64,000 nucleotides of DNA from Schistocephalus solidus (Eukaryota; Platyhelminthes; Cestoda; Diphyllobothriidea; Diphyllobothriidae): the NCBI GenBank assembly GCA_017591395.1, contig WEDG01000362.1, forward strand, positions 1-64,000. Reading direction: 5' to 3'. The translations under genes and the position numbers were made by a program. Positions 1-64,000 of the stretch are shown piece after piece; the stretch's first letter is position 1, and the number at the start of each line of letters is the position of its first letter. The notes beneath the pieces were generated by a model. The model was not told where the DNA came from. It ran no database searches and was given only the letters and a program-made list of their open reading frames with translations.

Positions 1-1119
1 GCCTTTCTTACTCTTCAATTTGCTCATTTAGCCATGTTTAAGTAAGTGATATGAAGTCAGCTTGTAAATGGTCCATGACCAGTTTGATTCAACTCATTTT
101 GATTTAAAAACTGCAAATTTGTGTACATAATTATCATCTAGTTTTGTTAGTTCGATCTCTGAAGATTTTCGGTTGTTTCTTGCTACATATTTAACAAGAA
201 ATATCCAGTCCACTGTCTGGGTTCAAATCTTTAGGCAATTGCTAGGGCTGTTGACCTGCGTGGTTGCCGTCAACTTCAACGGCTGTTCCCATAAAAACGA
301 GAGCACAATTTTAACGATTTTGTGGTCTACAATTTTCAGGTTAATTTCCACCTCGAACTGACGTGTTTTCAATTCTGTTACCAGTTACCTCCTTTTCATC
401 CAATCGGCGGGAGAGTAATCTGGCTAAAAAATACCTTCCACGATTATTTTTTGTAGTCTGGACTTTCAAGAGAGCAGTAGATCTACCTGCTATTTACATC
501 CAAAGACGACTTTCAACGGTCTTGGTTGCACCTCCGGCGTTTCACTTCTAACGATAGGCCCCAATCAAAGAGCTTTTGGATTTAAACTATCACGGTGTGT
601 TCTTTTGTATCATTCAAAAATTTTTGAATGTCAGCAGATCCTGTTTACCCTTTTTTGGGGTTTCACCAGTAACCTCGGACACTCCCTGAACTACAATACA
701 AAATGATCTGTCAGAGAAATAACCCGTTTATACATCCTGCTTTCTTTTAGTGATGGAGGGTTGAATCATGCACTTTAGTTTCTACATTAGTGTAAAAGAC
801 ACGTTAGTTTGGAATAACTCTTGAGTGGATTGTCCAGTCTCGAAATTCGGGAGTTACTTTCTTGGACTTGACGATTCTACGGCTATACAGATATTTCTTC
901 ACTAAGGATTATTCCACGTCCGAAGTTATTCATAAGAGAAATACAAGCTTCAACGTTCACCTGCTTCTAAGATTCAAACCAGTGGTGTGCTGATTTAATC
1001 TGCTTCCAAACGGGCAAGGATAAGTCACAATAAAGGCTTAGTCGTTGCATGCTCGTTAGAAGTCTGACTGCTGAATAGTATTGCATTGCATTGCATTAAC
1101 GGAAACATGTGGTGACGCA
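1..1119. other. no gene recognised
   Basis: AT-rich sequence with only two short chance-length open frames (near 173-361 and 363-551). Neither resembles a known protein and neither has convincing splice signals. I see no repeat unit shared with the rest of the window. Confidence 0.5.
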
Positions 1120-1853
1120 CCTAACCACTGCACCACATTCTCTTGGAAAACTGGCAGATACAATTGTATACAAACTGAAAAAGATAGCAAATACCGATAT
1201 TCTGTTAATACTTCTCCTCCTGCCAAACGGGCAAAAAGCCTGGTAACACTAATGAATGTCAATTACGAGGATAAAAAGTACATGGAGTGTTTAAATCTCT
1301 TACAGAAATTCCTATTGATAGAGTAAGAGATAAGGAACTTGAAACAAGAAATGGCCGATCTAAAAGAGAAGGTTCCTTGTTTACCCTGCAAAAAAAAACA
1401 CACGTTACAACGTAAATTCCAACATTGCGACTACAGACTTCAGTAAATCAGTAGACATTTCATTCCTTCGAAAGGGAGACCAAACCAGCTCATTCACCTG
1501 ACTACTTTCATCTTGCTCAGACAGAAGCTGTAATGTTCTGAATACACAAACATATGTGGCATCGTTGCTGCATGATACAAAAAGGGTGAAGTTGAAAAGC
1601 TCGTCGAATTTGAAGGACTGAAGACAACGAATTTGAAGTAAAAAATGGCCAAGATGCTTTCACGAAAAATTGGTTTGAACTCCAAAAATGCTCTTTCTAT
1701 CCGATAGACGCTCAAGCGGAATCCTAAATTGGTGATACAGTAGCAAGTGCAGGACAAATTGGCAAAGTTCCAAAAGGGGGTTCACCCTTAACTGTAGGAA
1801 TCATTGCCCCTATTGACGCAAAGAAAATCGTCGACCAGGGCATATATCCTCAA
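1120..1853 (+). mobile_element. CR1-like LINE ORF1 fragment, first copy
   Basis: This stretch matches 2258-3045 over most of its length. Shared landmarks are the CCTAACCACT start, the segment encoding MECLNLLQKF, the segment encoding SKSVDI, and a closing segment around ATCGTCGACCAG. Relative to the second copy it has small deletions and frameshifts, so the protein frame is broken repeatedly. No endonuclease or reverse transcriptase follows it. It is an isolated 5' piece of the element that continues at 2258, and either an independent insertion or a local duplication. Confidence 0.6.
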
Positions 1854-2257
1854 TAAGCTTGCAGAGGTTAGTCGTTCATAAATTATTGTCTGATCAAAAT
1901 CAGTCAATAACCAATATCAAACAAAATATAACGACTGGTTGGTAGCATTGGAATTTTCTCGCAGTTGAACGGTTTTAGCAAATTACTCGTTTATATCTTT
2001 TAAGAGGTCAGTCTTACCAAGTTTAACTAATAGCCGAACAACACACCAGAACAATGCGCTTATAGGTACTCGTATCGACAATTGAAAAGTCCATGATCAG
2101 ATTTACCACTGTCGAATGAGAACTGAAAAATCCATAAATGACAGATTATTATTGACCCAAAAAAATTCTTTACGTGAAACCTTAATTAATATACTGTATA
2201 GTTATTTATTTTCATATATTGCTATTACAATGCCTTTGAAGACAGTTTTACACTTAA
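1854..2257. other. spacer between the two ORF1 copies
   Basis: About 400 bases of AT-rich sequence without recognisable coding or repeat content. Confidence 0.4.
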
Positions 2258-2399
2258 CCTAACCACTACGCCACATTCTCTTGGAAAACTGGCAAATAAA
2301 ATTGTATACAAACTGAAAAGATGGCAAAGACAGATATTCTGTTAATACTGCTCCTCCTGCCAAACGGGCAAAAAGCCTGGTAACACAAAGGAATGTGTA

Positions 2400-3480
2400 G
2401 TACGAGGATAAAAAGGGCATGGAGTGTTTAAATCTCTTACAGAAATTCCTATCAATGGAGAAAGCAATAAGTAACGTGAAACAAGAAATGGCCAATCTAA
2501 AAGAGAAGATTCATTGTTCACCCGGAAAAACCTTAACAACGAGAATTTCAACCAAAGAAATAACGTATGCAAATATAGCTTCCTCAAAACTACCTAATGT
2601 AGAGCTTAAAGACATTGCGTCTACAGAGCTCAGTAAATCAGTAGACATTTTCTTCCTTCGAAAGGGAGATCAAACCAGCTCATGCACCTTAGTACTGTCA
2701 TTGAGCTAAGACAGAAACAGAAATGTTCTGGATACACAAAAATATGCAGAAACATTGCTGAATGATACAAAAAGGCGAAGTTGAAAAGCTCGTTGAATTT
2801 GAAGGACCGAAGACGAAGAATTCGAAGTCGAAAAGGGCCAAGATGCTTTCACAAAAAATGGGTTGAAAAACCGAAATAAGCTCGTTCTTACTGATAGATG
2901 CTCAAGCAGAATCCTCTGTTAGTGATACAGGAGCAAGTGCAGGACAAATTGGCCAAGTTCCCAAAAGGGGTTAACCATTAACTCTAGGAATCGTTGCTCA
3001 TAAGGACGCAAATAACATCGTCGACCAGAATAGAATTCTTCCTGATACTGATGCTCTATCAACAAATCAGAACTCAAAGTCACCAAACAGACATTTCGAC
3101 TGAAAACGCAATCTCGTCATTAAAAAGGCTCCGAGACCACTTCTCTGATTGCAAAGGAAAGAGTAGAACATGACCTCAGTATTTAACGAAAATACTCATA
3201 TTTAATTTTTCAAGGGCGAATGCGTTACAGTGCACAAAGCATTCCGTTTAGGGAAAGCTACTGTTTCACATGAACTATCATCACCAAGGCCTCTTAAAAT
3301 TCTTCTTGAAAATGATGTTCAGGCTAAATGCCTCCTCTCCATTACTCTCACAGGGATGTTTTTCCGCCGGATTATGAACCTATGGAAAGGCACAAAAGGA
3401 AGGTGCTGAGAAGAGAACTGAAATGGAGAACCGAACAGGAGGAAAACGGCTCCAAATAAAGGACGGGGAAATAAGAGTGA
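2400..3480 (+). pseudogene. CR1 ORF1 protein remnant
   Basis: The first open part (about 2419-2709) begins MECLNLLQKF and includes a charged, possibly coiled-coil stretch with EKAISNVKQEMANLKEK. After several stops, the segment at about 3355-3450 reads PDYEPMERHKRKVLRRELKW, a basic Arg/Lys-rich block typical of the C-terminal end of CR1-type ORF1 nucleic-acid-binding proteins. ORF1 proteins bind the element RNA. The frame is broken many times, so no product is expected. Confidence 0.6.
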
Positions 3481-3734
3481 TGAAGAGGTCTTTCTTGTGA
3501 CAGACCCCATACATTACCTAGGTTGGTCCTCACCGAGACAAAGGCCATTAAATACGAAGAACCCAAATGTAGAGAGCTCGTATAACAAAAGGAAGACACT
3601 ACAGAGCTCGATGGACGACTTCTAATCAGAACTCAGCGTGGGCGGGGTGGACACCAGGCCGTATCGTAAAACACTCACAGACTAAAATTAAATCGTACGA
3701 AATGATCAGAAGTCTATATGGAGGAGTTACCCAG

Positions 3735-4440
3735 TCAAATTTCGATGTTTGAATAGCAATGCTCAGAGTCTACGTTTGAAAATAGTCGAAATCCTGGCAC
3801 TATTCTCAGACCGAACACCCGATGTCGTTGCCATTACGGAATCGTGGCTCAACGCCAAAATCGCAGATAGCGAGGTTTCGATAGATGGAATACAGCTCTT
3901 TCGAAAAGATTGAGAAAAAATACAGAGAGTTGGAGTGGCTTTTTACGCTAGGACAGGAATCTCGGCAGTCGAAAGAGCACACATCATCTTCCTTGAACAT
4001 GAATTTATCTGAATAAAGATTAAAATCGTTGGTCAAAAACCTACAATTCTTGACGAACTTCAGACCACCAAACATTCAAAGAGCAGCTGATGAGTCACTC
4101 CTTCATTTAGTTAAGGAGGTAGCAAGTCACTAGGAGGTGCTTATTACTGGAAAATTCAATGCACCTACAGTAGAGTGGGTAACTCTGAAAGTTGACGGTG
4201 CTTCAAATTACTTCAGTAGCAAGCTAATGGATCTAACTCTCGACAGAACTCTGGTACAGAATGTTAACATACCAACGAGATTTAGAGAGAACCAGAGAGC
4301 AAATGTCCTGGAAATAATATTTACGAAGGACTTCTCTAACATTGATGGAGTGTATTCTATTGCATCCCTCGGCAATAGTGACCATAATAAGCTGCTGTGG
4401 GATTACTTCCTTTATTCTCAGCACCAGAAGAGAACGCAAG
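3735..4440 (+). pseudogene. APE-type endonuclease domain of CR1 ORF2
   Basis: Translated pieces match the endonuclease/exonuclease/phosphatase fold of LINEs. The N-terminal part includes LNSNAQSLR and then DVVAITESWL, which holds the catalytic Glu. The later part carries GKFNAPTVEW in place of the usual GDFN-P-W motif, so the catalytic Asp position reads Lys. It ends with LEIIFT and LGNSDH, the His-containing C-terminal motif. The domain would nick target DNA to prime reverse transcription. Stops near 3910 and 4015 and a shift near 4075-4135 break it. Confidence 0.75.
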
Positions 4441-4859
4441 GCAAGCGAAATATATAGAAGGCCGATTTTAACGCGACGAAGAAAGAACTGATATCCGTGA
4501 AATGAGACTGTTTGCTCAAGGCAAATCCGGAGGATGACTGGCGATCATATAAGACGATTTCACTCGATCTGATTGGACGCTTTTGTCCAGTGAATGTGCA
4601 AAATAAAACTATTCGTCCTGCCTGGTTAACGAAAAAACTGAACAGACAGTTAAAATGAAAAATAAAAAATGGAAGGTTTTCAGGGAAACAGGGTCAGCAG
4701 AACATCTCGAGGAATTTCGTCGACAACGAAATGCTGCCAAAAATTATTCATCAGGCAAGGAAGAAATATGAATCAAGAATTATCCAGCTTGCGGAAAATA
4801 AGCCTTAAATTTATTCCATTATATCAGTAGTCAATTAAAAAACAAGGACCTAGTCGCTG

Positions 4860-5640
4860 TATTTAATGAGAATGGTGATGAGGTCGTTGAAAATTGTGCG
4901 AAAACCGAGCACTGGGGTCAGTTCTTCGCCTCAGTATTCACTAGAGAAACAGAGCTTCAGTTTGACAATGTTAAAAGTACTGTTTTAAACACCGCCCCAG
5001 TGCTTGAAGATATACTCTTCGCAGCACTTCCCGTGGATCGAGAACTGCAAAATCTCAAAGAAGCAAACTCATTTGGTCCACACAATATACAGACAAAGTT
5101 CTTGAAATAATTGGCAGGTGACCTCTCAAAACCACCAGCACATATATTTGAGTTGACTATTGAATTAGGGAGACTGCCATCCGAATGTAAGGCAGCAAAT
5201 ATATACCCATATACAAGAGTGGGCTCGAGCTTATGTCAAAAATTATCAGCCTGTCAGCCTAACCTCCATTTGCTGTAAAATAATGGAATGTATAATTAAG
5301 AAGGCAACCATGAAGTTCCTGGAGGAAAACCGATTAGTATCAGAGCTCCAGCATGGCTTCAGACAGAATCAATTTTGTCTTTCCAGTTTATTGCTCTCGA
5401 CAGAACAGTGGACTCGTAAATTGAAGGATGATGTTAGGGTTGATGTCCTCTACACTGATTTCAAGAAGGCGTTTGACAGTGTCAAAAACGAAAGTCTTAT
5501 TTTTTAAATTATCTGAAATTGGAATAGGAATAATACTGCTAACATGGATCTCAGATTTTCTTACAGGGTCCTTGGAGCATGGAATGGACTCCCGGACGAC
5601 GAGGTCCTTTCAGAAACTGTTGAAAAATTTAAATAAGAAT
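4860..5640 (+). pseudogene. CR1 reverse transcriptase remnant
   Basis: The segment begins VAVFNENGDEVV, the linker before the polymerase. It continues through ILFAALPVDRELQNLKEA and a degraded motif 1-2 region, then QHGFRQ and VDVLYTDFKKAFDSV, which is palm motif A with its catalytic Asp. A few codons later the sequence changes to the C-terminal WNGLPDDE-like tail, so motifs B and C are missing. Several frameshifts occur. The domain is dead. Confidence 0.75.
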
Positions 5641-5845
5641 TAGATACTCGTTTGCTGAGAAACTATTGTACATATAATGAAGATTGTATAAGTAGCGGCA
5701 TCTTGTGTCCGGCTGACACATATCAATGACCTTACATTTACATTTGTCAGATTTATTGTTGTTAAAGTTTATCCTATTGCCATTTTTGAATGTGAATAGG
5801 GAGCTCAAGGGCGAAAGCCTAATTCCCACAATAAAGTGACTTGAA

Positions 5846-6113
5846 TATTTGGGGCATTACGAATGAGCGAGCGCAGACGCTTAGCGTGCGTGACTCTGAA
5901 TCCCAAGCAACAGCTTTGCAGAAACAACTGCGCACCCTCGATAGCAGTTATATTATTTGGAATATTAAGCAGGATAAAATTATGCTTGCGTTTTATCCGC
6001 TCTGCAGTTTCGGAGCTACTTACTCCAATGACGTAAAACGCCTGTTGGATAACTGTCTCGGAGTTACTAGTTATAATTTTATTTAACAGGAGATCTATTA
6101 TTTCTTCAGACAA
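5846..6113 (-). pseudogene. CR1-like ORF1 N-terminal fragment
   Basis: Read on the minus strand, this gives about 90 open residues including ERIKRKHNFILLNIP and HAKRLRSL. That pattern (charged KRKxNxIxxxxP, then a hydrophobic span and a basic strand) resembles the RRM-like part of CR1-type ORF1 proteins. It abuts the 3' end of the plus-strand element at about 5850 in opposite orientation. It may be a separate truncated insertion. Assignment is by motif shape only. Confidence 0.4.
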
Positions 6114-6609
6114 GACCTATTATTACATGACGAGGTGTACGCTGAAGCCACCAGAGGATCAAGAATTTCAAGGTGAACCAAATGAATTTTAGAATTTTTA
6201 AAATCTAGAAAAGGCTGAAAAGTCTCGCAAACACCAGCTTCATCTCCCCCACTATTCTTTTACTCAAAGATGGAGGGGAAGCTGCAAGCTTGCACCCTTT
6301 CGTAAGTCTCTTTTGAGACATCGTAAACAAATAGACAGAAGTTTAGTTAAATTAATAGAGCAAAGGAGTTGAGGATTTATAACAGGAAACTTAAAAGGAC
6401 TAATACAGCAGTTAATTTCCTACAGTAAATAGAAAACTACATGCCGGACACGCATTCATGCCACAATTGCGCAAAGTGTAACTCATTTATCCAATTGCTG
6501 ATTTGGGCGTGCACAAATAATAAAGGACAGTAAAAAGAACTTTTTATTGCCAAAGCACATGATAAACATAAAAGCTTCACTTATTTTTCAAAATTGATCC
6601 ACGCGCCTT
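6114..6609. other. no gene recognised
   Basis: AT-rich sequence between two LINE scraps, with no coding or repeat pattern that I can name. Confidence 0.4.
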
Positions 6610-7260
6610 TCACCTTGAGCAGCAGTCAAATGGCGAACGGAGTCACTAAGTCTCGAGAGCTTACACCTAACTTGGTGGATAATCATTCCTAGCAACGTCA
6701 ATATGGCCAATTCCACGGTATTTCTCACACATTTTCTTATTTCCCTTCTTGAAACAGGTACAAGAATGCCAAAACCTTATCCTTGGGATATTCTTCGTCT
6801 CTGCACGCTTGCTCAATCACCTAATGGAGCACGAGCACCCGTGTGGACACAAGCCTTGCCGATTTCTGCGGGAATACCGTCCTCTATGGGTGCCTTGTTG
6901 TTGTGCAACCTCTGTATTGCATCGGCAACTTTTCATTCGGAAGGGGGTAGCACGACCCCGCGTAGACTGGAGAGGGATGAAACTACACTGTTGAGGAGAA
7001 CGAGAGTGTGAAAAAGTTGTTCATAAACATTGAGGAGGTACTCAAAGTGCTCACACCTGCAATCGGCCAGGGCCGAATTGTCAGCAGTTAAAGCCCCATT
7101 CACGTTACGAACAGAATCACTAAGTAAGCTGTTAACTGGTAATAAACGAATAATAAATAATAAAATAAGTTTTGAGGGCTTACCACTAATTTGGCGGATA
7201 ATTTGGTAGAGTTTGCGAGTCCTATCAACGTTTGAGTCCTGATCCAGTGAGATCGGCAAT
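6610..7260 (-). mobile_element. RTE-like LINE reverse transcriptase fragment
   Basis: On the minus strand the translation includes RTRKLYQIIRQISGKPS, then LSDSVRNVNGALTADNSA and RCEHFEYLLN, the linker ahead of the polymerase in flatworm RTE-like LINEs. It continues with ADAIQRLHNNKAP, DGIPAEI and a degraded GILVPV segment, which are polymerase motifs 1-2. The downstream catalytic motifs are absent, and the frame has stops and shifts. It is a 5'- and 3'-truncated relic. The next 200 bases up to about 7470 may be a further decayed part but are not recognisable. Confidence 0.7.
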
Positions 7261-7734
7261 TAAGACCAAAATTTCTTCCGGTTATCCCTTAAAGACTATG
7301 CTCTCATGTTTTGGAGTTGCGGAAAAAAGCATCGCTATGATACCGAGCTTGAGCCGGCTGGGCGGACAACTGCACCGTTTGTTCTCTGCTCCAGTCACTG
7401 CGGCGCCGGTGGGTGAATTCGAGAATTTTCTCGGCTGCTCCATAGACGAACGCCTTCGGTGATGACCATTGGTCACTGCCTTATCTGTCGGTGGGGGTCA
7501 TAAAACGGGACCAGCTTTTTCTGCCTAGGGCGTCAGCATTGCTGGGTTTGCCAGATTTTTGCGACACCAATGAGGCTCTCACGTGGCACTTCGAGTGCAG
7601 AGGAAGGGTGAATTTTCAGCACTACACCGAGGAACATAGGAGCTATGCTGGACCAACCCAGAGGATGTGCACCCAAAAAACCTGCCGCACAGAATATGGA
7701 AGTGGTGGTGGCACACATAGGCCCTGTGCCCAAT

Positions 7735-7905
7735 CCAGCGTCCGGTATTTTTGACTTATTGACGACATCGGACTCAGGGGGATGCGGAAAGAGATAGTGC
7801 AATCGATGCCTCCAATGTCCAAAATTACTATAAATGAATTCACGCGCCATTCATTGTCTCTGCGCTGACTCCATTTGCTGCACGGTGGAAATCGTTTGAA
7901 CCGAC
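7735..7905 (-). repeat. dispersed repeat 'M', copy 1 (diverged)
   Basis: Read on the minus strand this matches the M module at 15345-15515. Shared landmarks are ACCGTCG, TCCACCGT, GCGCGTGA, a GCACT-CTCT block and CCTGAG-CC. It is the most diverged of four copies. No coding potential is evident. Confidence 0.4.
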
Positions 7906-9404
7906 GGTTGACCGAGGGTTGCATGTTAAAATGGGGCCCTGAAGGTTGGGACTCTCTGGTTGCAAGGGTGTCCATGTTGAACTCGGTCAAGTGGCTGTGG
8001 GTCAGTGCACCTGGGGTTCATTGAGGTAGGCTTGCAGCAGAAGCCTTTAAGAAGAAATGAAGTGACTGGACCGTTGTAGCTCCGAAAAAATAGGGTGGCC
8101 TGATAAATTGTGCGGACCAGCCACAGCACTCTAGGAATTTGAGTGCAATCACTATACTGGTTTCAGAATCAGTCATACAAGCTGTGAAGCAGGTCGTCTG
8201 CGACTTATATGAAACTGTATAGGCAACAAGTCTTTTATCGCCAAGGAAGACTTGTTGATGGGCATTTTAGAGCTACTTAAAAACATCGTTTCCAATATTC
8301 AGTTCATGAGAAAGCGAAGGTCCAGCAGTGTACTTTTCCTAACTTTCTTGTCACAAGGTGAACATTGCCTTGTGGTGACTTGAAAAACGTTTTACAAAAC
8401 TTGCAGTAGATTGCTTACTCATGAAATGTTGGGAGAAAATTTGAGGTGCTGGTATGACAAACATTTTATGGCATTATTTATTTGATTGAATTGATGCACT
8501 GAAAGCTGTTCACTAATGAAAATTTCACTTTCGATCTGTTTATTTAGTGGAAAACGGGATGAGAATGGCCAAATCTAACGTTTCTTGCTATCCAGGGATT
8601 TTCAAACACTAGTGAAAGCTACGGAAAAATGTTTTATTTCAGTGTGTTGTAGTATAAAGGAACGTTTAGATAAGCCGGAAAGGGTAGAATATTGACATTT
8701 CTTTGCAAAATGTTAGAATGTATTTTGCCAATCGTTTGTGCATTTTCAATCTTAGAATGGGGCCAAAATGTAAACAGATATAGCAAAAAAACCCAATAGA
8801 GAGAAGTAAGTGATTTTCTTCCTTATCATCAGACATTGCATCCTCTTTTTTTCAGAGAAACCGAAAAACTGGTCGATCGTCCCAATTTCTTCCTTGAATT
8901 GATCGTGGAAAAAGGTTAAGTACGCAGACATTCGATAACGAAATATCTAATTAAAGTGTTTTATTAAAGAGTTACCTTAGTATAAAAGTATTTTCAATCG
9001 ATCATAGGCATATTTATTGCTGAATTATGTTGTGGGTATTTACTTTTCTCGGCAACGAGTTTGTATGTTTCGGTGAGTCTACAAATATGACCAAAACGGC
9101 TATTTGTACAAGAAAGAATGTTTCAAAACTCACCACTTCAGTAAATGCCCTTAATAAATACCTTATCTTGAAGGTTTTGATAATAAAATACAACAACGTC
9201 TGCATTTATGGGCTATGGACAGAAAACACAGGAAATCATAAAGTATTTACCATTATTTCTACGATGATTTGAAACTCATCGTAAACCAACACCCAAATAC
9301 CTATAAAGAAATCTAACAAAAAGAAAGTCCTCTTAATAAGCATAAAATGGTCTGTTTACGAACTCAACTAACAATTCTATATAAATTCATTAGTTGGCGA
9401 CCGG
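7906..9404. other. no gene recognised
   Basis: About 1.5 kb of AT-rich sequence. Open frames near 9014-9272 are short and overlap on both strands, which points to chance. Confidence 0.4.
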
Positions 9405-9726
9405 CCTGTCAGCATGTGAATTTCTGAAATATTTTATTCCTGTGACGTCCCTTTCGGTACAATGAAGCAAAAATCCCTTGGCATCTAAAGCTAGAAAAAT
9501 ATCTCCGTTTAATATATACTTAAGGATAATTTCAAACGTAATTCTACTTTTGTTGCGTTATTCACTAGTTTTTTTACATGGACGGGCCTCCTGTGCAGTT
9601 AAAATTTCAGGTCAATGAACAAACCTGATTTTTCACGTTTTCGGAATTTGCCACTTTTCTGGAAAAAAATGGTATTTCTAAACAACTTAATATAAATTTT
9701 TAAACCACAATAGAGCCTCTTTTTTT
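9405..9726 (+). repeat. non-coding dispersed repeat 'N', left half
   Basis: The segment shares ATTTTATTCCTGTGACGTCC and TTTAAACCACAAT-type landmarks with copies at 28802, 36785 and 63340. The match stops at about 9726 and resumes at 12757, so a later insertion has split this copy. Confidence 0.6.
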
Positions 9727-9727
9727 T

Positions 9728-9905
9728 CAATTCAATTTATTGAGGGAAATAGGCATGGGCCTTTGAGTACCCTATTTGTAACGTAAAATTAAGTGCGGTA
9801 TACAGAGAAACCGTGTGGGTTGCAAAGGTACAAAAGGCGGTCATAAAATTTGACAAGTGGTGCACGACTCTCGAGGGTTAAGATAAATGCCTCATCGCTC
9901 AGGCT
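9728..9905 (-). mobile_element. CR1-like LINE 3' end fragment
   Basis: This matches 46860-47035 closely over about 175 bases. Read on the minus strand it ends with GGCCCATGCCT and CCCTCAATAAATTGAATT, the CR1-type tail seen in this window. At the second copy the adjoining sequence encodes the end of a CR1 ORF2, which fixes the orientation. Only the 3' untranslated part is present here. Confidence 0.6.
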
Positions 9906-9959
9906 CTTATGACATACATATTCCATTACGCGATGTGGAAGTCTTAAGCATTACTATAT

Positions 9960-10345
9960 CTGCTAAGTATTCCAGACCACTGACGATATCGGTCGTGTAC
10001 CGTTCGCCTTATCAGACTTCCGATTAGGATCTCATTCTCATAATGGAACTCTACAAAGCCAGCGAGAAGAAAGATGTCCTCATTGTTGGGGATTTTAACG
10101 CTCCTGGTATTGACTGGAAAACATGTACTGCGCAGGGAATGCCAGATAAATTCAACCACAAACTACTACAATGGGCAACAGACAAACGTCTCTCTCAGTA
10201 CGTCACCTTTGGAACACGGACGAGAGAAGGACAACAGTCAAACTGTCTTGACCTGATTTTTACCCGAGATTAGGAAAATGTGCTAGACCTACAGGATCGA
10301 CCGCCATTAGGGTCAAGTGATCACATTACGCTGTGCTTCGAGTAC
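9960..10345 (+). pseudogene. CR1 endonuclease C-terminal part
   Basis: Open sequence includes VVYRSPYQ, then LIVGDFNAPGIDW with the catalytic Asp and Asn, QYVTFGTRTREGQ, LDLIFTRD, and GSSDHITL with the terminal His motif. Catalytic residues in this part are intact, but a TAG after LIFTRD and the missing N-terminal half make it non-functional. Confidence 0.8.
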
Positions 10346-10929
10346 TCACTGTTTTCCAAACCAAATTTACCCGAAACTTGGGTAAGAAACATTTTGAAGG
10401 GGGACTACTCACTTATATGAGAAGACAACTGTCAGAGATATCCTGGGAAACAGAACTACATGGTGAAACCCATAAAGATGAGACGACATTGAGTTCGTTA
10501 TTGAAAAGGATTGTTTACCTCAACTGTCCTCTCAGGAGAAAGACAACCACGAACCGCCCAAAGTGGATAAACTCAAACTTGCAGGCCTCTTTCAAAAAAC
10601 GAAATCGCTTATGCAGGCGTTCCAGAAAAACCGGCTCCGATGCTCACTTACGGGAATATAAGCAGCAACGCAACGTTTGTAAATGTGAGGCTACTAAACT
10701 GCGGAGGAAATTTGAACTAAACATACTGCAAAAATCGTTGGAACACTCCAAAATGCTATATGGCTACATACGGAGTACAAAGAGAATTCAGGAAATGATT
10801 CCTGCCCTTAGGTCAGCAGACGGAAAACTGGAGACCGACGACCAGGTTAAAGCATCCGTTCTTTCAAATTCTTCAAGGCCATCTTCACCAGAAAGCCTAA
10901 TAATTTTGCTGCTATTCAACCAGTTTGTC

Positions 10930-12536
10930 GACCAATGTGTACCCCCTTCCCTTACTCCTCCACCTCCTCCTCATCCACAATAGAGGACGTAGACCTAGAC
11001 TTTTCACCGACCGTAGTTAAATCCGAATTACTCCGTATAAAGCCTGCCAAGTCACCTGGCCCTGATAGAATTCCTGCATTAGCACTTGGAGAACTTATTA
11101 ACGAACTGTGTGTACCACTGTCCATCATTTTCCAAAAGTCCTTTGAAGAAAGCAAACTCCCGGAAGAATGGAAGTGTGCATTCATCGACCCGATCTATAA
11201 AGGAGGTTCACGACTCGACTGTGGAAAATTACCGCTTTTTCAGTTTACCTTGCAAAGCGTGTAAAATAATGGAGCATATTATCAAGAGGCATTTAATGCG
11301 CTATCTGGAAAACAACCAAATCCTATGCGGTGCCCAACACGGCTTCTGTCCAGGACGTTCCTGTCTCACGAGTGCCCTTCAGTCGCACGAGAAATGGACA
11401 AACGCCACAGATAAGGGTCATGCAGTAGATGTTGTATTTTTGACTTCAAAAGGCCTTTCATAGTGTACCACACGGGCTTCTTTTACAGAAGATTTGGAAC
11501 GTAGGAATTCAAGGAAAACTTTTCAATTGGATCAAGAGTTTCTTGTCTTTCAGAGTACAGAGAGTTGTTGTTGGAGACTCTGGCTCAGAATGGGCAAAAG
11601 TAGAAAGTGGTATTCCACAGGGTTCTGTTTTGGGCCCCCTACTCTTCCTAATCTATGTGAACGACTGTCTCAATGACCTAGATTGTGAAGCTGTCATGTT
11701 TGCACATGACATTAAAATATGGACTGAAGTCAGCTGCGCTGATGACGCAAAAAGGGTTACAATCGTATATCGACAAACTAAGTGCCAGGTCGGCTAGGTG
11801 GCTTCTTAAGTTTAATGTATCCAAGTGCGTGATCCTACACATAAGCGCCAGTCGAAAAATATCTCTGAGACACCAGTACTTTATTAATGGAACTGTATTA
11901 AAAGAGGTCGAAACATACAAAGATCTGGGCATGTGGACAACCGCGAATTTGATGGCCTCAGAACACTGTAAGAAAGCAGTCCAGAAGGGAACATGTACAC
12001 TACATTAGATCAGACGTGCATTTAAAATATTCCCCCCTGATCTCTTTGGAAAAGTCTATGGCGTCTTCGTGAGACCGCATTTAGATTACGGAATACCAGC
12101 CTGGATACCGTGGAGGAAGAAAGATGTTGACATCCTCGAACAGGTGCAACGGAGAGCAACGAAGATGGTTGACGGTCTTAAGACTTTACCGTACCAAGAC
12201 AGATTGAAAAAGCTTGACTTATTTCCTCTTTCCTACAGTCACTTACGGTGTAGCCTGCTCTGGACATTCCGGATTATCCGGGGCCATGATTCCTCCCTGA
12301 GATCGGAGGATTTCTTCGACTTTGCCTGCACAACTCATCTGCGTGGTCATCCTTACAAGGTTAATAGCGAACGCACGCGATTGAACCTCAGAACTTTTTA
12401 TTTCAGCCAAAGAGTGGTACGACCTAAGAACTCGTTACCAAGCGAGACGGTTACCTCTGACAGCAATACTGATTTTAAAAAAGGCTTGATGGCATTATAT
12501 TTGACAAAAGACGACTGTCACAACATGATTACTTAA
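10930..12536 (+). pseudogene. CR1 reverse transcriptase and C-terminal domain
   Basis: Pieces in shifting frames give LRIKPAKSPGPDRIP, FEESKLPEEWK, then QHGFCPGRSC, VESGIPQGSVLGPLLFLIYV (motif B) and CEAVMFAHDIKIW. The last should be the YxDD/FADD motif C, but one catalytic Asp reads His. The C-terminal part has VRPHLDYGIPAW and LEQVQRRATKMVDGL, the conserved thumb-distal block of CR1 and jockey elements. It ends with the open frame 12069-12536, whose RVVRPKNSLP segment marks the ORF2 end. The enzyme would copy element RNA at a nicked target, but it is inactivated by shifts and the Asp change. Confidence 0.85.
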
Positions 12537-12756
12537 AAACAGCCTTTTAAAATCTTTCGGGCTCTACTTTTCTTCCACAAAGTTTCGCCTATGGCTTTAA
12601 AAACGCATTTGAAGTTATGTTATGCTTTGACTCAAACATTTTTAAATGTACACCATTTTATATTGACTGTACACATGCAATGATAACTTAACATTAAGAG
12701 GGTCATCAAGGGTAATGCCTGTAACCCTTCAAAATATCCAAATATACAAATATATG

Positions 12757-12920
12757 AGCGGTCGCTTCTTTACAGTTGTTAAACTTGGAAAATGAAGTGT
12801 GGGTTTATTTCGCGAAACGGACCTTTTCTCATAAATTCAAGCTATTTCACAAGATAGGGTAGATACTGTATATCCTCATCTATTATGAAAACAACGTGAG
12901 TGGTAACAAACACAACCGTG
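12757..12920 (+). repeat. non-coding dispersed repeat 'N', right half
   Basis: The match to repeat N resumes at GGTCGCTTCTTTAC, exactly where the intact copies at 36785 and 63340 continue after their ACCACAAT block. It runs to about TACTGTATAT. Together with 9405-9726 it makes one interrupted copy. Confidence 0.55.
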
Positions 12921-14060
12921 TTAGCACTCTCTTCATATGGACAGAATGAGTTTCTGCCATCTAGAGGAAAAATCCCACTGCTTTTAGCCTTTCTAGTTTA
13001 AAGTAGTAAGGCACGGCCACCCAAACGAATCCATCTTCTGTGAGAAACCAAAAAAGATAAACTAGAGAGAGCCATCCGTGTTTCCACCTTCCCTACCATA
13101 TAGCGTAACGTGTCACAGGTGAAAGAATGCATCACCTGTGAGTTTGATATGGGTATTACCCATGGTTCGACAACTGCCCAGGATAAGAGAGTTATGCACA
13201 TAATGAATCAGTGAACACATATGGGCAGTCTGCTGTGGATCATCAGTTTACATGCTACAAGTGTACTTTCTAGTACATAGACCAGATATTAGGTCTATCC
13301 AACTCAATAATGCACGGACGCGAACGGGGCACGGCCGATCAAGCAGTGTGTTTACAACCACAGACATGTGCACACAAACTCTTTACACGTTCAGACACTA
13401 GAAAACAAAAAAAATTTTCTTGTCCCTTTACATTCGTTCAGGGCGCGCTCCTGTACTAAGCCGAAGGCTCAGATGAATAGAATAAATTTCACGGTAATTT
13501 CATGCGCTTTATTTGTGCCCATAGTAATCAGGCACCGCTTTTTGACACAGGAAATGATTCAGGTAGGGAAAACGTCAGTGCGGCTTCTTGTGTACTACTC
13601 AGATAAAGCAGGTTAAATAAGTAAGCGGCCTTAAGTGTGAGCTAAATGCAGTTTGAACGTTGTAAATCCCGTTTCCCTGCAACCCTTTATGCACAGCGTC
13701 ATTTGCGCTCTATGACTGGTGTTTTGTGTTTGTGTTCAGACAAATTTCTGGATTCGTTAATGCCTTCGTTTGCTTCTCAGATGTGGCTTGCTTTTGTTTT
13801 AATTATTTGTCTAGCCAGCATTTTTATTCTTATTCTTTTATCTCGGTACTGCAAGCAATCAACAATCAATCTGCATACTACCTCGCCTCTAGCCATTTCC
13901 CTGTAAGTTTTCCATTATGTATTCCTGCTTTGGTTTGTTCCGTTCAGTTTATTTGAGAGAACTTTATGTATGCACCTTTGAGCTCATCATTTAAAGTTAC
14001 TAGCTTTTCAGATCCATGCGGAAGATAAACATGCTACTAGGAGCACAGAGGCTCAGGTTT
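12921..14060. other. no gene recognised
   Basis: Short open frames at 13368-13956 overlap one another and look like chance. The only structure is the stem-loop pair listed separately. Confidence 0.4.
13113..13163. other. two adjacent perfect inverted repeats
   Basis: TCACAGGTGA at 13113-13122 pairs with TCACCTGTGA at 13132-13141 across a 9-base loop. Eight bases later, ATGGGTATTACCCAT (13149-13163) is a 15-base palindrome. They could be cruciform or hairpin elements or a binding site. No gene adjoins them. Confidence 0.5.
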
Positions 14061-14153
14061 AGCCTGAGGATTCAGAATTATACTAGAATTATACTAGATT
14101 TGACGGTCCCCAAGCAGTGCCAAATCAATAAACCTATTTATTTATTTATTTAT
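14061..14153 (+). mobile_element. LINE-type 3' tail with TTTA repeat
   Basis: GACGGTCCCCAAGCAGTGCC followed by AATCAATAAACC and four to five units of TTTA looks like the end of a CR1-type element with its short tandem tail. No coding part is attached. Confidence 0.35.
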
Positions 14154-15250
14154 CAATGAGTCCACACTAACTATCTTCCGGGAAATATTTTCACTGAGAA
14201 AAGTAATTTACTTGAAATTCAAGTTTTCCAGTAGTAACCACAGCCTGACCACAGCTGGACAGATATCCATTCTCGATCAACAAAATAAACTGACAGTCTA
14301 AGCTGAAAGAACAGAGAACTTGCGTTAAGCAAATTTGTTGTTTGAATAGAATTATTAAGGTCGATATAATTCCATTGAGTTTTATTGATTTTTGATGCAA
14401 ATCTTAATTACAGCATCGCAGAAACATACTTTTTGTGTGTTTCCTTTAAGGAAAAATGGAAAAGACTGGTCTTGTCGGCAGGGTTAAGCGGAGCTTTGTT
14501 CCTGACAGAACAGATTGCAGTGCGGAGGCGTTGGAGAGGTTCATCATGATGCTCACTATCGATTAACATGTATTTAATAGCCGGTTCATTCTCCCTTGAC
14601 TCCAGAAAGGCATGACACCTTACACCATCCAAAGATGCCGTTTTTACTAGCTTACCATATTTGCTGTTAAAGGGCTAAAAATATAAAAAGTGGTGACTGG
14701 TTGTAAGAGCATGAAAGGATCGAAACTTGCACGTCGAATGTAGTTGAAAATACAGTAAATCAGTCAGACATGCATCGTAAATTATGAAACAATAATTAAA
14801 ATATACATAAAAGATTACTTAAGTATGTTGCAGTGCTTATTTGGTTGGCATATTATTATGGGTGCATTAATTTGAGTTTGAATAATGGAGTATGATTGCG
14901 AATCTTTCTGACTACCTGTGAAAACTCCATTAGGAGAAAAGGAATAGTTAAATCATACGAAATGTTTAGTAAATCTCGGTTACACTTAGGATGGAGCTAT
15001 CTAGCAGAGATAAATTAACAGGCATTTTCAATAATTCAGCGTAAATGCATTGACTTAGATCGTGCTATTGATATGCAAAAGCCTTCTTCTGTACCCCAAA
15101 TATTACACGGATAATGATTATGCCGTATACTTGATGACAAGCCCTGTTAATCTGAGGAATATTAGATTAAACAAAGACACATAAGGATGTTTAAAAGGTT
15201 ACCATAATTACAATCTTTTACCACCTTAACCCATTTGCCAAACTTGATAG
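14154..15250. other. no gene recognised
   Basis: AT-rich sequence with short frames only. Confidence 0.4.
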
Positions 15251-15255
15251 ATTTA

Positions 15256-15715
15256 ATGAAGTTTGGCGCAGTGGCGGATGAGACGTGGGCTCCCGTTAAA
15301 CTCGTGCATATGCAGGGTCCCATGCCGATTCAACGTAGCCCCGATAGTTCGACCGTCGTAGTCCGACGATGTCCACCGTATGCTTCATGGGAAAGTGGAG
15401 CAAGGACGGTGACTTGCGCGTGATTTAGTTTAAAGTGATAGTAGACTTGCGCTGCATCTACCGCACTCTCTCATCCTCCTCCACCTGAGCCCGGCGTCAA
15501 GACAGTTGCCAAGACTGAAATTATCCATGAAAAAAACCATAGAGAGCCATGGTAGTGTGGCCCCTGCACCATAGGAGCCTTGAGATGAACCCTCGGCTGC
15601 CAGTCAGCCGAGTTAAGTCGGGTTGGCGCAGTGGCCGAAGAGACGTGGGCTCCCGATAAACTCGTGCACATGCAGGGGCCCCTGCAGATTCAACATAGCC
15701 CCACTAGTACACACA
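15256..15715 (+). repeat. direct repeat pair flanking repeat M
   Basis: The block GGCGCAGTGGC..GA.GAGACGTGGGCTCCCG..AAACTCGTGCA occurs at about 15264-15340 and again at 15623-15705, some 360 bases apart. The initial GGCGCAGTGG resembles a tRNA A box, but I see no matching B box. Confidence 0.5.
15345..15515 (+). repeat. dispersed repeat 'M', copy 2
   Basis: This is near-identical in parts to the reverse complement of 18690-18866, including GTCCACCGTATGCT, GACGGTGACTTGCGCGTGA and ACCTGAGCCCGG. Diverged copies lie at 7735 and 40745. It is non-coding and of unknown class. Confidence 0.6.
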
Positions 15716-15754
15716 CGGGCCAGCGTGGCGTCACTTTGGGTCTAGCGCAACAGT

Positions 15755-16130
15755 GGCGCAGACATGTAGTGACCCTACTCCGGGCGCCTGTTGCAACGCT
15801 GCGACTCGCAAGTACTTGCACCCGTGCACTAATCATAGTCTGGTTCTCGGCCCATCATGGCTATCCGAACTGGCCAACCAACGTCAAGGTCGACTCAAAC
15901 ATGCTCTCGTGCAAGGCGCTGTGACAACTCCCCCACTCTTGCTCGGGACGCCGGCTGCCTCGGTACTGGGCCTGTGCCCTCGTCCGGCTGTTGGCTTGCT
16001 CCAGCCTGCTCTCACATCTTTCTGTACGGCATGCAATATCCTATCACCGGGTGCCCTAAACCATCTCTTCCTATTCGGGAATGGGCCTAAAGGTAGTTTG
16101 GTCTCCCTATGAGTTAACTGTCGCGAAAGG
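15755..16130 (+). repeat. dispersed repeat 'P', uninterrupted copy
   Basis: This matches 17765-18640 on both sides of the solo LTR there: GGCGCC then TTGCAACGCTGC, a GTCTGGTTCT block, then GGCCAACC and ATTCGGGAA. At 15904-15907 it has a single CTCT where the other copy has the LTR flanked by CTCT on both sides. Confidence 0.65.
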
Positions 16131-16140
16131 CGTTCAGGTG

Positions 16141-16157
16141 GGGGGGGGGGAGAGGGG
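16141..16157 (+). repeat. G-run
   Basis: A run of eleven or more Gs interrupted by AGA, followed by a second G5 run. It is purine-rich and could form a quadruplex. No gene adjoins it. Confidence 0.5.
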
Positions 16158-16496
16158 GTTAAGGGTACAGCCAAATACACCCAGCGTAAATAAGTGACGA
16201 TTGAAAGTGTAACTTACATATTGGAATATTTTCAGGTTGATGCCATCAAGAGTAAAGGAACAATTGTATTCAGTGGACGTAGCGACATCCGGACTACAGT
16301 ACTGCAAATGGGCAGTGGGACGCTGCGCAAACTGTACAGCATATGTCTCTCCGCAAATCGATATAGCGTAATGATCTCTTGAACGAGCAGTAAAGAATTC
16401 CGGGATAAGGTGTTGAATTTTCAAACGAAATTCTTCCGTAACATTAGCTTCAACAAACAAAAACAGAACCAGTGAACAATCAGCGAAGTTAAAACT

Positions 16497-17180
16497 TTTA
16501 TATAAACAAGGACCATAGCGTGAGATTTTCAAATAAAATGAAACAAAAAAATCTTTAAGTCTATAAATAACCTTGGTAGATTTCCGAGGAAGATGTTCTG
16601 CTATTTATTGCGTTGAAGAAATTTATATAATTATGGTAATATGTGGAAATAATTCAATATTATTTGCAGTAATTAATCGCATTTTGAACGGAAATGGACA
16701 CATGCATTTGCGATTGGAGCTCCGGGTTTATAAGCTTCGCAGGCAGTCGTATATGGGTTGCAACCGGAAGCAGGCTATGAAGGCCGATTCCTTTGGGGGA
16801 GTGGGGTTAAACAAAGGCTGTCTTGAAGACCTGCCCTCATGAACGAATAAGCTGTGACCAGGCACATCCCAGTTTCGCAGGTAGACGTATATATAGACAA
16901 TGACCAAGTTGTGGGATTTTCAAGTAAAATGAAACAAAAAAAGTCTTCAAACGTATACATACTCTTGATAGATCTTCGAATAAGTCTTTTTAATGTTGTT
17001 TTTATTTTGAGCACAAGGATAAAATTATGCTAAGAGATTAACTGATTCAAGATAATATGGAAGAATGCATCGTTGTAAGTAATTGCGTTCAGGACAGAAA
17101 TTGACGCCTGCATCTGACATTGGAGCATCGGAAGTATAACCTTCGCAGGCGGTCATATGTGGGTTGGAAAGCAGCAAAAA
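16497..17180 (+). repeat. imperfect tandem duplication, period about 385 bp
   Basis: The block at 16497-16775 recurs at 16885-17180. Both contain TTTTCAA.TAAAATGAAACAAAAAA near the start and CTTCGCAGGC.GTC.TAT.TGGGTTG near the end. Divergence is about a quarter of positions, so the duplication is old. I do not recognise a coding product. Confidence 0.5.
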
Positions 17181-17764
17181 GGAGTTCCAGACAAACACAA
17201 AGATAAAAGAGGTAGAAAAATTTGCCTACATTTTCATCTTCGTCATCAGTCAGTCACGAACCCAACAACTCAAGCTGGGTTGACAAAATTTAAAGCAGTG
17301 TTCAATGGACAAAGTACATTATTATATCGAAGGTGTGTCATGTTTATCTGAGAAATACTCCAGAGTTTTCTCAGGGGAGCGTTCTATAGAAACCAGAACC
17401 CCAAGTCTTCGGGAAAAAAATAAATTTCTAGCTGTTTCGGCAAGCATGTTGTCATTTTCGTGTAATATGTAATTTCCATGAAAATGATTTTAAAATCTCC
17501 CACTAAAAAAATATGAGTGGGTGAGAACGCAGTTGGACATCCAAGATTTGCTTATTTCAGCGCCGGCCTATGAAGAATAAACTACAAAAGGCCTATTTGT
17601 TTTGGATTTGGTTTTAATAAGGCTATCGCGAAGACCAGCTTTCGCAGACGGATCTTCTGCGGCCTGTCACATCACACTATCACAAAGGAGTTGGAAGTAC
17701 TTTCCTTAATTAACTGCAGACCTGGTTTGGAAACAACACACCTGAAACTGGGAAAATATATGCG

Positions 17765-18640
17765 AAGGAAGTATGTAGTGGCCCTACATCAGGCGCCTTT
17801 TGCAACGCTGCACATACCTTGGAGCCCTTGCCAATGACGGTCTGGTTCTTGACCAATCATATTTATCCAAGCGAACCAATTAACATAGAGGCAAACTCAT
17901 AAACTCTTGTAAAAACCCACAGTTTCGGCAGAGTTGTTTAAATAGACTGGAGAACATTTTCGCACGGATCCCGGGTGGGAATGTGGTAATGGATGGTCTG
18001 TAAAGATGGCCGGTGTTCCTTCCCTCCCTACCGCTGACATCTCCCCTCGTTACCGTTATCGTACCGCTCGCAGACCCCTGACCGTCAGCATCTCCACGAC
18101 CCTCACCCGCATTTGCCAACAGCACTGCACTCCCCACCGGTATCGAAAGGGTTCATTTGGGACCACCTCCCACTCCAAATGGATCGATTGTACAGATCCC
18201 CAGTATTTGTTTGTATCTTTATACTCCACTTTTATTGTCTACATGTTGTTACTATTAACAAAGATCCATTACTTTATAAACTGATTCTATCCTTCTATAT
18301 ATACATGTGTGCCTGATGAAGTGCTGAGAGGGTCTGCCAACGTTATATGGCTAAAGCTGTTCCTAGTGATATACTCCACAGTGTCTGCTATCCTCGACAT
18401 CCTCGGACGCTACACTCTCACTCAAGGCGCGGTGGCGCGTCCCCAACCTTACGCTGGACGCCGTTCTCGCGGCGCCGGACGGTGCCTTTTCTGCTGGCCA
18501 ACCCGGCTGTCCAACATGCCCTCCGAACCTTCGTTACGTAATACAACATCCTCTTAACTAGCGTCCAAAATCACCTCCAAATATTCGGGAACGGGTCTGA
18601 AGATCGTATTGGCCTTCATATGATACAAGCTGACACAACA
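17765..18640 (+). repeat. dispersed repeat 'P', interrupted copy
   Basis: Two halves, 17765-17907 and 18415-18640, align in order with the uninterrupted copy at 15755-16130. The insertion between them is the solo LTR at 17908-18414. Confidence 0.65.
17908..18414. mobile_element. solo LTR, 507 bp, with 4-bp target duplication
   Basis: The segment begins TGTAAAAACC and ends GGACGCTACA, so it has TG...CA ends. It is flanked on both sides by CTCT (17904-17907 and 18415-18418). The reverse complement of 41310-41813 is a second copy of the same length and ends, also with a 4-bp duplication. No internal retrotransposon sequence accompanies it, so it is a solo LTR left by recombination. A 4-bp duplication fits CsRn1-type Ty3/gypsy or similar elements. 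The transcription orientation is not clear. Confidence 0.8.
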
Positions 18641-18689
18641 GGTTCATTAAAGTATGCAGCATTTTGTGTTGGTACACCCATCGCCGGTC

Positions 18690-18866
18690 TTCTTGACTCT
18701 GTCTTGACCCCGGGCTCAGGTGGGGAGGAGGAGAGAGTGCGGTAACTGCAGCGCAAGGCTTCTATCACTTAAAACTAATTCACGCGCAAGTCACCGTCCC
18801 TGCATCACCTGGTTTCGGAGCATACGGTGGACCTCGTCGAAATCGACTGTCGAACTGTCATGTAGC
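18690..18866 (-). repeat. dispersed repeat 'M', copy 3
   Basis: This is the inverted copy of 15345-15515, recognisable by CCGGGCTCAGGTGG, GAGAGTGCGGTAA and TTCACGCGCAAGTCACCGTC. Confidence 0.6.
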
Positions 18867-21097
18867 ATTCACACTGTTGAAACATTAGGGGAAAGTTTTG
18901 TTAATTTTTTTAACCAAATCAGACCGTTTCCCTTAAATGACTTGCGCAGTTATCGTGTACAATCAACTGGCTTACGAGTTGGACTTGTTTGTTGGGTGGT
19001 AGCGTGTGCAAGACTTGTTGTTGCACTTTGTGAAACCAGCGGTGGCGCTGATGGAAAAGTGTTTTCCTGTTCATCCGAGTTGGCTGAAAATATTTAATTA
19101 AACATGTGTTGGATAAAACAATGGCTCCTTCATGAAAATGTGTTATGTGAACACCTCGGATCGATTTGCAATTGCATAGTATAAAATTAAAGTGCGTGCC
19201 TGGGATATGTTGACTGAATTTAACACAGCGCAACTATGAAAATAAACATTTACTAGTGTGCATCCGTTTACTCTTCGTGAATCTAGAAAAGATGGGTTTG
19301 AGGTATGCTCACAATAACAAATTTTTTCAGTCGGCTGAAATCTTTAGGTGATTTGGATAAGTGATTGAAGGGTTTACTGCACAAATTGTGAAATCAGGTT
19401 AGTGTACTGAATATCGCACACACTTATCACTGCACTGATCAATTGCAGCTAAGATATCTTTGGCCCATTGCGACTGAGAATGGTAATTCTAACTGTGTCT
19501 TCTAGAAATCTCTTTTATTTTTTAAATCTAAAATGCACGAAATTCTATATGGATTAGTGCAATGGTGCCCTTGGCGCACCCGCGCAAACAGCACTATCAG
19601 CCCGCCGACCAATCAGTACACATATGTTTAAAATCCACTGACCAATGAGTACGCGCAGTGCCGTATCTCGACATGTCGTGATCGTGGTATATTCAGGCAA
19701 TATCGACTATTATAAGAGATGTTTGTTTAGTAATGATCAGTGTTAATAGAAAAAAAGGCATATATGCTTTGAGTTGCCTATGTGGATATAAAGCAGCATT
19801 TTGGCGGAGTTTTTCGCAATTAATGACTGCAGTACCTTTCAGTAAATAAAAGTCTACATCAATGTACATACTGTTTCCGGCTACCGGCATGGTTGGGACC
19901 GCGTCAGTGTCCATCATTTGAGTATTGTCATGCCAATTGTCTGTTGATGCATTTTGTTGCGCAGGCAGATCTGTTGTTGTGAAAGTGGTTTCCTGTTTAT
20001 CTGATGCCTCTAGAAATGTTGGACAAAATACGTGTTCTGGTTCATCCTATTAAGCTATTCACAATGCGTAGTGAATATCACTGTTAATCAATTATATATT
20101 TTTTCCCATTCGAATTAAGAAGTCCAATTATTATTTCTGCGGAGCCATACCGAAAATAATAAATTAAATTTCACTGTACCATGAATACGCTAAACAAAAT
20201 TACTTGCTCGGCCTCAAGCAATGCTATCTTGAGAAGGTACCTCAAACAGCACATAGAAAAGCTTCTATTTGATTGCTGCTACTAGTATAACATATATAAT
20301 TTGCAATTTATCAGTTTAAGTGGCCAAAACGTGATAACTCGAGCGTTGATAATCCATGGCTTAGCTCTACAGAATTTGAATGGGATTGTGTTTATTAACC
20401 TTGGGAAGAAACCTTTCGGCATAGCGTTAGTGCTTAGGAAAATTAGAATTCTTTCAAATTGCTAACTAATAAGAAGTTCTTGTTGAAGAAAGCTTTGAAT
20501 TTAATCGCAAGGAATTTCACATTGGAATGTCCGTCAGGTTGTTGCCCCGTGTTTACCAAAGAGGCTGAACCATTCTTATTTCTAACTTTTAAGACATGGC
20601 CTTCAGTTAACAATAACAATTCATATTATTACCACTATCGAACTACTATAATATTTTCGCCAGAATATCTGTACACCTTGAATAGCATGTTTTCTTTTAT
20701 TCTCAAAGCAAGTAAAAATATCCACGTTACAGCGCAATATCTTGGAAATTATCATTTATGGTTTATACTAGGCTCGGTCTAGCAGTACCCGTATCACAAG
20801 ACAACCAATTAGCAGGTATGAGATGATGGCTGTAAACTATTTGCTATCTTCTGATACAAATTGTCGTAACGTACTATTTAAGATAATTATTATTTTAATG
20901 TTTTTGAAATACATACCATTTTTTTTCCCGCCTTGTGTGGTTTTGCCTATCCTCCAGCGAAGTTGGGCATTTAGAGTAAGAGAAACATTTACCTCGAAGT
21001 AAGCATTTTCTGAAAGACAGTGAAAGTGTCACGGTGAGTACTAAGACACAAAACTATACATATATAATAATTATGTAGGAAGCATGGTATAACTCAT
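18867..21097. other. no gene recognised
   Basis: About 2.2 kb with short open frames only (for example minus 18919-19233 and plus 20459-20782). None resembles a known protein. A weak similarity between 19058-19125 and 19981-20045 hints at an old repeat. Confidence 0.4.
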
Positions 21098-22093
21098 TTG
21101 TTATATGAAAAATGTATGCCATATATCGAGAACGTATCTGAAGCTGTTACTCGTCTCTTACAACAACTGGGGATCGGCGTCACCCACAGACCTGAGGCGA
21201 TAAAAATACGTCTGGTCATGAGACCCAAGACCCCACTGTCACACGGCGAAACGGCAAACGTATTCGATCGTGTTCAGTGCGGTTCCTGTGAGGCAAACTA
21301 TGTCAGAGAGACCGGTAAGCGACTACAGACCCGCATGAATGAGCACGCAAGGGCTTTAAGAAGGATTGATAAGCTCTCGTTGGTGGCGTAACACTGTGCG
21401 GCCTCTGCACACACCGTTTATTTCAAGGATGCCGAAATCCTTGGTCGAGGTATCGAGCAAACCACCAGAGAAACGCTCGAAGTCTGGCACACCGTACCAA
21501 CGTCCATTAACCGCTGTACGATTCTCCCAGTGGCCTACAGATCTTACGAGTGCGACTCAATCAAGGGAATCGCAGGCGAGAAGTCAGACTGGTCGCGGTC
21601 AGAACACAGGCCTGAGCTTAAATATGCCACACAGCAACGCATTCGTTGGGATGACTGCGGAGAATGCAAACCAGCAAGACCTCCGGTCAGGCGTAAAAAC
21701 GGACGCAGGTGAACACATGAACACCGATGATGGGCATCTCCAACCCGATAGGAACAGCGACACTGGTAACGACTCAGCTACCACCGATGAGACGCACACG
21801 GACAGGTGCAAACGAAGGACGAGGAACAGACATGCGGGTCCGGGACAACAAACGCGGGCAATGCAGACGAGATCAATGACCCTTGCCATCACGACACAAC
21901 CCCCAGACGGGGCGAGGGAGAAAAATCACTGACCAGCAGAACAGCTATAAACCCCCCAACCCCTGCAGTGCCTCCTTCGCGAATAATTGTAGAGTCAACA
22001 TGTTCAAAACCCATAAATACTGTGAGGCACCGTAACGAACCCACCTCCGACGATGATATCTTGTTTGATTTCGAAATGTCAGGATATTAAACC
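21098..22093 (+). mobile_element. Penelope-like element, C-terminal GIY-YIG part
   Basis: The translation reads PYIENVSEAVTRLLQQ, then a degraded GIY-YIG endonuclease: VQCGSC.ANYVRETGK with the paired cysteines and RMNEHARA. After a stop it continues in another frame as HTVYFKDAEILGRGI, TRETLEVWHT and PTSINRC, the C-terminal block typical of flatworm Penelope elements. A long polar tail runs to a stop at about 22090. The usual YVGETG reads YVRETG, so a conserved Gly is lost. The polymerase part is absent (5' truncation). It lies in the same orientation as a second PLE at 23050. Confidence 0.75.
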
Positions 22094-22137
22094 TATTGTT
22101 CCCGTGATCGCCTCTTCTTCTGACATATAAATATACA

Positions 22138-22380
22138 TAGCACAACGGAACATACATGTTCCTTAAGCAGATCGGTGAGCCACACTTGGGATTGGGTATG
22201 ACTGGCTGATGACGGCTAATAAGCCAGAAATGGCCATTCCGGTCTCCCTTGTCTTTGTCGGTTCCATTCCATCATATGCTACACGTCGCTATGCGAACAC
22301 CTGCGAGGGATCTAGTCTGAGCTCCAGGGCACAACGGAACATGCATGTTCCTTAAGCAGATCGGTGAGCCCCACACTATC
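22138..22380 (+). mobile_element. SINE copy A with duplicated tail
   Basis: A tail block GCACAACGGAACAT.CATGTTCC...GATCGGTGAGCC occurs at 22138-22186 and again at 22329-22377, 191 bases apart. The hammerhead-like core lies between. The middle matches SINE copies B, C and D (GACGGCTAATAAGCC and CCCTTGTCTTTGTCGG). The copy runs into an AT microsatellite at 22381. Confidence 0.65.
22200..22244 (+). ncRNA. hammerhead-like motif in SINE copy A
   Basis: Order of parts: stem I strand GACTGG (22200-22205), core CTGATGA (22206-22212), a 14-nt stem II with GGCT/AGCC pairing around AATA, core GAA (22227-22229), palindromic stem III ATGGCCAT, T at the cleavage position (22238), and stem I partner CCGGTC (22239-22244). 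All six stem I positions pair, one as G-T. The first stem II pair is a C/A mismatch, and the cleavage triplet would be AUU, so activity may be weak or lost. Confidence 0.55.
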
Positions 22381-22397
22381 ATATATATATATATATA
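22381..22397. repeat. AT microsatellite between two SINEs
   Basis: A short AT run at which plus-strand copy A and minus-strand copy B both end. It may represent their 3' tails or a shared target. Confidence 0.7.
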
Positions 22398-22632
22398 AAA
22401 CTGGTAATGGGGCGCTCACCGCTCGGTTACAGGACTCACTCGTCCCGTTGTGCCTTGGGGCTATCTCTCAAGCCCCGCCAGCAGCCGTAAGGCAGCTAAG
22501 TATATAGGCAGAATAACATGACCGACAAAGACAAGGGAGACTGGAATGGCCATTTCTGGCTTATTAGCTGTCATCAGCCAGCCATACCCTAACCCAGGTG
22601 CTGCAGCGCGTGAGCCTCGAACTCGCGTCATA
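22398..22632 (-). mobile_element. tRNA-derived SINE copy B
   Basis: Read on the minus strand, it starts near GACGCGAGTTCGAGGCTC, which fits a polymerase III B box. It continues with TATGGCTGGCTGATGA and the shared body CAGTCTCCCTTGTCTTTGTC. It ends with GGCACAACGGGACGAGTG and GCGGTGAGCGCC before the AT run. Copies C-F share this plan. SINEs are copied from polymerase III transcripts by a partner retrotransposon. The A box side is disturbed by the junction with the tandem repeat at 22626. Confidence 0.65.
22539..22583 (-). ncRNA. hammerhead-like motif in SINE copy B
   Basis: Minus-strand order: GGCTGG, CTGATGA, a 14-nt stem II region (AGCT/AGCC, first pair lost), GAA, ATGGCCAT, T, CCAGTC. The six stem I positions pair with one G-U. 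Stem I can resume beyond a small internal loop as CCCT with AGGG. The total is 45 nt, equal to copy A and to the motif at 22820. Confidence 0.55.
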
Positions 22633-23040
22633 TGCCTTGTGCAGTGAGGTACATAAACAAGTCAAACAAGTGCGTAACACTCACTGATGTGGTTAGGATC
22701 TCGTTCGATCCCATTTGTCCGTCCGCCCGCCAGCTAGCTACCGGCAAAAACGAACGTTGTGTCATAGGACACATACCACATATAGAGCACATATATGTTG
22801 CTAAGGGTGCAACAGGCAAGACGTAGACAGCTGTTTCACGATCGTTACCGATCATCAGTACGTCATATGCCTTGTGCAGTGAGGTACATAAACAAGTCAA
22901 ACAAGTGCGTAACACTCACTGATGTGGTTAGGGTCTCACTCGATCCCATTTGTCCGTCCGCCCGCCAGCTAGCTACCGGCGATTAACGAACGTTGTGTCA
23001 TAGGACACATACCACATATAATTTATATGTATGTTGCTAA
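22626..23040. repeat. two direct 180-bp repeats, period 235 bp
   Basis: 22626-22805 and 22861-23040 are almost identical, each starting CGTCATATGCCTTGTGCAGT and ending near CATATAT.TTGCTAA, with 55 bases between them. Each contains a B-box-like TCG.TCGATCCC on the plus strand and an A-box-like TTGTGCAGTGAGG. The second copy runs directly into the truncated reverse transcriptase of the PLE at 23050. Tandem non-coding repeats with hammerheads are characteristic of Penelope pseudo-LTRs and of animal retrozymes. Confidence 0.75.
22820..22864 (-). ncRNA. hammerhead ribozyme, type I, candidate
   Basis: Minus-strand order: stem I strand GACGTA (22859-22864), core CTGATGA (22852-22858), 14-nt stem II TCGGTAACGATCGT, core GAA (22835-22837), stem III ACAGCTGT, cleavage base C (22826) in a GUC triplet, and stem I partner TACGTC (22820-22825). 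Stem I is a perfect 6 bp. Beyond an internal loop (TT against ATAT) it resumes as GCCT with AGGC, then TGCA with TGCA. Stem II has a U/U first pair, then C-G, G-C, G-U and U-A around AACG. Hammerheads self-cleave RNA, and this fold fits the short-stem III hammerheads known in Penelope elements and animal retrozymes. Confidence 0.72.
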
Positions 23041-23049
23041 ATTCGTTTC

Positions 23050-24152
23050 CAGGCATAGAATTTTTCCTTCTCACAAGGATACTACAAACAGCTAAAGGGA
23101 GCCCCTATGGGTTCACCCATCTCCGGCTTCTTGGCTGAAGTAACTATGCAAAAATTAGAAGCTACAGCCTTACCACTAGTTAACCCCAAATTATGGGTTC
23201 GCTACGTGGATGACACGTTTGTTATCGTTAAAAAGGATCAACTAGAAAGATTGCATAGCATTATAAACTCAATGGTACCAGGTGTCACCTTCACGCTCGA
23301 AAGAGAAATTGACAGTAAACTCCCGTTTCTTGACGTCCTCGTACAGCGAAAGACTGACGGGACATTTCAAACATCGGTTTACCGCAAGGAAGCTTATGCG
23401 GAAACTATCCTGCATTACCAGAGCAACCACCCTATTGCTCACAAGCGGAGTACTGTTAAAAGCCTACTCAATCGAGCTAAAACGCACTGTTCTGATAATG
23501 AACTCTACCAAAACGAACTCAGTTATTTATTCAAACTATTTTACAGAAATGGTTATCCAAGAGAATTTATACGTCAATGCATGAGACGACAGAATTTAAA
23601 AGAAAAAGGAAGAGACAAGGAACTAGATTGTTCCGGTCAAGTGCCCAAATCAAAGAACTGGCGAACACTTCCGTACATCAAGAACGTGTCCGAACTCGTT
23701 GAAAGGCACCTGCGGAAACGTCAAATCCAAGTGGCGCACAAACCAACGACTACACTACGAAACCAGCTTGTACACCCTAAGGATAGGGTTGGCTATTTAG
23801 ATAAGAAAGAAGTCGTTTACAAGATACCATGTAACAGCTGCAACGCGGTGTACTGTGGTCAGACAGGAAAATCAGCCTCCACAAGCATACACAAACATCA
23901 ATTGGCAGTAAGGAGGCAAGACCACTTGTCTCAAGTTGCCATGCACACGCTAGAAACTGGACACAAATTTGCCTGAGACAAAACCCGCATTGTTGCCTCC
24001 TGTACATCTAAGAAAGGGCGAGAATTTTTAGAGGCCATTTTCTCAGATAACTCATGCATCAACCGACACATCGAATTGGACCATGTGCACGGCTACCTGA
24101 AAGAAAGCGGGAAGAGACGAGAGCCAATCCAAATGGAAATACACCCACAATG
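23050..24152 (+). mobile_element. Penelope-like element, 5'-truncated
   Basis: The element enters within the reverse transcriptase palm and runs to the end of the GIY-YIG endonuclease. Its 5' edge coincides with the end of the tandem repeat at 23040. The coding frame is open from 23059 to 24150 except for one TGA at 23974. This is the best preserved mobile protein in the window, so it is likely the youngest large insertion. Confidence 0.85.
23059..24152 (+). pseudogene. Penelope reverse transcriptase and GIY-YIG endonuclease
   Basis: The frame begins FSFSQGYYKQLKGAPMGSPI, the motif B region, and continues to LWVRYVDDTFVIV with the intact YVDD catalytic pair. Further on come LPFLDVLVQR, a thumb region with HKRSTVKSLLNRA, then VVYKIPCNSCNAVYCGQTGK, the start of the GIY-YIG nuclease with a Cys pair. 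HTLETGHKF precedes a TGA at 23974 where the family has Trp. After it the same frame continues DKTRIVASC, INRHIELDHVHGY and a final stop at about 24150. The N-terminal half of the polymerase is missing. Confidence 0.85.
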
Positions 24153-24805
24153 ACAATAATTGGCAGGAATGACAAAGTGATATCGATTTTTTCGGCACGT
24201 GTTAAATTTAAACTGTTTTTGCACACTCACCACAAGTCTCTCGATGATCTGGGGTGCCAGCGTCGAAAATGTACATAATAAAGTTACCTATTGTTTCCCA
24301 AAGAACGTATTTGCTCTTAATTATATTTCTTGGGATGCCTTTTTTCCAATTTATATATATATTGGCTGAATGATGACAGAATAAGCCTGAAACAGACTGT
24401 ATCAATCTACCCGCATTTTCTGTTGACTCTCCTCTCTCCAATTATAACTCGGCCTGTTCCTGACCTTTGCCACCATACGGAGACTGTTTGCTTCGGTAAG
24501 CCGATTGCTCGGTTTGAGCCTTTTCCTGTTTGAAACAATACCCAATCTGCAGTAAAAGTGCATAAAAGGTGGCGAGGCACTGATGAAATTCGTTTCAATG
24601 AAGTGCTCATGACCCATCTGCTGGACCCAGTGTGTGGAATGTCTGCGTCGTACTCAAGCGCATGTTTGTGTGTCCAGTCTGAGATGGTAGTTAAGGATAC
24701 GATTGACCGAATGAAGGCAGAATAATCCCATAATATACTGCATCAATCTACCCGCATTATCTATTGTCACTCATCTCCACATGTACAAAAGATAAATGGT
24801 AAGTA
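24153..24805. other. non-coding spacer with a short direct repeat
   Basis: The block T.TATCAATCTACCCGCATT.TCT at about 24396-24425 recurs at about 24750-24780. Nothing else is recognised. Confidence 0.4.
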
Positions 24806-25090
24806 GGCGCTCACCGATTGGTTGCAGGACTCACTCGTCCCGTTGTACCTTGGGGCTGACTTTCGAGCCCCACCAGCTGTGGTACAGCAGCTGATTATAT
24901 AGGCAGAATAACATTACCGACAAAGACAAGAGAGACTGGAATGGCCATTTATGGTTTACTGGCCGTCATCAGCCAACCATACCCAGCACCAGGTTTTGCG
25001 GCACCCCGGACCATATAACTGGCCACCGTGTGGCTGCTGGCGAGGCACGGGTGAGTCCTGTAACCGATCAGTGGGTGCCTAATTATCATA
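24806..25090 (-). mobile_element. SINE copy C with terminal inverted repeats
   Basis: Read on the minus strand, it matches copies A and B through the hammerhead-like core and the tail GGTACAACGGGACGAGTGAG. Its ends are inverted repeats of each other over about 35 bases: TAGGCGCTCACCGATTGG at the left edge and its near complement, ending GGGTGCCTA, at the right. The other copies do not show this, so the 5' part may come from an inverted tail. Confidence 0.6.
24934..24978 (-). ncRNA. hammerhead-like motif in SINE copy C
   Basis: Minus-strand order: GGTTGG, CTGATGA, a degraded stem II (GGCC/AACC), TAA in place of GAA, ATGGCCAT, T, CCAGTC. Stem I still pairs at all six positions with two wobbles. 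Loss of the conserved G in GAA predicts no activity. Confidence 0.4.
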
Positions 25091-25123
25091 TTTAATATTC
25101 CCGATCGAAACCAGCAAGACAAC

Positions 25124-25300
25124 GAGCCTGTGGTGCAGTGAGTAGAGCTTGCGACTTCTATCCAACAGGTCACGAGTTTGAGTCTTGGGTGCCGCAACAC
25201 ATGAGGTTGGGTATGCCTAGCTAGTGACGGCTAATAAGCCAGAAATGGCCAATCCAGTATCCTTTTTGTTTGTCAGTCATGTCATTCTATATATATGGCA
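25124..25300 (+). mobile_element. tRNA-derived SINE copy D
   Basis: The head contains GTGGTGCAGTGAGTAGAGC (A box) and, 30 bases on, GGTCACGAGTTTGAGTC (B box), the spacing of a tRNA-derived promoter. The body follows with GACGGCTAATAAGCC and AGAAATGGCC. The hammerhead core is damaged (CTAGTGA). It ends in a short TATATATA run, with the usual tail missing. Confidence 0.7.
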
Positions 25301-27179
25301 AAGACGTTATACCGTACATCCGACATAGGTATTAGCTAAAAGACCAGACACGTGCTTCGCCGATGTGTCTGCTGCTGCATGAGACAGAAACGAGGGTTTC
25401 GGCTCCTCGGTGGGTCCCACAACGGTCTCTCTGCCGTTTCTGGTATATTAACTTCAGAGAATAATCTGGGAAATTATTTCTGAAATAATTAAGAGCAGGA
25501 CATGGATTTGAGTGACCGGAACATAACCTTTTTAGGGCCAATCCAAAATGCCATTAAAAGTTTGCATCTGTAGAATGTGTAGTAAGTGGTTATTTCATAG
25601 TGTTTTATTGTTTCCGATTATGATGGGTGTTTTTAAATGATCTTTGTCGATATTTTGTGAAAACTGGCTTCATTTTTTGTAAATCATCTAAAACTCCGCT
25701 GACATACATGTATTCAAAATTCATAGGATAATTTTTCACTTACATGCCGCCCTACCCACCAACCATTATCACCTTTTTCCACTTCTAGTGTCTATTCTTA
25801 TTTGCATTGACATAAACCCGTACCTGTTATCTAACATGCTGATAGATGGGATGTTTTTTGCAATATCTACATCCAAAAGCATATAATATACAAAAACTTA
25901 CCGATTTCAGCTCCTGAAGACATTCTTGTACTTCCAACCTTTAGAAAGGGGAGTTTCTGATGAAACATCTCGGTGGCAACATTTTTATTTATCTGTTGAT
26001 CCCTCGAGCGGAAAATGTTTTCTTGTTTGTCTGCATTAACTGAAGTCATAATTTGTGAATTATTTACGGTTTGGTTTTTGGTCACCAATGCAGTACTTAT
26101 AAACTGTGTGATAAGTGTATTTAAAATAATATTATTCGGTAGGGCACTTTGTTTAAACATTCGTGAAACCCGTTACTCGGTTTCCTAGAGGTGGCCTAGC
26201 AGGAACAGTTTGTGCAACGTAGTAATTCTAAGTGACAAGATCTGATTAATATATTAATCACAAAAGCAAAAACACAATATTTGGACCAAGATAAAAACAG
26301 TACTATTTACTCATGGCGTTGAGCACACGACGCGGTGAGCAGGTAAATGCCCTCCAAATGGGCGACTTACACAAACCTACAGTTTTATTCATGTCCACAC
26401 GAACTACGCTTAAAGGAAAATTATATGCAAAATATTTTATATTTTACTTTAATTAGCTTATTTTGGCGCGGAAATATACACATAGACAGGTGATATTGCC
26501 TTCCCTAGTGGTTTGCGGCATTCAGGAAAGTTAGTATTCCAGAATATAACATATGCTCCAAAGTACGTGTAGCTACAGCCCCGACTTGCCACAGAATAGC
26601 CCCGCCAATGAAAGTGCCGTGTGCTAGCAGGGTAAGAACGGTTGGAAAGAAAAACCTTCCGAATATATCACCAATGACAAATGAATGAGGTTTTTTGCAG
26701 AGATACGTTTTCGCAATGTATATTTAATCGGTAGAGCTTTGATTATACTTAACCTTTCATTTTCTTTGCTAGAACCTTGGCAGCAATTTTGCATTATAGC
26801 GAAGATGAAAAATGTTGTGCCAAAAAATAAGAATTCGTACGTAGCAAAGCTTTTTGGAAAATAGACTGTGCAAATGTGTCGTTTACTTGAATAGGCTTAA
26901 AGGGACAGTGCTCCCTCGGAAATGGCCTTCAGGAAATGGCTTAAACGCTTTAAAAGTGAAGATTTTTGCATAAAAGTTAAGGAACTTTCAGTACAGCAGG
27001 AAAACTTTGAAGGTGAATAACTTGGAACTTTATTCGTTCATAAGACATTTCAACCGCTTAAACGATTGCCATGAGTGTCAGGCGTTGATAGTGGTAAACG
27101 TTTGCATGCATTGGAAATGATACAAAAGAAAGACATTTTGGTGGGCATAAATTGACTTAAACACATCAGGGAAGACGTA
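25301..27179. other. no gene recognised
   Basis: About 1.9 kb of mostly AT-rich sequence. The minus frame 25867-26160 (97 codons) is the longest, lacks any recognisable motif, and has no clear splice signals. Confidence 0.4.
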
Positions 27180-27830
27180 AAGGCGTGTGTTAAACATTGC
27201 ACGTAAGACACATATTTTGCATTGAATCGTAAACGGTGAAGCAGAGTGCGGCTGTTCCAATTATCCCGAGCGTACAAAACCATGGACGACGCCTGGCTGA
27301 TCATTTCCATTAACGCCAAAGCACGGTATTCATGAAAACAAAGTTATACTGTGTAGCCGGTGTTGTACGAGGAGTTGCTGAAAACATCTTTAAATAATAC
27401 TACTTAGCAATGTCACCAAAAATTTGTCAAGTTGGGTAGAGCACTGAACACGAGAAGGTCGGGATATTATGGAGGTCATTCTAGGCGGATTTTCCAATCT
27501 GACAACTCAAGGCTTTATATTCTACAAAGATTAAAAGAAACATTGGAGGCATTTCTCTGGGAAGTTCTACCCCACTTTCCATATACACCAGATATTTCTC
27601 CACCAGAATACCATTTTTTCCGGTCAATGCAATATACTTTTTCTGTTCCTACGAAGATGTCAGAAATTGATTCGATCAGTGGATTACTTCAATAGTTCGA
27701 CACTTTTCTACCACCTAATTCATATTTTACCCGAAAGATAAGGAGGGGTTTTATCGGCCAATACATATAGGATAAAATATAGCCTTTTAGTGATATGTAA
27801 ATAATTTTTTTTCTTACTTACAAACAGCAT
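27180..27830 (+). mobile_element. mariner-type DNA transposon remnant
   Basis: The translation in shifting frames gives KHGIHENKVML, then FQSDNSRLYILQRLKETLEA, WEVLPHFPYTPDISPPEYHF and FRSMQYTF. These are the second and third catalytic segments of a mariner transposase (the Asp in DN and the Asp in PD, with the usual spacing). The protein cuts and pastes DNA between terminal inverted repeats. The N-terminal helix-turn-helix half is not recognisable and no terminal repeats were found. Confidence 0.75.
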
Positions 27831-28801
27831 AAATGAATGGGGAGCAAACAAATAATTAGCCAAGCCTAATAAAAGTGGTTTGTGTAGTTCAGTTTTTATT
27901 TAAGCAAAACATTGCTTCTGCTTACATGCAAATACGTTAAGCGCCCCGCACAAAATCACTCCAAAGAAAAGCATCTGCGGAGATAAGCGAAGATTAGCGT
28001 AGCCTTGGAATTTCGTAGGCTTATACATCAACTTACTGGCCAATCACCTGATGAACCATTGCAATCGCTGCAAGAGCCTTAAAAATGGTCAAAAATGAGT
28101 TTTCTTAATTTCTTCTAAAGTCACCCACAAGCCTTGAGATTGGTGCAGATACACTAGATGACATAACTCATGCAATATTGGATCAAAGGTTGATTGAGCA
28201 GTTTAGCCTTCAAGTTGTATCGTACGTTTTCGTTGTTTAGTGGATTTAAGGCTTAGAATGCCTTCTGTTCAAGAAAGCTTCGGGTATACTGCCATTTATT
28301 AAGGAAAACAAACATTCAAGAAATTTCATATGCTATTTAATATCACAGAGCAAAATCCATAGCTTTTTGTGCATTTGGCTATACAAGAACATCAATATAA
28401 GCAAGAAAGTTTTCAAATAAATCCCTTCTGGAACTGGAAAATCTGATCTTAAATCGAGGAAAGTCAGCTGTAGTAGGTGTGCTATCTTCTGCAATTTTAA
28501 CTGAAATTCTAAAATGTGTTTTTGGTGATAAAATATGACTCAGGTAGGGTTGTAATATGAATTACCGTACAGCATCATACCGACATTTTAAGGTCACGTG
28601 AGGATGCTTGCTTTCAAATAAGCTTCTTTCCAACCGCCTGCGAAAATCGCTCTACGTAAAAATTATTGCTTTAGTAGTATGCTTTTTCCCCATCGTTTTT
28701 AATTCCGACATCAAATCAAAATAAATGGAATGAGGGAATATTCTCGTAATATACACAAAAAATATTTAAGCAACTCCATGTAACAATTCTATTCAATTTT
28801 A
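27831..28801. other. no gene recognised
   Basis: Sequence without coding or repeat patterns that I can support. Confidence 0.4.
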
Positions 28802-29395
28802 TTAGCCGCTTGCCAGCCTGGCAACAGGCGACCTTATGAAAACGTTTATTCCTGTGATATGTTTATCAGCGAAATCAAATGAAGACATGTTTGCTTTAGT
28901 CCAACGCATATCAAAAAATGGTAAAACGGAAAAATACAGTCAATTTTCACGAAGCCATGTTGGAATCTATACATTAACTGCAGGCTGTTTGCTAATATTA
29001 CACTTATTCCTGAAGGATATTTAAGTGAAAACTTCACTAAAGGATTATTTTCAAACTCTATTCTACTTTGCTGAGTATTTACTCGATTTTCCATGAAATA
29101 GCTCTCTGGACAGCTAAAACTTACGTTTAGTCAGTTACAACGATTTTTGATGCTTTCAAAATGTTCCAATTTTCCAGAAAATTTAGTATTCCTAAGCAAT
29201 GAATTTTATTTTAATATTTCTTTCATGTTTTCACTTGCTTCATGTTTTAAATTGCTTTATGTTTTCAATTGTTTCATTCTTTTTTCAATGTTTTAGTCCG
29301 TTTTTTTATGCCAGTTTGCGAGTGACTAGCAATCGTTAGGAAATTTCTGGCACCTTAAATTAGCTACGTCACGTACTGCAAGTCAATAGCGGCTA
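28802..29395 (+). repeat. non-coding dispersed repeat 'N', copy 2
   Basis: This shares the ordered landmarks of the copy at 63340: CCTGTGA near the start, CACTAAAGGA.TATTTTCAAA, TTTTCCAGAAAATTTAGTATT and a CTACGTCAC block near the end. A T-rich stretch with repeated CATGTTTT.A.TTGCTT units (29220-29290) interrupts it. Confidence 0.5.
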
Positions 29396-31528
29396 TGCCT
29401 ATTTGATTTGTCTTCCCCACCACCGAAAATCAATTTTTGATTGATCGGCGGCACGCAGAAGCCTGCGGGGGCTCTAGCTCGCAAGTTCACAGTAAAACGC
29501 AACACCCATATTTCGTCCTCCAATCAGGCTACAATATCGAGCACCACTTCAAGGCCACTTTAAATACGCTCTTTAGCACCTACCATGATATAAGTCCGTG
29601 TATCTAGTGAGGGCCTGCATGAATCACCCAAAAATGAACCCGTATTCACAGAAGTGACGGCAATTCTAGTTTTTCAAAGGCCCATACCTATGGCTTAAGG
29701 AAAGTGGCTACCATATCAGAATGATGTTTTTCCTCCTATCTAACCAAAACCCATATCCGACTGAAAATACTTGGAGCAGGACATGCGAAAGGGTGCCTCC
29801 CGTATTACAAATGGACTTACATTAAACTCCAAGGGCAACTAGGGTTAGCGTCAGGAAACGGAAATCGGTCCCACTTTGGAATTTGGCGCAAAACTACGTG
29901 CCATATTGTGAGCCATGGTCTGACCAGACGTTGAAAACAATAAAATTGTCCACTCTTTCATGTGCCATCTAGCAGGACCTCCGCTTCGGTGCCATTAAGC
30001 AGGCTAAATGCAGTAGCTGTCACTTGGTTCTTGTTAAAATTTATAAATGTTCAGTTATTCTGACACAGAAGACACTATCACTGAGGAAATCTACTTAACT
30101 GACCGACGGTTAATGCTACGAGGTCTCTTGGACCTTCTTCAAAACTGAAACAGGTCATATGCGGTTCGGAGACAAATAAAATCGCTTTCCCTTTTCCCAC
30201 CTTATCCCAACAATGGCCACCGAGTTTTTCACAATTAGGTCAAATGAATTTTTAAAATCTGTCAAAACCCCCTGCTTATTACAGTAGCCTTCTGCCAACT
30301 GACGAATGTCGCTCCCCAGTACATCTGGCCTCTCCACGACCAGTAATACCAACAGCAGAGGTTTTAACCAAAAGCCCGACGCGAGATTCACTGATCTTTC
30401 AGTGACTGTATGAGGTAGCTGCAAGGGATTCGGCTCGGTAGTGGCACCGTCCGCCACAATTCAGGAGGAGGTAGAGTTACTTTTAAAATAAGGGATAGTG
30501 CTAAGATTGTGGTTGTCGTAAGAGTAAAGTTTAGGGTAAAGTTTATTGATGAGGTCAGGTCGTTGCAAGATTAGGAGGGTTATGGTGTGCGAGTTGCCAT
30601 CACGGCTAACTTTTGGACACAAAAATAAGTGCCACGCTGGAAGTTAGCACGGGATCAGCTGTTTTAGTGGACGGGTGGGATACGTGTTTCCATGCCCAAA
30701 ACTAAGTTCAAAGGAAAATTGAAAATTGAAAATTATAATATCCTCAACATACTTCTAAGACTTTTATCATTGTCTCCATAATAAGGCACCTTTTTGAGAG
30801 GACGTATCCGCAACCGTCTACAAAGTTTGCTGTAACGATAATTATTGCAAAACACGTCCCGGATACTGAACGATAAGTACAGGCTCGCCTTTATAATCAC
30901 CAGCTGGCACCATGGAGATTGGGCTCCAAACCTCGCAGCCAGTCAGGACTGACTAGTAATATCTTCGGCTTCCAAGCAGCAAAATTTATTGTTTGGAAGA
31001 CTTAGAAGTCCGATCGGCTGAACATAGAGATTAAGTTATGAGATACCAGTTTTAGCCCGAAAGAACTTAAAACTTGGTAGCAGACGCAGATGTCTGTAAT
31101 TTTAGTCAGTTAGTTAAGCTGTTTGCATGGCTCATTCTTCGTAGTGGAATTACCATCTAGGCAGTAGTAACCCTGAATCATCGATCATGCAATTCCATAT
31201 ATTATGCGCCTCATGATCTACATGCAAACCGATAGATTCAACTTCTAAATTAAACCTCTGTTTTAGGCACTGCACACATACCTCCATATGCGTGCGCTGA
31301 AGATTGAAGATTGATTTACTTGGAAAAGCAGAGAGCACTCATGTAATGCAAGACTCATAAATGCATTAGAAAACTTCTGCCAGAGGTTGGTGATACCCTT
31401 ATGAATTTTTTTGTATGCGTATCCATTGTAGACTGTTTGACGAATAAACCTATCTGCAGTCTGGTAGGTAAGACTAAAATCTAATCAACCACATCCTCAG
31501 ACGCTCAAATGTATGAAAGCATAGATGC
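29396..31528. other. no gene recognised, apart from a SINE scrap
   Basis: The 100-codon minus frame at 30155-30457 overlaps the SINE scrap at 30205-30285 and is probably not a gene. Confidence 0.4.
30205..30285 (+). mobile_element. SINE fragment, tRNA-type tail family
   Basis: CACCGAGTTTTTCACAATTA followed by GGTCAAATGAATTTTTAAAATCTGTCAAAACCCC matches the bodies after the tRNA-like heads at 46430 and 55132. The head itself is too decayed to see. Confidence 0.5.
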
Positions 31529-32738
31529 ACCCTGTGCCAAAATATTATGCATGGGGCACATTCGAATGTACACAGCGTATGTTTAGGTATACTTGACAGA
31601 ACGTGACCCGCGGTTACGTCCTAATAACAACTTATTGTCACGGTAACTGGCTATCGGGAACTAAAAGGGGTTAGAGGAAACACCATGAAGACGACTCACG
31701 AGCAAATTAAAAAAAAACACAAGGAAAATGCGCATACGAACGACCACGAAAGCGTGCCCGATTGTCTTACCAAACGTCAATCTTACTGTTTTTAAGTTGA
31801 GAATTATGAACGTGGACCATGCCTATAATAAACATAACAGAAAACAGCTTGCCAATGGAAACTGTTAGTCGAAACATAGCCTCGGCTCCGAACGAATGGG
31901 CCGAGACAGACAGCGGAGCACTGAATACTCAAAACTTTTACTTTTAGTGAAACGACTGAAACAAATGGGCAAATATACGAAACTTCTTCATCACTTCTTA
32001 CTCCACAGCCAGATCTAACGATGGCAACGAGCGACCCCGATAGCAGCAGCAGCAGACACCGGTAAAGATAGACTTGAAAAGGAGACATGATCTGCGTGGG
32101 AGTCCTTTCCAATAAATCATACAAGGTTCATAGAGGTACTACCCAGTCCAGCACGTTTCGCGCAAGGTTGAACCACTAGACTTAATGAACTTGAGCCCTG
32201 CACACCCACTGAAGGCGCAGCTGTCAGCACAACAGGCTTTCTTAATTGTTTCACGACCCAACTTTGGTGAAGATGTAACATGTCAAAAGAGCGTCTGGTC
32301 CACAAACTGTCTCTCATGTAAGGTCAATGAAAATCAAGTCAGACAAAACAAAGTAAAGATTTTAAGCTGGAGCATCCTGATTGCACGGATACCTGAAAAG
32401 TTCGTAAATTCTAGCAGCTTGTTTCCGTAGGTACATAGAGAAACGCTGTGGTGTTGAGTGGAATATCGCTGCAGGCAGACTAATTAACGCAAGGTAAGGA
32501 GACCCGAATGCTCACCCCTAAGAAGAAGTAGTATAATTATTTCTTTCTATCGATAATCTTGAATTAAACAGGCAGTCTGAAACCAAATCATCTTCAAAAA
32601 AGTTTTCATATATGTACATCTGAGTAAGTCGAGTGTTTGCCAAGCATGTTAACTTGTCAACTGAAAGTCACTAAGCGCACGCTCCGCACGTTATAGCGAA
32701 CCTTTGATCAACCATGACTATACTTATTAAACCACTTT
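31529..32738 (+). repeat. large inverted repeat, left arm
   Basis: This segment is the reverse complement of 34937-36247. Identity is very high in the middle (for about 300 bases around 31804-32124 only a handful of differences) and lower toward 32500-32738. The left arm lacks about 95 bases present in the right arm near 35310-35420. Outside both arms the similarity stops abruptly. Confidence 0.85.
31804..32124 (-). CDS. small open frame in the inverted repeat, left arm
   Basis: A frame of 106 codons. From its second Met (residue 13) it reads MSPFQVYLYRCLLLLLSG, a basic-hydrophobic start like a secretion signal, followed by a short Cys-containing body with CGVRSDEEV and SYICPFVSVV. An upstream 66-codon frame on the same strand (32117-32317) overlaps it by a few bases. 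The right arm keeps both frames. I do not recognise the protein. Conservation of the frame may merely reflect the recent duplication. Confidence 0.25.
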   Translation of the reverse strand: MYDLLERTPTQIMSPFQVYLYRCLLLLLSGSLVAIVRSGCGVRSDEEVSYICPFVSVVSLKVKVLSIQCSAVCLGPFVRSRGYVSTNSFHWQAVFCYVYYRHGPRS

Positions 32739-34936
32739 AGTTTTGTTTTGGTTTTGGGCTTAGTCAATAGTGTTAGAAATGGAGAGTTTGTTTAAAGCAA
32801 AAAACTGGCTTCAATGGTCTAGTAATAGCAAAATACGAAATAGAATAGCTAAAGAGAATAGGAATTAATGTTACATTTTAATAATTTATTGGGTCAAGAA
32901 TAATCTGTCCATTATGGATTTTCAAGTGTTCAGTTGACAGAGATAGAATAAGCTCCGATCGATTCGAATGTCCCTCACATCCAATCAGATGATAACGCTG
33001 AAGATATTTACAGGCAAGCGTAACGTTCGGGTGTTTGGTTCAGCTGATTAATAAGACGTGGTTAGACTGATCTCTAAACAAAGTAGACATTGGTTAGGGA
33101 CATGAACCGTTCAATGGTAAGAACATTCCAATGCTATCAAACGGTCATAATATTGCATTTGACAATATGGTATTATTTATTATTGATCTAGATCGGACAA
33201 TAAAGCTATAGCTTTATGAGCGACTAATTGCTGCAAGTTTATTGAGGGTATATACCCTCAGTATGTTAGTAATGTTGCTGATGTAATCGCTGCTGTCGGA
33301 CTAATTGTTGAAATACCTGTTAGTGTCTGACTCAATTCGAATCCTTGATATGAAAAGAATATAAAATGTATTATTTATGGTACCTTTTGTGCAATTCTTG
33401 TGTGCAAATCATATTTTCAGAGGTTGCACGTTTATAATTTGATGCTGTTGTATCATCAGCACTCCAAAGGTTTTTACTGAAGATATGTTTGTATTTATTG
33501 ATGAGATTATTTAAGTATCAGAAAGAACAACTAGTGGCTATGATAGGAAAGAAAATCTCGAATTTATGATTATGTAATGTTTATGCATTTATGTCGATAT
33601 TTGTGGATGAAATTATTTCTAGTCTGAAAGGTTAACTGAAAGCTGAGATTAGAAAGGAAATGATTAAATATTTGTGATTGTGGTATTTTTATGAAATTAT
33701 TTTAGTTAGGCAATATGAAAAATGTGCATAATGATTGAAATCCAGCATTATTGCCTCGGAGAATTTGCCAAATTTCGAAAACAATTAAAATACAAGAAAT
33801 AACTACTTTTTTGTCTGATGTTAGAGGTCGAAACCGACTGACCACCTGTCGGGCCAACGTCGAACGTCAACCAGACCCAAGCACACCATTCTAGTGCGTA
33901 TATGTTTTCAGCTTCTTATAAACATTAAAAATACGAAATTTGGAATACTAGCTTGTAAAATTTATTGAAGAAGGGTAAACAAATAGCCTCGAACTTCAGG
34001 TGGCTATGATCTAAATTCTAGGCGCATACCAATTCCTGTTTCCTAACATTAAACTCAATCCAAACCCTCCTAAACCTAGCCCTACTGGAATCCAGCGCAG
34101 GGTCCAATGTTAAACTTACAACCGTACCCTATCGTAAAATAACTTCCAAACATAGTCTGAAGGCGAGAAATATTTTTCTGGATTTCCATAGGCTAACGAA
34201 TAAAATGCGCAGGTTGCATTAGTAAGGCAACCTACTGTAGCTACAACAGTTCAGCATTAAAGTTTTCAAATAGGCTCCCCAATTTGACTTGATTAACTTT
34301 CATGCTTGAAACAGAATCCAAGTACTGAAAAAGTGCTCCCATTTTTAAATTCTGACAGGCTGAGGATGAAATCACCTCTAGTTGAATTATGGACTTTGGC
34401 AGTATGTTAATTAGGTAAAGGCATGTTTGACTAGAGGTTCGTTTATAGATGAGGCGTGTGTGCTTAGTGCCATTCAACTACCAAATTCATATCTTGTTGT
34501 TTTAATCTCGACCTCATTTGATGCATGTATCACATACATGTTTTACTGACGAGGAGCTTGTATACTTAATTCAAATAGATTTAATGAAAGTTATATTGCT
34601 CTGCTTCGAAATAACAGCCAGGATTAGGAATACCAAAATACCAAAATTCTGAATACTTACTTGTTAAGTAGGTTGGACATGAGTAAAGTTATCGCCTGGA
34701 ACTGCCCTCAGCAATGCGCAAAATCCCAGGGGTAGTAACAATTTTCTTGTCTTAAGTATAACTCTAAAAGAAAAATTCCTAACCCTAACAGTAACCTTAC
34801 CCCTAGCGCCTATTGGAAGTTAAAAAACGGAAAGATTTTGACCGCGCACTGTCTTAAACTGTCTTCAAAATATATCCTGAAAGTAAAACATACCCTTCTT
34901 TTCCGAAAGGCTTTAGGGTAACGAGTAAAATGCAGA
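32739..34936. other. central loop of the inverted repeat
   Basis: About 2.2 kb of AT-rich sequence between the arms. Two stretches near 34005-34215 and 34690-34935 resemble each other (ACGA.TAAAATGC.GA.GTT at their ends) and contain CCTAA-rich tracts. No gene is recognised. Confidence 0.5.
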
Positions 34937-36247
34937 AGTTAAAATAAGTATAGCCATGGTTGATAAAAGGTTCGTTTTAATATGAGGAGCGTGCGCTTAG
35001 TGACTTTCAGTTGACAAGTTGACATGCCTGGCAAACACTCGACTTACTCTGATGTACATGTCTGAAAAATGTTTTTTTGAAGATGATTTGATTTCAGACT
35101 GCCTGTTTACTTCAAGATTATCGATAGAAAGAAATCATTAGACTACTTTCCTTAGGGGTGAGCATTCGGGTCTTGTTTAACTTGCGTTAGTTATTCTGCC
35201 TGCAGCGATATCCCACTCAACACCAGAGGGTTTCGCTATGAACCTACGGAAACTAGCTGTTAGAATTTACGAATTTTTCAAGTATCCGTGCAATCATGAT
35301 GCTCCAGCATAGAAAATCCTGTAAGGTGGACGAAAAAGTGTGTCTGGTTGCACAAGCCAACAGCTGTAGTCGTAACTCTTTGACTATCCTCATTGTCAAT
35401 TACTTGGGTAATTTCTTTATTTTGTTCTGTCTGCCCTGTTTTTCATTGACCTTACATGATAGACAGTTTGTGGACCAGACGCTCTTTTGACATGTTACAT
35501 CTTCACCAAAGTTGGGTCGTGAAACAATTAAGAAAGCCTGTTGTGCTGACAGCTGCGCCTTCAGTGGGTGTGCAGGGCTCAAGTTCATTAAGTCTAGTGG
35601 TTCAACCTTGCGCGAAACGTGCTGGACTGGGTAGTACCTCTATGAACCTTGTATGATTTATTGGAAAGGACTCCCACGCAGATCATGTCTCCTTTTCAGT
35701 TCTATCTTTACCGGTGTCTGCTGCTGCTGCTATTGGGGTCGCTCGATGCCATCGTTAGATCTGGCTGTGGAGTAAGCAGTGATGAAGAAGTTTCGTATAT
35801 TTGCCCATTTGTTTCAGTCGTTTCACTAAAAGTAAAAGTTTTGAGTATTCAGTGCTCCGCTGTCTGTCTCGGCCCATTCGTTCGGAGCCGAGGCTATGTT
35901 TCGACTAACAGTTTCCATTGGCAAGCTGTTTTCTGTTATGTTTATTATAGGCATGGTCCACGTTCATAATTCTCAACTAAAAACAGTAAGATTGACGTTT
36001 GGTAAGACAATCGGGCACGCTTTCGTGGTCATTCGTATGCGCATTTTCTTTGTGTTTTTTTTTTTCAATTTGCTCGTGAGTCGTCTTCATGGTGTTTCCT
36101 CTTACCCCTTTACGTTCCCGATAGCCAGTTACCGTGACAATAAGTTGTTATTAGGACGTACCCGCGGGTTACGTTCTGTCAAGTATACCTAAACGTAAGC
36201 TGTGTACATTCGAATGTGCCCCATGCATAATAGTTTGGCACAGGGTG
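34937..36247 (-). repeat. large inverted repeat, right arm
   Basis: This is the reverse complement of 31529-32738. It starts near ATAAGTATAGCCATGG and ends near AGTTTGGCACAGGGTGG. It contains an extra segment of about 95 bases near 35310-35420 relative to the left arm. Confidence 0.85.
35649..35969 (+). CDS. small open frame in the inverted repeat, right arm
   Basis: A frame of 106 codons differing from the left-arm version at only four visible residues, all between residues 17 and 44. It keeps the hydrophobic MSPFQFYLYRCLLLLLLG start and the later residues. A 66-codon frame (35456-35656) precedes and overlaps it. It is unrecognised and is evidence of recent duplication more than of function. 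Confidence 0.25.
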   Translation: MYDLLERTPTQIMSPFQFYLYRCLLLLLLGSLDAIVRSGCGVSSDEEVSYICPFVSVVSLKVKVLSIQCSAVCLGPFVRSRGYVSTNSFHWQAVFCYVYYRHGPRS

Positions 36248-36784
36248 GTACGATTATTACGAACGTCTGGATAGGACCTGAGCACTTTCTCAGTAAACCG
36301 GCAAAATGAGCGGACAAAGGCTTAAGAGGCAACGAGTTGTAGGCATTTGCTAACCCTTGATTGATCGATCGCCCTAAGGATTGCGATCCATCGCTGACCC
36401 GCGGGGCGGGTTCAGCAGCCGTGACCCGCTTGTGATTATATATTTAGTGAAACAGACTTACGAGGCATCTTACTCATTCTGTCGTTAGACGTTCCCAGCT
36501 TTCCGCTGGCAGGTCAGAGTGAAGTGAATTAGCGATGAGCATGGCCACAGTGCAGGGCATAGCTGAATTACCTCTTTTTGTAAAAAGTATACACTATGCC
36601 TAAGGTTAAGCTTGAAATATCAACCGCTTTTTTTGCCCGTATATATAGACACATAGAAGTGTTCATTAAGCTTCCAAATAAAGTAGACCAAGGATGGATT
36701 ATGTAACCGTAGTTCACAAAATAATACTAGTGGTGTGTATCTTACGGGAATGGTAGTATTTGGAGTTTGTGGGTGAGTTATAAC
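36248..36784. other. no gene recognised
   Basis: Sequence next to the inverted repeat with no supported feature. Confidence 0.4.
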
Positions 36785-37135
36785 ATTCGAACCTCAGAAA
36801 AGGACTATTTTCAACCATACTTCTTCTTTTTCTAATTCATTGCCTCGATTTTTACATGCACGGGCTTCCTGTGCATTTAAAACTTTTGATTATTGAGGTA
36901 CACCAATTTTCCAGTTCTTAGAGTTTGCCACTTTTTCTAAAATAATGAGTATTTCTACATGACAAAATATGAAGTTGCAAACCACAATATACTCTTTTCA
37001 TAAGGATGGTCGCTTCTTTACTGCTGTAAGGCATTGGGGGCGCAGCGTGGGCTGATTTCGGTTAAGAGGCTCTTTCTGATGAAATCCATGACATTGCCTG
37101 AGGTATGGCGTTTACTGTATGTTACAATTTAAAAA
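36785..37135 (+). repeat. non-coding dispersed repeat 'N', copy 3 (5'-truncated)
   Basis: Landmarks are AAAGGACTATTTTCAA, ATGCACGGGCTTCCTGTGCA, GCAAACCACAATA and GGTCGCTTCTTTACTGCTGTAA, followed by GGGGGCGCAGCGTGGGCTGA. The ACCACAAT to GGTCGC stretch is intact here and shows the pre-insertion state of the copy at 9405/12757. Confidence 0.6.
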
Positions 37136-40100
37136 TAAATAGGTTTCTGTTAAAAATCATTTCATACGCTTATATAGGAAAACGGATGCCAGCGCATAAG
37201 TATAAACAATAAAATCACTGCATCTGTAATTATTTTCTATTTGAATAAACCGCCATTGTCGAATTTACGAGAGGTCAGGAACCAAGGGAACAGTCAACCA
37301 ATAGGAACTGGGAAAAAAGTGACTTATAGTGGCCGAGGGAAACTTAATGCGAATCGACATTACGCAAATGAATATAAGAACATTTTTTAAAGTGTACCCC
37401 AGTGAACAAGAGAAAAGGCAAGCAATATAATAATGCATGTATAGCTGCATCAGCTTAATAAACCAACACGCAAGTAAAATGTAAAAAATTGAAAAAAAAT
37501 TAGAACAGATAAATAAAAACTGTAAAATAAAGAAATGCGTATAGTGACAAGATATGTAATAAGCATGATATTTTTTTTCCTTCTTAACCACAGACCATCG
37601 ACACTATTTAGCAGGAAATTAAGACAAACAAGGCTTTAGTTTACCATAAAAACCGAGGAAATAACGCAAACTTCGATTGTGGATTGGCTTCCTCATTGCC
37701 CTAACGTGATGTCGGCTTGTCTATGGTCGATCCCAGCCCCGTACTCGTTAAGTCCACCTCCACTGTCCTATGTTTGCCCCCTAGGAAATTGCATGGCAAA
37801 AACGTGCAGACACGGAGGAGGTCATTGTGCCGGTTGATGAAACTTTGTGCTGAAAACTTCTTGTCAACTGTACACCTTTGAACTTCTAAATGCCCTGACC
37901 TATAACTTGTGGTGTTTGGAAGTCGAAAGTATAAGCAGTCGATCGGCTATTCGCTGCGAGATAAGGTTTTACACCCACTCTCCGTATTGCCAGCTTGATT
38001 TTTAAAACGCGCGTCTTTAATGCTTGTTCGGTATCCGGTACGTTTATTGCACTACTTACCGCTGCATCAGAAGTTTAGTTGGCTGTTTATATGTAATCTC
38101 TGAGTTTCTACGGGCTTGAATTTATTTTTAAGCGAATTTTGTATATCTTTGTAGGATGGCGTTAATAGTTTATATCAAATCTTTTTAATTGCCTCAGCAA
38201 AAAGTGCACCAACTTGTAGTAAATCCTTCGGGATAAACTGGAATATATATCTTTAGGCCTAGATTGGACTCTTGGAGGACCTTCTGATGAACCGAACAAC
38301 TCGCTTCTGGCACCCGCAGCGGCGGAAAAGCGGTGAACTCCGCTGCGCTCTCAGCATGTTGAAGCATACATTATTGATGTGACCGTTTGCCGAACGGTTA
38401 TGCATGCATCCTTGCACTCCGGAATGACCCTGTTCTGCTGGTAAGAGGATTTTGATTTTATTCGACTCCCAACTGTATGATGCCTGCTTCGATTTTCATA
38501 TGCGCATTCTCCATTGCAATATATCTGATGCGTTTAAATCTGTCACAACACGTCACAATTCATGGCCTAGAAGGCTGCCAAGTGAATAGATAACTGGGTC
38601 TTCATGGTTATTACCGTGTGTGTATGTGAGGTGACTGGTCTGAGGACTTCGGACACACGAACTAAGTAGATGTATACAGTATTGTATTACTAGTAGGTTT
38701 TAGGATAAGGAATCACGTATTTAATTCTTATCAGGCTTGCTAATCGATATAAATTTTAATACAGTAAAATAATACGGAAAAAGGACTTAGGAGCATGTCG
38801 AATGACGAACGGCCGTGCGGCACGTACCTGGTTCCTAACTAGTGGAACGCTCGTAACTTTAGGTACTACACAGGAGTTTTTCACGGTTTGTTCCATCCGT
38901 TCTTTATATTTTATTTTCTAATACATGCCAAATGACATTCGGCATTAATATTACTAGTATTATTATTGAAAGTAGTGGATGATAGGCCTATGCTGACTGC
39001 CAGCATTAACTCGTAACTTGAGATATTCTTTAAAAGAGTAACTTTTCAGTGCATCAAGCGGGCACCTTTCCTCACAGTGACATCAACTTTCGTTCGTCTC
39101 AATGTAATATTTGCATTTCAGCGGTCACTTTATGCGAATCGGGCAACCTACCCGTCCCACAGCTACAGATTCGTAAATAGCTGGGTGAGGCAGAGAAGGT
39201 AGAAATGTTTTTTAATTCTCGCAAGCCAAACGTTATGTCCTATATTACAGCTCTTAACCATAGTGAGCATCCCAGATGGAGAGAAACAACTCCTTTAAAT
39301 GAATAAACCTAACTACTTGGCACTATGCAGTAGGATATCACTTGCGTTTAAGTATTTTCGGTACCCTGTTTTTGGAGGAAATAACTCGCTACTTAACCAT
39401 TTACGGGACGCGATAAGGTAAATGAGAATCCTATTATTTTCAGTGTATTATGTCTTTCTGGGTAAGACCTGCTCCGTATGTTCATTGTTTCAATGTAATG
39501 CAGGTATCTTCAATCGTTGGAATTCTGAACAGCAATTAAATCGGCAACCGATTAAGGAGGCATCAAACTGCCTTTAAGAAAGCTCACTGTTAACCGTATC
39601 AACGAGGTCATACAGTAACCGGTGGCCATTATGCAGTGGCTGAGTAACCTTACCATAAAGCACTATTATTTAAACAACTGTAATAATCATTATAACAGTC
39701 ACTTTTTATTCAAATTAATTTTATGCCTAAGTGGTATTCTACATGTCCACTACCTACTTGAATATACTATCGTCATTAGGATGACCTCAACATCTTGCCT
39801 GTTTACGCCACCCTAACAACTGGACTGCAAATACACCTAATTTTATAAGTTAGCATTTTATTTATGTCTGATCTGTACATATATCGTTTAATATTCTACC
39901 AAAATGTACATTAATGTAGTTTTTACATTTACTTTTTCTAAACAGTGTCAAAAGAGCTCACTGAGCTTTTTACCAATACTGTCAAGTAGTACTTAAATGT
40001 ATAACATAGGGAGGAGGGTTAAAATGGAGAGGGGCAGTTATAGTTATCAATGAAATAAGGCAGCTGCCACTGTGAGGGGGAATGAGCTTCTAGTTTTCCG

Positions 40101-40260
40101 ACTCCATTAGGGCCTCTATTCACGCTCGAATTGCGCACTCTCGACTTCTATTCGCACTAGGTTTGAGCTCGAATCGTTAACTGAGACGTGATGGTAACCC
40201 GCTACGGACTATGACAGGACCAAGGAATGTTCCAGTTCGTTAATTTTATGTGGTAATGAT
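37136..40260. other. no gene recognised
   Basis: About 3.1 kb. The minus frame 37265-37591 (108 codons) is aromatic and low in complexity because the DNA is A/T-rich, and is unlikely to be a gene. No repeats shared with the rest of the window were seen. Confidence 0.4.
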
Positions 40261-40328
<68 letters not shown>

Positions 40329-40329
40329 A
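40261..40329. repeat. AAT microsatellite
   Basis: About 22 units of AAT with one interruption (ACTAATAAT). Confidence 0.95.
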
Positions 40330-40744
40330 AGAGTAATCTTAACAGTTTTTTAAGTCGCATTCAAGACTTTTAAGTGCATTTTCCTGATTTTTGGGCGTTT
40401 CTGTCAACTCATAGAAAAAAAACCATTGCAAGTCAAGTCCTAAACTTACTAATATCAGACCTCAAATTATTTGACTGAACAGTCTTCGTGCCATCTGCCT
40501 TACGTTGAGGATTCGCAAAAGATTTCAATCAGGCATTTTAACTTAATTGACCTGATCATTATATAATGCCGAAGAAAACGTCACTGTGTTCGGAATTTAA
40601 ATGTAACAGTAGCGGGGACAACAAACAGGCATGTGGAGTATATTAGTTATTTAGTGTGCCGGCAGAGTTAAACAGCATAAACGATTATGAAATCGTTAAT
40701 AACTTAGAGTTGTGAGTGGGATGCGCACGCATGCCAAAGTGTGC
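40330..40744. other. no gene recognised
   Basis: Sequence between the microsatellite and repeat M without supported features. Confidence 0.4.
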
Positions 40745-40925
40745 ACGGTTTGAGTACAGTCGATTGTTTAACGGCCGAATACAACTATGTCCATCATACT
40801 ACCTCTTTGAAAGGTACGACTTGCGCGCGAATCGGTCTCTAGTACAAGTAGACTTGCTATGCAGCCAGCGCACATTCTCTTCCGTCGCCAACATGGTACC
40901 AGTTTCAAGACAGAGTGAAGAAGTC
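40745..40925 (+). repeat. dispersed repeat 'M', copy 4 (diverged)
   Basis: The segment shares ACAGTCGATT, GACTTGCGCGCGAAT, AGTAGACTTGC and GTTTCAAGACAGAGT.AAG with copies 2 and 3. Confidence 0.45.
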
Positions 40926-41129
40926 TGGAGATGGGATCGGGTGCAGATGGCAAGGTGTGGCCTGAACCTGCAATCGGGCGTGTCAACGCACCCACTCCGT
41001 TTTTGGTGCTTTTTATGAATTTTTTATAAGCTGGCCTTCAATATTACTTTTATAGTAACGCCTGTGGTCTCCTTATTTGGCCCCCATAGTGGTCCGGCGC
41101 TTCCACCGCGTGTCTATTGAGGCGGCAAG

Positions 41130-41289
41130 TAAGCGCAAACAAAATTCTGGGGCGTTTTACTTCCACGACCAGCGCCGAAAGCGCTGACTCGTCATGCATT
41201 CGCCTGTCAAACTTCGCATAGTCGCGCCTGGCAACCTTGGTCTCACGTTCTTGGTCCCCTTGCACCTGGCGTAGAGCGCATTTTCCTGC
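41130..41289 (+). mobile_element. 3' internal end of an upstream gypsy copy
   Basis: 41180-41289 is homologous, in the same orientation, to 45596-45707, the stretch just before the 3' LTR of the gypsy element. The shared core is CAACCTTGGTCTCACG.TCTTGG. It therefore looks like the last internal bases of a second, mostly lost element that shares the LTR starting at 41290. Confidence 0.55.
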
Positions 41290-42112
41290 TGTCGGCCTTA
41301 CGCTCCTAGTGTAGCGGCCGAGGATGTCAAGGATAGCACACACTTGAGTACATCACTCGAACCAGCTGTAGCCATATAACGTCGGCAGAATCGTTAAGCA
41401 CTTCATCACGCACACATGTATAGATAGCAGGAGAGAATAAGTTTAGAACGTAAGGTATCTATGTTAACAGAAACAAATCGTAAATAGTAAATGAGAAATA
41501 TAAAGATACAAGCGAATACTGGGGACCTATACAATCGATCCGTTTGGAGTGGGAGTTGGTCACGAATGTTCAGTTAGATACCGGTGGGGAGTGCAGCGCT
41601 GTTGGCAAATGCGGGTGAGGGTCGTGGAGATGCTGACGGTCAGGGACTTTCGAGACAGTACGACGACTGTAATAAGGGGAGATGTCAGCGGTAGGGAGGG
41701 AAGGAACACCGGCCATCTTCACAGACCATCGATCACACCATTCCCATCCGGGATCCGTGCGAAAAGTGTTCCCAGTCCATTCAAACAATTCTGTCGAACT
41801 GTGGTTCGTTACACTAGTGGGTTCGCTGCTGGAGCTATGTGCATCTTGACCCTAGCCGCTCGAGAACTCGTAACCTATCAAACTGTTTGAGTTCACTGAT
41901 TGGATGCAGGCGACAAAGGACACATGGTTTGGGTTAGGGACTTTCAAGACACACACAAAAACTGGCCTGAGGAGACCGCTAGCGGCGACTGTGTGTAGAG
42001 CCACTTGTAGGCTTTTTGCCTCAGTAAATATCGTCCTAGTTGATCCGTCTTTCCTGACTTTTGATTTTGGAAACCTTCGTGTTTTCGACCCTACTTCTTC
42101 GACATTGTTGAC
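41290..42112 (+). mobile_element. 5' LTR of CsRn1-like gypsy element, interrupted
   Basis: The LTR starts TGTCGGCCTTACGCTCCTAG, is broken by a solo LTR at 41310-41813, resumes at about 41818 (TGGGTTCGCTG) and ends near 42112. Without the insertion and duplicated CTAG it is about 315 bases, the same as the 3' LTR at 45708. Shared landmarks include GAGACCGCTAGCGGCGACTG and GTAGGCTTTTTGCCTCAGTAAAT, with a possible polyadenylation or initiator region there. Confidence 0.75.
41310..41813. mobile_element. solo LTR nested in the gypsy 5' LTR
   Basis: The insert begins TGTAGCGGCC and ends GGTTCGTTACA, flanked by CTAG at 41306-41309 and 41814-41817. Its reverse complement matches 17908-18414 over the full length (504 against 507 bases). 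Removing it with one CTAG restores continuity with the start of the 3' LTR at 45708, which proves insertion after the gypsy LTR was formed. Confidence 0.85.
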
Positions 42113-42409
42113 CACTAAAGAATGCCACTGCTTCCAAATCTACGATATATTTAGGTGTTGAAAAAAGAGCTTTCCACCAGAAGTTCAACATATTTTGGCA
42201 CAACTAACTCAAATGGTCGAACTTCCGATGAAAATGCCTGGCATTGCCAAACCACCACTTGCAGCAGTCTCAACTTCGGCAGTTCCATCTTTGTCTCCTC
42301 TTTCACATCTTAAGACTAAAATTGCGTAACTTGCTTGGCGTGTAACTTTTCTTCAACAATTTTCCCAACCCTGGCCTCTTCCTTTACACCATCAACTCCT
42401 CACCAATTG

Positions 42410-43390
42410 CCCCCTTCGGTATCTTTTTCTCGTCCCTGGACATCGCCCTACAGTGTCCATTCACTTGGGCCTTTGTCGTTGTTGACGTACCCTGTGCTCT
42501 CCTTGGTACAGACTTCCCTGTCGTCGTCGATCATATGGTGGACAGCCGGAACACCTGTCTACACTGCCAAACAATCAAGCTCATCATCCACGGTATCCCT
42601 TCGTCCGAGCTGCTTCGCAAACTTGGCATCCTGGGTCCTGACCCAAACAGGCTCTTTCAGGAGCTTCTTCTCATATTATTTGGTCGCATACGTCCAAACT
42701 TCAGCGCATCTATCCCATCACATGACGATGTTCATCACATCCCAACGACTGGCCCTCCTGTGTTTTCTCGGCCCTGCCGTCTCGCACCCGCATGACTTGC
42801 TGCCGCCAATGTCAAGTACGATCACTCGCCTCAGATGGACATCGTCCACCAGTCTGACGGCCCAAAAGCTTCGCCCCTCCACAAGGTTCCCAAGACCACC
42901 GCTGGTGACTGGCGCCCCTGCAGTGTTTACAGGGCCTTAAAAGTCTAACCCTCCTGGACTGCTATTAATTCCCGCACTTTCAAGATTTTATCGGGGCTCT
43001 ATAAGGCAAGTCTGTGTTTTCCAAGATCCACCTGGTCTGTGCTTTTAACCAGATTCCCAAAGCATCAGAAGACGTTTCATAGACGGCCGTCGCCACCTTC
43101 TTTGGTCTTTTTGAGTTCCTGTGCATGCCGTTTGGACTTCGCACCGCCTCTCGAATATTCCTGTAGTTCGTAGACAGAGTGCTTCGAGGCCTATCCTTTG
43201 GCTTCGCCTATATTAAAGACCTCTTTACGGTCAGCCCCATTGCCGAAAAAAACATAGAAGTCTAACAGTGGTGTTTGACAGCCTTCAATAATTTTGCGTT
43301 GTCACAAACCCGGTTAACTTTGCTTTCTGTGCCTCTTCTCTTGAGTTTCTAGGACACTTGGTCGAGAGCAACTGTAACCATTCTCTCCCA
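42410..43390 (+). pseudogene. gypsy protease end and reverse transcriptase remnant
   Basis: The first part reads FTWAFVVVDVPCALLGTDF, the second half of an aspartic protease. The active-site Asp-Thr/Ser-Gly lies in the deleted region. Next come HHIPTTGPPVFSRPCRLAPA and GDWRPCSVYRAL, the polymerase entry. It continues with degraded pieces to FAYIKDLFTVS, where the YxDD motif has Lys in place of an Asp, then LEFLGHLV-like residues. Frames change at least four times. It is inactive. Confidence 0.75.
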
Positions 43391-43394
43391 TCGA

Positions 43395-43510
43395 AATGTG
43401 TGTGTACATTTTATCTGCACACATTTTCATAACTTTATTTCGTTACTAATGTTTGCTTAGACAGTACCTTCCCGGTGCTAACCAAATATAAATTCTAAAT
43501 TCTAAATCCA
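43395..43510. other. foreign insert between reverse transcriptase and RNase H
   Basis: Pol coding similarity stops at about 43395 and resumes after about 43560. The interval contains GTGTGTGTACATTTTATC and ends with the short tandem run AAATATAAATTCTAAATTCTAAAT, which resembles a LINE 3' tail. Confidence 0.4.
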
Positions 43511-43563
43511 TGAATTCCCTCTTCCCTCTGCAAAGCGTCAGTAGCCGCGATTTCTGTTCATGA

Positions 43564-44110
43564 TTGTTTTCTACCTCTGGTGCCTCTCTAACTGTTCCGA
43601 CACCATTCTGCCACTCACGAATCTCCTCTCTGATCCTAAAAGTTTGTTTGAACTCACTTCAGATACCCTCGTTTCTTTTTGCCCCAACCAATGCTACTCT
43701 TCTGACGCATTCTGATACCGATTCTCCCATCTATCTCATGGTTGATGCCTCTAACGTTGCAACCGATGCAGTTCTTCAACAGCAACTTGCAGGTCAACCC
43801 AAACCCTTCGTTTTCTTCTCCCGAAAGTTAGCACCTACCAAATCGCGGTACAGCACGTTTGGACGGGAGCTGCTTGCTGTCTATCTTGCCGTGAAACACT
43901 TCTGACACTTCTTTGACGGCAGGAACTTTACAGTCTTCACGGATCATAAGCCTCTTACCTTCGCTTTCAAGGCCAATTCTGATAAATTCAACTTCGGGGA
44001 GCTTTGCCAACTGAACTCTATCTCACAGTTCACCTCAGACATTCGCTACATCGACGGGGCACGCAATAAGGTGGCTGTCGCTCTTTCCAGGCCATCCATT
44101 GCTCACCTAC
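43564..44110 (+). pseudogene. gypsy RNase H domain remnant
   Basis: The frame reads IYLMVDASNVATDAVLQQQ (first catalytic Asp), PFVFFSRKLAPTKSRYSTFG and RELLAVYLAVKHF (catalytic Glu), followed by a stop at 43903 and FTVFTDHKPLTFAF (catalytic Asp). It then reads RYIDGARNKVAVALSRPS, the usual end with N-V-A-D-x-L-S-R-like wording. RNase H removes template RNA during replication. One internal stop breaks it. Confidence 0.8.
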
Positions 44111-44229
44111 AGCCTACTCCTGGGATCGTCCTCACTGAGATGGCCGCTGAACAACGCCGTGTTAGTTTGACTTGTGACGAGGATGTTTATGGACTCCACA
44201 TTTCAGCGATGTCACTGACTACCGTCAAC

Positions 44230-45185
44230 GGCACCATTCTATGAGACGTCGCCACTCCAGCCCATCGTCCATTTGTGCTACCATCTCTTCGTCGCGAAGT
44301 TTTCTCCTCCCTGCAAAACCTATCTCCCGCGGGAGTCGAGCTACAAAAAAGCTGGTTTCAGACAGCTTCTTTTGGCCTGGGATTCATAAGGACTTGAAGG
44401 CTTGGACACGGTCTTGTCTCGGTTGTCAGCGGAGTAAGGTTAATCGGCACAGCAAGACCCCAATCGTCATTTTCTCCGGCCCTGGTGCAAGATTCTGTCA
44501 CGTTCACCTGGACATTTAAGGCCCCTTGCCTCTGTCTGATGGCTGTTTCTATCTCCTCGCTTGGGTGGATCGATCAACCCGGTGGCTGAAAGTAATCCCT
44601 CTACCTGATGTCACTGTTTCAACGGTGGTCAAAGCGTTTCTCAGGCGTTGGGTTGCCACCTTTTGTGCCTCCTCCATTATCACGACTATACTTGGTGACA
44701 AATTTGATCCTAATCTTTTCTAGTATCTCCTCACATTGTAAGAATGCATACACATCCACACGACAGCATATCGGGGGGTTGCTAACGGGATGTTCAAGAA
44801 GTTCCAGCGCAAGCTGAAGGCCTCCCTACGCACCTTGGACGATCCGGAGAACTGAACAGACCATCTCCCCCTGGTCCTGCTGGGCATCTGCTCCACTCTT
44901 TAGCCGGACCTTGATTGTTCCACCTTTGAGCTCGTGTTCAGCGTCACCGTCTGACTTCCTGGTAAGATGATTTCGCCAAGTCCTCATGGTGTATTTGACG
45001 ATCCTTCCAAAATGCACTGGCTCATGCAATTCCTGTGGACTCTCTCCCCGGTTCCGCCCAGTCTCCAAATCTTATATCAAGAAAGACGTGGTGACCTGTT
45101 TTCTCGTCTATCACTGATTTGTTTGAGTACGCCAGCCATTGAATCCCCTAGGATGGCCCATTCCGAATTTTCTCTTGAGGGATGA
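44230..45185 (+). pseudogene. gypsy integrase remnant
   Basis: The zinc-binding part ends SCLGCQRSKVNRHSKTP, holding the paired cysteines. The core follows: FCHVHLDI (first catalytic Asp), GCFYLLAWVDRSTRWLKVIP, then a degraded second Asp (TTILGDKFD). The third acidic residue region reads ANGMFKKF where the family has Glu. LVLLGICSTL follows. Stops at about 44517 and 44721 and later shifts inactivate it. Confidence 0.75.
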
Positions 45186-45419
45186 AGACCCTCCGCATCC
45201 AGCACAGTATTTGCGAAGAGATCGTGATTGCTGGACCGTGCCAAAGCTGTTGTTCCGGACACTCCACCTGACAACCCCGTGGCCCCCTACCCTCTGGTCC
45301 TCCACATCCCCACCCTCTATCCATCCGTCCCGCATACTTCCTCTTCCTCCAAGTCCACATTATCCAACTGAGAATTCCTCCTCATCAACCTCCCGCCCTC
45401 AAACTGCAAGACCTACTGA

Positions 45420-45513
45420 CGTTTCCTCTGTGCACTCCGTATATATCACCCGCAGTGGACGTCGTGTTCATTTCCCTAACCATTTGGTTATTAAAGTTAT
45501 TTTTAGACATTAA
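45420..45513 (+). pseudogene. pol C-terminal end
   Basis: The frame VHSVYITRSGRRVHFPNHLV followed by a short tail and stop at 45511 resembles the end of CsRn1-like pol (T-R-S-G-R-R-V-x-F-P). It marks the coding end about 195 bases before the 3' LTR. Confidence 0.6.
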
Positions 45514-45707
45514 ACAATCTTTTGGTGTCGCTGCACGCCGCCTTCGGTCTAGCCAGGGGGGACAAGGTGGTGGTTGGCTTCCGCTATCAGCACCGCCACC
45601 ACTCACTCATGATGCCTTCACCGGCCAAACCTCACATATTCACGCTTGACAACCTTGGTCTCACGCTCTTGGTAAACTCGTGCATGGCCTCGTGCCTATT
45701 ATCCTTC

Positions 45708-46022
45708 TGTCAGCCTAATGCTTCTGCTGGGTTCCCTGTTGGAGCCGCGCTTATCTTGAACCTAGCCTCTCAAGAAACTGTAACAAATCAAACTGCAAGA
45801 GTTCACTGTTTGGCTACAGGTGACAGAGGACGCACGGTTTGGGTCAGGGAATTTCAAGACACACACAAAAACTGGCCTGAGGAGACCGCTAGCGGCGACT
45901 GCGTGCAGAGCCCCTTGTAGGCTTTTTGCCTCAGTAAATCTCGTCCTACATGATCTTTATTTCCTGACTTTTTATTTGGGAAACCTTCGTGTTGTCAACC
46001 CTCAAACTTCGATAATTCTACA
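45708..46022 (+). mobile_element. 3' LTR of CsRn1-like gypsy element
   Basis: The LTR runs from TGTCAGCCTAATGC to about TTCTACA. It aligns with the interrupted 5' LTR over its whole length at roughly 85% by eye, so the insertion is old. It has TG...CA ends. Confidence 0.75.
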
Positions 46023-46429
46023 CATTTGCTCATTGAGGTCCAACGGAGAAAACCGAAGATTAGGTATCGGGACTTCGCAGCTCCCATATTATTCTAGTAC
46101 CTTTAATTATGTAATGCAATGAACGTTGAGGGTTCAAATTTTGCCAAATGAATAGTTGGGCAAACGGAGTGTACAATAGAAAATATGCTTTAGTGTTTCA
46201 CCGTAGACACAAGTCCAGCTTATCAGGGCAGCAAAATCTACTGGAACCACTACTGCGTGAATATGTTGGCCCGAAGTAGTTCGTAAGCATCTTCCGAGTT
46301 TCTGGAACTAGGAAGCTGCAGATAAGAATTACCAAGTACTCGCCTTCAAACTATAAAAAAATAGGGTTTCCATTTGTCCTGATGATAATGCAGCCTATCT
46401 GCGTGTCTTTTTGTTATATGATGGCTACA
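46023..46429. other. no gene recognised
   Basis: Flank of the gypsy element. No target duplication is evident. Confidence 0.4.
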
Positions 46430-46600
46430 GTTGTGCAGCGTATTTGACCCAGCGGTTTGCAAAGGACCTAGCCAATTATTTCATGTGTTCGAATCCCATC
46501 GATGACACCCATATTTTGAACGTTATTAAAATCCATTAGTAGAGGATTTTGGGAGTGGGTCAAATGAATTATTAAAATACGTCAAAACACCAAATCAAAA
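46430..46600 (+). mobile_element. tRNA-derived SINE, second family
   Basis: A B-box match GTGTTCGAATCCC lies at about 46485-46500. The A box may be GACCCAGCGGTTTGC. The body GAGTGGGTCAAATGAATTATTAAAATACGTCAAAACACC matches the copies at 30205 and 55216-55280. Confidence 0.55.
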
Positions 46601-46859
46601 TTTGGGCTATGCAATTTTAATGTTTTGCATTTTTACGCACGCAATATCATCTTTATTTGCATTCTATCAGATGAACGTGTGTTCAAACTTCCCCCTGCGT
46701 GCACTCGGAAACAATTCGTCCTCATGTTATAAAAATGCAAAGGCAAATTTTGCCTATTTTTAGCATTACCAGTTTGATCATCTGGTAGCTGTAGAAACAA
46801 AACCCTGATGTGTTCGCTGCTGTGAATATTGCTCGTATATAATTTACTAGGAAGCAATT

Positions 46860-47180
46860 AAATTCAATTTATTGAGGGAACTAGGCATGGGCCTTTGAGT
46901 ACCCTATTTGTAACGTGAAATTAAGTGCGGTGTGCAGAGAAACCATGTGGGTTGCAAAAGTTCAAAGGCGATCACAAAATATGACAGGTGGTGCGTGAGT
47001 CTCGAGGTTAAAGTTAAATCCCTCATCGCTCCAACTTATTTTGGAACATAAAGCTGTAAAGGTTCCTTTAAATGCTTTCCAGCAATAGTGACATCACAAC
47101 GTCTACGGGGAAGGCATTCCGTGGTTTGACCACTCTGAAAGAGAAGGATAACTTGCATACATCCAGTCTCGCAACAAATG
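46860..47180 (-). mobile_element. CR1-like LINE, short 3' fragment
   Basis: Read on the minus strand, it encodes LSFSFRVVKPRNAFPVDVV, the last segment of CR1 ORF2. The 3' untranslated region follows with GGGTACTCAAAGGCCCATGCC and the end CCCTCAATAAATTGAATT. The same tail lies at 9728-9905. Its 5' truncation is severe. Confidence 0.65.
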
Positions 47181-48065
47181 AATCAATTTGGACTACCAAA
47201 CAAATCGCCTGTTTTAACCATCGAACAAGAAATTGCTACCCTTGACCTCCTAAAACTCGATGTTGTGCCTTTAAAGTACACAAGCGGTCTTTTAAAACGA
47301 AGTGGTCCTTGTTTTATTACGTACTTCTGCGCAGCGGAATGTGGACTTCCCGAAAAGTCGCTGTAGGTTGTCGAAATTAGTTTATATTTCTTAGTCAGAA
47401 GAGAAAACAGTGAAACTTCCAGTGACAGAGCTAGTTGACCAAGACGAACGCCTTCGTTATGGTCCAGAGGGTGACGTCGACAGAGAACCACTACCTGCAG
47501 GTAGTATACATTTCTGTTCGTGTTAGAAACCTGCAATCAGCGGCAGTTCGAATAATTTAAGCGCATCTTATTTTTGGTTGGTTTTGATTTATTTGCCTAG
47601 ATAGGCAACGTTTTTATGCTGTGCTTGGGGTAGCTTTTAAGTTACCGGGTGGTTAATATTTTAAACTATTTGCATGGGCCTCCAGTTTCTTCGCCCGATT
47701 TAAGACTTGACTTTTGGTTAAGATAATTTTTTCTTTATTCCCTCTCTTCTATAGCTAACCTGTATACTGTTCAATTTCTACTGATGTAAGCTGATTAATA
47801 TATATATATATATATTAACAGCCTTGTTTGTTATCTAGCAACCAGATGGAAACGGTCCTATTTATTGCAAATGATCATTTTCACCTCACCTATATTCTTG
47901 TAAAATCCATGATAAACTTTTCGGTCTTGGTCTGCCTCTTAAGTTACTGAAAATTATTTTCTTCCTTAACCCTTCGAGTTTTATGCAAAATTCCATTTTG
48001 TTTATCATAAGTAAAAACTTATGTTCACCTTCATCCTTAGTCAATATTTGGACGAATATATACAT

Positions 48066-48071
<6 letters not shown>
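47181..48071. other. no gene recognised
   Basis: Frames at 47178-47536 overlap on both strands and lack motifs. A short AT run lies at about 47797-47815. Confidence 0.4.

Positions 48072-48150
<79 letters not shown>
48072..48150. repeat. AT microsatellite
   Basis: About 39 units of TA, preceded by an ACATACACA edge. Confidence 0.95.
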
Positions 48151-48151
<1 letters not shown>

Positions 48152-48911
48152 CGTTTAGCCGTTACGTATTTTGACGGGCTTAAGTTTCCCACTTGGGAGA
48201 TTTGGTCACTATTGTGATTAATGTTCTATTTCGGTCACTTGTTAATGTAGCATTAATGAAAAAAATTAGTAAAGCTTTGGTTCATTTATTTACATGTTTT
48301 ACATTGTATTTTAACTTCAGGACTGCGCAAAACATAAATTGGTTGACGCAAAATATCTAGAATTCGACAGCTTTATTATTTTCTGAAATAACTTATTTCC
48401 CCTCGTTTCAGGATGCGTGTTCACCTAAGAAGTTAGTATCCTTAACTCCCTCGTTTCAAATTTACTTTCCATAAAATTTAATGTTTCCCTCTTAGGACAT
48501 ACAATATTTTTTTACATTAGTAGTTCAACCTCGCAATCTTTCATGATACATTTTCATCGGTTTAAAATTTAGAAAGGGTAGAATTACAAGAAAAAAGAGC
48601 TGGGGTAGCTTATTACGAAGTTTTTTTCAGGGATTTGCGCAAGTAATGGAAAACGCCAAAAAGATTATAACTTTCAGAAAATTCTCGCAAATATAGTTTT
48701 CCCAAAATGCATATATCTCTTTCAAGCAATTCACCCAGTTATTTGACGGTCTATCGTTTTCTAATGTGTAAATGGAACACTCATCCATAGTGCTTTAAAG
48801 GCCTGCTGAGCCAATATTTTCAATTAACCTGTGAAATAGCTAACTGTTCAGGAACGCCCAGGCCTGTATCGTATCAAATTAAGTTTAAGTAAATATTTTT
48901 ATTTGAAAAAT
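48151..48911. other. non-coding; possible 3' flank of the minus-strand gene
   Basis: AT-rich. If the exon at 48912 is terminal, this holds its 3' untranslated region; AATAAA-like strings on the minus strand occur, but none is decisive. Confidence 0.35.
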
Positions 48912-49213
48912 TTATGAACCATCCTTGCTTGCACGCATACAACTTTTAATATAACTAGCAATAGCTACCCCCTTGATTTTATAAATGATCCATGAAGCGG
49001 CGTTTTTAAATTCTTCTTCTGTGATTATGATTCTTTCCGACTTCCTGCATGGTTTCTGTGAGAATATTGTTCGGTCCTGTGGATGTTCCAGCACTTCAGT
49101 TAAGTATCTCAACCATTTATTTTCTCCTTGAAGCTTTCCAGCAGTGACCTTAGCAAATGCACAGAGATATGCATCAGAAACCATGTTCGCCTTGTGTGTG
49201 ATTATTGAATTTG
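48912..49213 (-). CDS. candidate terminal exon of an unidentified host gene
   Basis: The minus-strand frame reads NSIITHKANMVSDAYLCAFA, then charged, balanced protein sequence with KLQGENKWLRYLTEVL and ITEEEFKNAASWII, ending MRASKDGS and TAA. An acceptor GGCTTTCAG lies just upstream (exon start 49213). Amino acid use is unlike the chance frames nearby: few stops in the frame, even charge, no low complexity. I do not recognise the family. The phase to the upstream exon is not settled. Confidence 0.5.
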
Positions 49214-49534
49214 CTGAAAGCCACGTTATTATTTATGCTGGTCTACGCACTTTACACTTTTCAATTTCGCCCTTATCATTTTTATCTATCAAATAAACTC
49301 CGCCATGGTAATTATATTTTCAGGCTAAGCGGTTTTTATTTTTTATTGTAGAGATATTTTTATAATTTCCTGAGAAATTGATGCTTAAAATTGGAGTAAA
49401 TCCTTCGGAACAAAGCATTTTGGGAACGCCCCGACGGTTGTCATGTTCTCAAATGATGGCTGCGGCCTTCCGCCTCGGGTTTCATTTTGTCTTCTTCCTT
49501 AAATGATCGGCATGTTAAGACAATTGTCACTTAC

Positions 49535-49728
49535 TTCTTATTTTTAGACGTTTTTCGTGAAGTCTTTTTGCGTATCATTAAATTTACTCTAGGAAAAATA
49601 GACTTTGGAAAATATGAAATAAAAACCGACTTTAGGAACAGCTGGAGCTGTTGTCTAGTATAAAAATAAGGACCACACACAATTTCAGCTAAGAATATGT
49701 TATTTCTCAAGGTTATCACCCTCCCTCC
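49535..49728 (-). CDS. candidate internal exon of the same gene
   Basis: Open minus-strand sequence with NNIFLAEIVCGPYFYTRQQL then QLFLKSVFISYFPKSIF. A strong donor GTAAGTG follows AATAAGAA at 49534; an earlier donor GTAAAT is possible after CCTAGA. Acceptors fit at 49728 (phase 0 with the exon upstream) or 49688. Exon limits are uncertain. Confidence 0.35.
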
Positions 49729-49997
49729 CTTAGCTGAAAACCGCTACTTAATTTGTGTGTAAACTTATATTTGAGCGTTCAGATTGGAAAACAGCCCTTA
49801 AGATCCAAAACCCAATTGAACCCCTGCTATATCGCATAAAAATCTACTTTACCTGAAGTTATAACATGGTGAATACATTAAAGGAGTTCCATTTGACTGT
49901 CCATTTCTGCTTTGGTTATGAAGTCTTCGTTTAACGAATAAAACTTTTGACCTTTACTAAATATGAACAAAATTCCTTGACTTAGTATTTAACTTAC

Positions 49998-50233
49998 TCC
50001 TTCATCGTCAAAACGGGTAAGATAAACCATATGAAGCAATGGTTGAACTTCTTTGACACACGTCAGGACAAAAACGGAAACAGGCAACCGATTTTCTTGC
50101 ATAGGCATTCTTTCGCGCTGGTATGCAGTGGGCGGACTAAAAGCTGCAGCACTAGACAATAACGCAGCCGCATCTATAACTTCCCCAAGTCTCAAAAACA
50201 CAGTTGTTTCCGAACACACTACATCACACAAAC
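49998..50233 (-). CDS. candidate internal exon of the same gene
   Basis: The frame reads DVVCSETTVFLRLGEVIDAA, a small Ala/Ser-rich link, then ENRLPVSVFVLTCVKEVQPL and YLTRFDDEG, closed by the consensus donor GTAAGT. The acceptor CTCCTGTAG gives a start at 50233; the frame stays open further upstream with an acidic run EELADEESSDSP. A plus-strand frame (50053-50364) overlaps, and I take it as a shadow because it lacks a matching donor. The product is unrecognised. Confidence 0.45.
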
Positions 50234-50671
50234 CTACAGGAGAGTCGGATGATTCCTCATCAGCAAGTTCTTCAGAGGGAGAAGATGTGTCGACTGTTTA
50301 TGGGAAAACTAGTACCGGGCAAAAGCCAGCTACTAAAAAGCGCGACAATTTAAAGTTTGGATAAATTTGCCCTTCCTTCACAGAGATCTTACGAAGGAAT
50401 TTCAGTTACCGAAGTGCCTTGAGTTTAAAATAACTCATGAATCTTAGGATATAATTTCCTTTTTTGCCATGCTTACAAAGGTACCGCTGTAGACTAGCGA
50501 AATATTGCTGATTAAAAGCAAAAGCCAAAGCGACTATGATGATTGACCACCTTTGAGAAACTGAAACTGTGACTACACGATAGACAGACTGAGCAGAGTT
50601 TTGGTTTTCAGAATGCGACTAATTTAACTTAATTTCTTCAAGTCGTCATTTCAACCACCAGACTAATTTAC

Positions 50672-50916
50672 CTCTCCAGCTTGCAGATATAAGGTCGAAA
50701 AATTAAGAACAGCAGGAGACAACCTGAAAACATCTTTTGCCATAACAGTAGGCCCTCGCACGATCAAACCAAACGGATTCTCAGCCGACCGAATCAATCT
50801 CAACCAACATAATGGTTTATTACACATGCATGTCTGTGCCATAGTTGTCGTACCCAACAGACATCTACCACGAGTCAGGGCACAAAAACTTGCAAATGCA
50901 TCGAGCAGAGCAGTAC
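50672..50916 (-). CDS. candidate exon of the same gene
   Basis: A 245-base exon with acceptor GTTGTTAATAG at 50917 and donor GAG/GTAAAT at 50671. It encodes TALLDAFASFCALTRGRCLL, MAQTCMCNKPLCWLRLI and VMAKDVFRLSPAVLNFSTLY. It is rich in Cys and Leu and has globular character. It ends in phase 0. Exons further 5' would lie above 50917; I cannot identify them. Family unknown. Confidence 0.45.
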
Positions 50917-51648
50917 CTATTAACAACCGTGTAAAATTTTATTGCGGTTCTGATGTTAACGAGAGTTGTTGCCTCATAGTGTCTGGAAACGTCAGTCTTT
51001 CAAAATGTTTGTCCCTGGTGCATCCATATTATTACTGTTGCTAGATGTGAATTCTGTGTTTAGCGTGTGTCTCAACTAAGTGAACACCACACGCCTGCTT
51101 TCATGCATTAGAAAATTTGTTAATTGGCGTTTAAGCGAAGTTGCGTGGGTCTGGCTGTGTTGCAATCTGGGCAATAGATGATGCTCCTTCGTATGTTTTA
51201 TGGATAGATAGTTGTGATTTATATTGTGTTATGATTAGGTTTTGTAGTATAAACACAGGAACTTTTTTGTTCATGCGCTCCTAGGGCTGATGAGAGCAGA
51301 CAATTGGGCATTGACATTTGCATGATAAATGAGGAGCTGTTACGTTACCGGATACATTTGAATAAATTTGACTACGCTGTTAAACCATAGTTGATATGCC
51401 TACTCCTGACAGTAATTTAAAGCCTTGCCTATCATTTACCTTCTAGCTACCTTAATCAGTTCTCGGTTTCCTTTAAAATCTTGTCTCCTGAGCCATTTGA
51501 ACGACCACACCCTTATTTCGGATCCTGTAACTTCAAAATAAAACCGAACAATCTTTATTTTGCCGTCAAGTTTTATGTTTTGAATTTGGGCTTTCACAGA
51601 CAAAATACTGGTTTACGGCTCGCCGTGATTAATACTTTTTTATTAAAG
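50917..51648. other. intergenic or intronic
   Basis: This lies between the minus-strand exons and the plus-strand candidate. It is AT-rich with no supported feature. If both candidates are genes, they would be divergent, with a shared promoter somewhere here. Confidence 0.35.
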
Positions 51649-51959
51649 ATGTGCTACCGTCTCTGATAGCCGCCAAACTATCTCCTACTGCAACACCAAT
51701 CAGCAAACAACAAGCCTCACATTCGCCTCCCCCCGCCCAACCGAGTATGGTTGCTAAGACCGGTCACCTATTGAGCTCTGTCGGGTCAACTCTGTGGTCC
51801 GGTGCTACAGGCGCTGTCTCCCTCAGCTTCGGTGTCCTACGCAGCAGTGTCAGTGCTGGTAGTTCGGCCATAACAGGCGTGGCGAACGGGGTTGTCGGTC
51901 TAGTAAATCTTCGATCAACCACAGGACCGGGGTCCAATGCGACCGCAACGAAAACACCA
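51649..51959 (+). CDS. candidate exon of a second unidentified gene
   Basis: Acceptor CTTTTTTATTAAAG precedes 51649 and donor CCA/GTGAGA follows 51959. The reading frame is Ser/Ala/Pro-rich at first (SHSPPPAQPS), then MVAKTGHLLSSVGSTLWSG and AVSLSFGVLRSSVSAG, a Gly/Ser/Val amphipathic stretch that could sit on a membrane. It ends in phase 0, compatible with the segment at 52856. GC content rises above the surroundings. Family unknown. Confidence 0.4.
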
Positions 51960-52855
51960 GTGAGAAATGCCCGCCTGTGCCCTCTGTGGAGTCCTCTGCA
52001 CCCGTGCAGGTCAAAAGTTATCTGCCAAAGTCGCTCCTTCGAGGTTCGCAAAAGGACAAGGCTGACTGAAGCCATAATCACTGCTTCCGATTCAGTTCGG
52101 CTGTTTGCGCTCCAGATCTTCGAAGCTAGTCCGTGTGTATTTTGAATAGATTTTTAAGTCTGAGGTAATAATCCGCCGTCTATCCGTCCGCCTGCTTCTC
52201 CTTGAAAAAGATAAAACCCACCCGAAGCAATCGAATTTTCAATTCTATTTTGTAACGAAATTTTCCAGCCATACTCTAGAGGGCGTAATTTCAGACCCTG
52301 TATTTGCTTGACGCAAGACGGGTGATTGCATTTGCTAACTTAAATGGTGTTCTTGCAGTTTTTGTGACATGTGGAATCCCTCTTTCACCGCATGCTCAGT
52401 TCCTGCCTATTTGCTGATTGATGTGCAAATCCTTTTTTTGCGCCTTATGTTCCTCGATGTTTGTTTTTTCCAAATATTTTCGTTCTTAACTTCTCATTTT
52501 TTCCGAAATATTTGGAGATTTCATTTATCAAAGGGTCTGTGTTTTACGTATAAAAGAGGGCAAGTTGCCTACAGTTACCAGTCATGGTGCTTTGTTTGGG
52601 CACTTTGGTATGCTTTCTTGGGTTAAAGGAGTGCTTCTCTTTTCGCTCCCGATGCGGTTCGCTTCACAGAAGAAAAGCCAGTTTTCAAGTCGTTTGTGAA
52701 ACCGAAGTGAGCAGTTCCCATTGGGTTATTTGCCGAGGTCCTTGTCGCTAGCCTTTCCAACTCCGGGCACGTGATTATATTTTAACCAAGATAATGCACA
52801 ACTTTGACCTCTGGCTTGTCACAAATACGCAGTTGGATTACTTTGCAAAATGCAG
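51960..52855 (+). other. possible intron of the plus-strand candidate
   Basis: Starts GTGAGA and ends TTTGCAAAATGCAG. Contains T-rich sequence and one chance frame at 52369-52626. Confidence 0.3.
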
Positions 52856-53113
52856 TCGGACGTTTTACCCGCCTCAATATTTAGTCCTATGACAGATTTT
52901 TCTCACTCATCACGTTCGTCACTTTTTCGTCCTCGTCAGCATCGTCAGCACAGGCTGACGACTAATACGGTGGCAATATTTGCGTCAAGACGTTTTCTAT
53001 TGCCCAGTGCAGTATTTCCGGGCATTTTTGCTCTCTTCTACGAGTGTTTTAAACACCGTTTGAACAGGGCACGGAAAGCTAGGGAATGCATCCAGCTTTA
53101 TTATGCTTTTTAA
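52856..53113 (+). CDS. candidate terminal exon of the second gene
   Basis: Phase 0 with the upstream exon. It encodes SDVLPASIFSPMTDFSHSSR, an Arg/His-rich piece, then FLLPSAVFPGIFALFYECF, a hydrophobic span long enough for a membrane segment, and the basic end KHRLNRARKARECIQ before the stop at 53111. It could be chance; the splice phase match is the main support. Confidence 0.3.
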   Translation, partial: SDVLPASIFSPMTDFSHSSRSSLFRPRQHRQHRLTTNTVAIFASRRFLLPSAVFPGIFALFYECFKHRLNRARKARECIQLYYAF

Positions 53114-53360
53114 TTTTTTTAAGCTCTTTAACTGTTAAGCAGGTCGTGCCCTGCCAAGCACTACCATCTGGCTGCTATGGCGATGCGAAAGTTATTGGCG
53201 GAGGAGCTCATATTAGACATCGCGCTGCTTTTCGTCACACGACCTTAATCCAAGGCACATTGGTTGGAAAGTTCAGGCCTAGCCGGACACCTAACTGTTC
53301 CGCCTCGAAATTCGTGTGAAATATGTCACTTTCACAGTTGTTGTTCATTCGAACCAGTTG
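53114..53360. other. no gene recognised
   Basis: Short interval between the candidate gene and a tRNA-like repeat. Confidence 0.4.
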
Positions 53361-53455
53361 TGAAAAACGTGGCTGCCTCGATTGGATTAGAATCCACAAC
53401 AGCAGGTGGAGGGCTTTATTACAGCCAACGTTCCCATCACCTGAGCTACAAGGCC
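53361..53455 (-). mobile_element. tRNA-like SINE head
   Basis: On the minus strand: GGCCTTGTAGCTCAGGTGAT (A box region with D arm), GGCTGTAATAAAGCC (a 4-bp arm with 7-nt loop), a long variable region, and GTGGATTCTAATCCAA (B box, decayed). It resembles the heads at 55031 and 55132. The body after it is not clear. Confidence 0.55.
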
Positions 53456-54074
53456 ACACCGGGAGTTTAAACACAGGAAAATCTGTTTCAGCAGCAGTTT
53501 TGTGTCGTTCGGCATTGTTCGTCAATAAGTACGGGCAACTGAAACCATATAACCTAGCCTCATAACTGTCTGGCCTCTGATCTTGATCTTCACAAGTTTT
53601 ACCGTACGCGTAATGTCCTGTCATAATCTCCAAGTATTATTTTAAAGTTTAACTTAAGCACTGGGCTGTATGTCAGAAAGAAATGAGCCGGTCTTTGCAG
53701 CATCTATCGATAAGTAATTGCTTTGATATTTCGGGACCACCGGTCAGCGTACTAGTCCTGAACTCGCAGGCCCGCGTTGTGTTCTTTAATAGGACTCGAT
53801 TTGTGAATCTCACCTTCAAGAGTCTGCTCATGCTAGCCTCGTAGTTAATATAGGTGAGATCAGAACTGACTCCTGAAGCAAGTGTTGGCGGGTGGATATT
53901 TCAGGAAGATAGATTTTTCATTCATTTTGAGAAACTAGAGTGCTCGGGAAACTGAGATATTCCATCCGAAACGTCTTGCATCGGTCGTTTATGTTAGATG
54001 AACTCTACAAACCGCCAGTTACGTTAACCCCTAATGCCTCCGCATGTGCGGATGTTAATTGCTTCTGATTCCTA

Positions 54075-54245
54075 TCGTTGTGTGTCTAAGGGCTAACTGA
54101 GCTATCCCCGCCACTTTCACCACCTGCGGCATAACGTCCATGTTATTTCGAATCCGCTCTGCTTAATTTAGGCCCTCACACGAGACATGGCAGGGGACGA
54201 GCGAAATGCTCGATTATTAGGTTCGCATCCGAGAGTCACGGCTCG
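54075..54245. mobile_element. tRNA-like fragments
   Basis: Minus strand about 54080-54170: GGGGATAGCTCAGTTAGCCC looks like an A box and D arm, followed by CGGATTCGAAAT. Plus strand about 54215-54235: AGGTTCGCATCC fits a B box. Both are likely SINE scraps. Confidence 0.35.
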
Positions 54246-55020
54246 CGAGAGAACTGTAACCTCAGCGTGCTGCCCCAGCCGACAGTCTGTGGACATTCAA
54301 CACGTAAGAGCAGTCCTCACCTACATAATCAGTAACCTGGGCACTCCGGTTTATGCAGAACTAACATTTAAGCCACCCCGCTTAGGACAGAGGCTACCTT
54401 GGTTAGATACAATTTCGGGGGGATGGAGTTTGTGCTGTGTGGGCAATCATTACACCTGCTCACTGTAACTGCCGCAATATCTCTTGAGAACTTTCGCCGC
54501 TCAGGTGGTCTCTCGTACGACGGACAGGCTTCTGTCGATGTTCATGCTACGAATAACCGGTTATCCCAAAAGAGTCTGCGACGCATCCGTTTACTCCGAA
54601 AATTTCGAGAAGATAATGCCAGTCAACTTGCTGACTGTTATGCTGCAATATCCTAAATGGTACAGTATTGTGCGAGCCCATCTACCTTTTTGAGTCACAA
54701 TAATTGTTTTGCAAAGTTACTCTTCCCTCCTGCTTTACACGCTTGTAAATCGCATGCTCTACGATTTCCATCTCCGAGAAGGGAAAGCCGATTAGGATAA
54801 CTAAATTATAATCGAACTTGGGTGCTACATTCAGCCAAGTTTAAAGGATGTTCGAGGTGTCGACATGGATAAGGCTGCCAGCACAACGATAGTGTGACCG
54901 TCACAAGCAATGGTACTCTGTACTTCCCCACGATCTGGCTCCAGTAGCTGTCACTTGCGTGTGAATTTTTATATGTTGAATCAGAATTGTGCTACAGGAG
55001 TAATACGTGATGTTCATATG
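54246..55020. other. no gene recognised
   Basis: Frames at 54187-54693 overlap and are short. Confidence 0.35.
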
Positions 55021-55115
55021 ACCCACTTGTAAAAAACTCGGTGGGATTTGAACCCACGCCAGCAAAGGAAAAGCTTCAGTACTACCAACGCTCCACAAAA
55101 CTGAGTGTGATCCAA
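55021..55115 (-). mobile_element. tRNA-like SINE, inverted partner
   Basis: On the minus strand: GCGTTGGTAGTACTGAAGC, a variable region, then GCGTGGGTTCAAATCCCACC, a perfect T arm and B box. It is followed by GAGTTTTTTACAAGTGGGTCA, the body of the second SINE family. It faces the plus-strand copy about 20 bases away. Confidence 0.65.
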
Positions 55116-55131
55116 ATTACGGCTCTCGGTG

Positions 55132-55280
55132 GGAGCCTCGTAGCTCAGTTGGCTAGAGCGTTTGCTTTACTGAAGCCTTTCCCTTGCTTGCGTGGGTTTG
55201 AATCCCACCAAGGCCGGCAAGTTTTCACAAATGGGTTGAGTGAATTATTCGAATCTGCTAAAATCCTCCACTAATGCGTG
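55132..55280 (+). mobile_element. tRNA-derived SINE, second family
   Basis: The head GCCTCGTAGCTCAGTTGGCT then AGAGC gives a perfect D arm. After an arm GCTTTACTGAAGC and a long variable region comes GCGTGGGTTTGAATCCCACC, a 5-bp T arm with B box. The 3' side AAGGC partly pairs with the 5' GCCTCG. The body AAATGGGTTGAGTGAATTATT follows. A class II (long variable arm) tRNA origin is likely. Confidence 0.65.
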
Positions 55281-57050
55281 CTGTGTTTATGGAGGACTTT
55301 TGTGTATTGCGCGTGATACGGGTGGACTTATGGAATGTTCGTTTACACTGTACACACGATAGCAAGTTTTGAGTGCTTCCATCGATTGTTTGCTGCACTT
55401 GAGTCTTTACGGAGGCTATCCGGTAGACTTCGAAGATGACTACTCCGGTCTTTACAGCAGGCCTCAGAGTTGATCTGCAGGTCCTTGGTTGAGATTTGCA
55501 TGGTGCCCTTGTATCTTCGGTTTTGTCTGCATTGACTGCGAGCATTCGAGGTGACATCGCCGTAATCTTTGGAGATACACTCGCCATTTATATTCATGAC
55601 ATGATTGCTCCAACCTACTTGTATCACCTTTATCAAAGTTTGGATGCAGATAAGGTTAGTCCTTTCAAGACCTCTGTATCTGGGACCCTATCCGGTCACC
55701 TCAACTTCAGTGTTCTCCGAAGGCAGCTGAAGTGAAGGAGATTTAATGTCCTGCTTGACTGTTGCACACAGTTCAATTTTCTTTCCGTACAGGAGCGTAG
55801 TTAGGATATTTGCTCTGGTCAACCGTTGACTATCCATTTTAGCCTCTCTGCTGCAGTAGTCTTTGGCTTCTGAGGCAAGCGGACTTAGTTTCATTGGTAT
55901 TTGAGAAGAAATTGACGCAATAACTGGGGCGAAAAGACTTTATTCGCCTAACATTTCGGATTGCAGTTCCAACCCAGCCTCAGAGACAGAATCAAACAGG
56001 GTAATTCGTACACAGGGCGTTGCATTATTTATAGGATTCAGTTGCTATGCTCCTGCATACCTAGTACAATTAACAGCTCCCCCTTCAACGAGGAGGATTA
56101 CCCTCTGGTGCGCTAATGGCTTGATGGCTGGCATGCGGGTCGTTATCTGCGGAAATTTCATAACCCATGTTAGAGGTAAGTGTGATGCTGGCTCGGCCAC
56201 CCGGCTCATCGGCACTGGCGTTGGAAACTATGTTTGCCTGCGTGCTCCCCCTGTGGCTGATTGACTTGGCTAATCTGAGCCTCCGCACCGCATATGGATT
56301 CGGGAGGTCATTGCACTCCTTATGTATGTTGGTTATCTTTGGTATCTTCGCTGCTATAACCTGGTATAGATTGCCCTTCTCAGCTGGCTGGAGATGGATT
56401 TCTTTGTCAGCGTCAAACCAGTCCTGGTGCTCGCGCGGATGAAGATATGCGGAGCAAGGATCAGAATGACATTCTGCAGGGCCCTCTACTGGCTCTCATC
56501 CGTAGCATTTTATTTCAGGAACTACAATTAATTCATTTGACTAGTTATGGGATTGATAACATTCAGTCAGCGTTCAGTTGTATCGAATAATACAGTTTAC
56601 AACTAACCTGAGGCTAGCTTATCTTGCGCTCGCCTGCAGGATTACAGTTGAAAACAACAAGGACGGTGGTCCGTCCAGCAATCTGCATTACGTATGGCTT
56701 TAGTCACGCTGGTCACGCTTCCGAGCTAGAACAAAGTCCGGGAAAGATTTTGTTCTTCGCAGGCTTTCAGAATTAGAAGACGATGGCTTTTGGAGCTACC
56801 GGATGACCAAGCGCTCCCTCCTAGGCAGCATGATCTGCACCAACACGGGCATTGACGTCACTAAGTACAACCAGTTTGTCCGCCCTCGTTGCAGTTGTAA
56901 GAAGGACGTGCAAGTCATCGTAGAAATTGTTCCTCAGGTTTTTTTTCGGGGGTTTAGACGTAGGTGCTGACGAAGTTTGGCGAATGTCTCCTCGTGTTAT
57001 GCCAGCCACTGACGCCCCGTGGAGGCAGGAGAGCCGTCTCACGACGTCGT
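55281..57050 (-). mobile_element. RTE-like LINE with internal deletion
   Basis: Minus-strand order: endonuclease piece (57050-56700) with NNFYDDLHVLLTTATRADKL and LSDVNARVGADHAA; a linker piece (56470-56300) with EHQDWFDADKE; then the C-terminal piece (55895-55281) with ILTTLLYGKKIE, RYKGTMQISTKDLQINSEA and a zinc-finger end CVQCKRTFHKSTRITRNTQ. The reverse transcriptase between linker and C-terminus is missing. A 160-base GC-poor stretch at 55910-56080 fills the gap. All frames are broken. Confidence 0.75.
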
Positions 57051-58839
57051 TCCTGGAGGCGATGACTCCTCCGGCTTCTCTTGGCTCTTCCCTCTGAAGT
57101 TAACCCCGGAAGAATTGGTATGTGACACTCGCCTCCTTCAGTTGTCCCTGCCTAGAGACCCGTACTTATCTAAGAAGCGCAATGCTAATTTAGTTGCGGG
57201 TCACTAAAACGGTTAGCCATTGGATTATTTTAAAGCAAACGAGCCTTCCAGGCTGCCAGAATGCTCACTGTTACTCTGGTAGTCTATAGGGAGACACGGA
57301 GATGGAAACGGGCTGGTTGTTTTGTAAGCCACTTTGACCCCATCCTCGGTGTCCACGAGTCACGCTCAGCTTACAGACGTCCTGATTTATCAGCCTCTTT
57401 TGAGAACATTCCATAACCCCCTCTCTTGCAAAGAAAGAAGCATTGATACTGCCAAATAAGGCTGCTCAGTCATTCCACACTGCTTTCGAGCGCCCTTGTG
57501 TTTGGTGAGAAGATGACCCGAGGTATCCTGAATCGTCCTCCCTCTGTGGGGCTTTTTGTTTGGAGTTCGGTAGGGAGTTTAGGATTTAGTTCAGGGACTA
57601 CCGCCGGGTTTGACACGTCAGACACCCTGCCGGCTGATCAATGGCAGTTATCGGGAGGTTGTCGCCGCGCAGATCGTAGCTTCTTAGAGCCAGGAATATG
57701 AGCTGGGTGTCATATCAGAGCGAAGGGTCATCTACGCGTATTTTTGAGACCTTTAGAACATTCCTCATATGTACTACTTGAAACGACAGCGGTTGTGCCT
57801 ACTCGAACTGGTCTAGCTTGTGCCACCAATTTTAGTTGTTTTTGTGTAGAATTTGCCCGTCGTGAATCGGCGACGGTATTTTTTCCTCTAAGGTCCGTGA
57901 AAATGCATCGTAAACTGTGATCGACGACAGCTGCAGAGCTGCGTACCAGCCCAGGACCCCTCCTACAACATCTCCCGCACACATTATATGGTTCGCTTAA
58001 TAAATACTGTTCTTCTTGACCTCCCGTGATTTACGCAAAACAGAGTTCAATAAAGCAATGCATACAGTTAAACCTTACTGCGGAAGAAGTTAGATGCACG
58101 CTTTCAGGGAGAGTTTTGCCTCCCCAAATGTCTGTTCTGATCAACGACTTCAATGTGCCATGCCCAGTAACCAGTTTCCGTTTAGACTTATCCATCGAGT
58201 TCATTGGATGATGGTTTACACCTTAGGCATGATTACCTACTCTGAAACTCTTTCATCACATTTTAGCCTTCTAAAGAGGGTCTGCTTTTTCGTCTTAACA
58301 GGCTACCTCTACCTTAGAGGAAGTAGAAAATCTTTAAGACAGACTGTGGAAAGCAAAAGTTACGGGAAGAAAACCCTAGATTCAAACTTCACGTTTGTTG
58401 CCATTTCTTGGAGTTGTTGCATCCAAACCTGGCACTTTTACGAAAAATCTATATTTATTTCCTCTTTACCAACAAGGTGAACTTTTCGCAGCCATTTGAC
58501 CTAAATATGCAAGCTGCTTACGTACAGCTCATTGACCCATCTCAAACACAACCGGCAACATTCGAGTTGCGCGATTTTTTAGGAAAGAGAATGCTGCAGG
58601 CTTGTCATGTGCCGCAATTTTTACGTTCAGGACATTTCTTAAGACAAACAACCGCACATACTAAACTCATGCTGTTGTAAAACTTTGATTGCCTTCAGGA
58701 ACTTTATAATGGTAGGGATGCCTTGAATGGTCGCTTAAACAGGGCACGGGAATAGGAACTGCCCCGCTCACTTAAAATAGGGGGCCTTAGAGTACATATC
58801 AGGAAAGGTAAATATACCCGTGTCTTAACGCAAACACTA
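57051..58839. other. no gene recognised
   Basis: Frames up to 128 codons (58094-58480) occur but overlap others and have no motif or splice support. Confidence 0.4.
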
Positions 58840-58995
58840 CCACTAGTATAAAATTAAACTTCCACCTTAATCTTAACCCTAAACCTACCCTAAACCTAAA
58901 ACCGACATTTACTACGATCATAACCTTGATCCCTAGCACCAATTCTGACCTTAACCATAAACGTAAACCTAACCCTAATCCTCACCTTAATCTTA
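58840..58995. repeat. degenerate CCTAA-rich tract
   Basis: Repeated short units such as CCCTAAACCTA, CCTAACCCTAATCC and CTTAATCTTAA, loosely like telomeric TTAGGG read on the other strand. Similar shorter tracts lie near 34050, 34785 and 62670. Confidence 0.6.
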
Positions 58996-59782
58996 AACAT
59001 AATTTCCATGAAAGTTAGCGCAAAGCCACATCTATTGTGGGCAGTTCATTTTCCCTTGTCCTATGTAGGCGATCATGCAAGGCATCCTTACATTAATAAT
59101 TGTTAAAATTCTGTTCTGCTAGATTTTTATCCAACTATCTTTTTATATAGCCTTGACGTTCCCACCAGTTCAAGTACGTGTAACTACGAGGACGGCCCGA
59201 ACCTGTCAAGCTGGCTCTGGATGCGCTATTGGCGTAAGTCAGCCGCCGGTAACTGTTCTACGCGCATTACCATTTGAACGACCTGCGCGTGCGGCTTGGG
59301 AAGTTAGCGTGAATGCTCGGGTTACCATGCGCCAGCACTTCGCTCGCTTGCATCGATTGGTCAGTCGTGCCTCCCGCACCCTATAGGCATTCACACGGGA
59401 CTTCCACGTCAGAGGCCTGTTTCGTGTACACGTTGCTGTACGCGCGATGTGTACCTGCAAACACGTACACGGCTAGGCCTTCGGGAGGGGCTAATACACT
59501 GTTTCGGCGCCATCGTCCGGGAGTGAGTGTACTTAACTAGTCTAGGTGCAGCAGTGGCCTGCGGCTCACTTAACGACATTCCAAACAAAACAGCTAGGGT
59601 TCCCGACGAAAATAACAAAGGATGGTGGGTCTGCCTAAGAAAAATCCAGCAATCTAATAACCCTCTACTAATCTCCAAACGATTCCGAAAGCATCTCCAT
59701 GCTCTGCCCTTAGATTGTATTTTTCGGAACTGAAACTCGCTCGTGACTCAATAAAAGCTTCGGGATAGGTTAGATAGCAGAA
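58996..59782. other. no gene recognised
   Basis: GC-rich in its middle part (59160-59480) with frames on both strands, none recognisable. Confidence 0.4.
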
Positions 59783-59895
59783 GGAGATTACCGACAAGGA
59801 CCTGGGTGACTGGATAGCCATTCCTGGCTTATTAGCCGTCGTCAGCCAGCCTTCCTCAACATCTGATTTGGGGGCACCTGCGATTAGAGTGTTGT
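59783..59895 (-). mobile_element. SINE copy E (truncated) with hammerhead-like core
   Basis: Minus strand: GGCTGG, CTGACGA, CGGCTAATAAGCCA, GGA in place of GAA, ATGGCTAT and CCAGTC at 59808-59851. The motif is one base shorter than the others and the core is damaged. The body CAGTCACCCAGGTCCTTGTC follows. Confidence 0.5.
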
Positions 59896-59914
59896 GAGTT
59901 TATAACGTTTAATA

Positions 59915-60170
59915 TGTAAAACAACACGGGTTCGAGACTCAGATGTTCCCAAGCCTGGTTTCGGGGAAGGCTGTCTGACGAGGAGTAAAAAGCCAAGAAA
60001 TGGTAATCCAAGTCTCCTGGTCATCTTTGGTAATCAATCTTGTGCTGCCCATAGTCGCGGGGCGCCTCTCAGTGGGGCTCTAGACCAAGCCCCAAAGCAC
60101 AAGTGGAACAGCATGTCCCGTAACCCGGCCTGTGAACGCCCTTTCAGCACAGATTAGATAGCAGAACATG
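59915..60170 (+). mobile_element. SINE copy F
   Basis: The head has a full B box, ACGGGTTCGAGACTC. The hammerhead-like core at 59969-60014 keeps CTGACGAG and GAAA, but stem I pairing is poor. The tail AGCCCCAAAGCACAAGTGG to CCTGTGAACGCC matches copy B. It lies head to head with copy E. Confidence 0.6.
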
Positions 60171-60185
60171 AATGAGCAGGCCTAA

Positions 60186-60219
60186 CACCATAGCCAGACC
60201 TCCGGGTCTGGCTAAGGTG
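60186..60219 (+). other. 15-bp hairpin with UCCG loop
   Basis: CACCATAGCCAGACC (60186-60200) pairs with GGTCTGGCTAAGGTG (60205-60219) with one mismatch. The loop TCCG would be a stable UNCG-type RNA tetraloop. It directly follows SINE copy F. Confidence 0.6.
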
Positions 60220-60779
60220 AATTCCTTTCCTTGCGTTGCATATATACTTTTCGACCATGCCAACTAGTGGCGGGTTACTTGCCTTGATTTCCCAGTCAGT
60301 TAAGGAAGAGAACTTTTAATTGATAAGGTCCTGAAAATTAAACTTTTAACTGACTACTATCTAAATTTTTATGTTCAAACTGTTCCAAGTCAGGTCCAAA
60401 TTAGAGAAAGCGCAAATTCGGGTTTAACACTGAACCTCGTATAGTTTACAAGTGTAATTCCTAGATGTCTGTCACGCTTAGCGTATTCGGCCCAAAAGGG
60501 AACGAATTTATTATAATTCGAATCATCAGTAACTGAAAGTAGAAGGGAGATGGGGTTTTGAGTGGCGTCCAATCAGATTCCAGGCAGATGAGGAAGAGCG
60601 TCAGAAACCTAGCTTACCTAAAAACTCGTAAATCGAGAGGATTATGCAGCGCAATTGCTCTAAAATTTTGAAAATGTATAGGCAGAATCATTATCCTCGC
60701 TAGACCATTTTTTACAGCAAAATATTTGGATGCGATGGTTTAGAAAAATACCATGAAAGAAAACGTGTAATTTTGCATG
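60220..60779. other. no gene recognised
   Basis: AT-rich sequence with no supported feature. Confidence 0.4.
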
Positions 60780-62240
60780 CATGAGTACATGCGAGCAACT
60801 GACTAGCATTTAACTCTACCTGACCATGAATACCAGAACTTAGCCGAAATGTTCGGGGATGAAGCAGGTCATTGTTCGTTCGCCCTTTAGGGTGCCGGTC
60901 GATGGCATCGTCGCCAATCGTGGATGGACGGTTGAGGACGGTTCTAAAATGCTCCACTCGGTGCTTCAGAATCTGCGATTTTTCCGTGAGCAGTTTTGAT
61001 CCGTCGGAGCTGAGCAGCGGTGCGAGTCCAGCACGTTCTTCGTTTAGTTGCGGTCCGTGCACCCTTGCATTTACTTGACCTTGCGATGCACCCAGGCTTC
61101 TTGCATCTCCCACAGGCGTTGTTACTCAAGGTGGCGACACCTGAAGAAGGCAGCTTTTCTAGCGTCAGTACGGCAGTTGATGTATGCTCTGTAGAGTCTA
61201 TTGTTCTCGGTGAGCAGGGTACAGAGTTCTTTGTCATTTTCGTTGAAACAAGCCCAGTGTTGTTGGCGCCACAGACCTAGGATGTCCAGGGGGTAGGAGG
61301 GGATATCGTTCCGCAAGTGAAGCCGCTGTGTCCCCATGGTAACGTCGCCTTGAGACTGCAGTTTCCCCAGTCGCTGGGCCAACTGATTGCTGGAAGCGAA
61401 GCGGTGAGTAGGCGTATTCAAGGGAGCAGCAGTACCTGATCTGTTTGTCGCTTACCTTGTGACTTCCTGTTGATGTCAAGGCCTTATTTTGGCGAGGACA
61501 CTGCGATGATCCGTCCAGCCACAGATCCCCTTGGTCACTAAAACTTCCTGTCAATCTCGCCGCCTGATGAGAATTCATTTCAGCTGTGAACGCAGAGGCA
61601 TCCAAGTTTCCTTCCCTCGCGTCGGAATGTGAAAGGTGTTGGTCAGGAGGAAGTGGCGTTCTGCACAGGTTCGTTGAAGGTGGAGGCTGTTATCGTTCCA
61701 GCCGGCGAGACCATGGAAACCCAGCAATCCCTACCGGGCAGCGAGGTCTTTTCCGACGTGAGCGTTGAAGTCCCGAAGGGTACTCAGTTTGTCCACCTTC
61801 GACACAGTCACCAGGAGGACGTGCAGGTCTCGTAGAGTTGGTTCTTTGCCTCATCAGAGCTGGTCGTTGAAAGGGGGGAGGGGGGGAAGCGCTGATTATC
61901 TTGGCGGATTAAGTTTTCCAAAGAGACAGTCTTAGGGTGATGGGTTGGTCGTTGATGCCCTGCGGCAGGCAGAACATTCGAGCCACGCTGTGGCAAAAGC
62001 AACGCCAGGTTCGCATCGACCTGCCTTTGGGCGGCCGCTTCAGAAGAATGCCTACCCACTACCCACACCCTCCAGTCGACCCTGTTCAGAGAATTGAGTC
62101 GGGCTGGGAGCAGCGGTGTCCATCTTGTTGCGTACCTGTTCTTTAGCTACTAGCGCTGTCCTCCTTTGCAGTCGGTTACTCCTCAACTTGTCTAAAAGAA
62201 AACTAGCATTCCTGGCAGCCAGAGGGGTGAACGGACTCAT
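60780..62240 (-). mobile_element. RTE-like LINE, 5' half
   Basis: Minus-strand order: LQRRTALVAKEQVRNKMDTA and FSEQGRLEGVGSG (endonuclease start), TTSSDEAKNQLYE, a degraded middle with SKVDKLSTLRDFNA-like wording and CAERHFLLTNTF. Next come the linker SNQLAQRLGKLQSQG and LTENNRLYRAYINCRTDARK. It ends with LLSSDGSKLLTEKSQILKHR and VEHFRTVLNRPSTIGDDAID just before the polymerase. The rest is missing, so this copy is 3'-truncated, which is unusual for a LINE and implies later deletion. Many shifts. Confidence 0.8.
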
Positions 62241-63339
62241 TCTAGCAGTTCGTGTGGTGGGCTGTGACGATGGCTAAGAAGATAGTTGTTTGTTTTATTG
62301 TTTTGACCGTGAGTTGTAATCCAGTAACCCATCGTCGGCGTGCATATGATGTGATCCCAGCATTTGCTCGGGACACTTGTTCTAGTTCCGTCTGGCGAAC
62401 TCCACTATGGGTCACGGTATTTTTTTTAGTGTAAGTGACATGGATTGGCCGCTTACAGTGTGTGGAAGCAGGAAGGATGGGAAGGTAAGAGTAGCAGAAT
62501 TATCCGGTGTCTGGACATGCACAACACGGGATACCCTTGTTTGGTTTTGCCCGTCAGTCGAGGTAATTACCTGAATATGGCCGCTAGGTAGAGCCTAGCT
62601 TCGGAGGAGCATTCACGACGTGCACGAGACAAGCCATGCATCCTAACACTTCCTGCACCCTGAGTCCTCTAACTAGACACACTTAACCTTAGCACAAACC
62701 TAACATTAGCCCTGGCCTTATCCCCTTAGAGCGAGGCCACCCGCCGATAAAAGGTACTGTGTGTTGTGCAAACAAAGGGGTTTAATAATTTATAGACTGC
62801 CGGGTAGCAAAATGATACAGAATCTATACAAGACAATTTAAATTACAATTTAGAGTAAAATGCTTGATTGTAAGAGGAATGCAGACGTTGGTAACAATTA
62901 TAACAGTTGTGCTGGTGGGGTCAACAGGCAAGACTTTAACGACGACGACATCAACAACAAACTGGAACATAAAGATGAATTTTGAAGGTAATTGAATAAT
63001 TAGTTAGATAGGTTGGCAGACAACTGGTGCCTCACAAGGATCTCCGCAACAGTGTTTGGACCACTGTTCGCTTTGTTATTTTCAATCAGCAAGCTTGAAG
63101 CTTAAATATCTTGGTTTTGTTGGGTAAACTGTCGTTGCCATGGTAACGGCCCTTCAATGTGGAGCTGAGCCCTGAATTGCGCCGCATGTTAGCTGATCAA
63201 CCTAATGTTTACCCGTATGGCACGTGACTTCAAAGCCTTTGAGTCCCCAGGTGAGAAGACCACAACCATAAGTGAGTGCTTTCTCGCCGCGCAATCTGTT
63301 AGGCTTAGCTTCCTTTAGGCATCGTCTCATATCCGTTCG
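62241..63339. other. no gene recognised
   Basis: It contains a weak CCTAA-like tract near 62670-62725 and otherwise nothing that I can support. Confidence 0.4.
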
Positions 63340-63910
63340 ATATTCTACCTATCAGCATGTCAGCTTATGAAATATTTTATTCTTGTGACGTCCCTGCCGG
63401 TACAATAAAGCGAAAATTTGTTTGTCTTAGTCAAACGCATCTTAAACAGTGTGGGAACCGAAGAAGAAACAGCTAATTCTCGTGATACCGTGTTGGAATA
63501 TATACTCGAAATTTAGGCTGTTTGGTAACGGCCATACTTTCCATTGCTCTTAACCAGGAAGAAAACTGCCGCGGAATATACACTAAAGGACTATTTTCAA
63601 AAGAAATTCTACTTGTGGTGTTTTATTTACCCGTTTAAAACTTCAGGGTAATTAGCTAACCAGCTTTTTCATGTTTTCGGAATTTTCCAGTTTTCTAAAA
63701 AAATAGTATTTATAAACAGCATGATATTAATTTTTAACCACAATGTGCCATCTTTTTAAGAACGGACGCTTATTTACTCCTGTAAAACTTTTGGGGACGC
63801 AGTGTGGGCTGAGTTCGGATAATGTGCCCTATCACATGAAATCCGTGAGATTTCATGAGATAGGGTACGTACTGTATATGGCAACGAACTACGTCACCAG
63901 TACTTGGCTC
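63340..63910 (+). repeat. non-coding dispersed repeat 'N', fullest copy
   Basis: It runs from about ATGTCAGCTTATGAAATATT through GGTACAATAAAGCG, ACTAAAGGACTATTTTCAAA, TTTTTAACCACAATG and GGGGACGCAGTGTGGGCTGA to TACTGTATATGGCAACGAAC. It includes the hairpin at 63827-63865. Four other loci share parts in the same orientation. Confidence 0.6.
63827..63865. other. 17-bp inverted repeat in repeat N
   Basis: CCCTATCACATGAAATC (63827-63843) pairs with GATTTCATGAGATAGGG (63849-63865) with one mismatch and a 5-base loop. Confidence 0.65.
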
Positions 63911-64000
63911 CGATCACTCTGCTCTGTCAAAACTCCCTGAGCAGGGAAGCTTTGTAGAACGTCGAGCAAGATTACTTTGCGTGGTATTTCACCAAAGGAG

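Follow-up and report, generated by a model that had tools for sequence, protein, structure and literature searches.

The hammerhead motif studied here, found in a 64,000-nt stretch of Schistocephalus solidus DNA (the window, meaning the whole stretch analysed), belongs to a 235-bp repeat that is well supported, on sequence comparison, as a metazoan-type retrozyme, namely a family of short tandem arrays scattered through the genome whose hammerhead is conserved. Our main reading, to which we give a probability of about 0.72, is that this tapeworm retrozyme hammerhead would yield circular RNAs, which Penelope-type enzymes likely copy into (AT)n. The basis for this reading consists of (i) a conserved core accompanied by a U.U mispair, (ii) 3' ends fixed at (AT)n, (iii) scattered 5' ends, and (iv) pairs of arrays standing head to head. 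As far as the literature was searched, retrozymes are a known kind of element, while the family-wide mispairs and the shared (AT)n footprint are new; among the papers listed by a search on hammerhead ribozymes and tapeworms, judged by their titles and the opening of their abstracts, none is on a tapeworm hammerhead.

All of the pieces named in the original prediction are present on the minus strand and in the order given there (Table 1). The 5' half of stem I, GACGTA (22864-22859), leads into CTGATGA (22858-22852), a 14-nt stem II insert (22851-22838), and GAA (22837-22835); the 8-nt palindrome ACAGCTGT (22834-22827) then makes up stem III, and is followed by C17 (22826) and by the 3' half of stem I, TACGTC (22825-22820). 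The window copy matches the type I hammerhead core exactly (CUGANGA, GAA, A15.1-U16.1, and H17), and has all three stems around it: a 6-bp stem I, a stem II with 4 bp after a U.U, and the palindromic stem III. Stem I is perfect over these 6 bp and, also as predicted, continues beyond an asymmetric ATAT/TT internal loop with AGGC/GCCT (22872-22869/22817-22814) and an outer TGCA/TGCA (22878-22875/22811-22808). A Watson-Crick closing pair at 10.1-11.1, which is strongly preferred but not absolute, is absent from the window copy, where U.U takes its place. The motif had been described as a spacer between tandem repeats; instead, it forms part of the 235-bp unit, present here in ~1.77 units (22626-23040, minus strand), which rules out a spacer outside the repeat.

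A hammerhead descriptor scan of the 64-kb window, with core start positions reported, gave three matches, at +22206, -22577, and -22858, all of them with inserts of 14 nt in stem II and 8 nt in stem III, and two of them mutually related. Chance was modelled with first-order Markov sequence drawn from the window dinucleotides (189.2 million strand-bases), which held 134 matches with at most one core mismatch and 10 with an exact core; the exact-core descriptor is expected by chance 0.007 times per window. The strict descriptor (exact core, 6-bp stem I, at least four of five stem II pairs, and 4-bp stem III) and the 14/8 geometry each occurred zero times in these 189.2 million strand-bases, and the lack of strict matches in simulated sequence rules out a chance origin of the motif.

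Table 1. Features of the window (U, 235-bp family; H, 302-bp family), with the evidence for each
Feature	Positions	Strand	Evidence
H1 hammerhead motif, C.A first stem II pair	22200..22244	+	Descriptor scan, family alignment
(AT)n between the 3' ends of H1 (+) and H2 (-)	22381..22397	.	Sequence
H2 hammerhead motif	22539..22583	-	Descriptor scan
Full 235-bp retrozyme unit, including the ribozyme	22626..22860	-	Repeat search
Extended stem I	22808..22878	-	Sequence and MFE fold
Hammerhead ribozyme motif, window U copy	22820..22864	-	Sequence, descriptor scan, covariance model
Predicted self-cleavage site, after C17, GUC triplet	22825..22826	-	Inferred from hammerhead architecture
Second, partial retrozyme unit	22861..23040	-	93% identical to the first over 180 nt
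5'-truncated Penelope-like ORF relic	23059..24151	+	Matches residues 49-404 of P0001
Short (AT)n at the Penelope element 3' end	24352..24362	.	Compared with L078-L081
H3 hammerhead motif, GAA to TAA	24934..24978	-	Sequence comparison
H4 hammerhead motif, core decayed (CTAGTGA)	25215..25259	+	Sequence comparison
H5 hammerhead motif, GGAA for GAAA and one deletion	59808..59851	-	Sequence comparison

To describe the 235-bp family (U), the window's own assembly (603,688,359 bases in 8019 contigs) was searched with the unit, giving at least 173 matches, the best 40 of 1768 candidates having been scored. The sample is non-random, being made up of the best-scoring loci: 39 fetched stretches and the window, 40 loci in all. 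Within them, there are 137 BLAST matches to the 91-nt ribozyme stretch, of which the 127 that span the motif were aligned and 10 were dropped. The core, whose conservation in other genomic copies of the unit the original prediction had proposed as a check, is fully intact in 106 of these 127 copies, and 119 of the 127 have U/U at 10.1/11.1. According to the available part of one study, natural hammerheads may begin stem II with U10.1-U11.1, the pair that supports most cleavage among the mispairs (PMC3088659). The U/U that had been singled out as a weak point is indeed present, and it is therefore a family trait with precedent, not damage. The U family has the same mispair at the same position as those hammerheads, with the difference that U10.1-U11.1 is one of several variants in the accessible text of PMC3088659, whereas it is the family norm in U and is replaced by C.A in the 302-bp H family.

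The U units have a mean GC content of 46.5% and a maximum of 49.8% (93 monomers from the best-scoring loci), below the 50% retrozyme limit, and the 50 arrays in the 40 loci range from 0.51 to 9.04 units (median, 2.11), with 42 of them at least 1.3 units long. Across the 93 monomers, mean divergence is 1.4% at 13 core positions versus 4.9% at 190 others (P 0.0009), median divergence is equal for core and other positions, and the 45-nt motif ranks 50th for conservation among 235 windows of the unit; the conservation of the core is suggestive, not strong. No two-sided pair changes occur inside the family among the pair types tabulated. Monomers are more alike within arrays than between them in 16 of 20 arrays from the best-scoring loci; in array L040, for example, eight monomers differ by 0.8% among themselves versus 7.5% from others. 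A tRNA-like head of the 235-bp unit was dropped as a candidate, Rfam having given none. An H-type match also occurs in the fetched sequence of half of the 40 loci (20, counting the window).

The H family, a tandem repeat with a spacing of ~302 bp and a tRNA-like unit, has the same 14/8 hammerhead geometry as U; the relatives of H1 comprise H2-H6. Among its distinct copies, 112 of 118 have C/A at 10.1/11.1 and 98 of 118 an intact core, and the MFE structure contains stems I and II in only 3 of 81. On the ribozyme strand, the tRNA-like stretch of the unit from locus L051 (GC 52.3%) matches Rfam tRNA at 29.7 bits (cut-off, 29) and 26.1 bits, and ARAGORN found no tRNA in four H loci. Long 302-bp H arrays occur on contig C6995 (L055, L063-L066, L072, and L073, partly overlapping), with 8-11 copies of the hammerhead motif per ~3-kb fetched stretch.

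Recognition by Rfam is a practical criterion for a type I hammerhead, not a defining one. The original prediction had looked to a covariance-model hit, and Rfam gave none above threshold for the window motif, either at its own cut-offs or at E<=10 (whole window, positions 22400-23200, and a 79-nt stretch); it also found no hammerhead at E<=3 in the nine-unit array L040, and H1 alone scored 17.2 bits with HH9 (cut-off, 52). A covariance model (R2) built only from H1-H4, with the candidate excluded, finds the candidate over all 45 positions (21.3 bits, E 0.0027, unfiltered window) and misses it with default filters; its next matches in the window score 14.5 bits (repeat E1, described below) and 10.9 bits. 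Aligning the candidate with H1-H4 (five rows) shows two-sided differences at 7 of 14 pairs, versus a mean of 1.4 in shuffles, none of 500 of which reaches 7, and 0 or 1 two-sided changes in controls with the partner slid by 1-3 columns. Because the four H rows are related, this covariation test in essence compares two designs. Viral contigs scanned with two patterns gave no match.

The MFE structure of the window copy is a competing hairpin that occupies the core, at -27.7 kcal/mol versus -16.9 kcal/mol with the hammerhead imposed, both computed without tertiary terms. Position 11.4 is C in 125 of 127 U copies from the best-scoring loci and T in the window copy, and this change lets the core-burying hairpin form; the change in stem II may weaken the ribozyme of the window copy. 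Among 77 distinct 75-nt U copies with intact CTGATGA and GAA, the MFE structure holds stems I and II in 46, which do not include the window copy, and is without them in 31. Further, all 24 U monomers compared show more self-pairing on the ribozyme strand than on its complement (mean z, -2.43 versus -1.21); these monomers were taken from the first 24 arrays with a full monomer, some being identical, and had insertions removed. The window U copy has a folding z of -4.02 on the ribozyme strand versus -0.90 antisense; a z of -4.0 is reached by 3 of 160 control segments, two of which lie at an AT repeat near 48000. Since circular folding is ordinary in the window's H1, H2, and E units, a strong circular fold was not confirmed as a general mark of these repeats.

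Phases were counted from the predicted cleavage site for the 50 U arrays in the 40 best-scoring loci, and 36 of the 50 3' ends fall at two fixed sites 120-130 nt apart, with 14 elsewhere. The first site accounts for 19 ends (phases 40-51, with 16 at exactly 46) and the second for 17 (phases 160-180, with values of 164-176), part of the latter spread arising because (AT)n aligns with the unit; three loci with second-site ends (L011, L017, and L028) have no (AT)n there. The densest 5-nt bin contains 17 of the 50 3' ends, against a maximum of 8 in 5000 uniform simulations, and 5 of the 50 5' ends, whose distribution is uniform (P 0.43). A 16-nt (AT)8-like stretch lies directly beyond the 3' end in 27 of 49 arrays, compared with 5 of 49 in which one comes before the 5' end. 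At the two sites, 13 of 18 and 10 of 17 3' ends adjoin (AT)n (23 of 35 together), compared with 4 of 14 elsewhere, over a background of 0.14% of window positions and 0.7% of H-loci positions. Moreover, eight of nine inverted U pairs stand head to head, either abutting or overlapping by at most 24 bp, and one stands tail to tail. Array 5' ends were tested as markers of the cleavage site, which they proved not to be: they are not enriched there (2 of 50 within 2 nt), a result that fits a circular template and gives no direct sign of cleavage. Two arrays (L019 527 and L044 558, both minus strand), too small a number to interpret, have 3' ends no more than 1 nt from where cleavage is predicted (phase 1).

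Array ends in the H family follow the same pattern. The U and H loci together (40 and 30, respectively) gave 56 distinct H 3' ends, which include 14 at phase 149 and 9 at phase 39, with ATATAT following in each case; a strict (AT)n test picks out 17 of the 56 3' ends versus 4 of 64 5' ends, and of 21 inverted pairs, among which the window pair is counted twice, 14 stand head to head. The H 5' ends are not fully uniform, with eight at phase 143. With 3' ends that are mostly fixed at (AT)n, 5' ends that scatter, inverted pairs that mostly stand head to head, and a neighbouring Penelope element that itself ends at (AT)n, the arrays fit circular RNA copied by Penelope-type target-primed reverse transcription.

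The motif does adjoin a Penelope element, as had been claimed: the U array lies upstream of the 5'-truncated ORF and on the opposite strand. The ORF is a relic with an in-frame stop at 23974-23976, and its Pfam RVT_1 score (24.7 bits) is below the cut-off of 29.6. Its relatives P0001, P0002, and P0007 have RVT_1 above cut-off, and GIY-YIG scores 26.7 bits in P0047 (cut-off, 22.6) and 14.7 bits, below cut-off, in P0002; a reverse transcriptase together with GIY-YIG is the established Penelope combination. The best named relatives of the ORF are from Sparganum proliferum and Spirometra (76-77%), with partial Schistocephalus matches at 64-65%, and none of the database sources of the closest named relatives uses the name Penelope. 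The assembly contains at least 42 matches of the element, the best 40 of 3363 candidates having been scored. A second, more diverged Penelope ORF remnant lies at 21110-21703 (+), with 30-46% to four Penelope-type proteins.

Of four fetched Penelope 3' regions, those in L079, L080, and L081 end at (AT)n, which is imperfect in L079 and L081, and the window copy does likewise at a short one (24352-24362); L078 holds a tandem copy that continues into the following ORF. In L079 and L081, the (AT)n is immediately followed by an H element on the opposite strand; L080 contains a U piece ~150 bp beyond it, on the same strand as the Penelope copy. Penelope and both retrozymes thus occur at targets of one type. 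A Penelope ORF match, one of them weak, is found in the flanks of 8 of the 39 non-window U loci among the best-scoring ones, with none in the other 31, and near 6 of 30 H loci; we claim no Penelope excess near the arrays, since the sole comparison is with these H loci, which partly overlap one another and whose flanks are longer.

With an array that immediately precedes a 5'-truncated Penelope ORF encoded by the other strand, the layout would also suit a repeat that is the inverted pseudo-LTR (pLTR) of that element, with the motif as Penelope's own ribozyme, and inverted pLTRs beside 5'-truncated Penelope ORFs are described in the available part of PMC3846280. We consider this highly improbable, and it is largely contradicted by four observations: (i) the U unit and the Penelope 3' region show no meaningful similarity, the best match being 24 AT-rich nt (E 0.045); (ii) the unit is joined to none of the four fetched Penelope copies, three of which end at (AT)n and one of which enters the next ORF without it; (iii) the hammerhead motif is antisense to the adjacent ORF; and (iv) 31 of the 39 non-window U loci are without a Penelope ORF match in their flanks. 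Nor does the unit flank the Penelope ORF as a direct repeat at the window 3' side. A Penelope pLTR ribozyme was therefore rejected on the unlike 3' region, the absence from fetched copies, and the antisense motif. Of the two kinds of putative processing site offered in the original prediction, the retrozyme type stands, supported by dispersed short arrays that keep the hammerhead, and the Penelope type does not; the link to Penelope lies in the insertion footprint, not in a pLTR.

The Penelope parts of the four fetched 3' regions contain no convincing hammerhead. At ~26-75 of L079, CTGACGA, a hairpin, and GTCGAAAA follow each other in a hammerhead-like order, weakly and with a 4-bp stem I, and the window has a changed counterpart at ~24238-24290. 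A third, degenerate hammerhead-like repeat lies at 24364-24407 (+) and ~24704 (+); these copies, E1 and E2, are 76% alike over 87 nt and 341 bp apart. One reading of this repeat has an extra A after A6, a low-activity variant of hammerheads according to the available text of PMC3088659. E1 was rejected as the Penelope element's own ribozyme and is a neighbour, because other Penelope copies end at (AT)n before E1 or enter the next ORF.

At the window locus, H1 ends at the (AT)n on its 3' side, and H2, on the other strand, ends beside the same (AT)n. The 3' end of the U array (phase 200) lies against H2, at neither of the usual sites; on the other side of the array, 18 nt separate its 5' end from the point at which the 5'-truncated Penelope relic begins (23059). 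A head-to-head composite insertion would explain this layout in one step; nested older insertions are possible.

If the main reading holds, multi-unit transcripts would self-cleave between 22826 and 22825 into unit-length RNAs, probably aided by dimerisation through the palindromic stem III, by analogy with other hammerheads, where such a stem III suits dimers (PMC3088659, available part). The unit RNA would be ligated into a 235-nt circle, and both strands of a cut (AT)n would prime reverse transcription at two places on the RNA. Copying would presumably run more than once round the circle, two such products are predicted to be joined head to head, and Penelope would be the source of the reverse transcriptase. 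The window copy would be one such insertion, placed 5' to 5' against the truncated Penelope element. A fuller version, in which the U.U and C.A mispairs are fixed as a working design, cutting that depends on a dimer or a protein spares the circles, Penelope reverse transcriptase copies the circles from both ends of a cut (AT)n, and the window holds a single chimeric insertion, with one DNA end extended on retrozyme RNA and the other on Penelope RNA, is put forward only tentatively and judged unlikely.

Several of the above results would also suit a motif that were a relic that does no cleaving and the repeat had spread by DNA-level amplification or by Penelope copying of uncleaved transcripts. 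The first stem II pair is mispaired in both families, the window copy has its competing hairpin, Rfam recognises neither the window motif nor L040, 5' ends do not cluster at the cleavage site, and the median divergences of core and other positions are equal. However, mean divergence is lower in the core, which is intact in 106 of 127 copies, the second family preserves this design in a different sequence, and U.U is the mispair reported, in the accessible part of PMC3088659, to support most cleavage. On balance, we think a relic unlikely.

We judge no more favourably the proposal that the arrays grew by unequal crossing-over after a shorter insertion, which would call for no circular template and leave the ribozyme only to trim linear RNA. 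Tandem repeats commonly grow by this route, some arrays reach 9 units, and the likeness of monomers within arrays fits it too. Against this, 42 of 50 arrays have at least 1.3 units, with scattered 5' ends and mostly fixed 3' ends, and growth by crossing-over must start from an insertion longer than one unit.

Our main reading places U beside the metazoan non-LTR retrozymes, which the available part of PMC7229834 describes as short tandem units of 150-450 bp with a type I hammerhead, a GC content below 50%, and circular RNAs, and for which copying from circles, possibly by Penelope elements, is proposed; retrozyme-like repeats are reported there for platyhelminths among other phyla. The U family is like them in its 235-bp short tandem, dispersed units, its type I hammerhead, and its GC content below 50%, and unlike them, as far as the accessible part of PMC7229834 goes, in keeping U.U as the first stem II pair in 119 of 127 copies. 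Compared with that source, U further documents two (AT)n 3' sites and head-to-head pairs, whereas its circles are predicted. SMalpha and the W-element of Schistosoma, flatworm repeats of SINE-like or satellite type, carry hammerheads that are either type I or minimal with a short stem III, and three tested W-element candidates cleaved in vitro (PMC8490949, available part); they are different repeats from U and H, likened by description only. Penelope-like hammerheads, in the sections available (PMC7761336 and PMC6155905), resemble U in their short or missing stem III, possible action as dimers, and association with Penelope; unlike them, U is not its neighbour's pLTR, and in its motif a 6-bp stem I leads into an internal loop and stem III is an 8-nt palindrome.

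A parallel to the insertion footprint comes from a purified Anolis Penelope protein, which, in the available part of PMC11167929, prefers AT-rich DNA, cuts and extends both of its strands, and begins reverse transcription from two sites inside the RNA; these are adjacent in Anolis, whereas the U 3' sites are 120-130 nt apart. The Anolis Penelope ribozyme cut only with the protein present and was dispensable for insertion (same source). In rotifer Penelope elements, head to head is the most frequent inverted form (PMC3846280, available part). Animal retrozymes make abundant RNA circles, and the reverse transcriptase that mobilises them is only proposed in the accessible text of PMC7229834. The shared (AT)n 3' junctions, the clustering of 3' ends, the scatter of 5' ends, and the head-to-head pairs constitute a directly testable footprint, and the purified Anolis Penelope protein is an available assay for it. 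If the main reading is true, the family-wide mispair would show a hammerhead tuned down yet retained.

Two further features of the window were recorded: a tRNA-like gene at 55134-55216 (+) with the anticodon TTA, which reads as a stop suppressor (Rfam, 34.2 bits), and a long inverted repeat at 31528-32728 and 34943-36247, the best block of which has 98% complementarity over 575 nt.
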